The position numbers and the translations under genes are program-made. From Bdellovibrio sp. SKB1291214 (GTDB taxonomy: Bacteria > Bdellovibrionota > Bdellovibrionia > Bdellovibrionales > Bdellovibrionaceae), in contig NZ_CP106855.1 in NCBI RefSeq assembly GCF_002209355.2, forward strand, positions 1,240,001 through 1,304,000: a stretch of DNA of 64,000 bases, written 5' to 3'. The first letter of the stretch is position 1. Every line of letters begins with the position of its first letter. Positions 1-64,000 of this stretch are shown piece after piece. The notes under the pieces were generated by a model, which did no database searches, had not been told where the DNA came from, and saw nothing but the letters and a program-made list of their open reading frames with translations.

Positions 1-221
1 GTGGGTTCTCCATTCACCATGACATCGCCATAGCGAGAGATCACTTGCAAAGTCCACTGACCACCCTCAGAAACAATCTTAAAGTGTTCGCGGGAAATAC
101 CTTTTTCAGGCTGCAACACAATATCACAGTCCTCTTTACGGCCTGCTACGTACGTACGCCCCTCTTCCAAAGGCATGTTATAAACCGTCTTACCACGAAG
201 ACGAACGATCAGATGAGCCAT
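1..221 (-). CDS. FHA-domain protein, 3' end outside window
   Basis: The visible 73 residues form most of a forkhead-associated (FHA) domain, a phosphothreonine-binding module: a Gly-Arg strand (AGRKEDCDIVL, about residues 26-36), the ISREH loop (42-46) whose Ser/Arg contact phosphate, and VNG near residue 70. The ATG lies one base after the stop of the preceding FHA gene and has a strong AAGGAGGA ribosome site inside that gene's end, so the two are translated together. It is the fifth gene of an operon starting with tadC. Nothing can be said of what follows the FHA domain because the gene runs off the window. The family call is seen in the sequence; a role in Tad/secretion signalling is inference. 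Confidence 0.88.
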   Translation of the reverse strand, partial: MAHLIVRLRGKTVYNMPLEEGRTYVAGRKEDCDIVLQPEKGISREHFKIVSEGGQWTLQVISRYGDVMVNGEP

Positions 222-222
222 A

Positions 223-1347
223 CTACAATCGTCCTCCTTCCTGATTTAATGTACATTCCTCATAGAACTGTTTTGCTTCTTTATAACTTGGGTCATCACG
301 GCGATTCTGCAACATTGTAATCACGTTCGAATAATTAGACTGACACATACGCCAGTTTTTCTTTTCACGATAACGACTGCCCTGTATCAAATTGAATTTC
401 ACCAATTCATCGAATTTGATTTTCGATAAATGGTAATAACGTTTTGCCAGTTCATTTTCTGGATCTAGATTTAACACAACTTGGAAGGCTTCACGCGCAC
501 GCGCGTACTGGCCTTGTTGGAAATCACGGAATCCACGGATAAAGTTTTCCTGTGCTCTTTTATACTGAACAGAGTCGTACTTTTCCTTTTTAATATTCAT
601 TAACTCTTGAGTGCGTTTTTCTGCCTCTTGCACGTCTTTCATGCTAATTGCGGAAGAACGGAATGCATTCGGATCCTTCGCAGCTTTATTCGGCCCTGCA
701 AAGAAGAAATACCCAGCAATGCCCACGATCGCAATGATTCCATAGAATCTTACACGTGGATTTGAAAGTGGACCACCACCTGCTGGAGAGCGAGGAGCTG
801 GACGAGGTGCTTGTTGCTGATATCCCGCACCTTGTGGTTGTCCCATTGGCATCTGGGGTCTTACCCCGCCCGGTGGCATGCTTGGTTTTGCAGCTGGCAT
901 ATTGGGAATTCCAGCGGCAGGCATATTCGGCATTCCCGAAGGACTTACCGGTCGCAAAGTCGGAGCTGCTGGAACAGCACCCGCCGATGGCATCACAGGA
1001 ATCGCAGGCTCTGCTGCCGCAACCGTCTCCGGCAGGAATCGAATTTCAGAATCACCTATTTGAATCACCGAACCCTTTTGCAAGATTTCGGACTGAACAC
1101 TTTCGCCATTTAACATGACAAAGTTTTTCTGACTTAAATTGACGATCAGGAATTCACTTCCACGTTGACGGATTTCCGCATGCTGACGACTGATGCGGGG
1201 ATCATTCGCCAATACGATATCATTCTCTGGTCCACGGCCAATAGTCGCTGTGCCGTTTGCAAAAGAAAGGCGCAAGCCCGTGTGCGGGCCCTTCACCACT
1301 TCAATTCCAAACTTTAATGCGTCTTTTACCTTAGGTGCCGCTGACAC
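223..1347 (-). CDS. FHA domain - proline-rich linker - membrane anchor - TPR-like protein
   Basis: 374 residues. An N-terminal FHA domain (about 15-105; GRGPENDIVL, SRQHAEI, LNG) is followed by a Pro/Met/Gly-rich linker (about 115-195), one hydrophobic segment (about 200-218) and a C-terminal helical region with a TPR-like unit (FQQGQYARAREAFQVVLNLDP). The layout suggests a cytoplasmic FHA reader and a periplasmic or peripheral scaffold, or the reverse. The start is GTG, overlapping the upstream stop as TAGTG, so translation is coupled. Its neighbours are two more FHA genes, DUF192 and tadC. It probably binds phosphothreonine peptides and recruits partners to a Tad-type secretion/pilus machine; the partner is unknown. 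Confidence 0.85.
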   Translation of the reverse strand: MSAAPKVKDALKFGIEVVKGPHTGLRLSFANGTATIGRGPENDIVLANDPRISRQHAEIRQRGSEFLIVNLSQKNFVMLNGESVQSEILQKGSVIQIGDSEIRFLPETVAAAEPAIPVMPSAGAVPAAPTLRPVSPSGMPNMPAAGIPNMPAAKPSMPPGGVRPQMPMGQPQGAGYQQQAPRPAPRSPAGGGPLSNPRVRFYGIIAIVGIAGYFFFAGPNKAAKDPNAFRSSAISMKDVQEAEKRTQELMNIKKEKYDSVQYKRAQENFIRGFRDFQQGQYARAREAFQVVLNLDPENELAKRYYHLSKIKFDELVKFNLIQGSRYREKKNWRMCQSNYSNVITMLQNRRDDPSYKEAKQFYEECTLNQEGGRL

Positions 1348-2978
1348 TAAGAGCCTCCCTCTGCCGGCGAAATAGTGATTACAAAGTAATCCACTTCATG
1401 CGGCTGTGAAGACATACCCTGACAACTTAATACACAAGGATGGCCGTTAAATTCCAACTGATCCGTATGAATCACACGTGGGTTCTCGCGTGTTTTATTC
1501 ATGAGATTATCAATATTTTGCATCAACGCGATATCTGGAATGGCTTGATATTGTTGCCCCAATAGCTGCGCGACTTCAGTGCGCGCCACTTGGCCAAAAG
1601 AAGAACTGCCCGCCATAATGCGACCGTCTTTTGAAATCGCAATCGCCGGGAAACCCATCAATTGAACCAAGTTTTCTGCTTCGCCATCTTTATTGACGAA
1701 ACTGCCCATTCCACCACCACCGCCTTCACCTTCGCCATGGATATAACGAGTTAGAAGGCTGTTGATATTACCAATCAATGCTTGCAGCGGTGGGAAGATG
1801 AAATCGACGCTTGTGTTGTCGTTTTTCTCTCTCATCGCGGCATCAAGTTGCTGATTCAGAGTAATCAAAGGATACTCCACCAACTTGTACATAAAGAAGA
1901 ACAAGATCAAACCAACTAAAGACGCAATGACCAAAGTCTGCATAAACAAACTGATCGCGCGACCGTCATCAAAGGCCATACTGCCGATATCATAAAGAAC
2001 GATGGCGTGGGCCTTAATGGATTGTTCGCCCGTATTTGGATCAAATAGACCAATAGGGAAACTTGCACCTATCGTCGATGAATCAATTTCCACCGTTTCA
2101 GGGCGCATTTCACGACGAGCCTGATGCACGAACGGCAAGTCAGGCGTCGTTCCCGCACGAGATGCTGGAGCTAAGATCATACCATCAGACTGCTGCACAA
2201 TTAGAACTTGCTTCACACCATCTTCAGATTCAGCTTGATTCGTGGTTAAAGAAGAATAGTTATTTTGCAATAATCCTGCTTGGTTGATCGTCGCCAATGT
2301 TCTCGCTATCGAAGCCGCACGACGTTTACTTTCCGTCACGATACTTGCGCGAGTGATCTGTACCATCGGTATCATCGCCAACAATGTCGTTACAAAAATA
2401 AAGATCACCACAAAGCCTAAAAGAACCATGCGGAACTCAAGGAACGTCGGAATTTTATAAACACCTGGCAACGCCACGCGATCCAAATACTCTTGGAATC
2501 TTTCCCAAAGAGCTTTTAAACCTCCAGGATTATATGCTGGTGCTGCTTCAGGCGCAGGTCCCGCTGGAACGCCCATTGGTTGTGGCATTCCCGGCATTCC
2601 CATTGGTTGAGGCATACCTTGTGGTATTGACATTCCAGGAACACCATAACCTGGCTGTGGCATCGGAGCCGGAGCTTGAGCTCTTTTTTCAGGGGCTGGG
2701 ATGATGTCAACTAAGACATCATGAATACCCAACTTATCCCCTAAGCGCATCAAACCGGTTTGCATGCGGACACCGTTTAAATAAGTTCCGTTACTTGATT
2801 TCAAATCTGTGACGACAATCTTGTCGCTGTAAACCACGATCTCGCTATGTTCTTTGGAAACACCAGGGCTTGTGATTTTAATATCACAATTAGGTGCGCG
2901 ACCGACAAGGTTGCGACCCATTTTTAGCTCTAAAATGCCGCCGGCTTGAGGGCCGGACAAAATTCTAAGCGCCCACAT
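1347..2978 (-). CDS. FHA-domain membrane protein with extracytoplasmic sensor-like region
   Basis: 543 residues. The FHA domain is N-terminal (about 5-95: GRAPNCDI, SKEHSEI, SSNGTYLNG, the last being the canonical FHA Asn-Gly signature). A Pro/Met/Gly linker (about 100-150) leads to a transmembrane helix near 185-205 (MVLLGFVVIFIFVTTLLAMI), an extracytoplasmic stretch of about 130 residues and a second helix near 345-365, then a cytoplasmic tail including a poly-Gly run and a PAS-like segment (AIAISKDGRIMAGSSSFGQVA). The topology resembles a chemoreceptor or histidine kinase without a kinase. ATG start with GGGAG at suitable spacing; it overlaps the DUF192 gene by 14 bases. It may couple an envelope signal to phosphothreonine binding; that is inference. 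Confidence 0.83.
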   Translation of the reverse strand: MWALRILSGPQAGGILELKMGRNLVGRAPNCDIKITSPGVSKEHSEIVVYSDKIVVTDLKSSNGTYLNGVRMQTGLMRLGDKLGIHDVLVDIIPAPEKRAQAPAPMPQPGYGVPGMSIPQGMPQPMGMPGMPQPMGVPAGPAPEAAPAYNPGGLKALWERFQEYLDRVALPGVYKIPTFLEFRMVLLGFVVIFIFVTTLLAMIPMVQITRASIVTESKRRAASIARTLATINQAGLLQNNYSSLTTNQAESEDGVKQVLIVQQSDGMILAPASRAGTTPDLPFVHQARREMRPETVEIDSSTIGASFPIGLFDPNTGEQSIKAHAIVLYDIGSMAFDDGRAISLFMQTLVIASLVGLILFFFMYKLVEYPLITLNQQLDAAMREKNDNTSVDFIFPPLQALIGNINSLLTRYIHGEGEGGGGGMGSFVNKDGEAENLVQLMGFPAIAISKDGRIMAGSSSFGQVARTEVAQLLGQQYQAIPDIALMQNIDNLMNKTRENPRVIHTDQLEFNGHPCVLSCQGMSSQPHEVDYFVITISPAEGGS

Positions 2979-3315
2979 TGAGCTGATCTCCCACTCTGAT
3001 GTTCAACTTGCTGCTTACACCTGAAGCCATCTCAAACACTGATCTTGCACCAAAGACGGGAAAAACCAATCTCCAAGGCTTCACATCTTTATAGATAGCT
3101 TTCACTTTCAAATTCTTATCAACAAATACACAATCAATGGCGAACTTCATAAAAAATGTATGGATGCTATTGCATCTTAAAATCCACAACGCGTGATCTT
3201 CAGATAAAGAACTACGACCCAATAAACCCACACCACGAGTTTGCATTGTATCTGCAACCTCCAGATTTGGGATCAAAGTGATTTTAGTTGTCGAGTTCTC
3301 AAGTCTCTTCATCAC
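2965..3315 (-). CDS. DUF192 family protein
   Basis: 116 residues covering a single DUF192 domain: the RGVGLLGRSSL turn, a central TFFMKFAIDCVFVDKNLKV segment typical of the family, and the final GDQL strand. Members are small beta-rich proteins, often exported, of unknown biochemical role. Here no signal peptide is visible. The likely start is GTG at 3315 fused to the tadC stop as TAGTG; ATG at 3312 is an equally possible start. Sitting between tadC and FHA genes, it may be an accessory of the secretion system, but only position supports that. Confidence 0.85.
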   Translation of the reverse strand: MMKRLENSTTKITLIPNLEVADTMQTRGVGLLGRSSLSEDHALWILRCNSIHTFFMKFAIDCVFVDKNLKVKAIYKDVKPWRLVFPVFGARSVFEMASGVSSKLNIRVGDQLNVGA

Positions 3316-4223
3316 TATTTGCTTCCATACATAAATGAAATCGCTATCGGCCCAAAAACCATAATGAACACGGCCGGTAAAATAAATAACATCAACGGGA
3401 TCAGAATCGCTTGAGACGCTTTCGCACCGGCTTTTTCTGCACGGACGAAACGCTCCATACGCATTTGTTCCGACTGATCCTTCAGAACTTGCGAAATGCT
3501 GGCACCTGTTGCCTCCGCATCGATCAAGACCGCAACGAAACTTGTAATCTCGCCCATGTCCAGACGCTCTGACATTTCTTTGAGCGCTTGTGTTTTCGAA
3601 GCACCGATCTTGATATCTTTCAAAACAATTCCAAACTCTTCAGCCAACACACTTTCTGTGCCTACAGACTTATCCACGATTTTTTGAATCGCCGAGAAAA
3701 AGTCCAGACCCGCTTCCACTGACAAAGCCAAAAGGTCGATAAAGAACGGAAGATCTGCACGAACTGACAGCTCTCGTTTTTTCTTTTCACCCTTGGCGTG
3801 AATTTGCGGCAAGTAAAAACCAATCAAACCCACCCCAACGCACATTGGAATCGACAAACCCAATTGTAGCGAGAAGTTCATGATGATCAAAAAGATTGGG
3901 AACATCACTCCCCACAGTAATTGCAATCCGATGAACTCATCTTCATTCAACTCTCGGGATAGACCCGAGGTCATAATGAACTTGCGAACTTTTTTACGAT
4001 AGCTTTCACTGCGAATTCTCAGCGCATGTTGCAAGGTGAATTGGTGCACTAACGGACGAGAGAAATTGATGACTGGATTTTTTGATTTAGCTGGCTCGTC
4101 GTTATTTGCCCAAGACAATTGTTGCTTGTCCGCGTTGCTTGCAAAGATAGAATTTACGAATAGGAATACCGCCACTCCTGCTAGGAGCAAACCCAAAATC
4201 AGCATTAATTCTGCGCTTCCCAT
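3315..4223 (-). CDS. tadC: TadC-like type II/IV secretion system F-domain membrane protein
   Basis: 302 residues with an N-terminal membrane helix (4-26), a pair of central helices (about 108-145) and a C-terminal helix pair (about 265-298). Between them is the T2SSF (GspF/TadC) domain: RADLPFFIDLLALSVEAGLDFFSAI, then the EMSERLDMGEITSFV region. TadC forms the inner-membrane platform of Tad (Flp pilus) machines with TadB. It is the first gene of the operon; no tadB lies upstream because the next gene (maf) diverges after only 29 bases, so the rest of the Tad set must be elsewhere or beyond the left edge. ATG start with AGAGG spaced 7 bases. Confidence 0.88.
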   Translation of the reverse strand: MGSAELMLILGLLLAGVAVFLFVNSIFASNADKQQLSWANNDEPAKSKNPVINFSRPLVHQFTLQHALRIRSESYRKKVRKFIMTSGLSRELNEDEFIGLQLLWGVMFPIFLIIMNFSLQLGLSIPMCVGVGLIGFYLPQIHAKGEKKKRELSVRADLPFFIDLLALSVEAGLDFFSAIQKIVDKSVGTESVLAEEFGIVLKDIKIGASKTQALKEMSERLDMGEITSFVAVLIDAEATGASISQVLKDQSEQMRMERFVRAEKAGAKASQAILIPLMLFILPAVFIMVFGPIAISFMYGSK

Positions 4224-4252
4224 TTTGGCCTCTTCGTGTTCTAGTCAGACTC

Positions 4253-4828
4253 ATGAAAACATTGATCCTGGCTTCAGAGTCTCCGCGTCGCAAACAACTG
4301 CTTCAAGAAGCAGGATTTTCGTTCGACGTAGTATCAGTAAAAGTATCGGAAATTCCTGACAAAAACCTGAATGCTACGGAGCAGATTTTGGACATCGCCA
4401 GACGTAAAGCGAGAGCGGCTTTCGCCCACCTAAAGTCCAGTAAATTACAGGAGTTTACTCTCATTTCCGCCGACACGGAGGTGATTCACGAGGGTCAACT
4501 GCAAGGTAAGCCCTCGGACAAGGATGATGCTTTCAAAATGCTTAGCCGTTTGTCTGGGAAAACCCACTTGGTACAGACCGGAGTGTGCGTGATCGACTCG
4601 GCCTCTGGGAACGAATTGTCTCAAATTGAAACGACCCAAGTTTTTTTCAAAGCACTTAATGATGAAGAAATCTGGACCTATATTGAATCAGGGGAACCCA
4701 TGGATAAGGCTGGGGCCTATGGAATTCAAGGTCTGGGTGGAAAGTTCGTTGAAAAAATTGAAGGCCCTTTCGACAACGTCGTGGGCCTTCCAGTTCAACT
4801 GGTCAAAGAAATGCTGGCTAAAATCTAG
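4253..4828 (+). CDS. maf: Maf-family nucleoside triphosphate pyrophosphatase
   Basis: 191 residues, the usual Maf length. It shows the family hallmarks: SESPRRKQLL near the N-terminus (substrate loop), SADTEVI (metal-binding Asp), GKPSDKDDAFKML, and MDKAGAYGIQGLGGKFVEKIEGPFDNVVGLP at 145-175. Maf proteins hydrolyse dTTP/UTP or modified nucleotides to the monophosphate and can affect septum formation. The KAGAYGIQG form favours the YhdE (dTTP/UTP) type, but this is only a motif-level guess. The gene diverges from tadC with 29 bases between starts and overlaps the convergent barrel gene by 4 bases at its stop. Confidence 0.93.
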   Translation: MKTLILASESPRRKQLLQEAGFSFDVVSVKVSEIPDKNLNATEQILDIARRKARAAFAHLKSSKLQEFTLISADTEVIHEGQLQGKPSDKDDAFKMLSRLSGKTHLVQTGVCVIDSASGNELSQIETTQVFFKALNDEEIWTYIESGEPMDKAGAYGIQGLGGKFVEKIEGPFDNVVGLPVQLVKEMLAKI

Positions 4829-5538
4829 AACACAAATTTCCAACCGAGGCTTACGCTGGCGCCGGTGCCGCGCTCGGTATCCACTTTGATGTTATTGATT
4901 TCTTGAACGTATCCGAAGGACATTGTACGAATTTTTGCTTCGATAGCATTGCGCTTTGAAGATCCCAGTAAGAAACCCACCCCCGCTTGGATACCAACGC
5001 CGCCGTCGACATCAGTGACTTCGCCTTCGTCGATTACTACAACGGGCATTGCTGTGTTGATACCGAAAGGAATATACCAGCGATCGAAACGGTATATCGC
5101 GTTTCCTTCAAAACCTAAAATTCCTAAATAGGCTTCTTTAGTGGTACCAAAAACGGCCATACTTGCATCTTTGATTTTGTGAGCTAAGTCAAAGAATCCA
5201 CCGACCGAAAATCCCCAGTGGTTTTTACCCCAAAAAACGAAATGAGCGTCGACTCCAATACTGGGTCCTGTTTTCAAATCGTACTCACCGGTTGTGGTAT
5301 TTCCGCCAACTGTCGTTTTCGCGTCCTTGAATTTCATCTGACTTAACGTGTTCAGATAGGCACCCATCACAAAATGCCCGCTGTGAGTGTCAGAGTTATT
5401 TCCTTGGTCTTTATTATGAGTGTCTTTATCAGGAGTTGAACTTTCATTCATAGCTGCTATTTCGTCAGCAGATCTTTCCTGAGCTCCTGCAGCAACAGAT
5501 AAAAGCAATGCGAATACCAAAACGATCTTCTTCAACAT
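4825..5538 (-). CDS. Small outer-membrane beta-barrel protein
   Basis: 237 residues. A clear Sec signal peptide (1-19, cleaved after AAGA) precedes a Glu/Asp-rich stretch (20-50) and a region of alternating strands that ends in GWKFVF: a terminal Phe preceded by alternating hydrophobics is the standard BAM signal of outer-membrane barrels. Probably an 8-strand OmpA/OmpW-like porin; no specific family recognised. Good ribosome site (GGAGGC) before the ATG. Convergent with maf. Confidence 0.75.
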   Translation of the reverse strand: MLKKIVLVFALLLSVAAGAQERSADEIAAMNESSTPDKDTHNKDQGNNSDTHSGHFVMGAYLNTLSQMKFKDAKTTVGGNTTTGEYDLKTGPSIGVDAHFVFWGKNHWGFSVGGFFDLAHKIKDASMAVFGTTKEAYLGILGFEGNAIYRFDRWYIPFGINTAMPVVVIDEGEVTDVDGGVGIQAGVGFLLGSSKRNAIEAKIRTMSFGYVQEINNIKVDTERGTGASVSLGWKFVF

Positions 5539-5576
5539 GAAGCCTCCACAAGATGATGAATCGCATTTAGTTTATT

Positions 5577-6101
5577 TCAGGCTGGTGCTTCTTTGAATTC
5601 AAAAATCCTATGCTCGACCAAGTATTTTTGCAAAGGTCGATCCTGTATCACCGAATATCCACGAATTAGGGACACAACCCGGCTCCAAGGACGATAATCC
5701 CAGAACTTGTCCTTTAATGCCCGCGTCTTGGCAGCACCGGTCACACTCATTGTGATCATGCCGCTGATTGCTCGCATAAAACGATTGAATAATTCTCTGT
5801 TTCTGATTTTTAAAACCAGCTGAATGTGATCACCACCATTCACCTGCTCGCGCAACTGAACTTGATATCTGCGAGCTTGCGCCACCAGAATCTGTGAAAT
5901 CTTTTTCCAATTTTTGTGATTTCGAAACGACCACGCGCCCCTTGCTTGACTCGATTGCAACACCACATGCATCGCATGCTTAGTGGTAATGGGGCGCGCC
6001 TTTTTAGCATTGCTATTTTTTAAAAGCGCACCCCCGAACTGCTTTCGCAGCCGAGGGTCTTCAGAACTGTATATCGCTATTCGACGGGAGGAGCGGTACA
6101 T
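5577..6101 (-). CDS. Degenerate REP-associated tyrosine transposase-like (Y1/IS200-like) protein
   Basis: 174 residues from the chosen ATG; the frame stays open to a TTG at 6203, but the added 34 residues look non-coding and have no ribosome site. FGGALL, the KHAMHVVLQSS first strand and a GGDHIQLVLKI strand match the single-strand HUH transposase fold (TnpA-REP/RAYT). The HUH motif, normally His-hydrophobic-His, reads His-Ile-Gln here, so one metal-binding His is lost. No terminal repeats or partner gene flank it, which fits a domesticated, single-copy RAYT-type protein rather than an active IS. It diverges from yggS. Compare the AAAAGGTGCC repeats elsewhere in this window. Confidence 0.7.
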   Translation of the reverse strand: MYRSSRRIAIYSSEDPRLRKQFGGALLKNSNAKKARPITTKHAMHVVLQSSQARGAWSFRNHKNWKKISQILVAQARRYQVQLREQVNGGDHIQLVLKIRNRELFNRFMRAISGMITMSVTGAAKTRALKDKFWDYRPWSRVVSLIRGYSVIQDRPLQKYLVEHRIFEFKEAPA

Positions 6102-6241
6102 GGACCATGTTATATGAGCACCCCCAACCTTGGTCAAGAAAAAAGTAGCGATGGTATTTTTGATTTGGAATTTCTGGGAATTAATGAGTTCGCATTGCGG
6201 CAAAGATGGCAGTCTTAGAAAAAGGTTGTTAGGTTTTCGTT

Positions 6242-6892
6242 ATGAGCTTTCAGGACATTCGCGCTGAAGTCGGCGCCGACAAAATTCTTGCCGTTTCGAA
6301 ACTTCAGCCGATCGATAAGATCCGCGGTCTTTACAATCAAGGTCAGCGCAAATTCGGTGAAAATTATGTTCAGGAAGCATTAGACAAAAAAGATCAACTT
6401 AAAGACCTAACAGATATTGAATGGCACTTGATTGGTCATCTTCAAAAGAACAAAGCAAAATACGTGGTTGGCCAATTTGCGTTGATTCACTCGGTGGACT
6501 CTTTAGAACTTGCCCAAACCCTCAACCGCCAATGCGAAAGCAAGAAAGTCACTCAACGCATTCTGATTCAAGTGAACCTTGCAGGCGAAGACAGTAAAAG
6601 TGGTTTTGACAAAAGCGCCCTAATGGCGTGCTGGAATGAACTGATCGAACTGCCCCATTTAACTATCGATGGTTTTATGACCATGCCGCCATTATCTGAA
6701 ACCGGTGAAGATGTGCGCCCCTATTTTAAGGAGCTGCGCGAGCTTCAACAACACCTTGCTAAAACAACGGACTCTGCACGACACCCACTTAAAATGCTCT
6801 CGATGGGAACCAGCAGTGATTATAAAGTCGCCATTCAAGAGGGCGCCACCCTGGTGCGTTTAGGCACGGTTCTTTTTGGCGCAAGAAATTAA
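6242..6892 (+). CDS. yggS: YggS/YBL036C-family pyridoxal-phosphate homeostasis protein
   Basis: 216 residues forming the PLP-binding TIM barrel of the PLPBP family. The PLP lysine is K20 in ILAVSKLQP; FGENYVQEA, EWHLIGHLQKNK, GEDSKSGF and the final LSMGTSSDYKVAIQEGATLVRLGTVLFG (phosphate-binding) are all present. The protein buffers free PLP and affects amino-acid metabolism. The N-terminus is about 15 residues shorter than in E. coli, and an in-frame TAG 12 bases upstream excludes an earlier start. Neighbour to proC and divIVA, a yggS-proC-divIVA-yggU order common across bacteria. Confidence 0.95.
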   Translation: MSFQDIRAEVGADKILAVSKLQPIDKIRGLYNQGQRKFGENYVQEALDKKDQLKDLTDIEWHLIGHLQKNKAKYVVGQFALIHSVDSLELAQTLNRQCESKKVTQRILIQVNLAGEDSKSGFDKSALMACWNELIELPHLTIDGFMTMPPLSETGEDVRPYFKELRELQQHLAKTTDSARHPLKMLSMGTSSDYKVAIQEGATLVRLGTVLFGARN

Positions 6893-6971
6893 CCGAAATA
6901 CTTCTCGGCGGAGTCTGACATAGTGGATGATTTCGTTTGGCGAATTCCATTGCTGAAGGTAGGATGAATCT

Positions 6972-7799
6972 ATGAACCCACTGCTCAAAGCTCAAAAAAT
7001 CGGATTTCTGGGTGCAGGCAATATGGCGCAAGCCATGATTAAAGGCCTTATCGAAGGCGGAATTCCTGCTAATCACATTTACGCAACAAACAGATCAGAC
7101 GGAAAATTGGTCAAACTGGTTGAACAGTACAAAATCAATTCTCTGAAAAACAATGAGGAACTCATTGATCTTTGCGACATCATTATCTTGGCGGTCAAAC
7201 CTCAAGATCTTTTGACGGCGCTGGAACCTGTCGGCCGCGCTTTTGACGAAAATAAAATCGTAATTAGCGTTGCGGCTGGTATTCGCATGGAAAAACTAGA
7301 AAGATTTCTAAACGGTGCTCGACTGGCGCGAGTGATGCCAAATACTCCTTCCGTCATCGGGCGAGGAGTTATTGGATATCTTTTAAATGATGACGACGAC
7401 GACGCCTTAGAGAGTACGGTTGAAGATTTGTTTGAACCATTGGGCCGAGTCATCAAAGTTAACGACGAAGACCAATTCGAAGCTTTGATGATTTCTTGCT
7501 CCAGCGGAACTGGGTTCGTTTTTGAGATGATGATGTACTGGCAGGACTGGATTGAAGAACACGGCTTTTCTGTTGAAGAAGCCCGCGTCATGACAATTGA
7601 AACATTTGTAGGAGCCTCTTTGCTAGCCGCGCAAGCTCGTGAAAATGTCGAAGACCTTCAAGCCCGCGTGACATCCAAGAAAGGTGTCACGGCGGCTGGA
7701 CTTCAGTCCATGAGAGAGCTTGAAATCGAGCGCGCTCTTCGCATCAGCTTTGAAAAAGCCGCGATGAGAAACAAAGAAATGGCCCGGGAAATCAAATAA
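6972..7799 (+). CDS. proC: Pyrroline-5-carboxylate reductase
   Basis: 275 residues. N-terminal NAD(P)-binding Rossmann motif GFLGAGNMAQAMIKG (14-28), the ILAVKPQ segment, VISVAAGI, RVMPNTPSVIGRG (about 118-130) and the C-terminal helical signature KKGVTAAGLQSM define P5C reductase, which makes proline from pyrroline-5-carboxylate in the cytoplasm. An Asp-rich insertion (NDDDDDALE) sits where most homologues have a short loop. The next gene, divIVA, follows after 59 bases. Confidence 0.96.
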   Translation: MNPLLKAQKIGFLGAGNMAQAMIKGLIEGGIPANHIYATNRSDGKLVKLVEQYKINSLKNNEELIDLCDIIILAVKPQDLLTALEPVGRAFDENKIVISVAAGIRMEKLERFLNGARLARVMPNTPSVIGRGVIGYLLNDDDDDALESTVEDLFEPLGRVIKVNDEDQFEALMISCSSGTGFVFEMMMYWQDWIEEHGFSVEEARVMTIETFVGASLLAAQARENVEDLQARVTSKKGVTAAGLQSMRELEIERALRISFEKAAMRNKEMAREIK

Positions 7800-7858
7800 C
7801 CTTGCCGGGCCCCAGGTAGACTTTTATCCTTATTTCATATTGTTCAAGGAGGAACAGA

Positions 7859-8428
7859 ATGAAGATCACACCCATTGATATAGCTCACAGATCATTTGGT
7901 AAAAAAATGATGGGTCTCGACACTGATGAGGTTATGGATTTCCTCCAACAGGTCGCAGGACAAATGGAAGCTTTGATCCAAGAAAGAAACGCTCTTAAAG
8001 AAGCTCTTCGTGAAAAAGAACTTTCTTTAATGGAATACAAAGAGCGCGATCAAGTTCTTAAAGAAACAATTGCTACAGCAACTCAAATGGCGGATCGCTT
8101 ACGCCAGGATGCTGAACGTGAAGCAAAACTTATCACGGCAGATGCTAATCAAAAAGCTGAGATCATCACTCGTGATTCACGCGATTCATTAAAACGCATG
8201 TATCAAGAAGTGAATGAATTGAAGCGCGCCCGCATGCAGTTTGAAGCAAACTTGAAAGCATTGGCTCAGGCTCATCTTTCTTTGCTTGAACAAGGTGAAA
8301 AGTATATGCCGCAAATGCATTTGCAAAACCAAAATTTTGTTGGTGGTGGCACTAATGGGAATACGACAAATACCGGTTCCCAAGGCAACACTCGTTCGAC
8401 AAATATCTCTCCGCTATCTGCTGAGTAG
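7859..8428 (+). CDS. divIVA: DivIVA-domain cell-pole / division protein
   Basis: 189 residues. The N-terminal DivIVA lipid-binding motif (ITPIDIAHRSFGKKMMGLD) is followed by a long coiled coil (about 25-150) and a Gly/Asn/Thr-rich tail. DivIVA proteins mark curved membrane at poles and septa and recruit partners. In Bdellovibrio bacteriovorus the DivIVA homologue has been linked to progeny cell shape and to ParA-like proteins (established, recalled from literature). Strong AAGGAGG ribosome site. The transcript probably ends, at least partly, at a terminator located inside the next gene. Confidence 0.93.
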   Translation: MKITPIDIAHRSFGKKMMGLDTDEVMDFLQQVAGQMEALIQERNALKEALREKELSLMEYKERDQVLKETIATATQMADRLRQDAEREAKLITADANQKAEIITRDSRDSLKRMYQEVNELKRARMQFEANLKALAQAHLSLLEQGEKYMPQMHLQNQNFVGGGTNGNTTNTGSQGNTRSTNISPLSAE

Positions 8429-8436
8429 TCATATCT

Positions 8437-8724
8437 GTGATTGAAGAAATTAAAGGTGGAGTTCGGCTCCACCTTTTTATTCAGCCCAAATCATCTAAAA
8501 ATCAAATTGTGGGTCCCCACAATGGAATGCTGAAAATAAAGATTGCTGCTCCACCTGTCGATGGTGAAGCCAATTCGGAACTTATCGAATATCTTTCAAA
8601 ATTTTTTAAAGTACCTAAACGCAACATCGCCTTGGTTAAAGGCGATACCGGCAGACAGAAAACCGTAGATATTGAAGGCATCACACTGAACGACGCCCAT
8701 AAGTTAGTGACCGCCGCGTTTTAA
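8437..8724 (+). CDS. yggU: DUF167 (YggU) family protein
   Basis: 95 residues; GTG start eight bases after the divIVA stop. VRLHLFIQPKSSKNQIVG, LKIKIAAPPVDGEANSELIEYLSKFF and KRNIALVKGDTGRQKTVDIEG cover the whole small alpha/beta YggU domain, whose molecular role is unknown. The first third of the gene contains a terminator-shaped hairpin. The stop overlaps the end of the convergent outer-membrane gene by 21 bases. Confidence 0.9.
   Translation: MIEEIKGGVRLHLFIQPKSSKNQIVGPHNGMLKIKIAAPPVDGEANSELIEYLSKFFKVPKRNIALVKGDTGRQKTVDIEGITLNDAHKLVTAAF
8452..8478 (+). terminator. Intrinsic-terminator-like hairpin inside yggU
   Basis: A perfect 10-bp stem, AAAGGTGGAG / CTCCACCTTT, with a TTCGG loop, runs straight into five T. 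It lies 24 bases after the divIVA stop and within codons 6-14 of yggU. It has every feature of a Rho-independent terminator, so divIVA transcripts may end here and yggU may be expressed only by read-through. Confidence 0.7.
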
Positions 8725-9867
8725 TTCAACTTCGAACTCAGTTTTATCCAACTCATTTTGAATATTCACTTCGGGTTTCGGTTGTGCCTTTTTGGTTGGG
8801 CGAGGTTTAAACTGCTGCTGATCAACGCCGTCTTCTGTGGCCTCCCTGAACTTGCGAGTGCTTTTCGCACTCATCTCTGTGTCAGAGCGATCATACATAT
8901 TGGAACGACCTGATGGGGTTGGCGATGATCTGCGAGAAGGTGAAGCTGCTGGCGCCATGTAAGGCTCTTGGCGATACCCTTCCGTTAAATCAAAACTATA
9001 ACGGATGAAACCACCGATGTGGTAACCAGCTGCGGTGTTTTCACCCGCCACTGTCGCTCCGCCATTAACTTGCAAACTCCATTTTGGATCCACATTCCAA
9101 GTCGCATAAAACAAAGTATCGATGGACGTCGGGTTCACCATATAAAACTTGTAGGAACCGGCGTTCACCGACTGCAGATAAGCGACTCTCACGTAACGAG
9201 TACTTTTATCTTTGTCGTCAGAGATCGTTTGGCTACCGATTACTTCTCCTCCGAATCGGAATGAGTTTGCTTTTAGTTGCAAACCACCTCCCCACGGCAT
9301 CACCGATGATCTGCCATCCGCACGATAATCATAACCAATCCACCCATGGAGGCGAGCGGTACCAAAATCTTTTTGAGCGGTGACTCGCCCCCACGTTTCA
9401 AAAACACCTTCTGAATTGAGTGACTCATCCCCTGTTCCATTAACTTCTTGAAGCGGAACTACAACGCCTAATTCAGGGACTAATTGCAGGACGCCGTCGT
9501 ACATTATGAAATCAAAACCACCCGCAACGTCTGTCAGGCTTGTATTAGTGCGCGTTGCGACAGAGCTTTTGCTTTCTGAAGAAGCCATTGAGACCATTGC
9601 GAAGACGGACCACGATTTGGAAGGCATATAGCGAGTGCTGAAATCCAGATCCAAAAGTTGGTAATGGTTTCCACTGGTTAGATTGGTAGTTCCCTCCCCG
9701 AATTTTTCATAATTGGCTTCGGAGTAAAAGAAATTCGTGCCCAGCTCAAAATCCCAACGATCACGGCGAAACTCTTTGTAATTATCAAAGGCCAGAGCCG
9801 AGGAACTGCCCATAACTAAACTGATCAGGATCGTACTCAAACATTGAAGATTATTTGCCATTTTCAT
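8704..9867 (-). CDS. Secreted/outer-membrane beta-barrel protein with charged C-terminal tail
   Basis: 387 residues. Signal peptide 1-26 (cleaved after ALA), then about 260 residues of alternating strands rich in aromatic and small residues, ending a barrel-like region at GGFIRYSFDL (about 286). The last 100 residues are different: Pro/Ser/Arg-rich and then highly charged (KPRPTKKAQPKPEVN), unlike a normal barrel end. The family is not recognised. ATG start with TAGGAAC. The 3' end overlaps yggU by 21 bases. The tail could be periplasmic and bind peptidoglycan, but that is speculation. Confidence 0.7.
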   Translation of the reverse strand: MKMANNLQCLSTILISLVMGSSSALAFDNYKEFRRDRWDFELGTNFFYSEANYEKFGEGTTNLTSGNHYQLLDLDFSTRYMPSKSWSVFAMVSMASSESKSSVATRTNTSLTDVAGGFDFIMYDGVLQLVPELGVVVPLQEVNGTGDESLNSEGVFETWGRVTAQKDFGTARLHGWIGYDYRADGRSSVMPWGGGLQLKANSFRFGGEVIGSQTISDDKDKSTRYVRVAYLQSVNAGSYKFYMVNPTSIDTLFYATWNVDPKWSLQVNGGATVAGENTAAGYHIGGFIRYSFDLTEGYRQEPYMAPAASPSRRSSPTPSGRSNMYDRSDTEMSAKSTRKFREATEDGVDQQQFKPRPTKKAQPKPEVNIQNELDKTEFEVELKRGGH

Positions 9868-9890
9868 AAGTTCCTAATAATAACAAGCCC

Positions 9891-11105
9891 ATGACCACGA
9901 CATCAAACAAATCACAGCTCGCTATCATCTTTTTTACGGTTTTCCTTTATCTTGTGGGCTTTGGTGTAGTCATTCCCATCATCCCATTATTGAGTAAGAA
10001 TTTTGGCGCCACTGCTTTGCAAACGGGTCTGCTGCTTTCCGTTTACTCATTGATGCAATTTTTGTTTTCTCCTTTTTGGGGCCGCTTAAGCGATCGCATG
10101 GGCCGCCGTCCGATTTTACTTTTTTGTCTGTTCGGTGAAGGCCTTTCGTACATCATGTTCGCGTGGGCTCGCAGTCTTGAAATGCTATTCGTGGCTCGCC
10201 TTCTTGCGGGATTTTTTGGTGCAAGCTTGTCGACCGCCTCCGCATACATTTCAGATATCACTCCAAAACACGAACGTTCCAAAGGCATGGCTTTGATTGG
10301 CGCTGCATTCGGTTTGGGCTTCGTGGTTGGTCCTGCGCTTGGAGGATTGCTAGCGGTGTGGGGCCATCACATTAATGAAGCTCCCCATTTCGACACTTCA
10401 TTTTCTGCATACTGGGTGGCCGCACTGTGCTTTGCAAACTTCCTGTTCGGTATCAAATTTCTTAAAGAATCATTATCAGAGAAAAGTGAATCCGCTGCTA
10501 AGAAAAAACGTTTCTCTGTTATGTGGCACTATTTGAACATTAAAACAGTTGGCGCTTTAATGACTGTATTCTTGCTATCGTCACTGGCGATGTCGGGCAT
10601 GGAAGCGACTTTGATTTTGTTCATGGGTGATAAATTTCAATGGACGATCAAACAAGTGAGCTTTGGTTTTGCTTACATCGGTGTGATTATTATCTTCACT
10701 CAAGGTTTCTTGGTTCGTCGCTTGCTTCCTAAAATTGGTGAACGAAAAGTTCTGCGCATCGGCCTTTCTTGTTTTGCAGTAGGCTTAACGACGATTGCAT
10801 TTTCAAATACTCTTTTCGGCATGGCGATTGCGATGACACTTCTTTCTTTAGGAAACGGACTTTCAAATCCATCTATCCTGGGCAGCATCAGCTTGTTGAC
10901 CGATTCCAAAGAGCAAGGTGCCGCGATGGGCGTCACGCAAAGCATGGCCTCGTTGGGACGTATCATCGGGCCTGCATTGGGTGGTGCACTTTATGGAGTG
11001 TTGGCAATTGCCCCTTTCCTAACTTCGGGTGTGCTAGCATTTATCGCTTTGGCAATTGTACTTATAAACTTTAAGCTGATCCCCGATCACGCACGTGTAG
11101 GTTAA
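9891..11105 (+). CDS. MFS transporter, drug:H+ antiporter type
   Basis: 404 residues with twelve predicted membrane helices. Motif A (GRLSDRMGRRPIL, about 65-77) between helices 2 and 3 and the helix-5 GAAFGLGFVVGPALGG motif (about 137-152) place it in the 12-TM TetA/multidrug (DHA1) group, which exports hydrophobic compounds by proton antiport across the inner membrane. The substrate cannot be read from sequence. No clear ribosome site precedes the ATG; the start is the first in the open frame. The next gene begins 2 bases after the stop. Confidence 0.88.
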   Translation: MTTTSNKSQLAIIFFTVFLYLVGFGVVIPIIPLLSKNFGATALQTGLLLSVYSLMQFLFSPFWGRLSDRMGRRPILLFCLFGEGLSYIMFAWARSLEMLFVARLLAGFFGASLSTASAYISDITPKHERSKGMALIGAAFGLGFVVGPALGGLLAVWGHHINEAPHFDTSFSAYWVAALCFANFLFGIKFLKESLSEKSESAAKKKRFSVMWHYLNIKTVGALMTVFLLSSLAMSGMEATLILFMGDKFQWTIKQVSFGFAYIGVIIIFTQGFLVRRLLPKIGERKVLRIGLSCFAVGLTTIAFSNTLFGMAIAMTLLSLGNGLSNPSILGSISLLTDSKEQGAAMGVTQSMASLGRIIGPALGGALYGVLAIAPFLTSGVLAFIALAIVLINFKLIPDHARVG

Positions 11106-11107
11106 TC

Positions 11108-11443
11108 ATGGACATTTCACAACTGGGCTACTTTCAATTCAATAATTTGATCAAAGGCCGCATTCCAATGGTTCTTGTGAACTTAGGAGTTGATGTTAAA
11201 TCTTTGTACGGTCAGCTAGAGGGCATGCACTTGGACAACTGCCAAATCTCTGGAACTACTGCCGAGATTGTTGAACAAGTTATTAATCGAAAATTGCCTT
11301 CACATTATCCCATCGTTTTGATCGACGAAAATGGCTCGCAGTACTCCCCGGTTGTACAGGCACTGGAAGCTAAGGGTTTCAACAACGTCTACACAGTGAA
11401 AGACGGAATAACCGGAATCGAAAAAGAACGAATGCAACAATAA
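11108..11443 (+). CDS. Rhodanese-like domain protein lacking the catalytic cysteine
   Basis: 111 residues. The second half (PIVLIDENGSQYSPVVQALEAKGFNNVYTVKDGITG) follows the rhodanese pattern, in which a strand leads to the active-site loop and then a helix and a GFxNVYxLxGG strand. The loop should read C-R-x-G; here it is D-E-N-G, with no Cys, so sulphur transfer is not expected. Such inactive rhodaneses usually serve as binding or regulatory domains. It is co-transcribed with the MFS gene (2-base gap) and closed by a strong terminator. Confidence 0.65.
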   Translation: MDISQLGYFQFNNLIKGRIPMVLVNLGVDVKSLYGQLEGMHLDNCQISGTTAEIVEQVINRKLPSHYPIVLIDENGSQYSPVVQALEAKGFNNVYTVKDGITGIEKERMQQ

Positions 11444-11445
11444 TA

Positions 11446-11475
11446 AAAAGGGGATTCAGTGATCCCCTTTTTTTA
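11446..11475 (+). terminator. Intrinsic terminator after MFS-rhodanese operon
   Basis: Perfect 10-bp stem AAAAGGGGAT / ATCCCCTTTT with loop TCAGTG and a run of eight T. Confidence 0.93.
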
Positions 11476-11689
11476 TTACAACAGAACTTGGTTAGATTTC
11501 CGTCACGTTTTTTTTTTAGATCTTTTCAAACTGTTTCCGCTGTCAAACCCCAAGCACATCCACGCGAAGCACCGGCAAGCGACATAACTATTAAAGGGTT
11601 GTTGGCCATAGAATTTGTCTATAGCATAATTACATCGTTAACGGACATAACGAACAAACTAACCAAAACTTTTTATAGAAGGACATTTA

Positions 11690-12787
11690 ATGAAAAAGTT
11701 TTTACTAGCCGCTTTGGCAACGACAACAGCAGTATCTGCAGCTAATGCAGGTTCTTTGAATTTTGATGCTCGTGGAGACTGGGATACGTCTACGTATACG
11801 GACTCTTCTTTGCATGACACAAACAAATTTTATTTCAAAACAATCCGTTTGGATTACCAAGGTAAAGTAAACGACGACCTTTCTTTCCGTCTTCGTGCTG
11901 CTTACAATAAAACGGGTGCTCCTCAAACGACTGCTGATGCAACTCAAACAGCTCTTGAGTTCGCTTACTTGCAACACAAGATGGGCGACTTCGCTTTGCA
12001 AATCGGTAAATTGGGTTCTGAGTATGGCGCTTTCGAGTCTCAAACTTCTGGCGCTGACTTGTACCTTACTTCTCAAGCCTATACTAAAACAGGCCCTGCA
12101 GGTGCATTGAGCGGTCTTTACTTGGGTACAAGCACTCTACTATACGTAGTCGGTGCGAAACTTGTTTGGAGCATCACTCCTGATCAAAACTTGTCTCTGG
12201 TTGCTTTCAAAACTCCAGACACAACGGGTGGTGCAACAACATCGACTCTTGCGGCAGAATCAAACGCGATGATGGAAGGTCTAATCTATAAAGGCGCTTT
12301 CATGGATAAATCTTTGAAAGTTATGGCTTCTTACCACATGGGTTCTGGTTATGTGACTAAAGACCAATACACTTTGGGTTCTGCGGGTGTTAACTGGACA
12401 TTCCTTCCAACTTGGAACGCTGGCCTTGATTACACAATGTCAGATTTCAAAAGAGACGCTGGCGGCGCTAAAGACTCTATCTATTCGATCATCGCTAAGT
12501 TTGCTTACACTGGGTGGGAACAATGGACTCCTCGCCTTGAGCTAACTTCTTCTCAAGAAAAAGTTGAGACAAGTACAGCTGCTAACAATGGAACTAATAA
12601 ATTCATGGGTTACGGTGCAGTTATCGAATACAAACCGATTGCTGATACAAACTTCCGTTACCACATTGCTTACAGCAATACGACTCAGCAGTATTCTGAA
12701 AGAGCAAATCCAGCGAACAACCTTAAAGACGCCAAAGTTGACCAAATCACAGTGGGCGCTCGCTTGAACGCTGACTTCTTGAAATAG
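11690..12787 (+). CDS. Porin-like outer-membrane protein
   Basis: 365 residues. A classic signal peptide (1-20, cleaved after ANA) is followed by repeated amphipathic strands separated by Gly/Asn/Asp/Thr-rich turns and many aromatics, as in general porins of about 16 strands. The C-terminal part EYKPIADTNFRYHIAY resembles EYVPKADEAFRYHVAY in the minus-strand porin at 30712-31893, so the two look paralogous. Codon use is strongly biased to a few codons, suggesting high expression. AAGGA ribosome site. Flanked by terminators on both sides, it is a one-gene unit. Confidence 0.82.
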   Translation: MKKFLLAALATTTAVSAANAGSLNFDARGDWDTSTYTDSSLHDTNKFYFKTIRLDYQGKVNDDLSFRLRAAYNKTGAPQTTADATQTALEFAYLQHKMGDFALQIGKLGSEYGAFESQTSGADLYLTSQAYTKTGPAGALSGLYLGTSTLLYVVGAKLVWSITPDQNLSLVAFKTPDTTGGATTSTLAAESNAMMEGLIYKGAFMDKSLKVMASYHMGSGYVTKDQYTLGSAGVNWTFLPTWNAGLDYTMSDFKRDAGGAKDSIYSIIAKFAYTGWEQWTPRLELTSSQEKVETSTAANNGTNKFMGYGAVIEYKPIADTNFRYHIAYSNTTQQYSERANPANNLKDAKVDQITVGARLNADFLK

Positions 12788-12818
12788 TCAAAAAAGGTCG
12801 TCAAAACAGACTTTTATC

Positions 12819-12850
12819 GAGGGAGGCCCCAAAGCCTCCCTTCTTTTTTT
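12819..12850 (+). terminator. Intrinsic terminator after porin gene
   Basis: Stem GGGAGGC / GCCTCCC with loop CCCAAA, followed by TTCTTTTTTT. Confidence 0.9.
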
Positions 12851-12873
12851 GCATCACGCTCAACGCAACGCAT

Positions 12874-12914
12874 CCCCAAAAACGCGCGAGGAAGGTCGCA
12901 GGCACCTTTTGGGG
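12874..12914. repeat. Imperfect palindrome with GGCACCTTTTGG, REP-like
   Basis: Outer arms CCCCAAAA and TTTTGGGG enclose about 25 bases containing GGT and ACC. The right arm begins with GGCACCTTTTGG (12901-12912), whose exact reverse complement stands just after valS at 15697-15708. ACCTTTTGGGG recurs 89 bases downstream at 12993-13003, directly before valS. The form (small palindrome, intergenic, recurring core) is like REP elements linked to RAYT proteins. Confidence 0.5.
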
Positions 12915-13010
12915 AGCTGGATCTATCTTATAGAGCTTGAATCTGATAGACTCAAACGGTTAAAAATCTTGGGATTTCGAATCCTTATTTAGACCTTTTG
13001 GGGTATTCAC

Positions 13011-15692
13011 ATGTCAGAACAACTTTCAGATCGCTACAGTCCCGCTGATGTAGAAAACAGAACTTATCAATGGTGGGAAAATTCCGGCTATTTCAAAGCT
13101 CAGGATAAATCCACTAAGCCTCCATTCTCTATCATCTTGCCTCCACCGAACGTCACTGGTTTCTTGCACATGGGTCACGCCTTGGATCACACGATTCAAG
13201 ATATTCTGATTCGTTGGAAACGTATGAGCGGTTACAACACCATGTGGTTGCCGGGTACGGATCACGCAGGTATCGCCACTCAATCTGTGGTTGAGCGTGA
13301 ACTTAAAAAAGAAGGCGGCAAAACTCGTCATGAACTGGGTCGCGAAGCTTTCGTTGAAAAAGTTTGGGACTGGAAACACCAATACGGTAATCGCATTTAT
13401 TCTCAAATGCGCCGCCTGGGTGATTCATGTGATTGGGACCGCGCTGTATTTACTTTAGATGAAGGCGTTTCAAAAGCCGTTCGCAAAGTATTCGTGACTC
13501 TTCACCAAAAAGGTTTGATCTATCGTGGTCAACGCCTGGTGAACTGGTCGGGTCCTCTAGAAACTGCGATCTCTGACTTGGAAGTTGAACACAAACAAGT
13601 TAAGGGGGCTCTTTACCACATTAACTATCCTCTTGAAGATGGTTCTGGTTTCTTGACAGTTGCAACAACTCGTCCAGAAACAATGTTGGGTGATACGGCT
13701 TTGTGCGTTCATCCAGATGACGAACGTTATAAGGCGTTGATTGGTAAAACTGTGATCGTTCCTTTGATCAACAGAAAGATCAAAATTATCGCTGATACTT
13801 ACGTTGATAAAGCGTTTGGTTCTGGCGTTGTGAAAATCACACCAGCTCATGACTTCAACGATTATAAAATTGGTAAGACTCACCATCTAGAATTCATCAA
13901 TCTTTTAACTAAAAAAGCAGAGATGAATGAAAACGCGGGACCATACGCTGGCATGAAAGTGGCAGATGCTCGCAAGAAAGTGGTTGAGGATCTAAAAGCT
14001 CAAAACTTGTTGGTTAAAGAAGAGCCACATGTTCACTCCGTAGGTCACTGCTCTCGTTCAGGTGCTGTGGTTGAGCCATTCTTGTCTGAGCAGTGGTTTG
14101 TTAAGATGGAACAACTGGCAACTCCAGCTAAACGCGTGGTTGAAAGCGGCACAATCCGTTTTGAACCTGAGTCTTGGACTAAAGTTTATCTTCACTGGTT
14201 AAATAATATCGAAGACTGGTGTATCTCTCGCCAGTTGTGGTGGGGTCACCGTATTCCGGTTTGGTATTGCAACTCTTGCAACCATCAAACAGTTTCTGAA
14301 ACTGATGTAACAGCTTGTGAAAAGTGCGGTAAGCACGATCTTCACCAAGACGCTGATGTTTTGGATACTTGGTTCTCATCTGCTCTTTGGCCGTTTTCGA
14401 CAATGGGTTGGCCGAATGAAACTGAAACATTGAAAACGTTCTACCCAACTAGCTACCTAGTAACTGGTCACGATATTATTTTCTTCTGGGTTGCACGTAT
14501 GATCATGATGGGTCTTGAATTCAAACGTGATGTTCCGTTCAGAACGGTTTACATCCACGGTTTGGTTCGCGATTCTCAAGGCCGTAAGATGTCTAAGTCG
14601 TTGGGGAACTCGATCGATCCTGTTGAGATGATTGACAAGCACGGTGCCGATGCTTTGCGCTTTACTTTTGCAGCTCACTTGTTCTCGGGTAAGGACTTGA
14701 AGTTCAGCGAACAACGTCTTGAAGGCTACCGCAACTTTATGAATAAGATCTGGAATGCGGCTCGTTTCGCTCTTTCAAATCTGTCTGATTTCAAAGCACC
14801 TGCTGAAGGCGTTAAAGCTTTGCCTAACAAAGACCATATCAGCGTGTTCGATAAATGGATCATCACAAAGCTTGCGGAAGTGACGAAAGAAGTTGAAGAA
14901 GCCATGGAGCAAGAAAGATTCTCTGACGCTTCTACAGCTTTGTATCAGTTCATCTGGAATCAATTCTGTGATTGGTACATCGAATTTACGAAACCGATCA
15001 TGAATGGCAACAACGCCGAAGAAAAAGCGGCTACACAACTTGTAATCGCTCAAGTTCTGAACCGTATTATGCGTTTGATCCATCCATTCACTCCGTTTAT
15101 CTCTGAGGAAATCTACCAAAAACTTCCTATCAGAGGTGAAGCTTGTATCGTGGATCAATACCCAACAACTCGTAACGATAAAGAGTTCTTGGCCTTGGCT
15201 TCTAACGAATCAGCATTTGAAATCGATATCGTAAAAGAAGTGATCACAGCAATGCGTAACATCCGCGGGGAAAACCGCATCAGCCCTGCGATCAAATTGA
15301 ACGTGCGTCTAGGTGTTGTAAATGACCAAGTAAAACAAATCTTGGAAAACAACCGCACGGCTTTGATGACAATGGGACGTTTGGAAAAAATGGACATCGG
15401 CGCTGAAGGTAACTTGATGAAGTGTGCCGTAGCTCCAGTTGTTGTCAAAGACGCCAACGTTAAAGTGATCATCCCGCTTGAAGGCTTGGTCGACTTCGAC
15501 GAAGAAATCAAACGTATCAACAAAGCGATTGAAAAATTCAACAAGGACATCCAGATCTTGTCTGGCAAATTGTCGAATGAAAAATTCGTTGCAAATGCGG
15601 ATGAGGACGTGATCGCAGCGGACCGCGCGTTGCTAGCTCAATCAAAGGTTCAATTAGAGTCTTTGAAAGATGCTCTGACTCGCTTCCAGTAA
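13011..15692 (+). CDS. valS: Valyl-tRNA synthetase
   Basis: 893 residues, typical ValRS length. Class I motifs are intact: HMGH at 53-56 in the PPPNVTGFLHMGH segment and KMSKS at 526-530. The CP1 editing domain (TTRPETMLGDTA) and the NWSGPLETAISDLEVEH zone that separates ValRS from IleRS are present, and the C-terminus ends in the ValRS coiled-coil arm (about 830-893). It charges tRNA-Val in the cytoplasm. Monocistronic, with a strong bidirectional terminator after it and copies of a 12-bp inverted repeat on either side. No T-box leader is visible. Confidence 0.98.
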   Translation: MSEQLSDRYSPADVENRTYQWWENSGYFKAQDKSTKPPFSIILPPPNVTGFLHMGHALDHTIQDILIRWKRMSGYNTMWLPGTDHAGIATQSVVERELKKEGGKTRHELGREAFVEKVWDWKHQYGNRIYSQMRRLGDSCDWDRAVFTLDEGVSKAVRKVFVTLHQKGLIYRGQRLVNWSGPLETAISDLEVEHKQVKGALYHINYPLEDGSGFLTVATTRPETMLGDTALCVHPDDERYKALIGKTVIVPLINRKIKIIADTYVDKAFGSGVVKITPAHDFNDYKIGKTHHLEFINLLTKKAEMNENAGPYAGMKVADARKKVVEDLKAQNLLVKEEPHVHSVGHCSRSGAVVEPFLSEQWFVKMEQLATPAKRVVESGTIRFEPESWTKVYLHWLNNIEDWCISRQLWWGHRIPVWYCNSCNHQTVSETDVTACEKCGKHDLHQDADVLDTWFSSALWPFSTMGWPNETETLKTFYPTSYLVTGHDIIFFWVARMIMMGLEFKRDVPFRTVYIHGLVRDSQGRKMSKSLGNSIDPVEMIDKHGADALRFTFAAHLFSGKDLKFSEQRLEGYRNFMNKIWNAARFALSNLSDFKAPAEGVKALPNKDHISVFDKWIITKLAEVTKEVEEAMEQERFSDASTALYQFIWNQFCDWYIEFTKPIMNGNNAEEKAATQLVIAQVLNRIMRLIHPFTPFISEEIYQKLPIRGEACIVDQYPTTRNDKEFLALASNESAFEIDIVKEVITAMRNIRGENRISPAIKLNVRLGVVNDQVKQILENNRTALMTMGRLEKMDIGAEGNLMKCAVAPVVVKDANVKVIIPLEGLVDFDEEIKRINKAIEKFNKDIQILSGKLSNEKFVANADEDVIAADRALLAQSKVQLESLKDALTRFQ

Positions 15693-15696
15693 AATG

Positions 15697-15708
15697 CCAA
15701 AAGGTGCC
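15697..15708. repeat. CCAAAAGGTGCC, inverted copy of the element before valS
   Basis: Exact reverse complement of 12901-12912. A third related copy, GCAAAAGGTGCC, lies at 48271-48282. Possibly a REP half-site. Confidence 0.5.
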
Positions 15709-15749
15709 AGGTTCTAAAATACTGGGTGATGTAAAGTCGATAAAATGAA

Positions 15750-15787
15750 AATAAAAAGGCTTCCGTAACTGGAAGCCTTTTTATTTT
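15750..15787. terminator. Strong bidirectional terminator after valS
   Basis: A 16-17-bp perfect stem (AAAATAAAAAGGCTTCC and its complement) with loop GTAACT; the A-rich and T-rich outer arms make it functional on both strands, serving valS and, if transcription reaches it, the minus-strand gene at 15948. Confidence 0.93.
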
Positions 15788-15947
15788 ACGACCCCGTTCG
15801 GCGTCTGCAGCAACGCTAAAATTTTCAGCTCGAATGGAGATAGTGGAAACCGTACGTCGTTACCTAGCACCACCGGTAAGGACGTACCTTTAACGCGATC
15901 AGTAACCGGAGCGGGTGCGCAAACTGACAAGTTTGTCCTCACTGATT

Positions 15948-16673
15948 TTAGTTACAAGAACAGGCCATTTTTTCTGAATCCGCATCGCTGCAGCGATAAT
16001 ACTTTCCTAAGTGGCTCGCTATAAAAGAATGAACCTTGCCGTTTTTTTCCACGTAATTGATTTCATCACCGTTGGCGAAGTTCACTTGAACAGACCTTGC
16101 AGTTGCAACCACAGTTCCATCAGCCGACAGATTTTGAATTTCTTGATCAGTTGGATTGTCGTTCAATTCTTTATCCAAATGGATGTCACGAACTTTACCG
16201 GTCACCAACATCGTGTAATGTTGAACCTTACGGGCCAATGATTGCGTGCGATCAGTGGAGTACTCTACATACACACGACGAATCTCTCCATATTTGGTTT
16301 TATAATCCACCACGGTCCACTTGTTTTGTGTATTCAACACTTCACCAAATGTTGCGCGAACGATTTTGCTTAAGCCGGTGATGGCCAAATCATCTTGGGC
16401 TGTTGGCGGCGTGACTACAATCCCCAAGCACTCACCCATCAAAGGTGCGTTTTTAGACCACGCTTCAAACAAAGCAGGGCTTTCCATTTGCGTTGGTAAA
16501 AAGCCCGAAGGTGTTGTTTTAGTTTTATCTTCCGTGGAGTAATCAAAGGCAGGCATGTCATCAGGAAAATGTCCCGCATGCCCCGCTCTTTGTTTAAGAA
16601 TGAAAGCGCTCACTGCGATTAGTACAAGGACCACAACGACGGGAAAAATGATTTTTTGCTTTGAATTCATCAT
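15948..16673 (-). CDS. Membrane-anchored periplasmic protein of unknown function
   Basis: 241 residues. A short basic N-terminus and one hydrophobic segment (about 8-27, IIFPVVVVLVLIAVSAFIL) without a clear cleavage site suggest an inner-membrane anchor with a periplasmic domain. The domain is rich in strands and ends in a Cys-rich tail (YRCSDADSEKMACSCN) that could form disulphides or bind metal. No family recognised. The 160 bases downstream (15788-15947) hold no gene. Confidence 0.72.
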   Translation of the reverse strand: MMNSKQKIIFPVVVVLVLIAVSAFILKQRAGHAGHFPDDMPAFDYSTEDKTKTTPSGFLPTQMESPALFEAWSKNAPLMGECLGIVVTPPTAQDDLAITGLSKIVRATFGEVLNTQNKWTVVDYKTKYGEIRRVYVEYSTDRTQSLARKVQHYTMLVTGKVRDIHLDKELNDNPTDQEIQNLSADGTVVATARSVQVNFANGDEINYVEKNGKVHSFIASHLGKYYRCSDADSEKMACSCN

Positions 16674-16714
16674 TCTATAACTATCGATTTATCTGTGCTC
16701 CCCGTCAACGAGGT

Positions 16715-17701
16715 CTATTTGATAAGACCGATTTCGCGAAGACGTTGCATCAAGAAATCCTGCCCTGTGATATCTGGATACTTTGCTCCAGCACCTTTAC
16801 AAGAAGGAAGGCAGCTTAGCATGGCTGTGGGGTGCGGATGCATAAAGAATGGCATCGAGTAACGGTGGGAATTCGTACCATCTTGCGGGTTGATCACACG
16901 ATGAGTGGTCGAAGGCAAAACGTCATTCGTCAAGCGAGCCAACATATCACCCACATCCACGATCAACGTATCTGGTTCAGAGTCAATATCCAACCAAGTG
17001 CCATCGCGATCTTTCAATTGCAGACCAGACGCTGTTGCCGCAGGAAGAATCGTAATGAAGTTAATATCTTCGTGTGCAGCTGCTCGCACGCAACGAGGAT
17101 CCACACCTTCAGGAATTGGTGGGTAATGCAATAAACGAAGAATAGAATTTCCATCTTTCGTCATGCGCGCAAAGAAATCTTTGTCGACCTCAAGAGGCAT
17201 CGTCAAAGCTTCAAGCATAACGTCACCGGCTTCCTCGAGCGCTGCGAATAGTTTCAAGAAGTGATCCTTAAATTCAGGAAGAACTTCAGAAGGCCAGATG
17301 TTGTCTGGATAAACAGACTTAAGCTCGCTTGCCACCACAAGTTCACGACCCACGTGCCAGAACTCCTTCAAATCCATCACTGGAGAATCTTTCGCGTGCT
17401 CTTTACCAAATGGAGTATAACCACGTTGGAAACCCGCAGTCGGAGAGATGTAGGATCTTTTTACGTCATCCGGTAGAGCATAGAATTTTTCAAGAAGATC
17501 GTAAGCTTTGTGAAGATCAGCTGGTTTGACGTTGTGATCTTTTAGGATGATGAAACCGTATTCTTTAAGACCTGTGAAAAGTTGATCGATGAAGCGGGCC
17601 TTTTCAGAACCAGAACCTTGCGTGTAACTTGCAAGACTCAATGTTGGAACTTTACGAAGAGTGCTGCTTTCGGCGTGAGAGCTAGTTTCGATCGTTCTCA
17701 T
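16715..17701 (-). CDS. 2-oxoglutarate/Fe(II) oxygenase, isopenicillin N synthase-like
   Basis: 328 residues. The non-haem iron triad is visible: His-x-Asp in AAHEDINFITIL (about 209-211) and the distal His in STTHRVINP; the co-substrate Arg/Ser follows in RYSMPFFMHP. The N-terminal DIOX_N-type region (VPTLSLASYTQG ... GFIILKDHNV) completes the fold. Family members oxidise small metabolites, often amino-acid derived; bacterial non-antibiotic members have mostly unknown substrates. Three ATGs compete; the third (17701) has AAAGGGG nine bases upstream and was chosen over 17710. No biosynthetic cluster surrounds it. Confidence 0.9.
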   Translation of the reverse strand: MRTIETSSHAESSTLRKVPTLSLASYTQGSGSEKARFIDQLFTGLKEYGFIILKDHNVKPADLHKAYDLLEKFYALPDDVKRSYISPTAGFQRGYTPFGKEHAKDSPVMDLKEFWHVGRELVVASELKSVYPDNIWPSEVLPEFKDHFLKLFAALEEAGDVMLEALTMPLEVDKDFFARMTKDGNSILRLLHYPPIPEGVDPRCVRAAAHEDINFITILPAATASGLQLKDRDGTWLDIDSEPDTLIVDVGDMLARLTNDVLPSTTHRVINPQDGTNSHRYSMPFFMHPHPTAMLSCLPSCKGAGAKYPDITGQDFLMQRLREIGLIK

Positions 17702-17792
17702 AGTCATCATCCCCTTTGGAAGAAGTATCTATAATATGAATTGTGAACTTGGCTGGACAATACCGCTTTGCTTATTCCAAAGGCAACAGCAA

Positions 17793-18503
17793 CTAATTAT
17801 GCGTAAAAAGAATATCGAGAACAGTGACAAGATTTGCGTTAACAAATTCAAAATGTACATCACCATCAAATAGACGAACCGCATGTTTGTTTCTGTAAGA
17901 AGCCCCGTCATTCCCCTCGTAACCACGATAAACGACAGGACGAGGATCCAATTTCAGTGTGTCCTCGATCACTTCTTTCAGTTTTTTGTCAGGATTACGT
18001 TGTTGCCACTGCGCGAGCAACTTTGACGCATGCTCAGTGAACTCCACCTGGATAGGATCTTTTTGAACTTGCGATGTCCAACCTGTTTTTGCATCAGGGA
18101 TTGATTCGATTTCTGGCAGATAAGGTTTAATATCTAAAATTGGAGTGCCATCCACCAAATCCGCGCCAGACACGATGATGCCGTCTGCCTCAACTTTGAC
18201 TAACTCCACCAATGACAAGCCGATCGGGTTTGGACGATGTGGAGTTCTCGTGGCAAACAATCCAATACTTTTTCCACCCATGCGTGGAGGATGAACCTTG
18301 GCGTGGTAGCGAGCGACTTTATTTTGGTGAAAGACCCACACCAACCATACATGGCTAAAGCCTTCTAAGCCCTGAAGCGCCTCTGCAGGTTGAAGATCTG
18401 CGCGGATTCTTAGTTTAGCCCATGCGCTTTTCACCAGACCTGGCTGGCGCGGGGTTCCAAACTTATCCTTGAAGCAACTCTCTATAAATCCAATTGGTTC
18501 CAT
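17793..18503 (-). CDS. trmO: TrmO-family tRNA (t6A37-N6) methyltransferase
   Basis: 236 residues. The N-terminal beta-barrel SAM-binding domain (UPF0066) carries EPIGFIESCFKDKFGTPRQPGL, LEGFSHVWLVWVFH, RTPHRPNPIGLSLVEL and GADLVDGTPILDIKPYLP, all hallmarks of TrmO, which methylates threonylcarbamoyl-A37 of certain tRNAs. The C-terminal domain has DPRPVVYRG, also conserved in the family. ATG at 18503 starts exactly at the conserved domain; an in-frame TTG at 18539 is possible but adds 12 unconserved residues. Confidence 0.93.
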   Translation of the reverse strand: MEPIGFIESCFKDKFGTPRQPGLVKSAWAKLRIRADLQPAEALQGLEGFSHVWLVWVFHQNKVARYHAKVHPPRMGGKSIGLFATRTPHRPNPIGLSLVELVKVEADGIIVSGADLVDGTPILDIKPYLPEIESIPDAKTGWTSQVQKDPIQVEFTEHASKLLAQWQQRNPDKKLKEVIEDTLKLDPRPVVYRGYEGNDGASYRNKHAVRLFDGDVHFEFVNANLVTVLDILFTHN

Positions 18504-18539
18504 AGGTACGGGGTACCTTTGGCGGGCTCGCTGCGTCAA

Positions 18540-18571
18540 GCAAAAAGGCCGATCTTTCGAGTCGGCCTTTC
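18540..18571 (-). terminator. Intrinsic terminator of the Crp/Fnr-family gene
   Basis: On the minus strand: stem AAAGGCCGA / TCGGCCTTT with loop CTCGAAAGA, followed by further T. It lies between the regulator gene and trmO, so the two are separate transcription units. Confidence 0.85.
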
Positions 18572-18606
18572 AATCTTTGTGTGTTCAATTTTACGGGAGT
18601 GGCGAT

Positions 18607-19323
18607 TTAGAAATTTCCGGAACGTCTCATCAAACCATCACGATTTTTGATGATGATTTCTTTACCGTTCAAATCGATCAAACCTTCGTTTTTGAATTCA
18701 GTCAGGTGACGAGACAACGATTCATTAATCGTGCTAGCCAATTGCGCGAACTCATTACGAGTCAGTTTTAGATTCAAAGAGATGCCATTTGGCGTTTGCG
18801 CACCAAAACGGTCTGCTAAAATCACCAATTGGTAAGCGATACGCTCTTGAACAGATGCCAAATAATGCAATTGGCTCGTGTTTTCGAAAGACTCAAGATC
18901 GTTTACTGATTGATTCAAAAGCAATTTAACCATTGGTGACGCTTGTGCCATAGCAACTTGGATCAACTCGCGTGGGTACAACCACAACACTGTCGATTTC
19001 ACGGCTTTTGCGTGGCATTGAGCAACGCTGCCTTTTACCAAGGCTTTGTAGCCGAAGTATTCGCCAGGTGACACAAGTTTAGTAACGTATTCATTTGTCG
19101 TCGTACGGCCACGTGCGTGAGAACGATTTACGACAACTTTCACACATCCTGATTGCACATAATACAATCCTTTGGGAGTGTCGCCCTCTTTAAAGATCAT
19201 CTCCTCTTCTTTGAGGTGAATCACTTCGTAAGGAACATTCGAAGTTGTTGGGATGTTCAAGTTTTGTTGGCCCATAAAACCTAGGGAGTTAACTCCGCCG
19301 TTGAGTATCGTTTGCGATTCCAT
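18607..19323 (-). CDS. Crp/Fnr-family transcription regulator
   Basis: 238 residues. A cyclic-nucleotide-binding-type jelly roll (about 33-145: EGDTPKGLYYVQSGCVKVVV, SPGEYFGYKALV) is joined by a long helix to a winged helix-turn-helix (LTRNEFAQLASTINESLSRHLTEFKNEGLI, about 188-217). The cAMP-contact residues of Crp (RSSC-type) and the Fnr cysteine cluster are not evident, so the effector is unknown. GGAGG ribosome site 10 bases before ATG. The 265-base gap to the next, divergent gene is AT-rich; it may carry promoters for both. Confidence 0.92.
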   Translation of the reverse strand: MESQTILNGGVNSLGFMGQQNLNIPTTSNVPYEVIHLKEEEMIFKEGDTPKGLYYVQSGCVKVVVNRSHARGRTTTNEYVTKLVSPGEYFGYKALVKGSVAQCHAKAVKSTVLWLYPRELIQVAMAQASPMVKLLLNQSVNDLESFENTSQLHYLASVQERIAYQLVILADRFGAQTPNGISLNLKLTRNEFAQLASTINESLSRHLTEFKNEGLIDLNGKEIIIKNRDGLMRRSGNF

Positions 19324-19588
19324 GCTCTTAGTCCTCCGTGCTTTATCTGAGTTGTTGTTTGCTAACGTTTAGGCCATCCTAAACTGGTATAAAACAAGAG
19401 CCTAATTGAAATTAAGACATAACCGACTTGTAAGAGTTGACCATTAGGGGATTGAAATGTTTTGCCTTGACTCATACTCTGGACGCTCGTACTTTCAGCC
19501 CGACAAAAAATCTTAAAAAATTTGTGAAATCAAACGCTTATTAAATGCGCAGACGCATGAAATTTTGCATGTGTGAAGGAATCATCAA

Positions 19589-20566
19589 ATGACAAAAAAG
19601 TTTTTCGTTACACTGTTTTTTCTGTCAATCAGCACCACAACTTTCGCAAACATTAAAGTCGGCTTAGTACTTGATAAAGGTGGTAAGGACGACAAATCTT
19701 TTAACTCCGCAGCTTACGCTGGAGCCACTAAGGCGGAGAAAGATCTTAAGATCGAATTGAAGTACGTTGAAGCAACTGACACAAACGCAATCGAAAATCT
19801 CCACCGCAATTTCGCTCGTAAAAACTATGACCTCGTTATCGGTGTTGGCTTTGCACAAACTGACGCTGTTAAAAAAGTGGCAGCGCAATTTCCAAAAGTA
19901 AAATTCGCCATCGTCGATGGTGAAATCACGGCGGCGAATGTTCGCTCTTTGATGTTTGAAGAGCACGAAGGTTCATTCCTAGTTGGTGCATTGGCAGCAA
20001 TGGCTTCCAAAACTCACTCTGTTGGTTTTATCGGCGGAATGGATATTCCTTTGATCCGCCGTTTTGCGATGGGCTATGTTGCCGGCGCAAAATATGTGGA
20101 TCCTAAAATCAACATTTCTGAAAACTATGTGGGCGTAACTGGCGAAGCTTGGAACAACCCTGCAAAATCTAAAGAGCTTGCCCTTGCTCAGTACGGCAAA
20201 AACATCGATGTGATCTTTGTTGCCGCAGGTGCATCAAACACAGGTGTGTTCGATGCTGCTGAAGAAAAGAAAAAATTCGCAATTGGTGTTGATTCGAATC
20301 AGAACTGGATGAAACCTGGCACAATCCTAACTTCCATGTTGAAGGCAGTTGATGTAGCTGTGTATGAAACGATCAAGGAAACCCAAGCCGGTCAGTTCAA
20401 GGCAGAGGTCGCTCGCTTCGGACTTAAAAACAACGGCGTGGATTACACCCTTGATAAACATAATGAAAAGCTAATAACTCCGGAAATGAAGAAGAAAGTC
20501 GACGAGATTAAAAAGAAAATCATCGCAGGCCAAATCCAAGTTCCAGATTACTATAAAAAGAAGTAA
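19589..20566 (+). CDS. BMP-family nucleoside-binding periplasmic protein of ABC importer
   Basis: 325 residues. Signal peptide 1-20 (cleaved after TFA, no lipobox Cys, so a soluble periplasmic protein), then the BMP/PnrA fold: KVGLVLDKGGKDDKSFNSAAYAG, VIGVGFAQTDAV, EEHEGSFLVGALAAMAS, VGFIGGMDIPLIRRF and FAIGVDSNQNW. BMP proteins bind purine or other nucleosides. First gene of a five-gene operon with its ATPase, two permeases and a secreted S1/P1 nuclease. A CRP-like or other operator is not evident, although the leader has the small palindrome ATGCGcagaCGCAT around 19545. Confidence 0.93.
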   Translation: MTKKFFVTLFFLSISTTTFANIKVGLVLDKGGKDDKSFNSAAYAGATKAEKDLKIELKYVEATDTNAIENLHRNFARKNYDLVIGVGFAQTDAVKKVAAQFPKVKFAIVDGEITAANVRSLMFEEHEGSFLVGALAAMASKTHSVGFIGGMDIPLIRRFAMGYVAGAKYVDPKINISENYVGVTGEAWNNPAKSKELALAQYGKNIDVIFVAAGASNTGVFDAAEEKKKFAIGVDSNQNWMKPGTILTSMLKAVDVAVYETIKETQAGQFKAEVARFGLKNNGVDYTLDKHNEKLITPEMKKKVDEIKKKIIAGQIQVPDYYKKK

Positions 20567-20571
20567 GTCCG

Positions 20572-22047
20572 ATGAGCCAAGTCCCTGCTGTTGAATTCCG
20601 AAATATCTCTAAAATTTTCGGTGACTGTGTCGCAAACGAAGACATCTCTTTCAAAGTCACAGCAGGTACGATCCACGGGATCGTGGGCGAAAACGGCGCT
20701 GGCAAATCTACGGCCATGAAAATCCTTTTTGGACTTTACACACCTTCGGGTGGTGAATTCCTGGTTCATGGCTCCACTCAAGAATTTCACTCCTCTATTG
20801 ACGCTATGAAAGCCAAAATCGGCATGGTTCACCAACACTTTATGTTGGCAGAACCATTAACTGCTTTGGATAACATCTTGTTACAACAAGATGGCGGCCC
20901 CTTCTCTCTTTTGCCCCGCGCTGAGCAATTGAAACATTTAAACGACGTAGCCGCTCGTTATGGTTTCGAAGTGGATCTAACCGCAAAGGTTGAAGATCTT
21001 TCTGTGGGTGCCCAACAACGAGTCGAGATTCTGAAAATCCTTTCACAAAACTCTGAGATCTTGATCTTGGATGAACCGACGGCGGTTTTAACTCCGCAAG
21101 AAGTTCAAGACTTCTTTAAAAACCTTCGCCAACTTAAAGCTGAAGGTAAAACGATTCTGATCATCACGCACAAACTTAAAGAAGTGATGGCGTTGACTGA
21201 TGAAGTAACTGTGTTCCGTGCAGGTAAAGTTATCGGTTGTCGTAAGACTTCCGAAACATCTATTGCCGAACTTGCCGAGATGATGGTGGGTCGTCGTTTG
21301 CAAAATCCTGTTGAGCGCTCCACTCAAATCGATCCAAAGCCTGTGATTGAAGTTCAAAATCTGACAGCTCAGCTTGGAAACCATAAAATTGAAAACATGA
21401 ACCTGACAGTTCGTACTCGTGAAGTTGTCGGCATCGCTGGCGTTGAAGGCAACGGTCAGGACATTTTGATCCGCGCACTTCTCGATAAGCACGAGTTTTC
21501 AAAAAAGCATCTGTCTGGAAAAATTATGATTCATGGCAAGGTCGGTTCTTTCCCAGAGGACCGTTTGCGCTTCGGTGTTTTGCCTTCGCGACCTGCCTAT
21601 GAAAACTATATCTTGGGTCAACAGCGCACGGCTAAGTTTGCCCGTGGGATTTTCTTGAAAATTAAAGACATCGTTACTGCGACTCGCGCGGCGATGGAAC
21701 AATACGATGTTCGTCCTCGCAATGAGGGCCTGGCTTTCTCTCGCTTCTCTGGTGGTAACCAGCAGAAGCTGGTCGTAGCGCGTGCTTTGTTGCAACAGCC
21801 GCAAGCAGTTATTGCCGCTCAACCGACACGTGGTGTGGATATCGGTGCTATTGAATTTATTCATAACGAAATTCGCGCGGCTCGCGATGCCGGTGCCGGG
21901 GTTTTATTGATTTCTTCTGAGTTGGACGAGTTGATGGCTCTTTCTGATCGTATTTTGGTTCTTTATAAAGGTCGCTTTGTGGCTGAATTGTCTCGTAAGG
22001 AATTTGATGAGATCAAAATTGGTGCGGCGATGGGAGGTGGCCATTGA
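20572..22047 (+). CDS. Nucleoside ABC importer, tandem ATPase (YufO/NupO-like)
   Basis: 491 residues with two nucleotide-binding domains. The first has intact Walker A GENGAGKST (about 38-46), signature LSVGAQQRVEILK and Walker B ILILDEPTAVL. The second is degenerate, as is usual in this family: GVEGNGQD replaces Walker A and AAQPTRGVDIGA replaces Walker B, while the signature FSGGNQQKLVVARAL is intact. It energises nucleoside uptake. Starts 5 bases after the binding-protein gene and overlaps the first permease by 4 bases. Confidence 0.94.
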   Translation: MSQVPAVEFRNISKIFGDCVANEDISFKVTAGTIHGIVGENGAGKSTAMKILFGLYTPSGGEFLVHGSTQEFHSSIDAMKAKIGMVHQHFMLAEPLTALDNILLQQDGGPFSLLPRAEQLKHLNDVAARYGFEVDLTAKVEDLSVGAQQRVEILKILSQNSEILILDEPTAVLTPQEVQDFFKNLRQLKAEGKTILIITHKLKEVMALTDEVTVFRAGKVIGCRKTSETSIAELAEMMVGRRLQNPVERSTQIDPKPVIEVQNLTAQLGNHKIENMNLTVRTREVVGIAGVEGNGQDILIRALLDKHEFSKKHLSGKIMIHGKVGSFPEDRLRFGVLPSRPAYENYILGQQRTAKFARGIFLKIKDIVTATRAAMEQYDVRPRNEGLAFSRFSGGNQQKLVVARALLQQPQAVIAAQPTRGVDIGAIEFIHNEIRAARDAGAGVLLISSELDELMALSDRILVLYKGRFVAELSRKEFDEIKIGAAMGGGH

Positions 22048-23075
22048 AACGCTTCCTAGGTTTCATCATTGGATTGGTTGCAGCTTTGATGCTGACGTTC
22101 TTTGCTGGCGAGAATCCAATTAATATCTTTATGATCCTGGTTAAGAGTGCCTTTGGTTCCACTTATGACCTGGGTATGACTTTGTCTTACGCAACACCGA
22201 TGATCTTTTGCGGTCTTTCGGTGGCAATTGGTTTCCATGCGGGAATGTTCAATATCGGCGCTGAAGGACAACTTACGATGGCGGCTGTCACTGCGGCAGC
22301 CATCGGTGTTTTCTTTCCGACTGTTCCATTTCCATTGGCTCCCCTTATCGCTTTCCTTGGTGCTTTGGCAGCAGGAGCTTTCTGGGGTTGGATCGTGGGT
22401 ATGCTAAAAGCTTTCCGCGGAAGCCACGAAGTTATCATCACAATTATGATGAACTTCATCGCCGCTGGTCTGGCGAGCTGGTTTGCTCTTAAAGTTATTC
22501 CAAATCCTAATTCACAAAATCCTGAAACAGCGATGGTGTCTGCGAACTATATGTTTAAAGACTACGATTTAATTGCGCGTTTCTTCCCCGATACTCCAGT
22601 GAATGCATCCTTGGTTTTTGCAATCGTCCTGGCAGTTTTCATGTGGATATTCCTCTGGAAAACCACGTGGGGCTTTGAATTGCGAGCGGTGGGTTCAAAC
22701 CCTGAAGCAGCACAACGTTCTGGTATTTCCGCTAAACGTGTTCAAATCATCGCAATGGCTTTGGCTGGTGCGTGCGCCGGGTGTGTCGCTTTATCTGAAG
22801 TTATCGGCAGCGCTGGCCAGTATCGCGTGGGTTTTTCTCCAGACTATGGTTTCATCGGTATCGCGGTGGCGTTGCTAGCAGCAAATAATCCCTTGGGCAT
22901 TATAGCAGCTGGATTCTTGATGGGCGCTCTTCACAAGGGTGCTTCTGATCTGGATTTAGAAACTTCTACGATCACTCGTGATTTCTCTCGTATCATTCAG
23001 GCCTTCATTATTCTTGGTGTGGCAGCAAGTGCTTACTGGGAATATCGTTCGCGCCGCCAAAGGAAGAAGGACTAA
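22044..23075 (+). CDS. Nucleoside ABC importer permease 1 (YufP/NupP-like)
   Basis: 343 residues, about ten hydrophobic segments, BPD_transp_2 family. AIGFHAGMFNIGAEGQLTMAA is the family's cytoplasmic coupling motif, and GFELRAVGSNPEAAQRSGI is the EAA-like loop. TTG start within the ATPase stop (TTGA), preceded by GGGAGG. Pairs with the next gene to form the channel. Confidence 0.93.
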   Translation: MKRFLGFIIGLVAALMLTFFAGENPINIFMILVKSAFGSTYDLGMTLSYATPMIFCGLSVAIGFHAGMFNIGAEGQLTMAAVTAAAIGVFFPTVPFPLAPLIAFLGALAAGAFWGWIVGMLKAFRGSHEVIITIMMNFIAAGLASWFALKVIPNPNSQNPETAMVSANYMFKDYDLIARFFPDTPVNASLVFAIVLAVFMWIFLWKTTWGFELRAVGSNPEAAQRSGISAKRVQIIAMALAGACAGCVALSEVIGSAGQYRVGFSPDYGFIGIAVALLAANNPLGIIAAGFLMGALHKGASDLDLETSTITRDFSRIIQAFIILGVAASAYWEYRSRRQRKKD

Positions 23076-23950
23076 TGGAATTCTTTTTCATGATCTTGGC
23101 ATTGGGATTAGCAACACTTCGTTTGGCAACGCCACTGATTTTTGCATCTATGGGCGGTATGATGAGCGAACGTTCCGGTGTGGTTAACGTTGCACTTGAA
23201 AGCTTTATGCTGGTTGGCGCCTTCACAGGTTCTGTCGTGGCGGTATATTCTTCCTCTGCTTGGTTTGGTTGGGGAGCCGCTCTGCTTGCAGGTCTTTTAA
23301 TTGGCGCTTTGTATGCTTTATTCGTGATTGAACTGGGAGCTGATCAAATTGTGACGGGCATGGCGTTCAATTTGTTGGTTATGGGTGTAATTCCATTTGC
23401 TACAAAAATTCTTTTCAGTTCGACAGGCTCTACTCCCCCGCTTCCTGCTGAATTCCGCTTTAATTATGAACCCTTGATTTTTGCCTTTGTGTTGGTAGCG
23501 TTACTGACATTGTGGCTAAAAAAATCTCGTTCAGGACTGTGGCTTTTGTTTGCCGGCGAAAATCCAGAAGCGTTGATTTCAGCTGGCGTCAGTGTTCGCA
23601 AAGTGCGTTGGGCTGCTGTGTCCTTAAGTGGAGCCTTCGCAGCATGGGGTGGCGCAAGTTTGTCGTTGTTCCTAGCGTCTTCGTATTCACCAATGATGTC
23701 TGGTGGTCGTGGTTTTATGGCTTTGGCGGCTTTGATCTTTGGTAAATGGAAACCACTTCCGGCATTCTTTGCCTGCTTGTTATTTGCGTTTGCCGATGCC
23801 GTGCAAATTCGCCTGCAGGGCGTGCAAATTGGTGGCGTCACCGTTCCGGTTCAATTTATTCAGATCTTACCATACGTCGTTACGATCGTGGCGTTAGCAG
23901 GGTTTATCGGTGCAAGCCGTCCACCTAAAGCTTTGGGTCGCGAGCTGTAA
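23075..23950 (+). CDS. Nucleoside ABC importer permease 2 (YufQ/NupQ-like)
   Basis: 291 residues, about eight hydrophobic segments. LRLATPLIFASMGGMMSERSGVVNVALESFMLVGA is the conserved first half and the GENPEALISAGVSVRKVRW loop the coupling site. Start overlaps the previous stop by one base (TAATG) with AAGGAAGAAGG before it. The S1/P1 nuclease gene follows after 14 bases with its own AAAGGAG. Confidence 0.93.
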   Translation: MEFFFMILALGLATLRLATPLIFASMGGMMSERSGVVNVALESFMLVGAFTGSVVAVYSSSAWFGWGAALLAGLLIGALYALFVIELGADQIVTGMAFNLLVMGVIPFATKILFSSTGSTPPLPAEFRFNYEPLIFAFVLVALLTLWLKKSRSGLWLLFAGENPEALISAGVSVRKVRWAAVSLSGAFAAWGGASLSLFLASSYSPMMSGGRGFMALAALIFGKWKPLPAFFACLLFAFADAVQIRLQGVQIGGVTVPVQFIQILPYVVTIVALAGFIGASRPPKALGREL

Positions 23951-23964
23951 TAAAGGAGTTCATC

Positions 23965-25041
23965 ATGTTTAAATTAATTTTACCTTTGCTGTTGGTATCT
24001 TCATCAGCATTTGCCTGGGGAGGTCGCGGACACGATGCTATTTGCCGCGCGGCTGTCTTTTTGGTTAAAGAGGAAGGTTTGAAAGATTATTTGCGTAACA
24101 AACCGCAAATGATGGGTCACCTTTGCAACATTCCTGACTTTTACTGGAAAAGTTTGGGCGGAGACGCTGCGAAACATGGCAATCCTGCCCACTTTATTGA
24201 TATCGAAGTTATCGGACTTAAAGTTGCTGACATTCCTACTGACTACAAAAAAATCGTGACTGACTACACAGGCAAAGAGAACAAATTTAGAAATGACGGA
24301 GTGACGATTAAAGACATTCCGACTGAATTTGGCTCAGCTTGGTGGAGAGCTGATCAATTCGTAAATCGTATTGGCGCTTTAAACAAAGAATTTGCGGCGG
24401 CAAAACCGCCAGCAAACTTTAAAGAAGAACAAGACGAAAACCTTCCATTCAATAAATTGGCATACCAAATGGCAGTGGATATGGGTTTGATGGGGCACTT
24501 TGTTGGAGACATCTCTCAACCTTTCCATACGACAGCTGACTATGACGGTTGGGCAACAGGCCACGGCGGCATCCACGCTTTCTTTGAAGACGCTGTCGTC
24601 AGCGAGTTCGATGGCGATCTTGATTGGTTGGTGCTTAAACAGGCTCGCACAATCAAGAATCCTTCGTTCTTAAAACCCGCGACTGTCATCGAAAAGATGA
24701 AGGCTCTGTCAGTGATCTCAAACACAGAAGTTCCAAAACTTTTTAAATTAGATCCAGTGACAAAACCATCAGAAGTTAAAAAAGAACATGGCATGGAAAT
24801 CAGAACCAAGGCAGAAAGAAAACCAGCCTCTGTTGCTTTCAAGACGATGAAACCGATCATTGTGAATGACATGGCTCGTGGCGCTTTATTGTTAGCGAAT
24901 TTGTGGGATGAAGCCTACGTAAAAGCAGGTAAGCCTAAGATCGGAGCCTACAAGTCTTACAAGTATCCGTTCACAGTGGATTTCGTAATGCCGGACTATT
25001 ATTCAATTCCAGCAGCAGAAGCTAAAACGGAAAAAAAATAA
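23965..25041 (+). CDS. Secreted S1/P1-family zinc nuclease
   Basis: 358 residues. Signal peptide 1-17; cleavage before Trp18 gives the mature N-terminus WGGRGHD, where Trp1 and His6 are Zn ligands in P1 nuclease. Further ligands fit: Asp in NIPDFYW, His in PAHFIDI, HxxxD in GHFVGDISQPFH and His in GGIHAFFED. The enzyme cuts single-stranded RNA/DNA and removes 3'-phosphates from nucleotides, yielding 5'-nucleotides and nucleosides. Being last in the nucleoside importer operon it probably feeds that importer (inference). In a predator the substrate could be prey nucleic acid. Confidence 0.92.
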   Translation: MFKLILPLLLVSSSAFAWGGRGHDAICRAAVFLVKEEGLKDYLRNKPQMMGHLCNIPDFYWKSLGGDAAKHGNPAHFIDIEVIGLKVADIPTDYKKIVTDYTGKENKFRNDGVTIKDIPTEFGSAWWRADQFVNRIGALNKEFAAAKPPANFKEEQDENLPFNKLAYQMAVDMGLMGHFVGDISQPFHTTADYDGWATGHGGIHAFFEDAVVSEFDGDLDWLVLKQARTIKNPSFLKPATVIEKMKALSVISNTEVPKLFKLDPVTKPSEVKKEHGMEIRTKAERKPASVAFKTMKPIIVNDMARGALLLANLWDEAYVKAGKPKIGAYKSYKYPFTVDFVMPDYYSIPAAEAKTEKK

Positions 25042-25050
25042 GAAATCACG

Positions 25051-25084
25051 AAGGGCCACTGGTAACAGGGGCCCATTTATTTTA
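25051..25084. terminator. Imperfect terminator between convergent nuclease and oxyR genes
   Basis: GGGCC ... GGCCC arms with a 12-base loop, followed on the plus strand by ATTTATTTT. Overlaps the oxyR stop. Weaker than other terminators here. Confidence 0.45.
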
Positions 25085-26032
25085 ACAAATTTCCAGCACC
25101 TCGTGGGTGTTGGTTTTTACTCTCGACACACACTCCGGCAGGCAATCCATCACACAATTTTTGATGGCATCAATTACATCCAGCTTCCAATGATCTCGAC
25201 GATACACAAAGCTGACCTCGCGGGTGGGCTTTGCACCTTCAAAGCCTCGTACATGTTTACTACGTTCTGATGTCGACATAAGTTCGGCCATCAGAGCGGG
25301 AATCATCGTATATCCGCGACTTTGCTGAACTAAATTTCTTAAGGTATCTAAGCTGCCACTTTGAAAGTGTACATTTCTGATAACGGTATCGTGATCTTTT
25401 GAAATTGAACAGAAATTGGCTATCTGATCTTTAAAGCAATTCCCGTCTTTAAGCATCCACATCTCTGAGGCATTCATGTCTTGTTTGCGAACCAGATCTT
25501 TTGCAAGCAAGGGATGCCCCTGAGATAGATAAAGATAAAAATGCTCGTAGAACAGTGGATGGACCTTTAAACCTTGTTGAATGGGAGTCGCCATGATCAC
25601 CCCATCTAAGCGGTCATTCTTTAGCTCTTGTAACAACGTCTCTGTTTTTAACTCTTCAATATACAATTCAACATCTGGATACTTTTTTGAGAACGTCTCT
25701 ACGAACAATGGCAGCAGATAGCTTGAGATGGTCGGGATCACTCCCAAATGGAATTCCCCAGAAACTCCTTTTGACTGAGAGTTTGCGACATGCAAAAGCT
25801 TGCGATGTTCTCGCAACACTATAGCTGCTTGTTCCAGGAACTTTTCACCTTCCGTGGTTGGTAAGATAGGTTTTTGCAGACGATCAAATATAATCATGCC
25901 GACTTCGTCTTCTAGTTTTTGAATCTGCTGACTTAATGTTGGCTGAGAAATATTACATTCGTCAGCTGCTTTACCAAAATGACGATGTTTCTCGACCGCG
26001 AGAACATATTCTAACTGACTTAATGTAGGCAT
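25082..26032 (-). CDS. oxyR: OxyR-type LysR peroxide sensor
   Basis: 316 residues. LysR helix-turn-helix at 1-60 (FGKAADECNISQPTLSQQIQKLEDEVG). The effector domain contains DGNCFKDQIANFCS, matching the redox pair of E. coli OxyR (C199-x8-C208), here also Cys-x8-Cys. This is the disulphide switch that senses hydrogen peroxide, which makes this OxyR rather than a generic LysR. It diverges from a catalase gene, and a good OxyR tandem box lies between. One oddity is a C-terminus with extra cysteines (DCLPECVSRV... EIC). Confidence 0.94.
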   Translation of the reverse strand: MPTLSQLEYVLAVEKHRHFGKAADECNISQPTLSQQIQKLEDEVGMIIFDRLQKPILPTTEGEKFLEQAAIVLREHRKLLHVANSQSKGVSGEFHLGVIPTISSYLLPLFVETFSKKYPDVELYIEELKTETLLQELKNDRLDGVIMATPIQQGLKVHPLFYEHFYLYLSQGHPLLAKDLVRKQDMNASEMWMLKDGNCFKDQIANFCSISKDHDTVIRNVHFQSGSLDTLRNLVQQSRGYTMIPALMAELMSTSERSKHVRGFEGAKPTREVSFVYRRDHWKLDVIDAIKNCVMDCLPECVSRVKTNTHEVLEIC

Positions 26033-26067
26033 AAACCGAATGCGTCCTTTACATAAGTGAAGCGCCC

Positions 26068-26104
26068 ATAGAGTTGATCTATCGAAGCGATAGAATCAAT
26101 CGAA
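26068..26104. promoter_or_regulatory. OxyR binding box between oxyR and catalase gene
   Basis: ATAG-N7-CTAT-N7-ATAG-N7-CGAA. The known OxyR consensus is four ATAG/CTAT elements at 7-base spacing; three are exact here and spacing is exact throughout. It ends about 24 bases before a GATAAT (26128-26133) that could be the katA -10, placing the box next to the -35 region as at OxyR-activated promoters. It could also repress oxyR. Confidence 0.82.
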
Positions 26105-26173
26105 TACCAATTGAGATTATCACCACCGATAATAGCAATACCTCCAACGTAGAAAGAAAGGAAAATCTACAGC

Positions 26174-27745
26174 ATGAAACTCTTTACTGTTGCGGCATCC
26201 GTGATGCTCGTAAGTGGGATTGCTATTGCCAAAACCACACTGACTCGTGAAAACGGCGCGCCTGTAGGCGACAATCAAAACTCTCAAACAGCTGGTGAAA
26301 CAGGTCCTGTTCTTCTTCAGGATACTCACCTTGTCGAAAAACTTGCGCGTTTTGATCGAGAAAGAACTCCAGAACGTGTCGTGCACGCTCGTGGTACCGG
26401 CGCCTATGGTCAATTCGTTAGTGCAGCTGATAATTCCGCGATCACACGTGCGGATCTATTTTCCAAAAAAGGCAAAAAAACAAAAGTGTTTGTTCGTTTC
26501 TCCTCTGTGATCCATCCAAGCGGATCTCCTGAAACTTTGCGTGATCCACGTGGGTTTGCGACGAAGTTTTATACTGAAGAAGGCAACTGGGACCTTGTGG
26601 GAAATAATTTGCCCGTATTTTTTATTCGCGATGCAATGAAATTCCCCGACATGGTTCATTCTCTGAAGCCAAGTCCAGTAACTAACATTCAAGATCCCAA
26701 CAGATTCTTTGATTTCTTTGCTCACGTTCCAGAGTCCATCAATATGCTAACTTACGTGTATTCAGATCTGGGCACGCCAGCAAGTTATCGCGAAATGGAC
26801 GGCAATGGTGTTCACGCTTATAAATTCGTGAACAAAAAAGGTGAAGTCACTTACGTAAAATTTCATTGGAAAAGCCTGAATGGGATCAAAAATCTTTCTG
26901 ACGATGAAGTCGCAAAAATGCAAGGCAAGAACTTCAATCATATGACCGATGATCTGTACTCTTCCATCCGGGCAAAGAAGTTCCCTTCTTGGGAGCTAGA
27001 GGCCCAGCTGCTGAAACCTGAAGAGTTGAATAACTTCGATTTTAATCCACTGGATGCAACTAAAGAATGGGTTCGCATTCCAGGGTTAAAAGTCGTAAAA
27101 CTTGGGACCATGACCTTGAACGAAGTTCCGGAGAACTTTTTCGAACATACAGAACAAGCGGCATTGGCGCCTTCGAATATCGTTCCTGGGATTGAAGCCT
27201 CTGAAGACCGCCTGTTGCAAGGTCGCATGTTCTCTTACGCCGATACTCAACGCTACAGAATTGGTGTAAATGCTTTGCAGTTACCGGTAAACCGCCCTTT
27301 AAACGTGAATTCACACGGCCAGCAAGGCCATATGAATGGTAAAATTACTAAGGGTGAAGTGAACTATCAACCAAATAGCTTTAATGGAAATCCAGATCGC
27401 GCAGAAGGCATTTACTCGCAAGCAGATGGATTTAAACAAAGCTCGTTGCCTTTAAGTGGTGCGACTCAACAACAGATGATCAAAAAGACTTTGAACTTCC
27501 GTCAAGCTGGCGAAACTTACAGAAGCTTTTCTGAAAAAGAGCGCGCAGCATTGATCAATAACTTTGCCGGCGACCTCCTTGCCGTCAAAAATATTAAAAT
27601 TCGCAATCAAATCGTAGCTCACACATACGCGGCCGACACTGAGTATGGTGAGCGCTTGGCAAAAGCAGCTAAGGCTGACTTGCCTGAGGTTAAACGAATT
27701 GCTTCTGCATTGAATGACGACACTAAAAAAGTTGCTGCTCAATAA
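26174..27745 (+). CDS. katA: Secreted monofunctional haem catalase
   Basis: 523 residues. Residues 1-19 form a Sec signal peptide (cleaved after IAIA), so the enzyme acts in the periplasm or outside, unlike most catalases. Catalytic His in RVVHARGTGAYG (about 72), Asn in VGNNLPVFFIRDAMKFPD (about 145) and proximal haem Tyr in RMFSYADTQRYR (about 356) are all present; the small-subunit size points to clade 3. Decomposes hydrogen peroxide. Followed by a secreted ankyrin gene, as with katB-ankB of Pseudomonas aeruginosa, where AnkB supports KatB activity. Controlled by the OxyR box upstream. Confidence 0.95.
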   Translation: MKLFTVAASVMLVSGIAIAKTTLTRENGAPVGDNQNSQTAGETGPVLLQDTHLVEKLARFDRERTPERVVHARGTGAYGQFVSAADNSAITRADLFSKKGKKTKVFVRFSSVIHPSGSPETLRDPRGFATKFYTEEGNWDLVGNNLPVFFIRDAMKFPDMVHSLKPSPVTNIQDPNRFFDFFAHVPESINMLTYVYSDLGTPASYREMDGNGVHAYKFVNKKGEVTYVKFHWKSLNGIKNLSDDEVAKMQGKNFNHMTDDLYSSIRAKKFPSWELEAQLLKPEELNNFDFNPLDATKEWVRIPGLKVVKLGTMTLNEVPENFFEHTEQAALAPSNIVPGIEASEDRLLQGRMFSYADTQRYRIGVNALQLPVNRPLNVNSHGQQGHMNGKITKGEVNYQPNSFNGNPDRAEGIYSQADGFKQSSLPLSGATQQQMIKKTLNFRQAGETYRSFSEKERAALINNFAGDLLAVKNIKIRNQIVAHTYAADTEYGERLAKAAKADLPEVKRIASALNDDTKKVAAQ

Positions 27746-27753
27746 TGTCCTTC

Positions 27754-27788
27754 AGGGGGCCTTCTGTCCGGAGGCTCCCCTTATTTTT
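27754..27788 (+). terminator. Partial terminator or attenuator between catalase and ankyrin genes
   Basis: AGGGG-CCT and AGG-CCCCT arms with a one-base bulge, a loop of about 9 bases and TTATTTTT after it. Only 12 bases separate it from the ankyrin start, so it may lower ankyrin expression relative to catalase. Confidence 0.6.
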
Positions 27789-27799
27789 AGGGTTAATTT

Positions 27800-28333
27800 A
27801 TGAAAAATCAATTGTTGTTCGGTCTCACTTTGATCTCTTGCACCGCTCTTGCCGAGGGAAACACGCCTTATTTTGAATCTGCAAAAAGTGGCGACATTCA
27901 AGCTCTGGGTGATTATCTAAGCACTCATAAATCTGAAATAAATGCGGTTGATGAAAAGGGATACACTGCTTTGATTTATGCGGCTTATTATGGCCAGGAA
28001 CAAGCTGTCACATATCTTTTAAAAAAAGGAGCAGATCCTTGCGTGAAAGATAAACGTGGCAACACGGCTACACTAGGCGCGATCTTTAAAGGACACTTGG
28101 GAATTGCCAAGACACTTCTTAAATCCAAATGTGGTGTAAATGATGCTAATGAAATCGGCCAAACTCCGTTAATGTTTGCGTCCCTATTTGGACGCAACGA
28201 AATTGCTAAAGAACTTTTAAAGTCCGGCGCTGATCAATCTAAAAAAGATATTAACGGCAACACCGCAACCTCACTCGCTGAAGGCCAAGGGAATGAAGAG
28301 ATGCTGAATATTCTTGGGCGCAAATCGAAGTAA
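27800..28333 (+). CDS. Secreted ankyrin-repeat protein (AnkB-like)
   Basis: 177 residues. Signal peptide 1-18 (cleaved after ALA) and then four ankyrin repeats of about 33 residues, e.g. GYTALIYAAYYGQEQAVTYL, GNTATLGAIFKGHLGIAKTL, GQTPLMFASLFGRNEIAKEL, GNTATSLAEGQGNEEML. Ankyrin repeats bind proteins. With a secreted catalase directly upstream, the natural partner is that catalase, by analogy to AnkB/KatB of Pseudomonas. Confidence 0.9.
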   Translation: MKNQLLFGLTLISCTALAEGNTPYFESAKSGDIQALGDYLSTHKSEINAVDEKGYTALIYAAYYGQEQAVTYLLKKGADPCVKDKRGNTATLGAIFKGHLGIAKTLLKSKCGVNDANEIGQTPLMFASLFGRNEIAKELLKSGADQSKKDINGNTATSLAEGQGNEEMLNILGRKSK

Positions 28334-28460
28334 ATTAATTTTTACATCACCACCCTCGGTGGATTCTCGACGAAGAGCTTTAACAATTGTTCAAGACGAT
28401 CTCATATCAAGAAAATTTGAGACCTGACCAATTCCAAATCTTCATTTTCCCAATGAAATT

Positions 28461-28491
28461 TAATGTAGGCTATCAAAAAGACAGCCGATAG
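28461..28491 (+). promoter_or_regulatory. Sigma-28 (FliA) type promoter of chemoreceptor gene
   Basis: TAATGTAG-N15-GCCGATAG. The enteric FliA consensus is TAAAGTTT-N15-GCCGATAA; the -10 matches 7 of 8, the -35 5 of 8, with exact spacing. It lies 21 bases before the chemoreceptor ATG. No other gene is seen in 28334-28512. Confidence 0.65.
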
Positions 28492-28512
28492 TTAGATCGA
28501 TTGGGAGAACTT

Positions 28513-30021
28513 ATGAAAAATAGAAGCCTAAATTTCAAAATGATGTTTGTAATCGGCATCTTGCTAATGGGGTCATTAACTATTACAACAATCGGCTTAC
28601 TTCGTCTAAAGACGATGAATGATTCTATCAAAGCCTTGGTTTATGAAAAAAGTGCGCGAGTCTCTTTAATTAAAGATATTCGTTCGATCTTTTACATCCA
28701 ACTGATCAATGAAAAGAATTTTATTTTAGTCGATGATGCGAAAGAATTGGCCGTTATCGAGGATCGCATGAATAAGCGAAACGACGAAATCATGAAAAAG
28801 ATAACCGAGCTTTCTTCAGTTTCAACGGAACTTGGGAAAGAAGAGTTGAATAAATTCAAAGTAATTTACGAGGGTTGGTGGGCGAACGCTCACGAAATTC
28901 GCAAAGCTGTTCACAGCAGCAATCACGAACACGCTTCTAAAATCAGTAGTGTGACCAATCGTGAATTGCGTTTAAATGGTGAAAACCTCATTGACAGCAC
29001 GGTAGACCGAAATGAAAAACGAATGCAGGAAGAAGTGATTCACATGGAAGAGCAATATAAAGAAGCTCGTTTCATGATGATTCTAATGACTGTTCTTTCT
29101 ATGCTTATTGGTGGCTCCATCGCAGGCTACGTTCTTTATAATTTGAGCAAATCTATCAATCTTATTATTAGCAGTTTATCTATTTCTTCAAAGGAAGTTT
29201 CTGCGGCATCCGATCAAATCGCCACTGCTGCAACGGAATTATCTGAGGCTACGACAGAACAAGCGGCTTCCCTGGAAGAGTCCGTTGCAACAATTGAAGA
29301 GCTTTCTTCGATGGTTAAAACTAACTCCGAAAATGCCAGCTCTGCTGCAAAGCTTTCTGCGGAAACAAGCGATCTTGCGAAACGCGGAGAAACCGAGATG
29401 ACAGCACTTTCTCAATCAATGACTGACATTGCGGCAGATTCTAAGAAAATTAACGATATTATCGCTGTTATTGATGATATTGCCTTCCAAACGAATCTTT
29501 TGGCCCTTAATGCAGCTGTCGAAGCCGCACGTGCAGGAGAGCAAGGTAAAGGATTCGCGGTTGTGGCAGAGGCCGTACGCGCCCTTTCACAACGAAGCTC
29601 CGCTGCGGCTAAAGACATCGGCGATCTTATCCGCTCAAGTGTCACACGTATCGATAACGGCGGCGAGCAAGCTCAAAGAAGTGCTGCCGTGTTAGTTGAA
29701 ATTTTGAATTCAGTAAAAAAGGTGTCTGCTTTAAATACAGAAATTTCCGCAGCAAGCTCCGAGCAGTCAAATGGTATTGAACAGATTAGTAAAGCTATGA
29801 ATCAACTGGATCAAACGACTCAGGTGAATGCAGCGTCTTCAGAAGAAGCTGCCGCCTCATCTGAAGAACTTGCAGCGCAGGCAGAAAGCATGGGGAACGT
29901 AATCCAAGAACTAGTGAAAGCAATCCGCGGTCAAAGCTCTAAAGCAGAGCAAGAAATCGTGCCGAAGCTTGAGCGCAAAACTTTGAAGAAGCACATGCAA
30001 GTTTACGAGAAAGCCAGCTAA
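28513..30021 (+). CDS. Methyl-accepting chemotaxis protein
   Basis: 502 residues. TM1 at about 7-27, a periplasmic four-helix-bundle-type sensor region (28-190) and TM2 (about 192-216), then directly a long coiled-coil signalling domain with the conserved hairpin tip [34 protein letters not shown]. No clear HAMP domain follows TM2: only about 20 residues separate the membrane from the methylation helix ([19 protein letters not shown]), so HAMP is absent or very degenerate. ATG at 28513 chosen over TTG at 28501 because GGGAG fits it. A FliA-type promoter precedes the gene. Confidence 0.93.
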
Positions 30022-30062
30022 TTCGACCATTTAATTAAATCTCATTTTAAGACAAGTCTAAT

Positions 30063-30098
30063 AAACAGGAGCCACTAATTGGCTCCTGTTTAATTTTT
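30063..30098 (+). terminator. Intrinsic terminator after chemoreceptor gene
   Basis: Stem AAACAGGAGCC / GGCTCCTGTTT, loop ACTAATT, followed by AATTTTT. Confidence 0.9.
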
Positions 30099-30183
30099 GC
30101 GATCTCAGCTTCACCCTATTAGCTAATACCAAGGCACAACTCTCGCAAATAGATGTTTGAGTCTAAACTATAGGGAGAGAGAA

Positions 30184-30633
30184 ATGAAAAAGAGAGTAAT
30201 GTTAGCTATGGCGATCATCATGTTGTTGGGTTCTGTTAAAGCGATGGCTATGTCTGCCCAAGACGAAAACGTAATCAATAAAACCCACGCCTCCGAAGAA
30301 GATATGATGATGAACGATCCAGATACTCAGTATTTAGCGATCAATGCGGCTACAAAAATCGAAGCAAATATGGCGGATCTTGGTGGCAAAAGTGCCGTAG
30401 AGAACAAATCAATTGCTCTTAACGAACTACGTACTCAAATCATGATGTTAAAAGAAAAGGCTCCAAGCCTAGAAGCCGTCGTTGTTATCAATGGTAAAAC
30501 AAGAAGTGCTGGCCAAGCACTGTCCCAAGCTGAATTGATTATCAAAGGGTTGGAAACAAATTTCTCTGAAGACAAAGCAAGAATTCTTGCTAAGGATTTG
30601 AACGACGCGATCACGTCCGTTAAGGAATACTAA
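30184..30633 (+). CDS. Small secreted helical protein of unknown function
   Basis: 149 residues from ATG 30184 (GGGAGAG in front). Signal peptide 1-23 (cleaved near MAMA), then an acidic Met-rich stretch and amphipathic helices (IEANMADLGGKS ... LETNFSEDKARILAKDLNDAI). No family recognised. The leader holds a perfect 12-bp palindrome TATTAGCTAATA (30117-30128) inside wider arms TTGCGA ... TCGCAA, which may be an operator. Confidence 0.75.
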   Translation: MKKRVMLAMAIIMLLGSVKAMAMSAQDENVINKTHASEEDMMMNDPDTQYLAINAATKIEANMADLGGKSAVENKSIALNELRTQIMMLKEKAPSLEAVVVINGKTRSAGQALSQAELIIKGLETNFSEDKARILAKDLNDAITSVKEY

Positions 30634-30654
30634 AAATTCATAGGTATTTAAACG

Positions 30655-30687
30655 CAAAAAAGCCCAGGTTTCCCTGGGCTTTTTTTA
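30655..30687. terminator. Bidirectional terminator between convergent genes
   Basis: Stem AAAAAAGCCCAGG / CCTGGGCTTTTTT with loop TTTC; A-run and T-run on opposite sides let it serve both the plus-strand small gene and the minus-strand porin. Confidence 0.93.
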
Positions 30688-30711
30688 TGATCTCAGCAAG
30701 TGAGAATCAAA

Positions 30712-31893
30712 TTACTTAGCCATGTCGCCCATGTATTTGAAACCAACAACCATTTGGTTTTTAGTCATATCTTGGTAACCAGCTGCACCGAAGTCTTTGT
30801 CTTTAGAAGACACGTAAGCTACGTGGTAACGGAAAGCTTCGTCAGCTTTAGGTACGTACTCAACTGCAACAGCATAAGCTTCGCGTTTGAATTGTTGAGC
30901 AGCTGTATCTGATTTATTTTCAGACATTTCGTACTTAAGAACTGGAACCCAACCATTGATGTTGTAGCGAGCTTCTACGATTGTAGTGTTCGTTTTCAAA
31001 TCAGTAGTAGTTGCACCAGAGTGAACTGTGTCTTTGTTACCGAAGTATTCAAGATCTACAGTCAAGTCAGCCATTGGAGCTACACGTAGAGAAGCTGCCA
31101 TGAACTCATATTGGTTACCAGTCATAGCGCCACCGATTGGAGCAACGTCGCCTGTACCAGCAGTGTAGTTCAAGTTAAGAACCAACATTTTGTCTACGAA
31201 AGAACCTAGGTAGTTCAAACCGTAAAGGTGACCACGGTCAGATGATCTAACGTTAGTTGAAGTACCGTTCACAGTACCGTAGTTAGTCCAAGTTGAACCA
31301 TTGTATTGGTTAGTGATTTGAACTTCAAATTTGTGGTTTTCAGTCAAAGTGTAAGCCGCAGATACACCAGATGAGTTTTCTGGGTTAGCTACTAGAGCAC
31401 CCGTTTGGATGAAGTAAGGAGTCGCACCACCAAGAGACGGGATAACGCCACCAACACCTCTGTTAGCCATAGATACTAAGTATGTATCGCCATGTAGAGA
31501 TTTTTGGAATTCGAAACCACCAGTGTTTGTTTCAAGCTTACCAGCTTTGAACATCCATTGACCCATAGCTTTACCAGCCCACAAGTGGTCAACGAATTTA
31601 TCAACAGTCATGTTTTTGTTAAGATCAGAAGTTCCAGAGTATGGAGAAACCGCAAATTCTGGAGCGAAAGAACGCAAGTTCCAAGCAGATTCAATAACCG
31701 CTTCACCAACGTTACCGTTCAAGTAAAGACGAGCTACAGATGGAGTGAACAAAGAAGTACCACCGATGTCAGTTGTACCGTTCACAGTTTTGTAGTCTGG
31801 AGTGTTAACGTAATCGGAACGTACTTCCAATTTAACGCCTGCGAATGCTGAGCTAGCTGCAAGAGTAGCCGCGATTGCTAAAAGTTTTTTCAT
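30712..31893 (-). CDS. Porin-like outer-membrane protein (paralogue of 11690 gene)
   Basis: 393 residues from ATG 31893, where AAAGG sits nine bases upstream; the frame stays open further but the added residues precede a perfect signal peptide (MKKLLAIAATLAASSAFA). Amphipathic strands with Gly/Asn/Thr turns fill the rest. EYVPKADEAFRYHVAY is shared with EYKPIADTNFRYHIAY of the porin at 11690-12787. Very uniform codon choice suggests high expression. It diverges from another barrel gene across 524 bases of regulatory DNA. Confidence 0.82.
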   Translation of the reverse strand: MKKLLAIAATLAASSAFAGVKLEVRSDYVNTPDYKTVNGTTDIGGTSLFTPSVARLYLNGNVGEAVIESAWNLRSFAPEFAVSPYSGTSDLNKNMTVDKFVDHLWAGKAMGQWMFKAGKLETNTGGFEFQKSLHGDTYLVSMANRGVGGVIPSLGGATPYFIQTGALVANPENSSGVSAAYTLTENHKFEVQITNQYNGSTWTNYGTVNGTSTNVRSSDRGHLYGLNYLGSFVDKMLVLNLNYTAGTGDVAPIGGAMTGNQYEFMAASLRVAPMADLTVDLEYFGNKDTVHSGATTTDLKTNTTIVEARYNINGWVPVLKYEMSENKSDTAAQQFKREAYAVAVEYVPKADEAFRYHVAYVSSKDKDFGAAGYQDMTKNQMVVGFKYMGDMAK

Positions 31894-32417
31894 AAAATGC
31901 ATCCTTTCGTTTCGTTGCAATTTTTGAACTTTCAAATCGTTTAAAAGTATTTTCGTATAAAAAAAGGCTAAATAGGACCTTGGACAAGATCAACAACAAA
32001 AATGCCGGGGAACATCGGGATTGATCAAAAAGTGGAGTAATTACTTCGCAACTTTCCTCCAAAATTTTGCACGAAAATTTTTATGTTTCTTTTTCCAGTG
32101 ACCTCAAAAAAAATAAATTATTTGCAGAGCAAACCCGCGACAGCAGCCAGTTTTGTGCAGACAAATCAAAGGCGATACTTTCTTCAATGTCCCTCTGAAA
32201 AGAGAGATATCCACAAAAAAATCTGTGATTACTTAGGATCAAAACAACTTTCATTGACGCGAAAGCTCAAACTAGTCGTTTAACACTCGATGATGGTCCA
32301 GTAGACAATCAATTTTATGTCATCTAACTAGACCTTGGTCTGTTCACACAGTCACAAAATGACAAACACGCGGTGAACGAATCCAATAAACAAAACGTAA
32401 ATTAAAGGAGAAACCTG
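31894..32417. other. Divergent intergenic region between two outer-membrane genes
   Basis: 524 bases, AT-rich, without a convincing gene; the longest open frame (about 66 codons at 32083) has no ribosome site and poor composition. It must carry promoters for both porin genes. At 32342-32378 lie nested inverted repeats: GTTCAC ... GTGAAC outside and GTCAcaaaaTGAC inside, about 40 bases before the plus-strand GTG start, suggesting an operator or leader hairpin. A single DnaA-box-like ATATCCACA at 32207 is isolated. Confidence 0.5.
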
Positions 32418-33461
32418 GTGCGCATTTTCAAACTTCTGACGTTAATGACTCTTGCAACTTCATCTGTATATGCAGCGGAAATTGGTGGAATCACAGTCAA
32501 CGGCGAGATCGCCTTTGATTATAACTTCTCTCAAGATGGAATTGCTGTACCATTTTCGAGCGATGCTCAGAACGAAACTTATCGCATCAATACCTCTCAA
32601 ATTCTTGCTAAAAAAGAAACTGATCAGCTATCGATTCTTGCACGTTTGGTTTATCAACCTACCGATTATTCAAATGGCACGACAACAGTAAAAAATAATC
32701 TGGGAATGCTTGATCAGGTCGAGGTCTACTATAAACCACGCCCTAACATATATATAGGTGTAGGCCGTTTCTTGACGACCATGGGTTTTGAATCTGTATT
32801 GAGATCAGAAAATCTATTCTACAACTACTCCATCGCTTTCCAAGGCATCACCCCAAGCTACAATGAAGGTATTCGCGGCAGATACGTGATGAGCGACCTT
32901 TTAACTGCAACTTTATCATCTTATAACTCATCTAAATATAACCTGTACGGCGATGACTACAAACCGACTAAGACTACCGAGATCTCTGCCAACGGTACGC
33001 TTGGCGATTTACAGTGGTTTGCGGGATACTTTTTTGGAAAAGACACGGCGAACTCTCCAACAACTGGAACTGCAGAAAACAGTTCCTCCAACGTATGGGC
33101 AACTTATCGTATCAGTGATAGCTGGATGATTGGAATGATGTACGATTCTAAAATCTACACTCCAGATGCAGGTGGCGGTGGCTGGTCCGACGATACGGCA
33201 GCATTAGTGAACTACAAACTCTGGAACAATTCGTTTTCAGCGCGCTATGAAATGATCCGTGGGGCAATGCATTTAGGCCTTTACGGAAATGCTGATAAAG
33301 TGAACTCCCTCACGATAAATGACAAAGTAGCGCTGGGCGAAAATCTGCATGTTTATGTAGAGTATCGCGCAGACAACGCTGATGAAACATTTAATGACGG
33401 AAACGGAAAACCAACAAAAGATATGCAAATAGTTACTCTAGGAGCTTTAGCAAGCTTCTAA
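32418..33461 (+). CDS. Outer-membrane beta-barrel porin
   Basis: 347 residues. GTG start with AAAGGAG in front; signal peptide 1-19 (cleaved after VYA). Strand-turn pattern with motifs such as VEVYYKPRPNIYIGVGRFLTTMGFES and the C-terminal VTLGALASF (terminal Phe, BAM signal). The conserved entrance GRF-TTMGFES followed by NLFYNYSIAFQGITPSYNEGIRG resembles the putative beta-barrel porin-2 family. Substrate unknown. Confidence 0.82.
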   Translation: MRIFKLLTLMTLATSSVYAAEIGGITVNGEIAFDYNFSQDGIAVPFSSDAQNETYRINTSQILAKKETDQLSILARLVYQPTDYSNGTTTVKNNLGMLDQVEVYYKPRPNIYIGVGRFLTTMGFESVLRSENLFYNYSIAFQGITPSYNEGIRGRYVMSDLLTATLSSYNSSKYNLYGDDYKPTKTTEISANGTLGDLQWFAGYFFGKDTANSPTTGTAENSSSNVWATYRISDSWMIGMMYDSKIYTPDAGGGGWSDDTAALVNYKLWNNSFSARYEMIRGAMHLGLYGNADKVNSLTINDKVALGENLHVYVEYRADNADETFNDGNGKPTKDMQIVTLGALASF

Positions 33462-33466
33462 TTTTT

Positions 33467-33496
33467 AAAAAGGGACCTTCGCGGTCCCTTTTTTTT
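33467..33496 (+). terminator. Intrinsic terminator before rnr
   Basis: Stem AAAAAGGGACC / GGTCCCTTTTT, loop TTCGC, run of eight T. Confidence 0.93.
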
Positions 33497-33546
33497 CGAC
33501 ATCCCCATCAAGTGTGCTACCATTATATCGAGTAAAGGAAGCAACC

Positions 33547-36165
33547 TTGAGCACGCACAAAAAGAAGATCCTTACAGGCACAATCAAAAGACATCCAGAC
33601 GGCTTCGGCTTTTTTATCCCAGAAGATAAAGAGCATCCTGATGTTTACATTCCTCGCAACTCCATGGAAGGCGTGATGACCAATGATAAGGTCACTGTCG
33701 AGGTCTATCCTGAAAAAGGTGGCGAACGTTTCCGTGGCGAGATCATTCGTGTCGTAGCTAGAGGTACAAAAACTTTCGTTGGTCGCTTCTATCGTTTGAA
33801 TGACAGGCTGGGAATTCTGCGCGATGAAGGTAAAGGTTGGGGACAAGATCTGAAAATTAAGATCGAAGACTCCATGAACGCCAAAGACAAAGAACTGGTA
33901 GCTGCTGAAGTTATTTCTTATCCAGAAGATGGCAAGTCATTTACGGGAAAAGTAACATCTGTCATCGGAAATGCCCTAGATCCTTTGACGGATATCAAGC
34001 GCGTCATCCTGTCTTCAAATATTCCTCAAGATTTTTCCGCAGAGACCTTAGAGGAAGCTAAGCGCTTTAAGGACGTTCCTGATGAAAGAGACTATAAAGG
34101 TCGTAAAGATCTGCGCGACATTGATTTGATTACAATCGACGGCGCTACAGCAAAGGATTTCGACGATGCTGTTTACGTTGAATCAAATAATGAAGGGTTT
34201 CTATTGTACGTTGCGATTGCCGACGTAAGCCACTATGTGCAAGGCGGTTCTGCAATTGACCGTGATGCTTACGAGCGTGGAACATCCGTTTATTTCCCGA
34301 ACTTTGTTGTTCCGATGTTACCAGAGGTCCTAAGTAATGGCTTGTGTTCTTTGAATCCTCACGTTCCCCGCCTTTGTATGGTCGCTGAAATGCAGTTCGA
34401 CTTTACGGGAGAGATGCTTCGTTCTGATTTCTATGAAGCAGTGATGGAAAGTAAAGCCCGCGTTACCTACGGTGAAGCTCAAGAAGTCATCGACGGCAAT
34501 GGCGCCGAAAAATTTAATCATGTTAAAGACAACATCCTTCGCCTAGCCGATCTTGCAAAAATTCTGATGGCCAAAAGATTTAAAGAGGGTTCTTTAGATC
34601 TAGAGATTCCAGAAACAGAACTTGTCATCGATGGCGCTGGAGTTCCTATCGATATCCAACGTTCTGAACGCCTCTTTGCCCATCGCTTAATTGAAGAGAT
34701 GATGCTAGCTGCGAACGTAGCCGTTGCAAAATTCCTTCACGGCAAAAATGTTCCTGCGCTTTACCGCATCCATGAACCTCCCAATGAGATGGCTATCCGT
34801 ACTCTTGAAAAGTACATGGCGACATTTGGCGGTAAAACCAAGCTAGGCCAGGGTAAATTACAGAAACGTCTCACTAAAGCTTTGGAAGAGTTTGAGAATC
34901 GTCCTGAAGCGCAAATTTTAAATATCCTGACATTAAGATCGATGAGCCAAGCAAAATACAGTCCCAACAACGTAGGACACTTTGGTTTGGGCTTTGAGTT
35001 CTATGCACATTTCACATCTCCGATTCGTCGATATCCAGATTTGATCATTCACCGTCTGCTTAAAACTCAAGTCGTCAAAAGCAATCAGTATCGCTTAATG
35101 AGCGAGGACGACTTAGCTTCTGCAGGAACAATTCTGTCAGCAGCTGAACAAAGATCTACAAAGGCAGAGCGACAAGTTCAATCCATCAAAAAAGCTCGTT
35201 TCATGGAAAAATTCCTGGGCCAGGAGTTCGATGGAATGATCAGCTCAGTTGCAAAGTTTGGTATTTTTGTCCTTTTGCGTGAATACGATATCGACGGATT
35301 AGTTCGTCTAGATGATCTTGGCAATGACAAGTGGGAGTTCGACGAAGAGAACCTACGCTTGATCGCTAAACGCTCGGGTATGTCTTATAATATCGGTGAT
35401 AATATCCGTATCCAGGTAGCTGCCGCAGATCCAGAGCTGGGACAAATTAACTTTGTAAAAGCCGGCATGGAAATCAAAGACGAAATGTCTGATGAATTCG
35501 ATGATGAAACGGGTGGGGAAAAATCCTCAGCGGCTCGTTCCGCAGAGAAGTATTTAAATCGTCTGCGTAAGAAAGATAAAGGTCAAAACGAATGGAAAGG
35601 CGAAGATCGCCGTCGTGGTGATGATCGTCGCCAAGATGATCGCCGTGATAAAAAAGATGAGAAATCTTTTAGCGTTCGTGAAGACAAAAAAGGTCGCACC
35701 GAAAATAAAGCTCGTCGCGATCATGAGCGTGGTCAGAAGAAACCTCAACGCCAAGAAAGAGATCCAAATCAAAAATCTCGTTTCTTTGGTGATAAACGCC
35801 AAGACTCAAGAGGTCAGGAAGAAAAGCAGCAAAAAGCGATGCAATTCCGACCTGCTGCTCGTGAGGATGATCAGAAAAAGGGTCCTGACGAGAATTTGCT
35901 GCGTATGATCCTGGGTCCAGCTGAACACCGCAAAGCTAAGGGTGAGGATTCTGTAGACAAACCAAAACTAAGTAAGAAATTGCTGTTTGCCGAGCAAAGC
36001 AAACTTCGTGATAATGACGATTACTCGGAGAAGAATAGTGACAGCCTTAAAGACCGGAAGCCAAATCGGAAAGACTCTAAAAAACGCGGCGAGACTTCGA
36101 ACGATCGTGGGGGTGTTCGCAAGGCACGGGTTTCACAAGGTCGCGGAAAAGGTAAAACTCGGTAA
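33547..36165 (+). CDS. rnr: Ribonuclease R with long basic tail
   Basis: 872 residues from TTG 33547, chosen because AAAGGAA is spaced correctly and the upstream GTG at 33514 adds unconserved residues. N-terminal cold-shock-type domain (GTIKRHPDGFGFFIPEDKEHPDVYIP), RNB catalytic core with the Asp cluster DLITIDGATAKDFDDAV (about 194-210), ARVTYGEAQEVIDG, HFTSPIRRYPDLIIHR and an S1 domain (EFDGMISSVAKFGIFVLL, about 560-640). RNase R degrades structured RNA 3' to 5'. The tail (about 665-872) is a Lys/Arg/Asp-rich low-complexity region, much longer than in E. coli. Its last 152 bases overlap the next gene in another frame. Confidence 0.95.
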   Translation: MSTHKKKILTGTIKRHPDGFGFFIPEDKEHPDVYIPRNSMEGVMTNDKVTVEVYPEKGGERFRGEIIRVVARGTKTFVGRFYRLNDRLGILRDEGKGWGQDLKIKIEDSMNAKDKELVAAEVISYPEDGKSFTGKVTSVIGNALDPLTDIKRVILSSNIPQDFSAETLEEAKRFKDVPDERDYKGRKDLRDIDLITIDGATAKDFDDAVYVESNNEGFLLYVAIADVSHYVQGGSAIDRDAYERGTSVYFPNFVVPMLPEVLSNGLCSLNPHVPRLCMVAEMQFDFTGEMLRSDFYEAVMESKARVTYGEAQEVIDGNGAEKFNHVKDNILRLADLAKILMAKRFKEGSLDLEIPETELVIDGAGVPIDIQRSERLFAHRLIEEMMLAANVAVAKFLHGKNVPALYRIHEPPNEMAIRTLEKYMATFGGKTKLGQGKLQKRLTKALEEFENRPEAQILNILTLRSMSQAKYSPNNVGHFGLGFEFYAHFTSPIRRYPDLIIHRLLKTQVVKSNQYRLMSEDDLASAGTILSAAEQRSTKAERQVQSIKKARFMEKFLGQEFDGMISSVAKFGIFVLLREYDIDGLVRLDDLGNDKWEFDEENLRLIAKRSGMSYNIGDNIRIQVAAADPELGQINFVKAGMEIKDEMSDEFDDETGGEKSSAARSAEKYLNRLRKKDKGQNEWKGEDRRRGDDRRQDDRRDKKDEKSFSVREDKKGRTENKARRDHERGQKKPQRQERDPNQKSRFFGDKRQDSRGQEEKQQKAMQFRPAAREDDQKKGPDENLLRMILGPAEHRKAKGEDSVDKPKLSKKLLFAEQSKLRDNDDYSEKNSDSLKDRKPNRKDSKKRGETSNDRGGVRKARVSQGRGKGKTR

Positions 36166-37711
36166 GTTCGTCATTGAACGCTTAAATGCATCGTCTGACA
36201 TTGAATCCTATTCGATGCCAGAACGTATGCGTATGAGCTTCGAGGAGCTGGGTCCCACATTTGTAAAGCTGGGACAGCTCCTTGCCACTCGCCCCGATCT
36301 AGTTCCCGAAGCTTATATTACTGAATTTGAAAAACTGCATGATCGAGTTCAACCCCTCCCCTTTAATGTTATTGAAGGTGTTTTAAAGGATGAATTCGGT
36401 GAACTTCTTTATAAAACCTTTTCCAGTATTGATCCTGAGCCATTAGGATCAGCAAGTATCGCGCAAGTCCACAAGGCTCGTCTTGCTTCGGGCGAAGATG
36501 TTGTTATCAAGGTTCAGCGCCCCGGTATTATTCAAACTATTAACGATGATTTGAATGTCCTGTATTTGCTGGCGGATCTTTTAGTGACCTATGTTCCAGA
36601 GAGCCGTCCCTTCAATCCCGAAGCAATCGTTCAAGAATATTTTAGAACTTTAGAGCTGGAAACGGACTTTATCGTTGAAGCTAACAACATCCGTCGTTTC
36701 CAAGAAAACTTTAAAAATGATCCGACGATAAAAATTCCAAAAGTTTATTTGGAGCTATCCACAGAAAGAGTTCTGATCATGGAAGCCCTGCCTGGGGTTC
36801 CACTGAGCGCGGATTCTCAAATTCGTGAGGGGAATGCCTCACAGGAAGTTATCAAGCGCGCGTTGGGCGCCTACCTGCAAATGGTATTCGAAGATGGATT
36901 ATTTCACGGAGATCTTCACGCAGGTAACTTTTTTATTCTTCCTGACAACCATATCGGATTGATTGATTTTGGGGTCGTAGGCCGCTTGAACAAACGCGCC
37001 CAAGGCGCAATTGCAAATATGCTGCTGGCGCTTTCCATGGAAGATTACGAGCGTTTGGCGTTTGAATATGTCGATCTTGCCCCGTTCTCTGATCAAGTTA
37101 ATGTGGATCTGTTTGCGAAAGAATTGCGCGAATTAATCGCTCCCTACTATGGATTGACACTTAAGAACGTCAATTTGGGTAAATTGCTTTTAAGATCTTC
37201 AGGTATTGCAGCAAGACATCACATCAAGGTTCCGACAGAACTCATGATGTTTTTTAAATCTATTGTTTCAGTCGAAGGCATTGGCCGTAAACTCAACAAA
37301 GATTTCGATTTTTTGCAGTATTCATTATCTTTCGCCGGTGAGCTTGCAAAAACTCAACTGGGTCCTGCTCGTGTGATGGACGAAATGTCTCAGATCGCAC
37401 GCGAATCCAGAAGTTTCTTAAATGCACTTCCTCGACAGCTCAATTTCTATTTCCGCAAAATCAACAGTCCTGATCATTCTTTCCGACTTAAAGTCGCAGA
37501 AATGTCCGAATTGAAAAAATCCATCGAGGTTTCTTTCAATTTACTGTTTTTGGGCGTGATTATTGGCTCATTGATTTTAAGCTCGGCCTATATTTCGGTT
37601 CATCCGACTGAAAATCATATCGCTGGAATTCCTACAATGAGCTTCATCGGATTTGGGCTGGCCGTCGCTATCGGCTTTATCGCGTTTATTAACTATATCA
37701 AAAAGTCTTAA
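36014..37711 (+). CDS. ubiB: UbiB/AarF/ABC1-family atypical kinase
   Basis: 565 residues. Kinase-like motifs: Ala/Gly-rich loop GSASIAQVHKARL, the VVIKVQRPG lysine, GLFHGDLHAGNFFI (catalytic loop) and IDFGVVGRL (metal loop); KxGQ signature in FVKLGQLLATRPD. Two C-terminal membrane helices (about 510-560) anchor it. UbiB proteins support quinone biosynthesis or lipid homeostasis. ATG 36014 or GTG 36038 is the start; conserved residues (RLRTIVGVFARHGFHKVAEKV) already lie inside the rnr overlap, so the overlap is real. No ribosome site is visible, which suggests coupling to rnr translation. Confidence 0.92.
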   Translation: MTITRRRIVTALKTGSQIGKTLKNAARLRTIVGVFARHGFHKVAEKVKLGKFVIERLNASSDIESYSMPERMRMSFEELGPTFVKLGQLLATRPDLVPEAYITEFEKLHDRVQPLPFNVIEGVLKDEFGELLYKTFSSIDPEPLGSASIAQVHKARLASGEDVVIKVQRPGIIQTINDDLNVLYLLADLLVTYVPESRPFNPEAIVQEYFRTLELETDFIVEANNIRRFQENFKNDPTIKIPKVYLELSTERVLIMEALPGVPLSADSQIREGNASQEVIKRALGAYLQMVFEDGLFHGDLHAGNFFILPDNHIGLIDFGVVGRLNKRAQGAIANMLLALSMEDYERLAFEYVDLAPFSDQVNVDLFAKELRELIAPYYGLTLKNVNLGKLLLRSSGIAARHHIKVPTELMMFFKSIVSVEGIGRKLNKDFDFLQYSLSFAGELAKTQLGPARVMDEMSQIARESRSFLNALPRQLNFYFRKINSPDHSFRLKVAEMSELKKSIEVSFNLLFLGVIIGSLILSSAYISVHPTENHIAGIPTMSFIGFGLAVAIGFIAFINYIKKS

Positions 37712-37720
37712 GGACCATCG

Positions 37721-38491
37721 ATGCAGCAGTTATATTATGAAATGAGTATTCTGGCCAAAGCCGTTAATTTTAAGAATTTATCGGCCGCTGCTCTTCATGT
37801 GGGTCTAAGCCAGCCACAGCTTTCTAGAATTATCGCTAAAATCGAAGATGAGCTAAAAATCGTTTTGTTGGATCGTTCTGCAAAAAGAAAATCTGGATGG
37901 ACAACAGTCGCCTTTCAGCTGGCCGAGATTTTTGAAAAATCGATTCGCAGATTAGAAACAGAATTGCAAGGCATCAGCAACAATCAAATGGTCGGCGAAC
38001 TTCACATCGGCACACTTGAAGGTCTTTCTGATTTTGCATTGAATACATGTCGTCAGTGCTTCACCGAAGTGGGCGTTAAAAAAATCACTCTGGATATTTT
38101 TGACCTCAATGAACTTGAAGCAAATTTTCTATCGGGCAACCTAGACCTAATCTTTACTTCCAAATCTCCAGGTCGTCAGAAGTTTAAATATCTGACCGAG
38201 TTGGGTTTTCAAAAATTGGAATTGATAGAAACAAATCCCGACTTTGCAGTTTTAAGCACCTTTGAATACGGTCGTGCGAATAAAAAAGAGTTAGAAAGTT
38301 TTCCGCACATCTTTGTGTCAAACTCGCTCTCTGTGCGCCGATCCTGGTTAAATGATACGGGCGGAACAGGACATTTACCAACGGAAGCTAAACGTGGTAA
38401 GGCTAAAGACGCTGAACCAGTGCTCATGATTGGTTCAGAACTATTAAATCCCGTGCTATGGGAAAACATCACTGAAGCTATTAGTGAGTAA
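37721..38491 (+). CDS. LysR-family transcription regulator, short effector domain
   Basis: 256 residues against about 300 in most LysR proteins. The helix-turn-helix (FKNLSAAALHVGLSQPQLSRIIAKIEDELKIVLLDR) is intact. The effector domain begins normally (ELHIGTLEGLSDFAL) but one lobe is shortened; the C-terminal third is abrupt. No neighbouring metabolic gene hints at the target. It starts 9 bases after the ubiB-like gene, so it is likely in the same operon. Confidence 0.86.
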   Translation: MQQLYYEMSILAKAVNFKNLSAAALHVGLSQPQLSRIIAKIEDELKIVLLDRSAKRKSGWTTVAFQLAEIFEKSIRRLETELQGISNNQMVGELHIGTLEGLSDFALNTCRQCFTEVGVKKITLDIFDLNELEANFLSGNLDLIFTSKSPGRQKFKYLTELGFQKLELIETNPDFAVLSTFEYGRANKKELESFPHIFVSNSLSVRRSWLNDTGGTGHLPTEAKRGKAKDAEPVLMIGSELLNPVLWENITEAISE

Positions 38492-38493
38492 GC

Positions 38494-38528
38494 AAAAAAG
38501 AGGATCTGCGAAACAGATCCTCTTTGCA
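38494..38528. terminator. Bidirectional terminator between convergent genes
   Basis: Stem AAAGAGGATCTG / CAGATCCTCTTT with loop CGAAA. The T-run is better on the minus strand (six T), where it ends the gene at 38554; on the plus strand it follows the LysR gene. Confidence 0.9.
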
Positions 38529-38553
38529 TTTCATAACTCGCTTAAGCCATCCA

Positions 38554-39111
38554 TTAGTGCGGAGTTGGCGGCTCGATAACTTCGCCACCATTTTCTGAGA
38601 TGTAAAGATGGTCGATACCAAGAGTTACACCGAAACCAGTTGCGATTTTAAGTGACATGTTTGCTGCAAGTTGTGGCCAGCCTACTTTAACCGCTTTGAA
38701 TGAACCTGCACCGATGATCACTGCAGCATCACCATTACCTGCCAAGTATTTGCCCAAGATCACATCTGGATCAGAATTGAACAAACTCAACTCACCCATG
38801 ATTCCGTGGAATTTGATCCAACCAAGTCCAACTTGAGGCCCGATGCAATGTGCCCCCATTGTGATTTTCACAGGACGACTCCATTTAGTGCCATTGAAAC
38901 TTGTACATTTCAAAGTACCATATGCAGTCGTTTTGAATTTACCGGCGATAATTTTGATGCCTTTCGAAACACCTGAGAAATGCATTCCGCAAACCCAAGT
39001 ACGACCGCCTTGCATAGATACTTCGTCTGACATCATCGACACATCGGCAGTTTCTGCTTTCGCGACCATTCCTGCCAAACCCACAGCTAAAACAACGAGC
39101 AGCTTCTTCAT
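38554..39111 (-). CDS. Secreted glycine-rich protein of unknown function
   Basis: 185 residues. Signal peptide 1-19 (cleaved after AKA), then a Gly-rich strand-forming domain with two or three cysteines (WVCGMHF, LKCTSF, GAHCIGP). The rhythm of short strands and GAGSFKAVKVG/GFGVTLGIDHLYIS recalls the DUF992 type of small secreted proteins, but I would not assign it. AAGGAG ribosome site. Single-gene unit between terminators. Confidence 0.72.
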   Translation of the reverse strand: MKKLLVVLAVGLAGMVAKAETADVSMMSDEVSMQGGRTWVCGMHFSGVSKGIKIIAGKFKTTAYGTLKCTSFNGTKWSRPVKITMGAHCIGPQVGLGWIKFHGIMGELSLFNSDPDVILGKYLAGNGDAAVIIGAGSFKAVKVGWPQLAANMSLKIATGFGVTLGIDHLYISENGGEVIEPPTPH

Positions 39112-39220
39112 GAACCTCTCCTTTAATCTTCCTTGATTGGAAATATTTTTTTGTAGCTCTTATTCGGAACTAGATCAGGAGAGGACGCAAGTTGGTGAAT
39201 TGACTCCGTAAGAAAGACAT

Positions 39221-39249
39221 GAAAAAGGGCGACACTTATGTCGCCCTTA
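39221..39249 (-). terminator. Intrinsic terminator of the minus-strand CxxCH gene
   Basis: On the minus strand, stem AAGGGCGACA / TGTCGCCCTT with loop TAAG, followed by TTT. Confidence 0.85.
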
Positions 39250-39275
39250 CATGTAGCTTAAAACTGGACTGCCAA

Positions 39276-40424
39276 TTATTTTTGGGAAGACACAAATTGG
39301 TTAATGATGTCTGCCACTTCTGCAGATTCGTTGATCACACGCTGGCTGATTGCAATGTTCTCGATGAAGTATCCGAACGCACGAATATTTTGAGTGTGAC
39401 TCAAGATGGGAGTCACGTTTTGCATATTGTATTTAGCGTTTTTATAAGAAGCCGCCTGAAACAAATCAGTGTAGTTAATATCAGGACGTTTGCGCGCAGC
39501 CCATTCTCGAGCCGTTTGAGCAACGTGGCAGCTCACACAATCCATGTTTTCAGGATTAAAGACATGAGGGTTTTCGATACGGTAAGCAGCAAGAACTTCC
39601 TTGCGAATTAAATCTTCATTGCCTGTTTGCAGGTTCGCAGAGTTCACTACGATCCTATTAATGGTATCGTCACCTTCAGGAGCGGGAGAGATCATGCCCT
39701 GATCAAAGTGATCGGCAGGAACCGCACGATTGATAAAGGCCTGTGCAGCGCGATCTGTGCGATGAATCTTGAACATCTGAAGCTTTCCGCCTTTAACGTC
39801 AAATCCACCGAACGCCCACATATCCCCGGCACCGCGTAGAACCATCGCAGTGATACGAGAAAGATTTTTAAGGCCCGCATACTTTAGCACGACATTGTTG
39901 AAATCCGTGATGGAAGAATGGTTTTCCTCCACATGAGCCCACACCGGATGAATCTGCAAAGGTAGACCCGTTGTATTCATGCGATATTTAGCTTTCCAGG
40001 ACTGAAGGTCATTCAGCAAAGAAATGAACTCCTCATCTGTCAAAACATAGAAGGAGTGCAAAGCTGCATCGACCGTTTGGGATTTAAATCTGCCTTCTTC
40101 AAGGGGCTGCCAAACAAGGCGAAGCTGGCGCTGGCAGTTCTGAGGAGTCGGAAGAGGAAAGCAGGGATCAATACGCATAGCCACGACACGTAAGGCTTCG
40201 TTAGTTTGGTCTGGTGTCATCACTGGAGAAAGTGGCGGAATTGTATCCATAAAGCGAACCGGTAAAATCGGTCCACCCGCCCCCTGAGATTTAAGGCTTA
40301 AAAGTTGGTCCTGACCCACTTTGCGAGGTAAAGGCATCAAGTATGAAACGTCGTTCAGGTCCCAGAAGCCAAATGCAGAGAAAGAAGTCAGGCAGCTAAG
40401 TAAAAACACGCAGATTTTGTTCAT
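39276..40424 (-). CDS. Secreted protein with a single CxxCH haem-binding motif
   Basis: 382 residues from ATG 40424. Signal peptide 1-18 (MNKICVFLLSCLTSFSAFG), then about 280 residues of no recognised family, then MDCVSCHVAQ (about 299-308), a c-type haem site near the C-terminus followed by about 75 residues. Cys residues also occur at PCFPLPTPQNCQ. It may be a diheme-less periplasmic c-type cytochrome or a surface enzyme with a cytochrome-like tail; the main domain has no assigned job. A Met ligand candidate follows in KYNMQNVTP. Alone between terminators. Confidence 0.75.
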   Translation of the reverse strand: MNKICVFLLSCLTSFSAFGFWDLNDVSYLMPLPRKVGQDQLLSLKSQGAGGPILPVRFMDTIPPLSPVMTPDQTNEALRVVAMRIDPCFPLPTPQNCQRQLRLVWQPLEEGRFKSQTVDAALHSFYVLTDEEFISLLNDLQSWKAKYRMNTTGLPLQIHPVWAHVEENHSSITDFNNVVLKYAGLKNLSRITAMVLRGAGDMWAFGGFDVKGGKLQMFKIHRTDRAAQAFINRAVPADHFDQGMISPAPEGDDTINRIVVNSANLQTGNEDLIRKEVLAAYRIENPHVFNPENMDCVSCHVAQTAREWAARKRPDINYTDLFQAASYKNAKYNMQNVTPILSHTQNIRAFGYFIENIAISQRVINESAEVADIINQFVSSQK

Positions 40425-40510
40425 GACTCTAAATTCCAAAAAGGGCGCACCGAGGCAACCACTAAATGGCAGTCATTGTTAAAACCATCGACTTGAAAAT
40501 CAATTGAAAC

Positions 40511-40548
40511 CAAAAATAAACCCCCGATGGATTTAAACCATCAGGGGC
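40511..40548 (-). terminator. Intrinsic terminator of flagellin gene 1
   Basis: On the minus strand, stem CCCCTGATGG / CCATCGGGGG (one mismatch) with loop TTTAAAT, followed by TTTATTTTTGG. Confidence 0.85.
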
Positions 40549-40586
40549 TCAGTTAAATTAGATATTTAACATTCGTTATTTCAGCA

Positions 40587-41420
40587 TTAGCCCAAGAGTT
40601 TCAGTGCCAATTGTTGGGACTGATTCGCTTGTCCTAGAACAGACACACCTGCTTGCAACAAGATGTTATTTCTTGTCATCTCAGACGTCTCTGCTGCTAC
40701 GTCAGTGTCTCTGATTCGAGAATTCGCGGCTGACAAGTTTTCATCTGCGATCAACAAGTTATTTGATGTTGATACCAGACGATTTTGTAGCGCACCGAAG
40801 TTTGCACGAATCGCGTTCACCGAAGTCAAAGCCGTGTCGATCAAGCTCAAGCTCGTTTGAGCGCCTTCTTTAGAACTTACTGACTCAGCAGTTAGGCCCA
40901 AAGCTTCCAGCGATGAGTTCGCTGCACCGGCGTTGAAGCTAATACGATCCTGGAATGGATCATTATTAACACCAACTTGAATATCGATCATTCCACCAGT
41001 TCCATTTAGAAGCTCGTATCCGTTGAATTTCGTCGCTTCAGTTACACGCTGAATCTCAGACTTCAACTGTTGATACTCGACATCTACGAACTTTCTTTCT
41101 GTATCACCGATAGTGTCAGAAGCTGCCTGCACACCCAACTCTCTCAAGCGGATAAGCATGTTAGAAACTTCGTTCAAGCTACCTTCTGCAACCTGCACTA
41201 GAGAGATACCATCATTGGCATTTCTATTAGCTTGGCGCATACCACGAATTTGGCCTTTTAAATTTTCTGAAATCGCAAGTCCGGCAGCATCGTCAGCAGC
41301 TTGATTGATTCTTTGTCCAGAAGCCAATCTTGCCATTGATCTGTCTGCATTAATTCGTGTCATATACAGGTTTTTTTGCGCATTCAACGCTGACACGTTT
41401 GTACCAATTCTTAATCCCAT
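40587..41420 (-). CDS. fliC: Flagellin, short D0/D1 type
   Basis: 277 residues: N-terminal D0/D1 (GLRIGTNVSALNAQKNL, LASGQRINQAADDAAGLAISENLKGQIRGM) joined to C-terminal D1/D0 (SRIRDTDVAAETSEMTRNNILLQAGVSVLGQANQ) with no D2/D3, as in other short flagellins. It polymerises into the filament after export by the flagellar type III system. The second flagellin is upstream on the same strand. Its leader has two GGA-loop hairpins and two GGAGGA tracts near the start. Bdellovibrio filaments are built from several flagellins. Confidence 0.96.
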   Translation of the reverse strand: MGLRIGTNVSALNAQKNLYMTRINADRSMARLASGQRINQAADDAAGLAISENLKGQIRGMRQANRNANDGISLVQVAEGSLNEVSNMLIRLRELGVQAASDTIGDTERKFVDVEYQQLKSEIQRVTEATKFNGYELLNGTGGMIDIQVGVNNDPFQDRISFNAGAANSSLEALGLTAESVSSKEGAQTSLSLIDTALTSVNAIRANFGALQNRLVSTSNNLLIADENLSAANSRIRDTDVAAETSEMTRNNILLQAGVSVLGQANQSQQLALKLLG

Positions 41421-41460
41421 TCTATCCTCCGTGCATCATGTTTCTTCCTCCGTGAAGTGT

Positions 41461-41496
41461 TGCCATCCATTGGCATAAGACGCGATCCGTGCGTCT
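41461..41496 (-). promoter_or_regulatory. Two GGA-loop hairpins in flagellin 1 leader (candidate CsrA sites)
   Basis: On the minus strand (mRNA sense) AGACGC-acggatc-GCGTCT (41478-41496) and TGCCA-atgga-TGGCA (41461-41475) fold as adjacent hairpins, both presenting GGA in the loop, the core of CsrA/RsmA sites. Downstream CACGGAGGA occurs twice before the ATG. The two-site arrangement is like the CsrA-controlled hag leader of Bacillus subtilis. Structure is seen; CsrA binding is inference. Confidence 0.55.
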
Positions 41497-41510
41497 GTTA
41501 AATTAATAAA

Positions 41511-41541
41511 TTGTCGGCTTGCGATAAGCTGACGCTATTCT
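41511..41541 (-). promoter_or_regulatory. Possible sigma-28 promoter of flagellin 1
   Basis: On the minus strand GCCGACAA (7 of 8 to the FliA -10) stands 90 bases before the start, but the -35 at 15 bases (AGAATAGC) matches poorly. Confidence 0.4.
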
Positions 41542-41911
41542 CATCGGAAAAAATTTGAGGTCACTCGAGTCTAGTTTTTTTAAAATTTTTAAATTATTTT
41601 TGAAGGAAATTTTTCGACAAAGGACGTGTGCAAGGCACGACAAAAAAGAAACACGACAGGATCGTCGTCATCAACGGAATGAGTCCGTCGGAAAAGATAA
41701 AACTCAAAATACATTTCACTGCGTTTTTTCAAATGTGGTCCCCCACATTTAAGTGGGGGGCACGTCGCAGGAAACAGAGATCATTTGTCAGCTCGTAAAG
41801 CGAGCTTCGGGCTTGTACACTCGGAACTTTCACCGCAGTGAAAGTTCTCTTGAGGGTGATCTGATCATTGAAGATAAGATCGTGAACCGGGTCTTTCGTG
41901 GTCAGAGTCGG

Positions 41912-41943
41912 AACTTACCCTAGCATCCTTGTTAGGATAAGTT
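41912..41943 (-). promoter_or_regulatory. 3'-UTR hairpin of flagellin 2 with ACAAGGATGC loop
   Basis: On the minus strand AACTTATCCTA / TAGGGTAAGTT (11 pairs, one T-G wobble) encloses ACAAGGATGC. The laboratory-selected CsrA consensus core is ACARGGATGT; nine of ten bases match, in a loop, where CsrA prefers it. It starts about 10 bases after the stop of flagellin 2. Confidence 0.5.
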
Positions 41944-41953
41944 CATTAGACGC

Positions 41954-42802
41954 TTAACCTTGGAAAGATTTGTTCAAGAGTCCAAGTGCTACGTTAGCTT
42001 GTTGGTTCGCTTGTGCTAGTACGCTAGTACCTGCTTGCAACAAGATATTATTTCTAGTCATTTCGGAAGTCTCTTCAGCAACATCCACATCTCTGATACG
42101 AGAGTTAGCGGCTGACATATTCTCAACTGAAACTTGGATATTCGAAACAGTTGATTGTAGACGATTTTGGATCGCACCGAAGTCAGCTCTCATAGCGGAA
42201 ACGCTTACGATTGCTGTATCGATCGCTGCTAGTGCATTTTGCGCAGAAGCTTTATCAGCTACAGACGTCAAGTTTACACCAAGTGCCGCAGAGTTTGCGT
42301 CAGCTTTTGAAGCGTCGAAAGAAATACGGTCGATTTCAGGATTATTTCTAGTACCTACTTGGAAATCCAAGATAGAACCAACACCCGCCAAAAGTTGAGT
42401 TCCGTTGAACTCTGTACCTTCTGCGATACGGTCGATCTCAGATACAAGTTGATCATACTCCACATTCAGGAACTGACGCTCAGTCGGTCCGACAGTGTCA
42501 GAAGCTGCTTGTACAGACAATTCTCTTAGACGAATCAAGATCCCAGAGATCTCATTCATCGAACCCTCCGCCACTTGGACTAGGGAGATACCGTCTTGAG
42601 CATTTCTTGATGCTTGTTTTAGACCGCGAACCTGAGCTTTTAAGTTCTCAGAAATCGCTAGGCCGGCTGCATCGTCACCAGCGCGGTTGATACGGAATCC
42701 TGATGCAAGCTTTTCCATGCTCTTATCAAGACCAATCTTCGTTCCCCACAAAACTCTTTGTGCGTTCAACGAAGCTGTGTTCGTGTTAATACGTAAACCC
42801 AT
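41954..42802 (-). CDS. fliC: Flagellin, short D0/D1 type
   Basis: 282 residues, with the same architecture as the neighbouring flagellin: GLRINTNTASLNAQRVLWG, LASGFRINRAGDDAAGLAISENLKAQVRGLKQASRNAQDGISLVQ and C-terminal SRIRDVDVAEETSEMTRNNILLQAGTSVLAQANQ. It ends in SFQG rather than LLG. Clearly paralogous, so a tandem duplication. AAGGAGGAGG directly precedes the ATG, and a hairpin with a GGA loop sits just upstream of it. Confidence 0.96.
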   Translation of the reverse strand: MGLRINTNTASLNAQRVLWGTKIGLDKSMEKLASGFRINRAGDDAAGLAISENLKAQVRGLKQASRNAQDGISLVQVAEGSMNEISGILIRLRELSVQAASDTVGPTERQFLNVEYDQLVSEIDRIAEGTEFNGTQLLAGVGSILDFQVGTRNNPEIDRISFDASKADANSAALGVNLTSVADKASAQNALAAIDTAIVSVSAMRADFGAIQNRLQSTVSNIQVSVENMSAANSRIRDVDVAEETSEMTRNNILLQAGTSVLAQANQQANVALGLLNKSFQG

Positions 42803-42826
42803 AATTCCTCCTCCTTGAAGATTTAC

Positions 42827-42849
42827 CGAGTTTCGATCCTTGAAACTCG
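42827..42849 (-). promoter_or_regulatory. GGA-loop hairpin in flagellin 2 leader (candidate CsrA site)
   Basis: On the minus strand CGAGTTTC-aaggatc-GAAACTCG is a perfect 8-bp stem whose 7-base loop contains AAGGATC, near-identical to the ACGGATC loop of flagellin 1. It ends 24 bases before the ATG; the ribosome site itself supplies a second GGA. Confidence 0.55.
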
Positions 42850-42893
42850 AGGCACCTTACTAGTGCCGTTGGGTAGTTCATCTCTCCCCTTAC

Positions 42894-42924
42894 TGATCGG
42901 TGTGTCTCAAAATTCCTAAAGTGA
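42894..42924 (-). promoter_or_regulatory. Possible sigma-28 promoter of flagellin 2
   Basis: On the minus strand TCACTTTA-N15-ACCGATCA: 4 of 8 and 6 of 8 to the FliA consensus with correct spacing. Confidence 0.4.
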
Positions 42925-43096
42925 TACGTCTCAAAAAAATGCAAAACTGGGCTAAAGATGGGGTGTGATGCGGCGTAACTGGTTGAAATTACTACAAATC
43001 GCTAATACTACATTCTGTATCTAGACCTAATAAACTGTCTCACAACTAGGGCTAGTGCCCTGGTCATGGCTTCTTAAAAAGTCGTTTTGAGGAGCG

Positions 43097-43127
43097 TTGA
43101 CAGCCCCCTTTTGAACTTACATATATA
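43097..43127 (+). promoter_or_regulatory. Sigma-70-type promoter of HD phosphohydrolase gene
   Basis: Perfect TTGACA at 43097 and CATATATA at 43120-43127 (17-19-base spacer). It lies in the 352-base divergent region 42803-43154, which otherwise shows the flagellin 2 leader and no gene. Confidence 0.6.
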
Positions 43128-43154
43128 GACATCACGATTTAGCGGAGGTTTTTA

Positions 43155-44471
43155 GTGGAAATCAGAGATCCTATTCACGGTTCAATCTATTATGCAGAGC
43201 CTGAAGTAGCTATCTTAGACACTGCTGAATACCAACGCTTAAGAGCCATCAAACAACTTGGTTTTTCTGAGATGAGTTTCCCGGGTGCTACACACAATCG
43301 CTATTTGCACTCGGTGGGTGTAGCTCATATGGTTGGAAGAGTTTTTGATTCTATCTTCCGTATTTATCCATTCTCCAAACCTTCCGTGAAAACCCGTTTG
43401 CGCCAAACAGTTCGTTTAGCAGCTTTGCTTCATGATGTAGGCCACGGTCCGTTATCTCATACAACTGAAACAGTAATGCCTCAGTTATCTGAACTTAAAA
43501 TCAAAGTTTATGACGAAGAACAAAAGTGGGGCGATGCTGCCCACACGGTGATGTATAAAAATCGTCGTGCAAATCACGAAGACTATACGATTAAGTATGT
43601 AACTGATTCTAAGATCTCCGAGACTATTGAAAAGAATTTTAGTGACATCGCTCCGATTTACATCGCGTGCTTGATCGATAAAGCTTTGCACTGCCCTGAT
43701 GACTTCTTTGTTGATAACGGCGTGGACTTCCGCCCTATCCTGTCGCAATTGGTTTCTTCTGAAATCGACGCGGATCGCATGGATTACTTGGAGCGCGACT
43801 CCTATTTCTGCGGAACGAACTACGGTAAAATCGACTCTCACTGGTTGATTCAAAATATGACTTTCCACCGCGTGGAAGACAAATTGTATTTGGCTTTGAA
43901 CCGCCGTGCTTTGTATTCATTCGACGACTTTTTGATTTCTCGTCACCACATGCACTTGATGGTTTACGGTCACCATAAATCGATCATTTACGAAGAAATG
44001 TTGAATCGTTATTTGACATCTCCAGACTGTACCTTCCAACTGCCTGGTAATATCGACGAATACACGTTGTACAATGACTACCGCCTGCACGAGCACTTGC
44101 GTTCTGCTGACAACCCATGGGCCCAAAGAATCGCACAACGTCGTCCCTTCAAAGTTTTGCTAGAGCAGCATAATACGACAGAATCTGATCGCCCTGAGAT
44201 GGTGAAGAAAGCTTTGGAAAAAGAAGGCTTGGAAGTGATCTGGGCAAGTTCTCACGCACGTTTGTCAAAATACCATACGGCTTCACCAGAAGAGCGCGCA
44301 TCTACGATCTTTGTCGTCGATCAATTGGACCCTTGGAGCCATCCAACTCCCATCAATCAATCGACAGAGATTTTCCGTCGCTATGAAGGAACTCGTATCA
44401 TTGACCGCATCTATGTGGCGCCAGAAGAATTTGAACGCGCTGACAAAATCCTTCGCAATCTCAAAATCTAA
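43155..44471 (+). CDS. HD-domain phosphohydrolase (COG1078, dNTPase-like)
   Basis: 438 residues. The N-terminal half has DPIHGSIYYAEPE, then H in SVGVAHM and the HD motif LAALLHDVGHGPLSHTTE (about 96-113), then SSEIDADRMDYLERDS: this is the His/Asp metal-site set of COG1078 phosphohydrolases, relatives of dGTPase and SAMHD1. Family members act on nucleotides; the actual substrate here is unknown. GTG start with GGAGG at 6-base spacing. Monocistronic with own promoter and terminator. Confidence 0.9.
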   Translation: MEIRDPIHGSIYYAEPEVAILDTAEYQRLRAIKQLGFSEMSFPGATHNRYLHSVGVAHMVGRVFDSIFRIYPFSKPSVKTRLRQTVRLAALLHDVGHGPLSHTTETVMPQLSELKIKVYDEEQKWGDAAHTVMYKNRRANHEDYTIKYVTDSKISETIEKNFSDIAPIYIACLIDKALHCPDDFFVDNGVDFRPILSQLVSSEIDADRMDYLERDSYFCGTNYGKIDSHWLIQNMTFHRVEDKLYLALNRRALYSFDDFLISRHHMHLMVYGHHKSIIYEEMLNRYLTSPDCTFQLPGNIDEYTLYNDYRLHEHLRSADNPWAQRIAQRRPFKVLLEQHNTTESDRPEMVKKALEKEGLEVIWASSHARLSKYHTASPEERASTIFVVDQLDPWSHPTPINQSTEIFRRYEGTRIIDRIYVAPEEFERADKILRNLKI

Positions 44472-44506
44472 TAAAAAGCCCTTCCGAAAGAAGGGCTTTT
44501 TTATTT
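44472..44506 (+). terminator. Intrinsic terminator after HD phosphohydrolase gene
   Basis: Stem AAAAAGCCCTT(c) / (g)AAGGGCTTTTT, loop about CGAAA, T-run TTTTTTATTT. Confidence 0.92.
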
Positions 44507-44545
44507 GGCAGAACTTTGTACAATAAAAGTCCCGGGAGGTTCTGT

Positions 44546-45070
44546 ATGAGTAACATCAGTTTCAAGACTATCTCTGCTGAAGAGCTGAGTCGTATTCACG
44601 AGCTTCACTTTAATAATGTCTTTAGCAATAGAACCACAGCTCCTGGTTTCTTTATTGTTGAGAGCGAACAAAATAAAATCAACGAACGTCGCAGGAAGTA
44701 TGCTCCCTGGGAATTATTAGTAGGCATCTATGATGGTGAAACGCCCATTGGATGGCATGTGGGTTACGCTACCGATCCTGAAACTTTCTATATGAAGAAT
44801 TCCGCCGTACTGTCGGAGTACCGCAATCGTGGGATATATTCCAAACTTTTAGAGTTTGTACTGACCGAAATTCAACGAGAAGGATTTCAAGTCGTTACCA
44901 GCATTCATCACGGAAATAATCCTGCGGTTCTTATACCAAAGCTAAAACGCGGATTTATAATCAGCGGAACTCACTTCCATGAAAAGTTTCGATTTATGAT
45001 TGAGCTTAAGTACTTCATGGACTCAGCCCGAAAAAAGGCCTATGGAAAATCAATGGGCCTTGAGCTGTAA
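44546..45070 (+). CDS. GNAT-family acetyltransferase
   Basis: 174 residues from ATG 44546 (GGGAGG in front); the upstream in-frame start lies in the terminator. The acetyl-CoA motif A region is NSAVLSEYRNRGIYSKLLEFVLTEI, with RNRGIY as the Q/R-x-x-G-x-G/A equivalent, followed by a typical VVTSIHHGNNPAVLIPKLKRGF. It acetylates an amine of unknown identity. It ends at the base next to the stop of the convergent thioesterase. Confidence 0.85.
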   Translation: MSNISFKTISAEELSRIHELHFNNVFSNRTTAPGFFIVESEQNKINERRRKYAPWELLVGIYDGETPIGWHVGYATDPETFYMKNSAVLSEYRNRGIYSKLLEFVLTEIQREGFQVVTSIHHGNNPAVLIPKLKRGFIISGTHFHEKFRFMIELKYFMDSARKKAYGKSMGLEL

Positions 45071-45613
45071 TTATTTTTTTGCCGGTACAACCGCTTCAAG
45101 ATGGCGGTCTTCAGCTTCGATCCATGCTTTCAAATGATCACTCAGTGGTGGCCTTTCGGAAGTAACCCCGACCAAATTGATAAGCTCTTCTGTTGTAACC
45201 AAGCCACCAGATTTTTTAAGGAACCTTGCTCTGATCATTCCGAAAGCGACGGGTTCGCCGTTAACAATAAACTTATGCTCAATGTATGTGTATTTCTCGT
45301 CCCAATAAGCCAGCTTGGTACTGATTTGAAATTTCTGAAATGGTTTGATGGATTTTTTAAATCTCATGCGCTCGGAGACAACCACGGGGTACCACCCGTT
45401 CGCGTTCATCTTAGGCATCGCACCCATACGAATCATGTAATCGACCCGTGCCAAATCCTGCATAGAAAAATAGACGCCGTTATTGATATGACGAAGAACA
45501 TCCAGATCCGTTGGCCAGCAACGGTACGGAGTTAGGCACTCGTCCATCGCCCCCACTTTCGAGCGAAAGCGGGAGAATAGAAGTGTATAAAGCAAACGGA
45601 AAATCAAATTCAT
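45071..45613 (-). CDS. Hot-dog thioesterase (4HBT/THEM6-like)
   Basis: 180 residues. A short N-terminal hydrophobic helix (1-15) precedes the hot-dog domain: CWPTDLDVLRHINNGVYFSMQDLARVDYM is the 4HBT active-site helix and strand, with the catalytic Asp in TDLDVLRHINNG, then VVVSERMRFKKSIKPFQKFQISTKL. It hydrolyses acyl-CoA or similar thioesters. Operon with a degenerate SDR and a thiolase (gaps 12 and 17 bases), so probably fatty-acyl metabolism. Confidence 0.85.
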   Translation of the reverse strand: MNLIFRLLYTLLFSRFRSKVGAMDECLTPYRCWPTDLDVLRHINNGVYFSMQDLARVDYMIRMGAMPKMNANGWYPVVVSERMRFKKSIKPFQKFQISTKLAYWDEKYTYIEHKFIVNGEPVAFGMIRARFLKKSGGLVTTEELINLVGVTSERPPLSDHLKAWIEAEDRHLEAVVPAKK

Positions 45614-45625
45614 TGAATCACCGAA

Positions 45626-46399
45626 TTAAGAAAGAGAGAACTTCTGTCCATTCATCGTTGCGCCCATTGGACTTACCAAGAATGCAACTGTTTGAGAGAT
45701 CTTGTCTGCTTCTGTAATTTTCAAAGACGGATCGATGGCTTTCATTTTCTCCATCGCTTCTTTGATCGATTTTGATTCAGGATCATGAGCCAAGATATAT
45801 TCCTCAGTTAACGCCACAGTCAAAGTATTCACTGTGACGTTGAATTCAGAAGTTTGCTTCGCTAAGGCTCCGGCAAAATCAATAAGGCCTGAACGAACAC
45901 CGTGAGCCATCACGTCTTCTTTAATCTTTGCGACTGGAGAGTCATTCAAAAGATAAATGATACGACCTTTTTTACGGCTTTTCAGATAGCCGATCACTGC
46001 TTGAGTCAGCATCAAGGGAAGTTTCAAGTGACGATCTAGCATCTCATCAACCAGATCAATTCCACCATCCATACGAATTGGCGACGGTTTCTGAATCATG
46101 TTAGCGTCGATATAAATGTCCAAGCCACCAAATGTCGTTGCCGCTTTACCAACAGCATCTTTGATTTGCTCTGGAGTTTTCATTTCTGTTTGAATGGCCA
46201 ACGCGCGACCGTATTTGTCACTGATTTCACGCGCATCGTTAATTTGGTTAATAAATGGAGATGCCACGGTTTTATCTGGATCCAGAATTACGCAATCTGC
46301 ACCCATTCTGGTCAAAGTCATTACGATACTTGAAACAGTTGTCGTCATTGGCCCTGAAATCAGAGCCACTCGTTGGTGCAAATTCAAAGATGTTTCCAT
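45626..46399 (-). CDS. SDR-family protein without catalytic residues
   Basis: 257 residues of Rossmann SDR type (VALISGPMTTTVSSIVMTL, then YIDANMIQKPSP, VRSGLIDFAGALAKQTSEF, NVTVNTLTVALTEE). The NAD glycine motif (GxxxGxG) is absent: GPMTTTVS stands there. At the active site YxxxK should precede SGLIDF, but it reads AHGVR, so both Tyr and Lys are replaced. It is likely a non-enzymatic partner of the adjacent thiolase, possibly like the SDR-fold subunits of fatty-acid oxidation complexes (inference). Confidence 0.8.
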   Translation of the reverse strand: METSLNLHQRVALISGPMTTTVSSIVMTLTRMGADCVILDPDKTVASPFINQINDAREISDKYGRALAIQTEMKTPEQIKDAVGKAATTFGGLDIYIDANMIQKPSPIRMDGGIDLVDEMLDRHLKLPLMLTQAVIGYLKSRKKGRIIYLLNDSPVAKIKEDVMAHGVRSGLIDFAGALAKQTSEFNVTVNTLTVALTEEYILAHDPESKSIKEAMEKMKAIDPSLKITEADKISQTVAFLVSPMGATMNGQKFSLS

Positions 46400-46416
46400 A
46401 ACGCCCTACAATCTAA

Positions 46417-47598
46417 CTAAATACGTTCAATAATAATTGCGATCCCTTGACCGCCACCGATACATGCAGAACCTAAAGCATATTTAGCGTTTCTGCGATG
46501 AAGCTCGAACACCAAGTGATTCATGATGCGAGTTCCAGAAGCACCCAATGGATGTCCTACTGCAATCGCGCCACCGTTCACGTTTGTTTTTGCTGGATCA
46601 AGACCCAATTCTTTTTCAACTGCCAGGTATTGAGCGGCGAAAGCTTCATTCACTTCCACCAAATCCATTTGTTCAAGCTTCAAACCGGCTTTTTGCAAAG
46701 CCATGCGTGCTGCACCTGCAGGACCAATCCCCATAATGCTAGGTTCACATCCCACAGACGCGTAGCTAACGATACGAGCCATTGGTTTTAAACCCAACTC
46801 TTTTGCTTTGCTTTCGCTCATAAGCAATGAACAAACTGCTCCATCAACGATGCCCGAGGCACCTGCCGCAGTCACGATACCGTCTTTTTTGAAGACTGGC
46901 TTCATGGTCGCCAATTTTTCCAAAGTTGAATCTGGTTTTGGATGTTCGTCTTTTTCGACAACCACGGGTCCCTTGCGAGTTTCAACCGTCACTGGAGTGA
47001 TCTCTTGAGCAAAGTAACCTTTATCGAAAGCCGCTTTGTAACGTGTTTGAGATTGGATCGAGTATTTGTCGACTTGTTCGCGAGTGATGTTGTATTTCAC
47101 CGCCAAGTTTTCAGCCGTGATCGCCATCGGAGTTCCAGCATAAGAATCCGTCAATGCAGAAGTCATCATGTCTTCAAGTTCGAAATTTCCCATACGCATA
47201 CCATCGAAACGAACTTTTCTGGCAACATACGGAATTTGTGACATCTGTTCCACACCACCCGCAAGGACCGCAGTGGCTTCACCTGTTTGAATCATTTGTG
47301 CGGCGCAAATCCATGATTGGAATCCGCTTCCACACAGACGATTTACACCTAACGCTCCAACATTTACGGGAACACCAGATTTCAAACCAATGTGACGTGG
47401 AAGATAAGCAGCATCAGCACCTGACTGTACGACATTGCCAAATACCACATGATCAATTTTATCTGGAGTTACTTTTGCCGCTTCAAGAGTCGCTTTAGCA
47501 GCGATGACACCTAGGTCAGTTCCTGAAACATCTTTTAGAGATCCGCCGAAGGCGCCAAATGGAGTTCTTTTTCCGGAGATAAATACGATTTTTTCCAT
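46417..47598 (-). CDS. atoB: Acetyl-CoA acetyltransferase (thiolase)
   Basis: 393 residues, exact length of biosynthetic thiolases. Active-site Cys89 in [11 protein letters not shown], His in [16 protein letters not shown] (about 349) and second Cys in [15 protein letters not shown] (about 379). It condenses or cleaves acetoacetyl-CoA or longer 3-ketoacyl-CoA; which one is not decided by motifs. First gene of an operon with the pseudo-SDR and the thioesterase. Confidence 0.95.
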
Positions 47599-47616
47599 GG
47601 CATAAGCGTAGACTTA

Positions 47617-48183
47617 TTACCACTGCCAAGCAAGGCCAATCATAGCTAGACTGTCACGACTGGTTCCCTTGTGACTGACTATCAAATCTTTGTTGTCGAA
47701 AACTTTTTCTTTCACTTCAACATCAGTTTCAGATGCTCGTGCATTGTAATTGATGGCCGCATTCAACCATCCTTTATATTCCATTTTTGCTAAAGCTTGG
47801 AATGCCTCTACCCTGAAGGAAAATTTATGAGAAATACCCTGCTGAGTGGCTGCAGGAACTACGACATCAGTTTTTAAAGTTTCTTGAGTTTCTTGCACGA
47901 CTCGACCCAATAGACTTTCTTGGACAACATCGGAGTTGAACCATAGATTAAAAGATCGATCTGCAATTCGCCCCATCATTGATGACGTGGTTTCTGCACC
48001 TAAGTTATCTGTGGGTATGACTCGATTCACATCCGTAGTGGTGATCCTGGGAGTCACGTTATCTACGGGAATCACAAGTTTTTTGGTCGTCGATAACTCA
48101 ACGCCTGCCATGCACTTTCCAGCACACAACATAGACGATAGCAATAGCAGGACAGACCAAATAAATCCCATAACAGTATTCAT
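47617..48183 (-). CDS. Secreted protein of unknown function
   Basis: 188 residues from ATG 48183 (an earlier in-frame TTG adds two). Signal peptide to about residue 27 (SSMLCAGKCMAG; a lipobox is not convincing). Mature region strand-rich, ending ...SLAMIGLAWQW, with aromatic-terminated alternating pattern that hints at an outer-membrane barrel. No family recognised. Confidence 0.65.
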   Translation of the reverse strand: MNTVMGFIWSVLLLLSSMLCAGKCMAGVELSTTKKLVIPVDNVTPRITTTDVNRVIPTDNLGAETTSSMMGRIADRSFNLWFNSDVVQESLLGRVVQETQETLKTDVVVPAATQQGISHKFSFRVEAFQALAKMEYKGWLNAAINYNARASETDVEVKEKVFDNKDLIVSHKGTSRDSLAMIGLAWQW

Positions 48184-48509
48184 ATACAAATAGCATTCCA
48201 GGCGTCGCCCTTATAATCCCCGTAAAATAGAGATCAGCTGCAAATAACAAAGACTCCTTAGGTGCCCGGTGCAAAAGGTGCCCTTAATGGCTGCAGTTGT
48301 CGTCATTGTGACACCATCGCTGTGACCTGTTTCAACCTGGGACAGCTTTTTGCAAACCAATGGATCGGCTGACATTTTGGAAAGGCAAAGCCCTGCTGAC
48401 CCCGTGTGTTTTCAACGCTTTAGCGTCGAACACTCGCTGCAAAGTAGCGGAACTGAGCAGCCCAAATTGTTAATCGTTGAATTGTTCGACAGAGATGGAG
48501 ATGTTCTCT
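48184..48509. other. Intergenic region with GGTGCCC repeats
   Basis: 326 bases between divergent secreted-protein genes. GGTGCCC occurs at 48261 and 48277 around GCAAAAGGTGCC, the third copy of the element found on both sides of valS. A small CAACGCT-tt-AGCGTCG palindrome lies near 48415. No gene, no convincing promoter. Confidence 0.45.
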
Positions 48510-50837
48510 ATGAATAAAATGAACATGAAAAGATGTGCTCTTGCAGCTGTTCTTTCTATTGGATTCTTAGCGCCTCAGATGCCGAAACATGCATTGGCTG
48601 CAGAGAATGCTCCGTCGAATTTTCCAATTGATCTTTTTGATATCGGCGATCAAGTCACATCGTCCAACAATAACAATCAAAAACAAAATTCCAATACGCC
48701 GAACAATAACAATGGCGGCAACAATGCGAATTCACAACAAGGCAACCGTCCTAACAATGGGAATGGTAACAATTCTAATGGAAACAATGGACAAAATCGC
48801 ATTGGGAATCCATCGGGTCGCCCACAATCCGGTTCATCTCCCATCGTAACGCAACCCTCGGGCGGAAATAATACCAATAATAATAATAACAATAACAACG
48901 GTTCTAAACGCCCTACTATGAAGGTGGCTCAAGTTGGACAAGAATTCAGCTGCCCAATGTTTGAAAACTCATCAAGTACTAGTGGCATCTATCAAGCTTT
49001 GAGTGCCTTGAAAGCTGAAATTAATGGTAATTCTGACTGCCAAAAAACCAGCGGTAACACTATCAAATCCGAAAGTACTATCATCCAAGACAACATGGCG
49101 ATCATTGAACAGATCATGAAAACGCCTTCTGGTACTCAGATTGACACGAAAAAATTAGATGACGCCGTTACAGCGACACTTGGTTCTGCAAATACAATAG
49201 GTAAAGCGCTGAACGACAACGCCCTTTTAAATTCTGCCTGCGGCAGAGATACTATGAGCAAAGGTGGTCTATTAACGTCGTTCAATGAATTAATCAACGG
49301 TTTAACCCCTGTGGCTCTGTATGCGGTGTCCATGAATGCCGCTCTGGCTCCGGCTTTGCCATTCGTAGTGGGTGGCGCTGCGGCTTCCGCAGGTATTAGC
49401 GCTCTTAAAACCATATTGGAAAGTAAATCCATCGATATGGATAATTCTGATCAAAGAAAAGCTTTCCTTCAAAACACGTGTCAGGTTGTGAAAGTCGTAA
49501 ATAAAGTACGTTACATGCAATTGACTCAATCGGGCCGTATCAGCGAAATGACGAAAGAGCTTAAAAAGAACATGTCTCTGTATAAGGGTTCCTTGTCATC
49601 ACAAGCCTCTGCTGAAATGACTAACTTGATCAATCATAAAAAAGAAAGCATGGCCTTCATCGAAAAAGTTAGAAAGCAGTATACAGAAGACAACCAAGCG
49701 TACACGATACTGAATAAAAAAATATCTTCCATGAATGATAGCTCGGGTGGGAATAACAATCTTGCTTTGTGCACATATTTTAAAACCCGCATGACGGTCA
49801 TTGCGAACAACAAACTCAGCACCAACATGGTTTTCCCAGCGACGGCATTCCAAAATCTTTACGAATTGGGCAAAGGAAATATCGAGGCACAGATCGATGC
49901 CGAGTCTTTCTCGACAGTGAACGGTGTTCTTGAAAAGCAAATTCTTGGTTTTAACTTGGAGAAGGCACGTTCCAACGAACTTTCTGAGTGCGCAAATCAA
50001 GGTATGAACTGGTTGAAAAATATCTACTCAGCGTTATTGAGCACTCAAAGTCAGATCGCTAAGGCCTCTAGCGATTTGGAAGACTCTTTGGCGAAAAGCC
50101 CTGATTATCAGGACTTAAAAGATCAAGCAGAAAAGATGACAACAATCAGCCGTGTCGAGCGTGCAATGCAAGAATTGACGAAAGAAAATCCTGTGTTCAA
50201 CCGTTCGGAACTTCCGCAAAATACAGAGCAAATCAAGTATGCATTGTTCGGCAGTCACGCGTCTTGGTACAACAGCTCCCCAACCATGGATTGGATTAAT
50301 CACACTGTTGATGCTAAAAATATGGCTCTGTCCAATTTCAACCTAGCTGTCGAACAGTTAAGAAAAAACGCCTTGAACTTAAGCGATGCTAAAGACCAAT
50401 CGATTATTAAGCCCATCGATATCTATGGTAGAGTCTCGGCAAAATCGCAAAAGATCATTTCGACGGAAACTGAAAAGGCTAAAAACCTAGTGCAGTTGAA
50501 TAAGTCCAATAAGCGCCTAACAGGCAACCGCAACGCGATGGAAGTTGTTTGTAAGAATTTAGACACCGCTTGGTTGCAATGGACGCAAGCTTTGGAACTG
50601 GTGGGTTCCATCCAGTTCCTGTGCGACATGGTTGATCCAATCGTCGACATCACAATTGGCAAAAACGTAGTTCAAGTTTGCCGTGGTAACTTAGATTTGG
50701 ATGCACGTTACGGTAAAAAACCGCTGGTTGAGACAATCAAGCAAGATTTGGTTCGCAATGGCTATGAAACTCAAGCTCTAAAATTGAAATCCATCATCGA
50801 CGAGTTGGGTTGCCAAGAAACGAACCCAACGTACTAG
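48510..50837 (+). CDS. Large secreted protein with Asn-rich linker
   Basis: 775 residues from ATG 48510 (GGAG nine bases upstream; earlier in-frame starts lie within poor coding). Signal peptide to about 29 (HALA). Residues about 45-140 are a low-complexity Asn/Gly/Ser/Gln run coded by AAT/AAC repeats. The rest (150-775) is mainly helical with hydrophobic stretch LYAVSMNAALAPALPFVVGGAAASAGISAL (about 260-290), which could insert in a membrane, and scattered Cys (CPMF, SDCQK, ACGRD, CQVVK, CTYFK, CANQG, FLCDMV, VCRGN, GCQE) that could pair. No family recognised. The neighbouring repeat-protein gene converges 11 bases after it. Confidence 0.78.
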   Translation: MNKMNMKRCALAAVLSIGFLAPQMPKHALAAENAPSNFPIDLFDIGDQVTSSNNNNQKQNSNTPNNNNGGNNANSQQGNRPNNGNGNNSNGNNGQNRIGNPSGRPQSGSSPIVTQPSGGNNTNNNNNNNNGSKRPTMKVAQVGQEFSCPMFENSSSTSGIYQALSALKAEINGNSDCQKTSGNTIKSESTIIQDNMAIIEQIMKTPSGTQIDTKKLDDAVTATLGSANTIGKALNDNALLNSACGRDTMSKGGLLTSFNELINGLTPVALYAVSMNAALAPALPFVVGGAAASAGISALKTILESKSIDMDNSDQRKAFLQNTCQVVKVVNKVRYMQLTQSGRISEMTKELKKNMSLYKGSLSSQASAEMTNLINHKKESMAFIEKVRKQYTEDNQAYTILNKKISSMNDSSGGNNNLALCTYFKTRMTVIANNKLSTNMVFPATAFQNLYELGKGNIEAQIDAESFSTVNGVLEKQILGFNLEKARSNELSECANQGMNWLKNIYSALLSTQSQIAKASSDLEDSLAKSPDYQDLKDQAEKMTTISRVERAMQELTKENPVFNRSELPQNTEQIKYALFGSHASWYNSSPTMDWINHTVDAKNMALSNFNLAVEQLRKNALNLSDAKDQSIIKPIDIYGRVSAKSQKIISTETEKAKNLVQLNKSNKRLTGNRNAMEVVCKNLDTAWLQWTQALELVGSIQFLCDMVDPIVDITIGKNVVQVCRGNLDLDARYGKKPLVETIKQDLVRNGYETQALKLKSIIDELGCQETNPTY

Positions 50838-50848
50838 TCTTAAGAATG

Positions 50849-51445
50849 CTAAGGTGAAAGCGTGACCAAGTCAGGATTCACCTTAGCGATCTCCACGATC
50901 TGCTCTTTAGTTAAGCCCGAAGCGTTGGACCGAAACACCACGGTCACTCCTGCAGCAACGAGCGCCTTGACGTCCTCCTTCACCACAGTTGAATTTACGT
51001 TGTAAACAAAGGGACGGGTCTTAGCTAAATTCAACAAATCAGCATTTGCCAAGCCTGCCGTAGCACTCATCACAACAAGCTGCACGCCTTGAGACGCCAA
51101 TCCATTTAAATACTCTTTCGCTATACGGGTTCCATCCACATACAAGACATAAGATCCAGATTTCGCAAGTTCACTCAGGTCCTCCTGAGTATAAGTCGTC
51201 TTAGAAACAGAAATGCCAACGTTCACGTTGCGAGTTTTTAGCAAATCTATCGTATCGTACTTATTCGTCAGACCAATTTGATTTTGGCAGTAATTCACTT
51301 TCGCGACTTTAGCGATCTCTTTCACATCGTAAACGGAAGAGGCACTTCCCTCAGTACTCATGCAGTCAGCAAACTGCGGAGGCAACGCTGCCCAAGACGC
51401 CGAAGAAATCATGGAAATCAATGAAATTGAAATGAATGCGCGCAT
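50849..51445 (-). CDS. Secreted protein of ~47-residue tandem repeats
   Basis: 198 residues. Signal peptide 1-19 (cleaved after SWA). From residue 41 to the end the sequence repeats with period 46-47: units start at 41 (VKEIAK), 88 (EDLSELAK), 135 (ADLLNLAK) and 181 (EQIVEIAK, partial). The consensus is roughly DLxxLAKxxxYVxxVxxTxxxKExxxxLxxxGVxVVxxSxxxGLTx, an alternation of helix and strand that suggests a small right-handed alpha/beta solenoid. Two Cys lie before and in unit 1. No known family comes to mind. Confidence 0.78.
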   Translation of the reverse strand: MRAFISISLISMISSASWAALPPQFADCMSTEGSASSVYDVKEIAKVAKVNYCQNQIGLTNKYDTIDLLKTRNVNVGISVSKTTYTQEDLSELAKSGSYVLYVDGTRIAKEYLNGLASQGVQLVVMSATAGLANADLLNLAKTRPFVYNVNSTVVKEDVKALVAAGVTVVFRSNASGLTKEQIVEIAKVNPDLVTLSP

Positions 51446-51624
51446 AGAAAAACCTCCACAACAAAATTGTGAAGTTCAATGATGCAAAATCCAAATGAAA
51501 AACGCGATGCCGCAGGCGAGCCAGAATAAAACACAGAACCAAGGTACGTCAAAAGTGGTCAAGCGCGAGGCGGAGCATGCATGCCGCCGACAACTAAGTC
51601 GATTGGCAGCTTTTCACGAACCGC

Positions 51625-52629
51625 TTATTCGTCAAGGATGTAGTTGATTGGATCTACTGGCGTGCCATTAATGCGTACTTCATAGTGACAGTGAGGGCCA
51701 GTCGATCGACCGGTGTTACCTACGGCGCCGACAACGTCCCATTTGCTAACACGTTGGCCAACCTGAACGTAAATTTGTGACATGTGACCGAAACGAGTTG
51801 TTACACCGAATCCGTGATCGATACTAACAAGCTTACCGTAACCTTCATCATAACTTGCAAAAATCACCACACCATCCGCTGGCGCATAAATAGGTGAACC
51901 TGGAGCCGCGGCGATATCTAGACCCGCATGCAGAGTCGTTTTCCCCGTAAATGGAGAAGTTCTATAACCGAAGCGAGATGTGATCCAACCCTTAGCCGGT
52001 TTCATATTCGGCGTGGCATTTAGCAAGCTTTGTCGCTCTGACAAGCTTTCCCACAAATCGATCACAGATTGTTCTTTTAACTGAGTTTCTTTAACGGCCT
52101 TTTCAATACGGATAACCAAAGACGCATAATCTTTGTCAGCTGTTTCAGTTGCTAATTCGCCCGCTTGATCATTCAAAGGTTTCTTATTCGCGAATACTGG
52201 ATCCTGCGCTGCTAAACCTTCGCCATCGTCACGTGCTTCCATAGGTTCGTATTCCTCGACCGGCTGATTTGGAGCTGGTTTCGGACCCATGGTTAACTTA
52301 GTAATACGATCTTCCGCATCCACATTCGTGATAAGCTTAAGTTTTGTCGTGAATGTTTTTACGCGCTCTAAAGAATTTTCTAAGGCGCTGACTTTACTTT
52401 CGACTAATTGAAACTGCTTTGTAAGCTGTGCATTTTCAGCTTTAAGACGTTTATTTTCCATAGCTTGCAATAGCAAACCAAAATAATCGACCATACCAGC
52501 TGCGAAGATGATGATGATAACGGCAGAAATAAAGGACGCTGCCTTCAGCCAAGCTGCAGAGAGCACCAGTTTACGAGTTTTACCCGTTTGGTTACTCACT
52601 ATAAATAGCGTGACCTTCTTTTTATCCAA
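51625..52629 (-). CDS. M23 (LytM) metallopeptidase with membrane anchor and coiled coil
   Basis: 334 residues. Short cytoplasmic N-terminus, membrane helix about 28-55, coiled coil about 55-100, low-complexity linker, second helical part, and a C-terminal M23 domain: HAGLDIAA (HxxxD, about 232-236), GHMS (His) and HCHYEV (HxH, about 314-316) give a complete zinc site, so it is an active peptidoglycan endopeptidase. Domain layout is like other coiled-coil LytM factors that act at division or during cell-wall remodelling. Follows the PP2C gene on the same strand after 23 bases. Confidence 0.93.
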   Translation of the reverse strand: MDKKKVTLFIVSNQTGKTRKLVLSAAWLKAASFISAVIIIIFAAGMVDYFGLLLQAMENKRLKAENAQLTKQFQLVESKVSALENSLERVKTFTTKLKLITNVDAEDRITKLTMGPKPAPNQPVEEYEPMEARDDGEGLAAQDPVFANKKPLNDQAGELATETADKDYASLVIRIEKAVKETQLKEQSVIDLWESLSERQSLLNATPNMKPAKGWITSRFGYRTSPFTGKTTLHAGLDIAAAPGSPIYAPADGVVIFASYDEGYGKLVSIDHGFGVTTRFGHMSQIYVQVGQRVSKWDVVGAVGNTGRSTGPHCHYEVRINGTPVDPINYILDE

Positions 52630-52652
52630 AAATTCCCCTCTTCACTAACCGC

Positions 52653-53378
52653 TTACTCGTAAAAATGAATCAACATAACAGTGACGTTGTCGTCACCACC
52701 GTTTGCAAGAGCTTGTTCTACACAGGCTTTAACTACTTTGTCAGGTTTATTTTTATTGATGATGTCGCAAATTTTTTGGTCTTCAACTAGACCAGAAAGG
52801 CCGTCTGAACAAATTAAGAACATCTCACCAGAGGCAATTTCTCTTTCAATAATATCTGGATATGTTTCTCTTTCATATCCCACGCTGCGCGTGATCACAT
52901 TTCGACCTACAAATTGTCGAACCTGCTCTTCACTCATAACACCGGCGCGCAATTGCTCATTAATCAAAGAATGGTCTTCCGTGATTTGCCAAAGCTGCGG
53001 TTTTTTATACATGTAACAGCGTGAATCCCCAACATTTCCGACGTACAAATGCTTACCGCGCAAATAAGCCATCACCATCGTCGTGCCCATTCCGGCAAGT
53101 TCCGGTCGCTCATTTGCGGCTTTATCAAAAATTCTGCGAGAGGCTTCTTCGTAAGAATGTTGAATCAACTCTCGAGGTGAACGGGTTGCTGATCCAGGTT
53201 GAAGAATAATTTCTTCAACTGTCTCGACAGCCATGCTGGATGCTACTTCGCCACCAGAATGCCCACCCATCCCATCAGCGACAACAAAGAGACCTAACTC
53301 TTTGTTCACGAGGCATGAGTCTTGATTTGATTCACGTCGTAGGCCTTTATCTGTTAAATACCAGCAGTCAAATTTCAT
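52653..53378 (-). CDS. PP2C-family Ser/Thr protein phosphatase
   Basis: 241 residues, bacterial Stp/PrpC size. Motifs in order: RRESNQDSCLV, FVVADGMGGHSGGEVAS (metal-binding Asp, Gly-Met-Gly-Gly), GNVGDSRCYMY, TEDHSL, LICSDGLSGLV, GGDDNVTVMLI. It dephosphorylates Ser/Thr, in trans with Hanks-type kinases, which are not in this window. It could counteract phosphorylation of FHA ligands elsewhere in the cell. Upstream of the M23 peptidase and likely in its operon. Confidence 0.95.
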   Translation of the reverse strand: MKFDCWYLTDKGLRRESNQDSCLVNKELGLFVVADGMGGHSGGEVASSMAVETVEEIILQPGSATRSPRELIQHSYEEASRRIFDKAANERPELAGMGTTMVMAYLRGKHLYVGNVGDSRCYMYKKPQLWQITEDHSLINEQLRAGVMSEEQVRQFVGRNVITRSVGYERETYPDIIEREIASGEMFLICSDGLSGLVEDQKICDIINKNKPDKVVKACVEQALANGGDDNVTVMLIHFYE

Positions 53379-53511
53379 AGAAGTTACATTCTCACCTAAA
53401 GGCTTTCATACGTCAAAGTCCGGGCCTAGACCTCTGTCGAATTCTTGGAAACTGGCTCACCTCTTCATCATGTTGAGGTGTCATAATACCGATAGGAAGG
53501 GGTGAGGTCCT

Positions 53512-54501
53512 ATGAAGAAGTCACCGTCTTTCAAAAAGTATGTGCTACTCTCCATCGCCGTCCACGTTTTAGTGTTCGGAGGGTTTTATTTGGCAGAGAA
53601 GTTACAGCTGCAAGCTCCAAAACAGGAGAGCGTTAGCATTGATTTGCTAACTCCTGAGGACATGCAAAAGCTAGTGGCGGCACAACAGACGGAACAGGCA
53701 AAAAAAGCTCCGGCTCCTATGGTTCCTAAGAACCAAGTGGTTGAGCAAAATGAAAAGTCCATCAACGAGACTGAGCCTGTGAACTCGCGCTTTTTGAGCG
53801 TAAAAAATCAAACAGTCACAAAACAGACAGTCGCGAAAGAGCACGGCGAGTTTCAGAACTTGAAAAAGGCGGCTCCTCCAAAAACAGGACCTAAGGGCGA
53901 TGGCAAAGTAAAATCGTCCGAAGCGAAAGTTGAAACAAAAGCGACGCCTGAACAACGCGAAAAAATCGCGCGCGATCTTTTTAAAAATTTCGACGCGGTT
54001 GAGGCTCTTGAAAGACAAAAAGTTGCTGACCGCAAAACGGCTGATGCGGGCCAAGGCCTTGGTCGAGGTGCTGGCGAAGACGTTTCTAAAGATGGCGCTG
54101 ATACAAGTCGCTCTAACGACTATATTAAAGATGTCGATCAAGGACTTGAGACGATGCTGAATACGCGCGAGTTTAAATATTACTCGTACTATAACCGCAT
54201 CCGTCGTCAATTGGCTCAACACTGGGAAGGTCGCGTGCGCGAAAAACTTTCTAAGATGTTTAAAGAAGGCAGATCCCCTGCTTCAACAGGCCAAGATCGC
54301 GTCACAAAATTGATGATCGTATTAAATGACAAAGGAACTTTGGTAAGAGTGCAAGTGATGAGCGACTCGGGCGTTCGTGACTTGGATGATGCTGCGATTG
54401 AAGCATTCCGCGCAGCTGCTCCATTCCCAAATCCTCCGAAAGGTATCATCGAAGGCGATGGCACTGTGAAAATCCGTTGGGACTTCGTTCTTGAATCGTA
54501 A
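53512..54501 (+). CDS. TonB/TolA-like energy-transducing protein
   Basis: 329 residues: inner-membrane anchor (10-26, YVLLSIAVHVLVFGGFYLA), a long Lys/Glu/Ala/Pro-rich periplasm-spanning region (30-200) and a C-terminal TonB_C-type domain (KLMIVLNDKGTLVRVQVMSDSGVRDLDDAAIEAFRAAAPFPNPP). ExbB/ExbD partners are not nearby. Similar proteins occur in gliding (Agl/Glt) and TolA complexes. A CACCTC ... GAGGTG hairpin lies at 53458-53480 shortly before the ribosome site. Confidence 0.88.
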   Translation: MKKSPSFKKYVLLSIAVHVLVFGGFYLAEKLQLQAPKQESVSIDLLTPEDMQKLVAAQQTEQAKKAPAPMVPKNQVVEQNEKSINETEPVNSRFLSVKNQTVTKQTVAKEHGEFQNLKKAAPPKTGPKGDGKVKSSEAKVETKATPEQREKIARDLFKNFDAVEALERQKVADRKTADAGQGLGRGAGEDVSKDGADTSRSNDYIKDVDQGLETMLNTREFKYYSYYNRIRRQLAQHWEGRVREKLSKMFKEGRSPASTGQDRVTKLMIVLNDKGTLVRVQVMSDSGVRDLDDAAIEAFRAAAPFPNPPKGIIEGDGTVKIRWDFVLES

Positions 54502-54517
54502 TATCTAATATCTATGC

Positions 54518-54540
54518 GAGTGTCTCATTCTGAGACACTC
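54518..54540. terminator. Hairpin after TonB-like gene
   Basis: Perfect 10-bp inverted repeat GAGTGTCTCA-ttc-TGAGACACTC with no T-run after it. Could be a Rho-assisted 3' end or an operator for the next gene. Confidence 0.4.
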
Positions 54541-54571
54541 CACTGGCATCCAGCTTGCTCCACTAAAAATC

Positions 54572-55639
54572 ATGAATTTGGTCTTTAAGGCTTCAATCCT
54601 TATAGGCGCGATCCTCTTGTCGAAGAACTCGGCAGAGGCGAGCCAAAATTGCGGCAGGTTTCTGTGCGCCTCAAGCTATTCCGCTTTGGATAGCTTGAGT
54701 GAGCAAACTGAAGTCTTCGTAAAAACGCTAAAAAGCGAAGGCACCGCTGCGCCTAAAGATCTGGCTCAACAAGTTCAAAAAATCGCAGAATCCAACGAGG
54801 CTTACTTTAAACTTGCGGGAATCGCTTACGGAAAGATTCCAACCTCTTTGAATATCAAAGGCCAAACGATCACCTACTCTCGCTATCAGTTGCGTGGAAA
54901 CGCGCAGGGTGATGCGATCGCAAAGTCTCTGGTTGAAACCTCAGTGCCGGTGATTCTTGATCCTCTTTATCTCTATAACTACAAATACTTCGGTCATTTC
55001 GTTGATGATAAAATCTTTGTCGGACCTCATGTCTTTAAACTGAATCTTTTAGGTGTCACTTCGACGCTGCAACACGAACAACTTCATTCCGTAGAACATG
55101 AAAAAGTGCGCGCCGGAAAAATGAGCCTTGCCCGCTTGGAGCTGATGAATTCCGAGGGACGACGATCTGTGAATTATGGGAACTATTTCCGTGTCGATGA
55201 AATCGAAACGCATTTACAGGATTATCATTTGCTAACGGATTCAGCGTCCATTGCACAACGGGATTTGGATTTGATCTCTCAAGGTCTTTCATCGACATCT
55301 CTTGATTCGATCAAACAATATCGTGAAACGATCGTGAAGGACAAAGCTCAAAATTTAAAACGTTTCACGAGTGAATCCCAAGAGATGCTAGCGAAAATCA
55401 AAGAACGCATCATGCATGGAGCAATTCCGTACTCGTCCAAGTATGATCCACAAACGGGCGCTATCCGCGTGATCTTCACGACAGAATACAAAACTTACGA
55501 ATACATGAGCTTTGACCTGCGCGGTCTTGTTATCCCTGCTGATCTGACCGACTGGGTGAAGATTCGTGAAGTGGTGTTGCAAACACTGAACTGGTCACAG
55601 CAACGCATTCACGAAGCTCAATCCACAAGCTCTCTTTAG
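54572..55639 (+). CDS. Secreted protein with HExxH putative zinc metalloprotease motif
   Basis: 355 residues. Signal peptide about 1-24 (cleaved around AEA). TLQHEQLHSVEHEK (166-179) contains HEQLH, the zincin signature, with the Glu positioned for catalysis; a third ligand could be Glu210 or Glu212 in RVDEIETHLQDY, about 40 residues later. The domain before it (ITYSRYQLRGNAQGDAIAKS) and the C-terminal part are not recognised. Two Cys (NCGRFLC) are close to the mature N-terminus. The stop overlaps the TIGR02147 gene by 4 bases. Confidence 0.72.
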   Translation: MNLVFKASILIGAILLSKNSAEASQNCGRFLCASSYSALDSLSEQTEVFVKTLKSEGTAAPKDLAQQVQKIAESNEAYFKLAGIAYGKIPTSLNIKGQTITYSRYQLRGNAQGDAIAKSLVETSVPVILDPLYLYNYKYFGHFVDDKIFVGPHVFKLNLLGVTSTLQHEQLHSVEHEKVRAGKMSLARLELMNSEGRRSVNYGNYFRVDEIETHLQDYHLLTDSASIAQRDLDLISQGLSSTSLDSIKQYRETIVKDKAQNLKRFTSESQEMLAKIKERIMHGAIPYSSKYDPQTGAIRVIFTTEYKTYEYMSFDLRGLVIPADLTDWVKIREVVLQTLNWSQQRIHEAQSTSSL

Positions 55640-56436
55640 TACTTAAAGAAATCCAAACTAAAACACGCGACCTTTTCCGACGGGGACGGCCCAACGATCT
55701 TTAATACTTGCTGAATGACCGTCGGTAAAAGCTTTCTGACTTCTTCGAAGGCCTCCTCGGATAAAGACATTGGGCAGGTATAGAATAAATCTTGCTCTCG
55801 ACGAAGTTCCATCATCTCGTTGCCTTTAAGGCGCCAATTGCGGTGCTGTTGATTCACGTACGGGGAATCCACCGAGTTGTGAGTGTGTTGGGGGCCGAAC
55901 GACAACTGTCCTTTTTCCAGGTTACACAAATTATTTTCCACCAGAAAATCTACTATGGGTTGCAGTCTCTCCATGGGAATATTCAAGTGCTCGGAAATTT
56001 TATGAACATCTTGAGTAGTTGGACACGCAGCTAGATTGCGAACGCCTGTATAAAGCCAACTCGAATAGTAAACACTTTTCTGCTCTTCAGTCAGTTCCAT
56101 ATCTTTCTTCACGCGATTCGTGATCTTGCGTGCTTGAGCCAGCAACTGATCGCGTTTTTTATTTAAACGCTGAGTGAATTTATACGAACCTGATTTTCCG
56201 ATTTCTAAAAGCACAAAAAAGTAATCACTTTCGAGTTCGTTGAGGGCGAGATATTCGACGAGCTCAATCGCTTGTTCGGAAGTGAAGTTCTTCTCCCCCT
56301 TCATCACTAAACTCATCATCGAGGGACTGATATTCATGGTCTCGGCCAAGCGACTGGAAGCCCCACGGCCTGGTTGTTCCTCAAGCCAAGCCCTTAAAAA
56401 CTCACGGTAATCTTTAAAATCGAAGACAGAAATCAT
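55636..56436 (-). CDS. TIGR02147-family (DUF4423) putative regulator
   Basis: 266 residues from ATG 56436, with GGAG five bases upstream and the conserved start ISVFDFKDYREFLRAWLEE. It has a helix-turn-helix-like N-terminus (SSRLAETMNISPSMMSLVMKGEKNFTSEQAIEL) and the long TIGR02147 C-terminal part (FYTCPMSLSEEAFEEVRKLLPTVIQQVLKI). This family is expanded in Bdellovibrio and Fibrobacter and is thought to regulate neighbouring genes. A palindromic element adjoins its start and the divergent lipoprotein gene, consistent with self-control. Confidence 0.9.
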   Translation of the reverse strand: MISVFDFKDYREFLRAWLEEQPGRGASSRLAETMNISPSMMSLVMKGEKNFTSEQAIELVEYLALNELESDYFFVLLEIGKSGSYKFTQRLNKKRDQLLAQARKITNRVKKDMELTEEQKSVYYSSWLYTGVRNLAACPTTQDVHKISEHLNIPMERLQPIVDFLVENNLCNLEKGQLSFGPQHTHNSVDSPYVNQQHRNWRLKGNEMMELRREQDLFYTCPMSLSEEAFEEVRKLLPTVIQQVLKIVGPSPSEKVACFSLDFFKY

Positions 56437-56445
56437 GGGGTCTCC

Positions 56446-56484
56446 ATTTTTACTATTAGTAAAAATACTCATCCTATTTTTACT
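56446..56484. promoter_or_regulatory. Palindromic operator before TIGR02147 gene
   Basis: TTTTTACT-att-AGTAAAAA (56447-56465) is a perfect 8-bp-arm palindrome, and the half-site ATTTTTACT recurs at 56476-56484 in direct orientation. It lies 11 bases from the regulator start and 81 from the divergent lipoprotein start, so one protein bound here could control both. Confidence 0.6.
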
Positions 56485-56564
56485 CAATAAGTCTGGATGC
56501 GTCAACCAGCGTCAGGTATCTTGGTCCCAGTTTCGCAACATTAACTTTTTGAATAGGAATATAT

Positions 56565-57920
56565 ATGAAAAACTCAATGTTTTTAAATACATGCGGTATC
56601 GCCGTCCTGGCGCTTTGTATGACATTAAACGTCGCTTGTTCAGAGTCTAAACAATCCTCTGCAGGCAACCCTTCTCCGATGGCCGGCTCCCAAATGGATG
56701 GCACTACTGACGGTAACGGCGGTAATGGAGTTAACGGCAAAATGTACGAAAGCTACATTGTTAACCCCCTGGATCTTCCGGCTTATAAAAATATTTTGGC
56801 GCAAAAATTTGAGGCTTTAACGAACCTCGAAAAAGATCCCCAGAAGGCCGAGATCACGAAAAAATGGTTGAACCTGTTGTTTGAATCTAAAACATGGTTC
56901 TTAGCTCCTGTTTCATTGAAAAGTTTGAGTAAGAAAACTTTGGGCGTTGAGTTTATCGAAGGTTCTACAGAGCAACTGGCTTTACAAACTGAAAATGAAG
57001 TTTGGATTGATGCAAAGGCCTTTGCTCAAATGAGTGAAATCGAACAAGCCACATTGATTACTCACGAATTCCTTATGACTTCGTACTTGTTCAATATGAA
57101 AAGTGAAAAAGAAAAATGTTTGAAGTATCAAACTATCGCTGAGTTCCAAGCAAGTCTTTGCAACACTCTTGATAGTACGGAGAAAAAGGTTGAACTAGCG
57201 ACAAAGGATTACAACAGAATTCGCAAAGCGACATCCCTTGTGATGAATATGTCTGCGAATCCAACTGCAAATGATCTGAAGGGCTTTAACAATATTTTTG
57301 ATGACGATAGTTCTGACTACCAGCTTTCAAAAGACAAAGAACAAGAAATCCCTGCAGAAAAAATCATCGCTTTTCTTAAAAAGGCTAAGTGGGCAAAATC
57401 CTTAAATGGTACTTGCCGTGGCATCAAAACAAACACCCACGCTAAGTGCAGCTTTGATGTAAATTTTCTTGAGAACAATACGGTTCAAATCGTTGTTACG
57501 AATGAGGATACTAAGGAAGTCCTACGTAATTTTCAGGCCCGTGTTTCCAAAACTGTTGCCAACGTCATGGAGAAGCATAACGGACAAAACAAGATTCTTG
57601 CAATCTATGGTGTGGCAACACAGTCATATCTTGTAGAAGAAGGAGCAACACAAGACTCCCTTGATTTAATTGTGAATGCCGAAGGTACTGAAGTCATTGG
57701 CGCTAATATTCGCAGAAAAATCATTGCCTCTACTTCACATCAAGACGGTTGCTTCATGATCTCAGAAGCAAAAATGAGTGCGAAAACACTGATCGAAGAT
57801 GACATCCGCATCGCTATCTCTGAAGAAATATTGACGATGAAGGACAAGGTGACATTCCAAACGTCGGACTTCAAAACATGTGTCAATGCAGACGGTTCAT
57901 CTTACTCAGCAATGCAATAA
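56565..57920 (+). CDS. Secreted lipoprotein of unknown function
   Basis: 451 residues. Signal peptide with lipobox LNVAC (Cys25), then a Gly/Asn/Asp-rich linker to about 60 and a mainly helical domain, with a second strand-rich domain in the C-terminal half. A conserved-looking segment ATLITHEFLMTSYLF carries a His-Glu pair but no second His, so it is not a zincin. No family recognised. Divergent from the TIGR02147 regulator and followed after 32 bases by a barrel gene. Confidence 0.82.
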   Translation: MKNSMFLNTCGIAVLALCMTLNVACSESKQSSAGNPSPMAGSQMDGTTDGNGGNGVNGKMYESYIVNPLDLPAYKNILAQKFEALTNLEKDPQKAEITKKWLNLLFESKTWFLAPVSLKSLSKKTLGVEFIEGSTEQLALQTENEVWIDAKAFAQMSEIEQATLITHEFLMTSYLFNMKSEKEKCLKYQTIAEFQASLCNTLDSTEKKVELATKDYNRIRKATSLVMNMSANPTANDLKGFNNIFDDDSSDYQLSKDKEQEIPAEKIIAFLKKAKWAKSLNGTCRGIKTNTHAKCSFDVNFLENNTVQIVVTNEDTKEVLRNFQARVSKTVANVMEKHNGQNKILAIYGVATQSYLVEEGATQDSLDLIVNAEGTEVIGANIRRKIIASTSHQDGCFMISEAKMSAKTLIEDDIRIAISEEILTMKDKVTFQTSDFKTCVNADGSSYSAMQ

Positions 57921-57952
57921 TAATTAAATTTAAAATTTAAAACGGAAAATAT

Positions 57953-58645
57953 ATGAAAATCAAAAATATCATCCCTACAGTTATCCTTAGTCTTAGCTTC
58001 GTTGGAACTCGCGCAATGGCGCAAGATTCTCAACTTACAGAACCTACAAGAATCTCCACGAGCAGCACGAGCTCGCAAAACCGTAAAGACAAAAAGTTTA
58101 TGGTGGCCCTTGAGAGTTCGTCTCTTGGTCCATCTGAAACAAGCTACTTCGGTGTTCAATTGGGTATGTACTTGAAGCCCGAAACAATTCTGCAACTTGA
58201 AGTTGGTGGTGGCCAAAACAAATCCGACAAAGATACATGGCAAATCTTTATGCTTGATAACGCAAGAACAGAACGTATCAACAAAGGGAACTCAGTTGCG
58301 ATCAACATCAAACACTTCACTGGAAATACGTTTTATGTAAAAGGTGGTCTTGGGTACCGCACGATTGACTATAGCTACAACTATGAAGACACAGTGGCTG
58401 ATGCATACAACTTCCAAGGAAATGTTCTGTACACCAACGTGTTGATCGGTAATCAATGGCAATGGTCTAACTTTACTTTAGGTTGTGACTGGTTCGGCGC
58501 CTCCATTCCCCTTGCTAGCAACGTGACTGGTCAGTCTATCGATACGACATCCTCTTACACTCAAGGTGATTTGAAGGACAAAAAGAGCAGACTCGATCAA
58601 GTGCAGTACCAACTCCTCCGCCTTTACGTCGGCGCGAGCTTTTAA
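57953..58645 (+). CDS. Small outer-membrane beta-barrel protein
   Basis: 230 residues. Signal peptide to about 23 (cleaved after AMA). Strands with Gly/Tyr/Asn turns (SLGPSETSYFGVQLGMYL, YVKGGLGYRTIDYSYNY) and end ...LRLYVGASF, a terminal-Phe barrel signal. Probably an 8-strand barrel partnering with the upstream lipoprotein. Weak ribosome site. Confidence 0.75.
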   Translation: MKIKNIIPTVILSLSFVGTRAMAQDSQLTEPTRISTSSTSSQNRKDKKFMVALESSSLGPSETSYFGVQLGMYLKPETILQLEVGGGQNKSDKDTWQIFMLDNARTERINKGNSVAINIKHFTGNTFYVKGGLGYRTIDYSYNYEDTVADAYNFQGNVLYTNVLIGNQWQWSNFTLGCDWFGASIPLASNVTGQSIDTTSSYTQGDLKDKKSRLDQVQYQLLRLYVGASF

Positions 58646-58688
58646 TAACGACGCCCCGTTTCTGTGACTAAAAAACCGCAATTTACTC

Positions 58689-58721
58689 TCAAAAAGGTCC
58701 CTTTTTACACTAAGGGACCTT
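58689..58721 (-). terminator. Terminator oriented on the minus strand
   Basis: Stem AAGGTCCCTT / AAGGGACCTT with an 8-base loop; only the minus strand has a T-run (TTTTTG) after it. It directly follows a 42-codon frame ending at 58720. Confidence 0.65.
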
Positions 58722-58848
58722 AAACAACCTCTCCAAACATCCTGAATTCTCGAATGAAAGCCTCGTATTTGGTCCAATCTAGAACCATTGTGAGACCCAC
58801 GCGTGATCCACCCGTTTTCCGGGTGTAAACTCCAGGCTGACAGAGCAT
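58720..58848 (-). CDS. Possible small protein (42 residues)
   Basis: Frame MLCQPGVYTRKTGGSRVG... continuing to ...REFRMFGEVV and a TAA, on the minus strand, immediately before a minus-strand terminator. The composition (YTRKTGGSRVG, VLDWTKYEAFIREFRMF) reads like protein rather than random sequence, and the frame is open upstream to a TGA in codons KWDLFLSADAVKN. No ribosome site or usual start is convincing, so it may be a short gene or the end of a broken one. Confidence 0.35.
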   Translation of the reverse strand: MLCQPGVYTRKTGGSRVGLTMVLDWTKYEAFIREFRMFGEVV

Positions 58849-58974
58849 GTTTTTCACTGCGTCAGCAGAGAGGAAAAGGTCCCATTTTCAAGGCCTTAAA
58901 CCTTGTGTCTCCCTCTCGAGGATGCTAGTTTCGCTCCGTTAAATTGATTAAGTAAATACTCAAGGAGAACCATC

Positions 58975-61812
58975 GTGGCAGACTCTAAAAACAAGACTGC
59001 GAAATCCGACGGCTTGAAGGGTGTGAACCCTGAAGTTTTGGACGTGATCGCACGCCGTGCACTTTACCTTTCAACTCAAATGATCTGGCAAGCCAATCAT
59101 CGTTCTGACAAAGAAAAAGGCGACCCAAAAATCGGTGGTCACCCTGCTGCTTGTGCCAGCTCTCTTCACATCATGGGCGCTTTGCACTTGATGGCTAAAA
59201 CTGGTTTCGATCACATCGCGAACAAACCGCATGCTTCTCCAGTTGATCACTCTTACAACTATCTTTTGGATCTTTTGGTTAAAAACGATCTTTCAAAACT
59301 AACTCAAGAACAAGCAGACCAAGCAATGAATGGTCTTCGTAAGTTCACTGATGGTTCTGAATTCGTATTCCAATCTTACCACTCTGCATACGATCCGGAT
59401 CACCACAACTTCTTCCCATCTGGTACAGTAGGTATTCCACCTGTTGAAGCTGGTTACATGGCACTTGCTTACCGTTACGCTCGCGAACACGGTTATGAAG
59501 TTCCAGATGCACACTTCTGGGCAGTTTGCGGTGACTCTGAATTCCGTGAAGGTTCCATGTATGAAGCTGTTCCTGACTTCGCTGAGCGCGAAATCGGTTC
59601 TTTGACTTGGATCCTGGATTACAACCGTCAATCCCTTGATGGTCACCGTATCACAAATAAAGAAATCATGAATGGAACTGATGCTGACCGTGTCGAGCGC
59701 ACAATGGCTGCGAACGGCTGGGAAGTTATCCAAGTACGTCACGGTTCTAAACGTAAAGCTTTGTTCGCTAAAAAAGATGGCGAAACTTTCAAAAACTTCC
59801 TTGAGAACAAATTAGAAGACTATGAACTTCAATCATTGCTTCTTGTTCAAGACATGAAAGCCTTGAAAAAAGGTATCGCTAAAGAACACCCTGACATGAA
59901 GAAATTCTTGGACAGTGTTTCTGACGAAGAGTTGTTCGATGCGATCCGCGACTTCGGTGGCCACGATATGATCGCTCTTGCTGAAGCGATGGAGCAATCT
60001 AAGCTTTCTAAACGTCGCCCAACAATCATCATCGCGCATACACTTAAGGGCTGGGGCTTGAAAGCTGCGGCTCAACCAGGCAATCACAGCTCTCTTCCAC
60101 AAGAGGACGAAGTGAACGCGCTTAAAGCTGCTCAAGGTATCACGGGCGACACTTTGTACCAACGCCTTGATCCAAACTCTGCGGCTGGTAAATTCCTAGC
60201 AGCTCGCTCTGAAAAAATCTTTGGCGAAATGAAAGCGCAATACGCTTTGAAAGCTAAGAATCAAGATTACTTCTTGAAAAAGCTGACTGAGTTCGGCGAA
60301 ATCCCTCAAGCTTTGGATATCAACACGAAAATGACAAGCTACCCGCATACACAGTGGATGCTTGGTCAGTTGACGGCTAAGTTGACTCGTATTGCGAACA
60401 CTCCGCTTGATGAATCCAAATTGACTGAAAAACAAAAACCTCTCACTGACTCTGAGAAGCCATTCAAACTTCCGGGTGAGTTGTTCATCTCTATGGCTCC
60501 AGACGTTGGTACTTCAACGAACTTGAATCCTGCGATGGACGGTAAAATCTTTGGTGCTCCCGTTGTTGTCGACCACGAAACGGACTTGGGCGTTAAAGAC
60601 CACAAGCTTCCTGACTTGGTTCCTGGCGAGGAAGAATCAGATCGCTTCCTTCGTTTTGAAATCGCTGAAGGTAACGTTATGTCTTGCGTGGGTGCATTTG
60701 GTAAAATGCGCGACATCGTAGGTGTGCCTATCATCCCATTGATGACTGTGTACGACTTCTTCATCAAACGTGCATTGGATCAGTACTTCTACAACCTTTA
60801 CTGGAAATCTTCATTCATCTGCGTTGGTACTCCATCAGGTGTTTCTCTTTCTCCAGAAGGTGCGCAGCATGGTTGGAAGTCTGACATCCAAATCCCGAAC
60901 CAAATCACTTGGGAGCCGTTCTCTTGCATCGAGCTTGATTGGATCATGTGTGACACAATCAAACGTCACGTCATGAACGACAATGCAGGCCGTACAGGTA
61001 CATTGCTTCGTCTGGTAACTCGTGGTGTGGAACAGAAAGATCTTTTGAAATACTTGAAAACTCAAGCTCGCTTCAAACAAGGTCTTGAAGGTCAATTGGC
61101 TCGCGCTGAATTCCCAGTTGCTGGTGGTATCAATGAAGAAGAAGTGGCAGCTATGGATGACGCTGCTATCTTGCAAACTCTTCGTGAAGAAGTGTTGCAA
61201 GGCGCTTACTATTTGATCGACTACCGTGGTTACGCTGGCTACGAGCCAGGTGATAACGTTGTAAACATCTTCGCTCTTGGTACAATGGTTACTGAAGGCA
61301 TCAAAGCTTCCGAAGCTTTGCTTGCTCGCGGTATTTACGCAAACGTGATCGCAGTTACTTCACAAGATTTGTTGTGCGGTATCTTGGGTCGCGAAAACGA
61401 CTATGAATACTTGAAAAACGGATTGGGCATTAACTCGAACTTGTTCCTAAGAAGATCAGAGGACGTATCCACTGGTGATTTGATCACTGTTGCTGGTAAA
61501 CGTGTTCCTGTCGTATCTGTAGCGGACGGCGAGATCGGTATGCTTGATAACATCGGTTCCATCATCGGTGTTCGCCAGGAAGCCTTGGGCGTTGTAAAAC
61601 ACTCTAAGTGCGGTCGCCCTTCTGAGATCTACGCTTACCACCATATCGACGCTGAAGCGGTTGTAGAAGCGTGCGGCAAAGTGTTGGCTGAAACGGCTCT
61701 TGAGAAAGTGATCGTTTCTGAAAACGCTTTGGGAGCTACTCACCAAGCAGAAGGTCGTACAGCTCACTGGACAGATCTTTGGCCTTCAAAAAATCCAGTT
61801 CATAAACACTAA
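58975..61812 (+). CDS. aceE: Homodimeric 2-oxoacid (pyruvate) dehydrogenase E1
   Basis: 945 residues, GTG start with AAGGAG. Single-chain E1 of the AceE kind: IGGHPAACASSLHIMGAL and VDHSYNYLL N-terminal, the thiamine-diphosphate zone CGDSEFREGS ... ILDYNRQSLDG (G186-D187-S188), transketolase-like middle domain (ISMAPDVGTSTN) and C-terminal VIVSENALGATHQAEG. The canonical TPP motif is GDG; here the third residue is Ser. It decarboxylates a 2-oxoacid, likely pyruvate, and acylates a lipoyl E2, but neither E2 nor E3 is in the window: a terminator follows directly. Strongly biased codons suggest high expression. Confidence 0.85.
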   Translation: MADSKNKTAKSDGLKGVNPEVLDVIARRALYLSTQMIWQANHRSDKEKGDPKIGGHPAACASSLHIMGALHLMAKTGFDHIANKPHASPVDHSYNYLLDLLVKNDLSKLTQEQADQAMNGLRKFTDGSEFVFQSYHSAYDPDHHNFFPSGTVGIPPVEAGYMALAYRYAREHGYEVPDAHFWAVCGDSEFREGSMYEAVPDFAEREIGSLTWILDYNRQSLDGHRITNKEIMNGTDADRVERTMAANGWEVIQVRHGSKRKALFAKKDGETFKNFLENKLEDYELQSLLLVQDMKALKKGIAKEHPDMKKFLDSVSDEELFDAIRDFGGHDMIALAEAMEQSKLSKRRPTIIIAHTLKGWGLKAAAQPGNHSSLPQEDEVNALKAAQGITGDTLYQRLDPNSAAGKFLAARSEKIFGEMKAQYALKAKNQDYFLKKLTEFGEIPQALDINTKMTSYPHTQWMLGQLTAKLTRIANTPLDESKLTEKQKPLTDSEKPFKLPGELFISMAPDVGTSTNLNPAMDGKIFGAPVVVDHETDLGVKDHKLPDLVPGEEESDRFLRFEIAEGNVMSCVGAFGKMRDIVGVPIIPLMTVYDFFIKRALDQYFYNLYWKSSFICVGTPSGVSLSPEGAQHGWKSDIQIPNQITWEPFSCIELDWIMCDTIKRHVMNDNAGRTGTLLRLVTRGVEQKDLLKYLKTQARFKQGLEGQLARAEFPVAGGINEEEVAAMDDAAILQTLREEVLQGAYYLIDYRGYAGYEPGDNVVNIFALGTMVTEGIKASEALLARGIYANVIAVTSQDLLCGILGRENDYEYLKNGLGINSNLFLRRSEDVSTGDLITVAGKRVPVVSVADGEIGMLDNIGSIIGVRQEALGVVKHSKCGRPSEIYAYHHIDAEAVVEACGKVLAETALEKVIVSENALGATHQAEGRTAHWTDLWPSKNPVHKH

Positions 61813-61836
61813 GAACTGAATAGATTAAAAACTCTG

Positions 61837-61869
61837 AAAAGGGCTCCTCGAAAGGGAGCCCTTTTTTTA
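61837..61869 (+). terminator. Intrinsic terminator after E1 gene
   Basis: Stem AAAAGGGCTCC / GGGAGCCCTTTT with loop about TCGAA and a T-run of seven or more. Confidence 0.93.
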
Positions 61870-61920
61870 TCTTCACAACGTTCCATGAGACTGGCACTCT
61901 TACTGAGTCGGAGTTGCACC

Positions 61921-62700
61921 ATGGATTATACAGAACTCGCAAAATCAGAATTCCCCTTTGAGGGAGAATTCTATTTATCAAAAAGCAAACGCTATGATGA
62001 GTTGATCTTCTTTGTTCATTTTTACGAAGGTTCAAAGCGCGAGCTACTTCGACATATCAAATTCGTGAATGAGTTGGGTTTTGACGCCTTTGCATTTCAG
62101 CTGAACGGCACAGCCTTAGATATTTTAAAACGCTTGCCAGTGACCGCGGAAGGTACCATAGGCGTTAAGCATGTCTATGCAGCGCAAATTGAAAAACTCT
62201 TAAATGAAATTCCAGGAAAAAAAATAGTTTACGCTTTTTCAAATCCCTCTGCGGCGGCAATTGAAGCAATGGCAAAACGACATTGTGTCGATACGATAGC
62301 ACTGATCTGCGACAGCGGACCGACGGCGCGTTTCTTACCGTCGGTATGGAAACTTGTGCGTAATTACAAATTTCCGTTTCCTTTAGGTGCACTGAAATTG
62401 CCTGCTACTGCAGCGCTCGGAGTTTTTTGGTCTCTGTCTTTTCACAAAGATATGCAAGACCAGCTCGCAAAATTTCCCGAAAATTTTCCTATTCTTTCTA
62501 TTCGCGGATGGAAGGATAAATTAATTCCTCCCTCTCATATCGATGAAGTTTTCGAACCGCATCACAATTTGAATTGGACGAAATTAAATTTACCAGAAGC
62601 CGAGCATCTTACTGGCTTGCGTGATTTTCGCAGTGAGTATGCGCCCGGTGTCGACGCTTTTCTGAAGCGCGTGGCCACACAATTAAATCCATTTAATTAG
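61921..62700 (+). CDS. Alpha/beta-hydrolase-fold protein
   Basis: 259 residues from ATG 61921. The fold is inferred from DELIFFVHFYEGSK (first strand and oxyanion region), KKIVYAFSNPSAAAIEAM (nucleophile-elbow position, with Ala-Phe-Ser-Asn-Pro instead of GxSxG), IRGWKDKLIPPSHIDEV (acid Asp) and PEAEHLTGLRDF (His). Ser, Asp and His are all in place, so it may be active as an esterase or acyl hydrolase, despite the unusual elbow. No signal peptide. Confidence 0.7.
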   Translation: MDYTELAKSEFPFEGEFYLSKSKRYDELIFFVHFYEGSKRELLRHIKFVNELGFDAFAFQLNGTALDILKRLPVTAEGTIGVKHVYAAQIEKLLNEIPGKKIVYAFSNPSAAAIEAMAKRHCVDTIALICDSGPTARFLPSVWKLVRNYKFPFPLGALKLPATAALGVFWSLSFHKDMQDQLAKFPENFPILSIRGWKDKLIPPSHIDEVFEPHHNLNWTKLNLPEAEHLTGLRDFRSEYAPGVDAFLKRVATQLNPFN

Positions 62701-62749
62701 CGCTTTGTGATAGCCCTCTCTTAGACTTTATTTGCAGAGGGGACGCTCA

Positions 62750-63727
62750 ATGAAGAAACTATTTATTATTTGTTTGTTACTTTTGCCGTTGGGGGCAGAA
62801 GCACGCCGTGGATATGCCTACCAAAGTTCGTTTGAATCCTATGGCGAGGGCTATGCAAAAAATCTCGCGAACTTAGCCAATGATAGACTTGCGAATCTTC
62901 CAGCAGAACAACGTGAAAAGTGTGAACAACGTTACGGTCACATCTTGAACGATGGTTTGATCGATATTCGCGTGGCTATGGGATATCTTGATTGGACCAC
63001 TGGTAGCCCAGTCAACACGGGCGGCAGAAAGATGGGATACAGCCCTTCAATCGATATCGGTGCTTACTATGCACTTCGTGAATTGATCACAAGTCGTTGC
63101 CGAGGCAATTTGCAATTGTGCCGTTTCGAAGAAACTCCTGGCAATCCTTACGTCTTCACTAAAAACGTAAACGTACACGGTCGCCAAGTTCGTGCCCGTA
63201 TTGAAATTCAATTTGCTTCTGCATCTGAATACTTGGATCAAAATGTAGGATCACCAAGACAACAAGAACGTACAGCCTTCATGCAAAACTATTATGACCA
63301 AGCTTTGCAATATGCGGATGCTGCATTTTACTTTGGTCACTCACGCAATGGCGGCGGACCTGACTTTGCTCCACCAAAATTTATTCCTGGCACAAACAAA
63401 GTGAACTACGCGGGTTACTATAAAAAGTATCGTCCTGGTTTTAACAAAATGCTTCAGTCCCTGAGCAATCCCAGCAGACAAGCAGATGTTATCGGTATGA
63501 TGTCTTGCAACTCGCGCGATAACTTCATGAGTAAGCTTCGTTCCACAGCTCGCAATTCTGGCGTAATCACTTCCACAGCTGTTTTGACAGTCGAGGAAGT
63601 ATACACAGCTATGATCGGTGGGATGGATGGACTACTACGTGGCCAGTGTCAAAAGTCATACTATAAGTCACTTAGAATGACCGAGAGAAATGCGAACAAC
63701 ATCACTATGGATGGAATGTTCGAGTAG
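62750..63727 (+). CDS. Secreted protein with clan-CD-like His/Cys motifs
   Basis: 325 residues from ATG 62750 (GAGGGG in front; 62732 is a TTG with no support). Signal peptide 1-18 (AEA). AAFYFGHSRNGGGPDF (191-206) places His197 after a hydrophobic block, and DVIGMMSCNSRDNF (246-259) places Cys253 after another: this is the layout of clan CD cysteine peptidases (caspase, gingipain, CHAT). The match is partial and the fold unproven. CCCTCT (62714) and AGAGGG (62736) in the leader could pair and hide the ribosome site. Confidence 0.7.
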   Translation: MKKLFIICLLLLPLGAEARRGYAYQSSFESYGEGYAKNLANLANDRLANLPAEQREKCEQRYGHILNDGLIDIRVAMGYLDWTTGSPVNTGGRKMGYSPSIDIGAYYALRELITSRCRGNLQLCRFEETPGNPYVFTKNVNVHGRQVRARIEIQFASASEYLDQNVGSPRQQERTAFMQNYYDQALQYADAAFYFGHSRNGGGPDFAPPKFIPGTNKVNYAGYYKKYRPGFNKMLQSLSNPSRQADVIGMMSCNSRDNFMSKLRSTARNSGVITSTAVLTVEEVYTAMIGGMDGLLRGQCQKSYYKSLRMTERNANNITMDGMFE

Positions 63728-63775
63728 GAGTATAATTTTAAAGGTGTCTAGAAGTTTTGAATAAGGAGGTTCAAA

Positions 63776-64000
63776 ATGATCCAGATCGAGCAGTTACCTC
63801 ACCCAGATTATTTAAAATATCCATCGCATCGAACCTTGGCATTTTTTGACGATGCGGAACATGCGCAAAACGCGGCTGAAGCCATCATTCGCGAAGGATG
63901 GCTGGAAGGCGATCTTCATGTGTATGAAGGCGACTATGGTATCGATGCCGTGGATGCAGAAGGCACTCGACACACGTTGAAAGAGGCGTGGACTCGCTGG
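63776..64000 (+). CDS. Start of an unidentified gene, cut by the window end
   Basis: 75 codons are visible from ATG 63776, with AAGGAGG six bases upstream and no stop before the edge. The N-terminus is acidic and cytoplasmic-looking (PHPDYLKYPSHRTLAFFDDAEHAQNAAEAIIREGWLEG is partly helical; only 20-residue blocks are informative here). LAFFDDAEHAQNAAEAI suggests a helix-strand general-stress fold, but no family is recognised. Confidence 0.75.
   Translation, partial: MIQIEQLPHPDYLKYPSHRTLAFFDDAEHAQNAAEAIIREGWLEGDLHVYEGDYGIDAVDAEGTRHTLKEAWTRW

Follow-up and report, generated by a model that had tools for sequence, protein, structure and literature searches.

It has long been asked how Bdellovibrio converts the nucleic acid of its prey for its own use. 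A cluster of five genes in Bdellovibrio sp. SKB1291214 bears on this question. The cluster lies at 19589-25041 of the window, i.e., the whole analysed stretch of 64,000 nucleotides (NZ_CP106855.1, positions 1,240,001 to 1,304,000), and places a candidate digesting enzyme and candidate uptake genes in one removable unit. Does it constitute an operon in which an exported nuclease feeds a nucleoside importer? Taken as a whole this was the best explanation of the data, and we hold it to be fairly probable. The assessment was made by computation. It drew on the order of the genes and the conservation of their linkage, on candidate promoter and terminator sequences, on a binding pocket of the PnrA type, and on the positions of the zinc site and a predicted S1/P1-like fold.

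Organization and linkage of the five genes

All five open reading frames are located on the plus strand, and their positions and successive gaps (5, -4, -1 and 14 bases) were as originally predicted. The first gene (19589..20566) encodes a putative periplasmic nucleoside-binding protein of the PnrA/Bmp family with a predicted Sec signal and without a lipobox (PF02608, 239.1 bits; Pfam cut-off 24.1). It is followed by genes for a tandem ABC ATPase (20572..22047; two PF00005 stretches), for permease 1, which starts with TTG and overlaps the ATPase gene by 4 bases (22044..23075; PF02653, 145 bits), and for permease 2, which overlaps its predecessor by 1 base (23075..23950; PF02653, 105 bits). On the basis of a sub-threshold PF02265 match, its fold and its ligands, the product of the fifth gene (23965..25041) is probably a divergent zinc phosphoesterase of the S1/P1 nuclease/phospholipase C superfamily with predicted Sec export. 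The Pfam matches of the importer genes (Bmp/PnrA-like, ABC_tran in two stretches, BPD_transp_2 twice) were all well above the cut-offs, and a tandem ATPase together with two BPD_transp_2 permeases in one operon is a feature of PnrA/Bmp importers. NCBIfam matches of the ATPase were to sugar/nucleoside-type ATPases, none of them above the cut-off.

The intergenic region upstream of the cluster is shared with a divergent gene for a CRP/FNR-family regulator (18607..19323, minus strand; PF00027 and PF13545), a candidate regulator of the operon that is kept in most loci of the family, including those without the importer. As a guess from gene order, it may correspond to Bd0446 of HD100, which PMC12546842 labels 'putative cyclic nucleotide binding'. 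Downstream, a convergent OxyR-like LysR gene (25082-26032, minus strand) was identified by Pfam and NCBIfam.

Candidate sequences for transcription initiation and termination were found at the two ends of the cluster. A promoter-like element TTGACT-N17-TACTTT is located at 19467..19495 (plus strand), and its CTTGAC and TA..TT blocks were conserved when the corresponding sequences ahead of 11 Bdellovibrio-family loci were aligned. The same alignment disclosed a second conserved element, TTTGTGAAATCAAACGCTTA (19521..19540, plus strand), possibly a regulator site or a second promoter part. Behind the nuclease gene, a hairpin with a U-rich tail, followed by AUUUAUUUUAA (25053..25074, plus strand; -15.4 kcal/mol, z = -3.3), is a likely terminator. 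No stable hairpin was detected at the junction of permease 2 and the nuclease gene (z = +1.2), where the spacer of 14 bases includes a good ribosome site, and a search of Rfam gave no match. The original prediction had named a promoter and terminator separating the nuclease gene as evidence against a single transcript. We looked for both at this gene and found neither: there was no terminator-like fold ahead of it, and promoter-like matches occurred at chance level (9 observed in the region vs 10.4 expected). Independent transcription of the nuclease gene was thus rejected.

A common promoter is also suggested by the related locus L104 of Bdellovibrio sp. UBA4095 (G065), whose genome is 99% complete and gave no permease match. 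Here, the nuclease gene is situated approximately 275 bases from the CRP gene, with the TTGACT...TA..TT element directly upstream and a changed version of TTTGTGAAATCAAACGCTTA ahead of it. Its upstream region aligned to that of the binding-protein gene in the window with a score of 156, while 300 shuffles reached at most 39; alignment to the region upstream of the window's nuclease gene gave 21, a chance-level score. Since the L104 sequence thus resembles the upstream region of the operon rather than that of the window's nuclease gene, it is most simply explained by a loss of the importer genes that left the nuclease under the control of the operon promoter. This arrangement supports a shared promoter and a role of the nuclease that does not need the importer. 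Together with the conserved linkage described below and the terminator hairpin found only after the nuclease gene, it argues for the single transcript that had been proposed, and we regard the assignment of the five genes to one operon as computationally well supported.

Linkage was studied in 192 Bdellovibrionota genomes. The importer was present in 15 Bdellovibrio genomes, and in every one of them the nuclease gene directly follows permease 2 in the same order and on the same strand, at a distance of less than 50 bases. The two also adjoin in six of the seven genomes of other genera of the family that possess both; the gaps in adjacent loci mostly range from -8 to 50 bases, and in a few from 68 to 195. 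Outside the family the genes were adjacent in none of 15 genomes with both (14 with the genes on different contigs, one with a distance of 147 kb), a count limited by contig breaks. The linkage exceeds chance and is family-specific. On a tree of 55 nucleases, adjacency changed eight times by best estimate, at least five of these changes being forced by well-supported branches, compared to a mean of 18.6 after shuffling. All adjacent cases fell into one group of 43 rows, mostly Pseudobdellovibrionaceae, with moderate branch support (88/98). A single origin of the linkage, followed by several losses, is probable. While the parts are of ordinary, known kinds, their combination is specific to the Bdellovibrio family.

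Co-transcription need not mean cooperation. The nuclease could have a role of its own, the degradation of prey or extracellular nucleic acid, next to an importer that joined it or was lost by neighbourhood chance. Such independence would agree with the retention of the nuclease beside the CRP gene in six importer-less loci (L104, L109, L114, L117, L120, L124), with Bdellovibrio sp. qaytius (L110, G159), in which some 2.2 Mb separate importer and nuclease, and with genome G127, which has the importer and no nuclease. However, short-gap linkage has been retained throughout the genus Bdellovibrio and in much of the family, and the functions of the nuclease and the importer match. We consider uncoupled functions possible, though rather unlikely.

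The exported enzyme encoded by the fifth gene

The fifth protein matched the Pfam family S1-P1 (PF02265) with 25.7 bits, below the cut-off of 29.5, its best stretch comprising 25 residues, and gave no match to NCBIfam. With E values up to 1 being allowed, PF02265 was matched by all 27 homologues, the best at 8e-9. In the window protein as well as in all 30 homologues examined, a signal-like stretch stops just ahead of a Trp, from which we infer export with Trp18 at the mature N-terminus, a feature of S1/P1 enzymes. The nine zinc-ligand positions W18, H23, D58, H76, H178, D182, H188, H204 and E208 were invariant in the 27 homologues. This predicted set of one Trp, five His, two Asp and one Glu differs in its last member from that of S1/P1 nucleases, which use one Trp, three Asp and five His (PMC4144908); the ninth ligand of SmNuc1, for example, is Asp179 (PMC11705217). 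As S1/P1 enzymes have three Asp, E208 departs from their set and agrees with Glu146, which phospholipase C carries at the ninth-ligand position (PMC10420013). The expectation that every zinc ligand is of the P1 type thus proved right in that all nine positions are present and invariant, and wrong in that the ninth is Glu and not Asp.

Further residues were compared with those of S1. At the aromatic position of the presumed base pocket, F77, all 27 homologues have F or Y, and its partner D79 is D in 21 of 27; their counterparts in S1 are Phe81 and Asp83 (PMC5201275). The active site may take its basic residue from K62, which is K or R in all 27 and stands at +4 from D58 instead of +3. An AlphaFold2 model (pLDDT 90.7, pTM 0.89) aligned best with S1/P1 nucleases (Z 17.6-19.5; 223-237 residues, rmsd 3.3-4.0), followed by phospholipases C (Z 13.7-16.4). 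Foldseek likewise ranked nucleases first and second, with phospholipase C close after.

We also considered that the enzyme might act mainly on lipids or as another phosphodiesterase, like phospholipase C, attacking prey membranes and residing in the operon only for co-expression. Apart from the ninth ligand, the distance between ligands 7 and 8 would fit this idea, since according to published ligand numbers its 16 residues come nearer to phospholipase C (14) than to SmNuc1 (24). Six of the 27 homologues showed weak matches to PF00882, and phospholipase activity has been reported for the plant S1/P1 nuclease TBN1, as judged from a title cited in PMC4144908. On the other hand, the window protein had no PF00882 match at E up to 1, and nucleases gave the better fold scores and a family model matched by every homologue. 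S1/P1 enzymes share the spacing of 5 from Trp to His and the base-pocket motif HF.D, although HF.D may not discriminate, and the operon partners are nucleoside importer genes. A primarily lipolytic or other phospholipase C-like function is quite unlikely.

The fifth protein is best described as a divergent S1/P1-like phosphoesterase, two tested features standing against formal membership of PF02265. It most likely works like an S1/P1 nuclease, and it probably cuts nucleic acids. The signal-like stretch, the ligand positions and the modelled fold agree with the proposed exported zinc enzyme of the P1 superfamily. No other S1/P1 paralogues were found in the genome.

The ligand of the importer

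Among proteins of solved structure, those closest in sequence to the binding protein were Lbp, 4pev, TmpC/PnrA, PnrA of S. pneumoniae, BmpA and BmpD. In the crystal of Lbp, guanosine was modelled (PMC9601137). We mapped the pocket of BmpA (PMC13325309) via alignment and scored its conservation in 51 binding-protein sequences of Bdellovibrionota. Nine residues are identical to the BmpA pocket (D29, D35, F38, N39, D110, F159, V234, D235, K252), seven of which, D35, F38, N39, D110, F159, D235 and K252, show no variation among the 51 sequences; with D29 and W188 included, the pocket is kept in 49-51 of the 51. D110, D235 and K252 are the counterparts of the residues contacting ribose in BmpA (PMC13325309). 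Of the two stacking Phe residues of BmpA, the first corresponds to the invariant F38, while the second aligns to a Thr. W188 is located in a longer loop near this second site, is kept in 50 of 51 sequences and has a Phe as its aligned counterpart in 4pev; it probably replaces the second base-stacking Phe.

Nucleoside binding by the closest relatives of solved structure, together with the invariance of the residues contacting ribose, makes a nucleoside the likely ligand. The proposed nucleoside-type ABC importer also gains support from its binding-protein, ATPase and permease families. A binding protein specific for a non-nucleoside ligand, which would have spoken against the original prediction, was not indicated: AtzT, a non-nucleoside member, scored 101.9 bits vs 159-262 for the nearest solved relatives. 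That the importer carries vitamin B6 or another small molecule, in which case the operon would not serve nucleoside salvage, is very improbable, as the putative B6 family, although the only NCBIfam match of the binding protein, scored 89.8 bits where the cut-off demands 400 (so that a B6 importer was rejected), far below the nucleoside-binding structures, and the ribose residues are invariant. A search of the genome revealed no further binding protein of the Bmp family.

A possible salvage route and its relation to known systems

In the coupled route that we favour, transcription would start from the promoter near 19467-19495 and yield a five-gene transcript ending at the hairpin at 25053-25074. 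The product of the last gene would be exported via Sec, whereupon signal peptidase would expose Trp18 as the N-terminal zinc ligand. The exported enzyme would hydrolyse RNA and single-stranded DNA of the prey or from the environment, and might also convert 3'-nucleotides into nucleosides. Nucleosides would be captured by the periplasmic binding protein and imported by the ATPase and the two permeases for salvage inside the cell, a step for which three PNP_UDP_1 matches in the genome are candidates.

The description of this route as complete was overstated. S1/P1 nucleases chiefly release 5'-nucleotides (PMC4144908), whereas the binding protein is of the nucleoside type, and the genome gave no match to PF02872, PF00245, PF03767, PF01975 and PF09423 (UshA-type 5'-nucleotidase C-terminal domain, PhoA, class B acid phosphatase, SurE and PhoD). 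Given these products and the absence of the five phosphatase families, the route appears to have a gap. Six metallophosphatase matches were detected in the genome. Released 5'-nucleotides would need dephosphorylation by an enzyme outside the operon, perhaps a periplasmic nucleotidase of the prey or a phosphatase of the predator. A class I nuclease of Leishmania has 3'-nucleotidase activity and serves purine salvage (PMC13232948); by analogy, such an activity would here yield nucleosides directly. One may speculate further that the enzyme belongs to an unnamed, Bdellovibrionota-centred branch of the P1/PLC superfamily, marked by an additional WWR..Q segment and by a zinc site that combines features of P1 and PLC. 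Acting mainly as a 3'-nucleotidase or nuclease, it might supply the co-transcribed importer directly with nucleosides, and digestion and uptake would then be joined in a single dedicated unit in these predators. We regard this extended version as tentative and on balance doubtful.

A specialisation for the bdelloplast, as had been suggested, was not supported. Across Bdellovibrionota the importer occurs widely in the absence of the nuclease, and the nuclease persists in relatives without the importer. Moreover, the five-gene operon is complete in G005, which from its size (2,657,893 bases) may be the epibiotic B. exovorus; in that case there would be no tie between the operon and an intraperiplasmic way of growth. 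According to older radiotracer work, known to us as cited in PMC7529429, Bdellovibrio takes up nucleoside monophosphates from its prey. A nucleoside route would therefore be additional, and if the enzyme releases nucleosides, the operon would provide this second route. As the genes form one removable unit of which L104 seems to represent a natural importer deletion, each step is testable.

By title and abstract, publications joining Bdellovibrio, nucleoside, nuclease and ABC transporter included none on this operon, and the literature searched tied no Bdellovibrio uptake genes to a digesting enzyme. A nuclease-transporter operon reportedly exists in a mycoplasma. A term search of the main text of the proteome paper PMC12546842 gave no passage on the operon. 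The nuclease it names as raised in the bdelloplast is Bd3507, a secreted protein of B. bacteriovorus that was proposed to free prey nucleotides during growth, a role comparable to that considered here; unlike the enzyme of the operon, it is annotated as an endonuclease I.

The importer shares the Bmp-family binding protein, the tandem ATPase and the two permeases with PnrA/TmpC of Treponema pallidum, PnrA of S. pneumoniae and BmpA/BmpD of Borrelia, and eight pocket residues (D29, D35, F38, N39, D110, F159, D235, K252) are common to the Bdellovibrio protein and these importers. It differs from them in its binding protein, predicted to be free in the periplasm without a lipobox, in the replacement of a stacking Phe by W188 in a longer loop and in the nuclease gene that follows. 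With SmNuc1 of Stenotrophomonas maltophilia, S1 and P1, the enzyme is predicted to share export, the N-terminal Trp ligand, the nine-ligand site and a similar fold, whereas it deviates by Glu instead of Asp as ninth ligand, a shorter loop ahead of ligand 8, about 50 extra residues with an invariant WWR..Q between ligands 4 and 5, a long C-terminal part and two invariant Cys (C27, C54). Zinc-dependent phospholipase C (PF00882) has the superfamily fold and the Glu ligand in common with it, but a lower fold score than the nucleases and weak or no Pfam matches set it apart. The Leishmania 3'-nucleotidase/nuclease (class I, p1/s1) is likewise a secreted enzyme of the P1 class and serves extracellular purine salvage (PMC13232948); it is eukaryotic, not encoded in an operon, and its dual activity has been shown, whereas the Bdellovibrio enzyme is known from sequence and model.

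Genes and domains following the importer

Outside the Bdellovibrio family, in which the genes of the nucleoside ABC importer and the nuclease usually adjoin, the importer is followed by genes for a DUF6588 protein, a beta-keto acid cleavage enzyme (PF05853) or a pseudouridine synthase (compared Bdellovibrionota loci L084:6223-8709, L097:2584-4349 and L086:7527-8570). In some other Bdellovibrionota genomes, permease 2, the product of the last importer gene, is extended at its C-terminus by a fused, uncharacterised domain some 200-270 residues long (L086:5833-7521, L088:4729-6540, L092:4809-6527, L097:4377-5954 on the minus strand and L100:4968-6392), while in further genomes this domain is encoded by a separate gene 3′ of permease 2 (L084:6983-7882, L085:7038-7901 and L098:6706-7665). 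The copies scanned gave no Pfam match. Because of this fusion or position behind permease 2, the domain is probably a partner of the importer.

The importer components diverge unevenly in L065, L107, L113, L121 and L071. Their binding proteins are 66-70% identical to that of the window, whereas identities of the ATPase and permeases drop to 35-45%.

Flanking regions of the operon

Several blocks within the interval between the divergent CRP-family gene and the operon (window 19324-19588) are conserved in Bdellovibrio, on both sides, and probably represent divergent promoters and a regulator site. Downstream, in window 25082-27742, the gene of an OxyR-like LysR regulator lies divergent from that of a 523-aa catalase whose N-terminus resembles a signal sequence.

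Sequence marks of the enzyme

The enzyme encoded at window 23965-25041 possesses two invariant cysteines, C27 and C54, and an invariant WWR..Q segment (residues 126-131). The latter resides within an insertion of approximately 50 residues, which the S1/P1 ligand spacing would not predict. Together, this segment and the cysteines look like a signature of the Bdellovibrionota enzyme branch.
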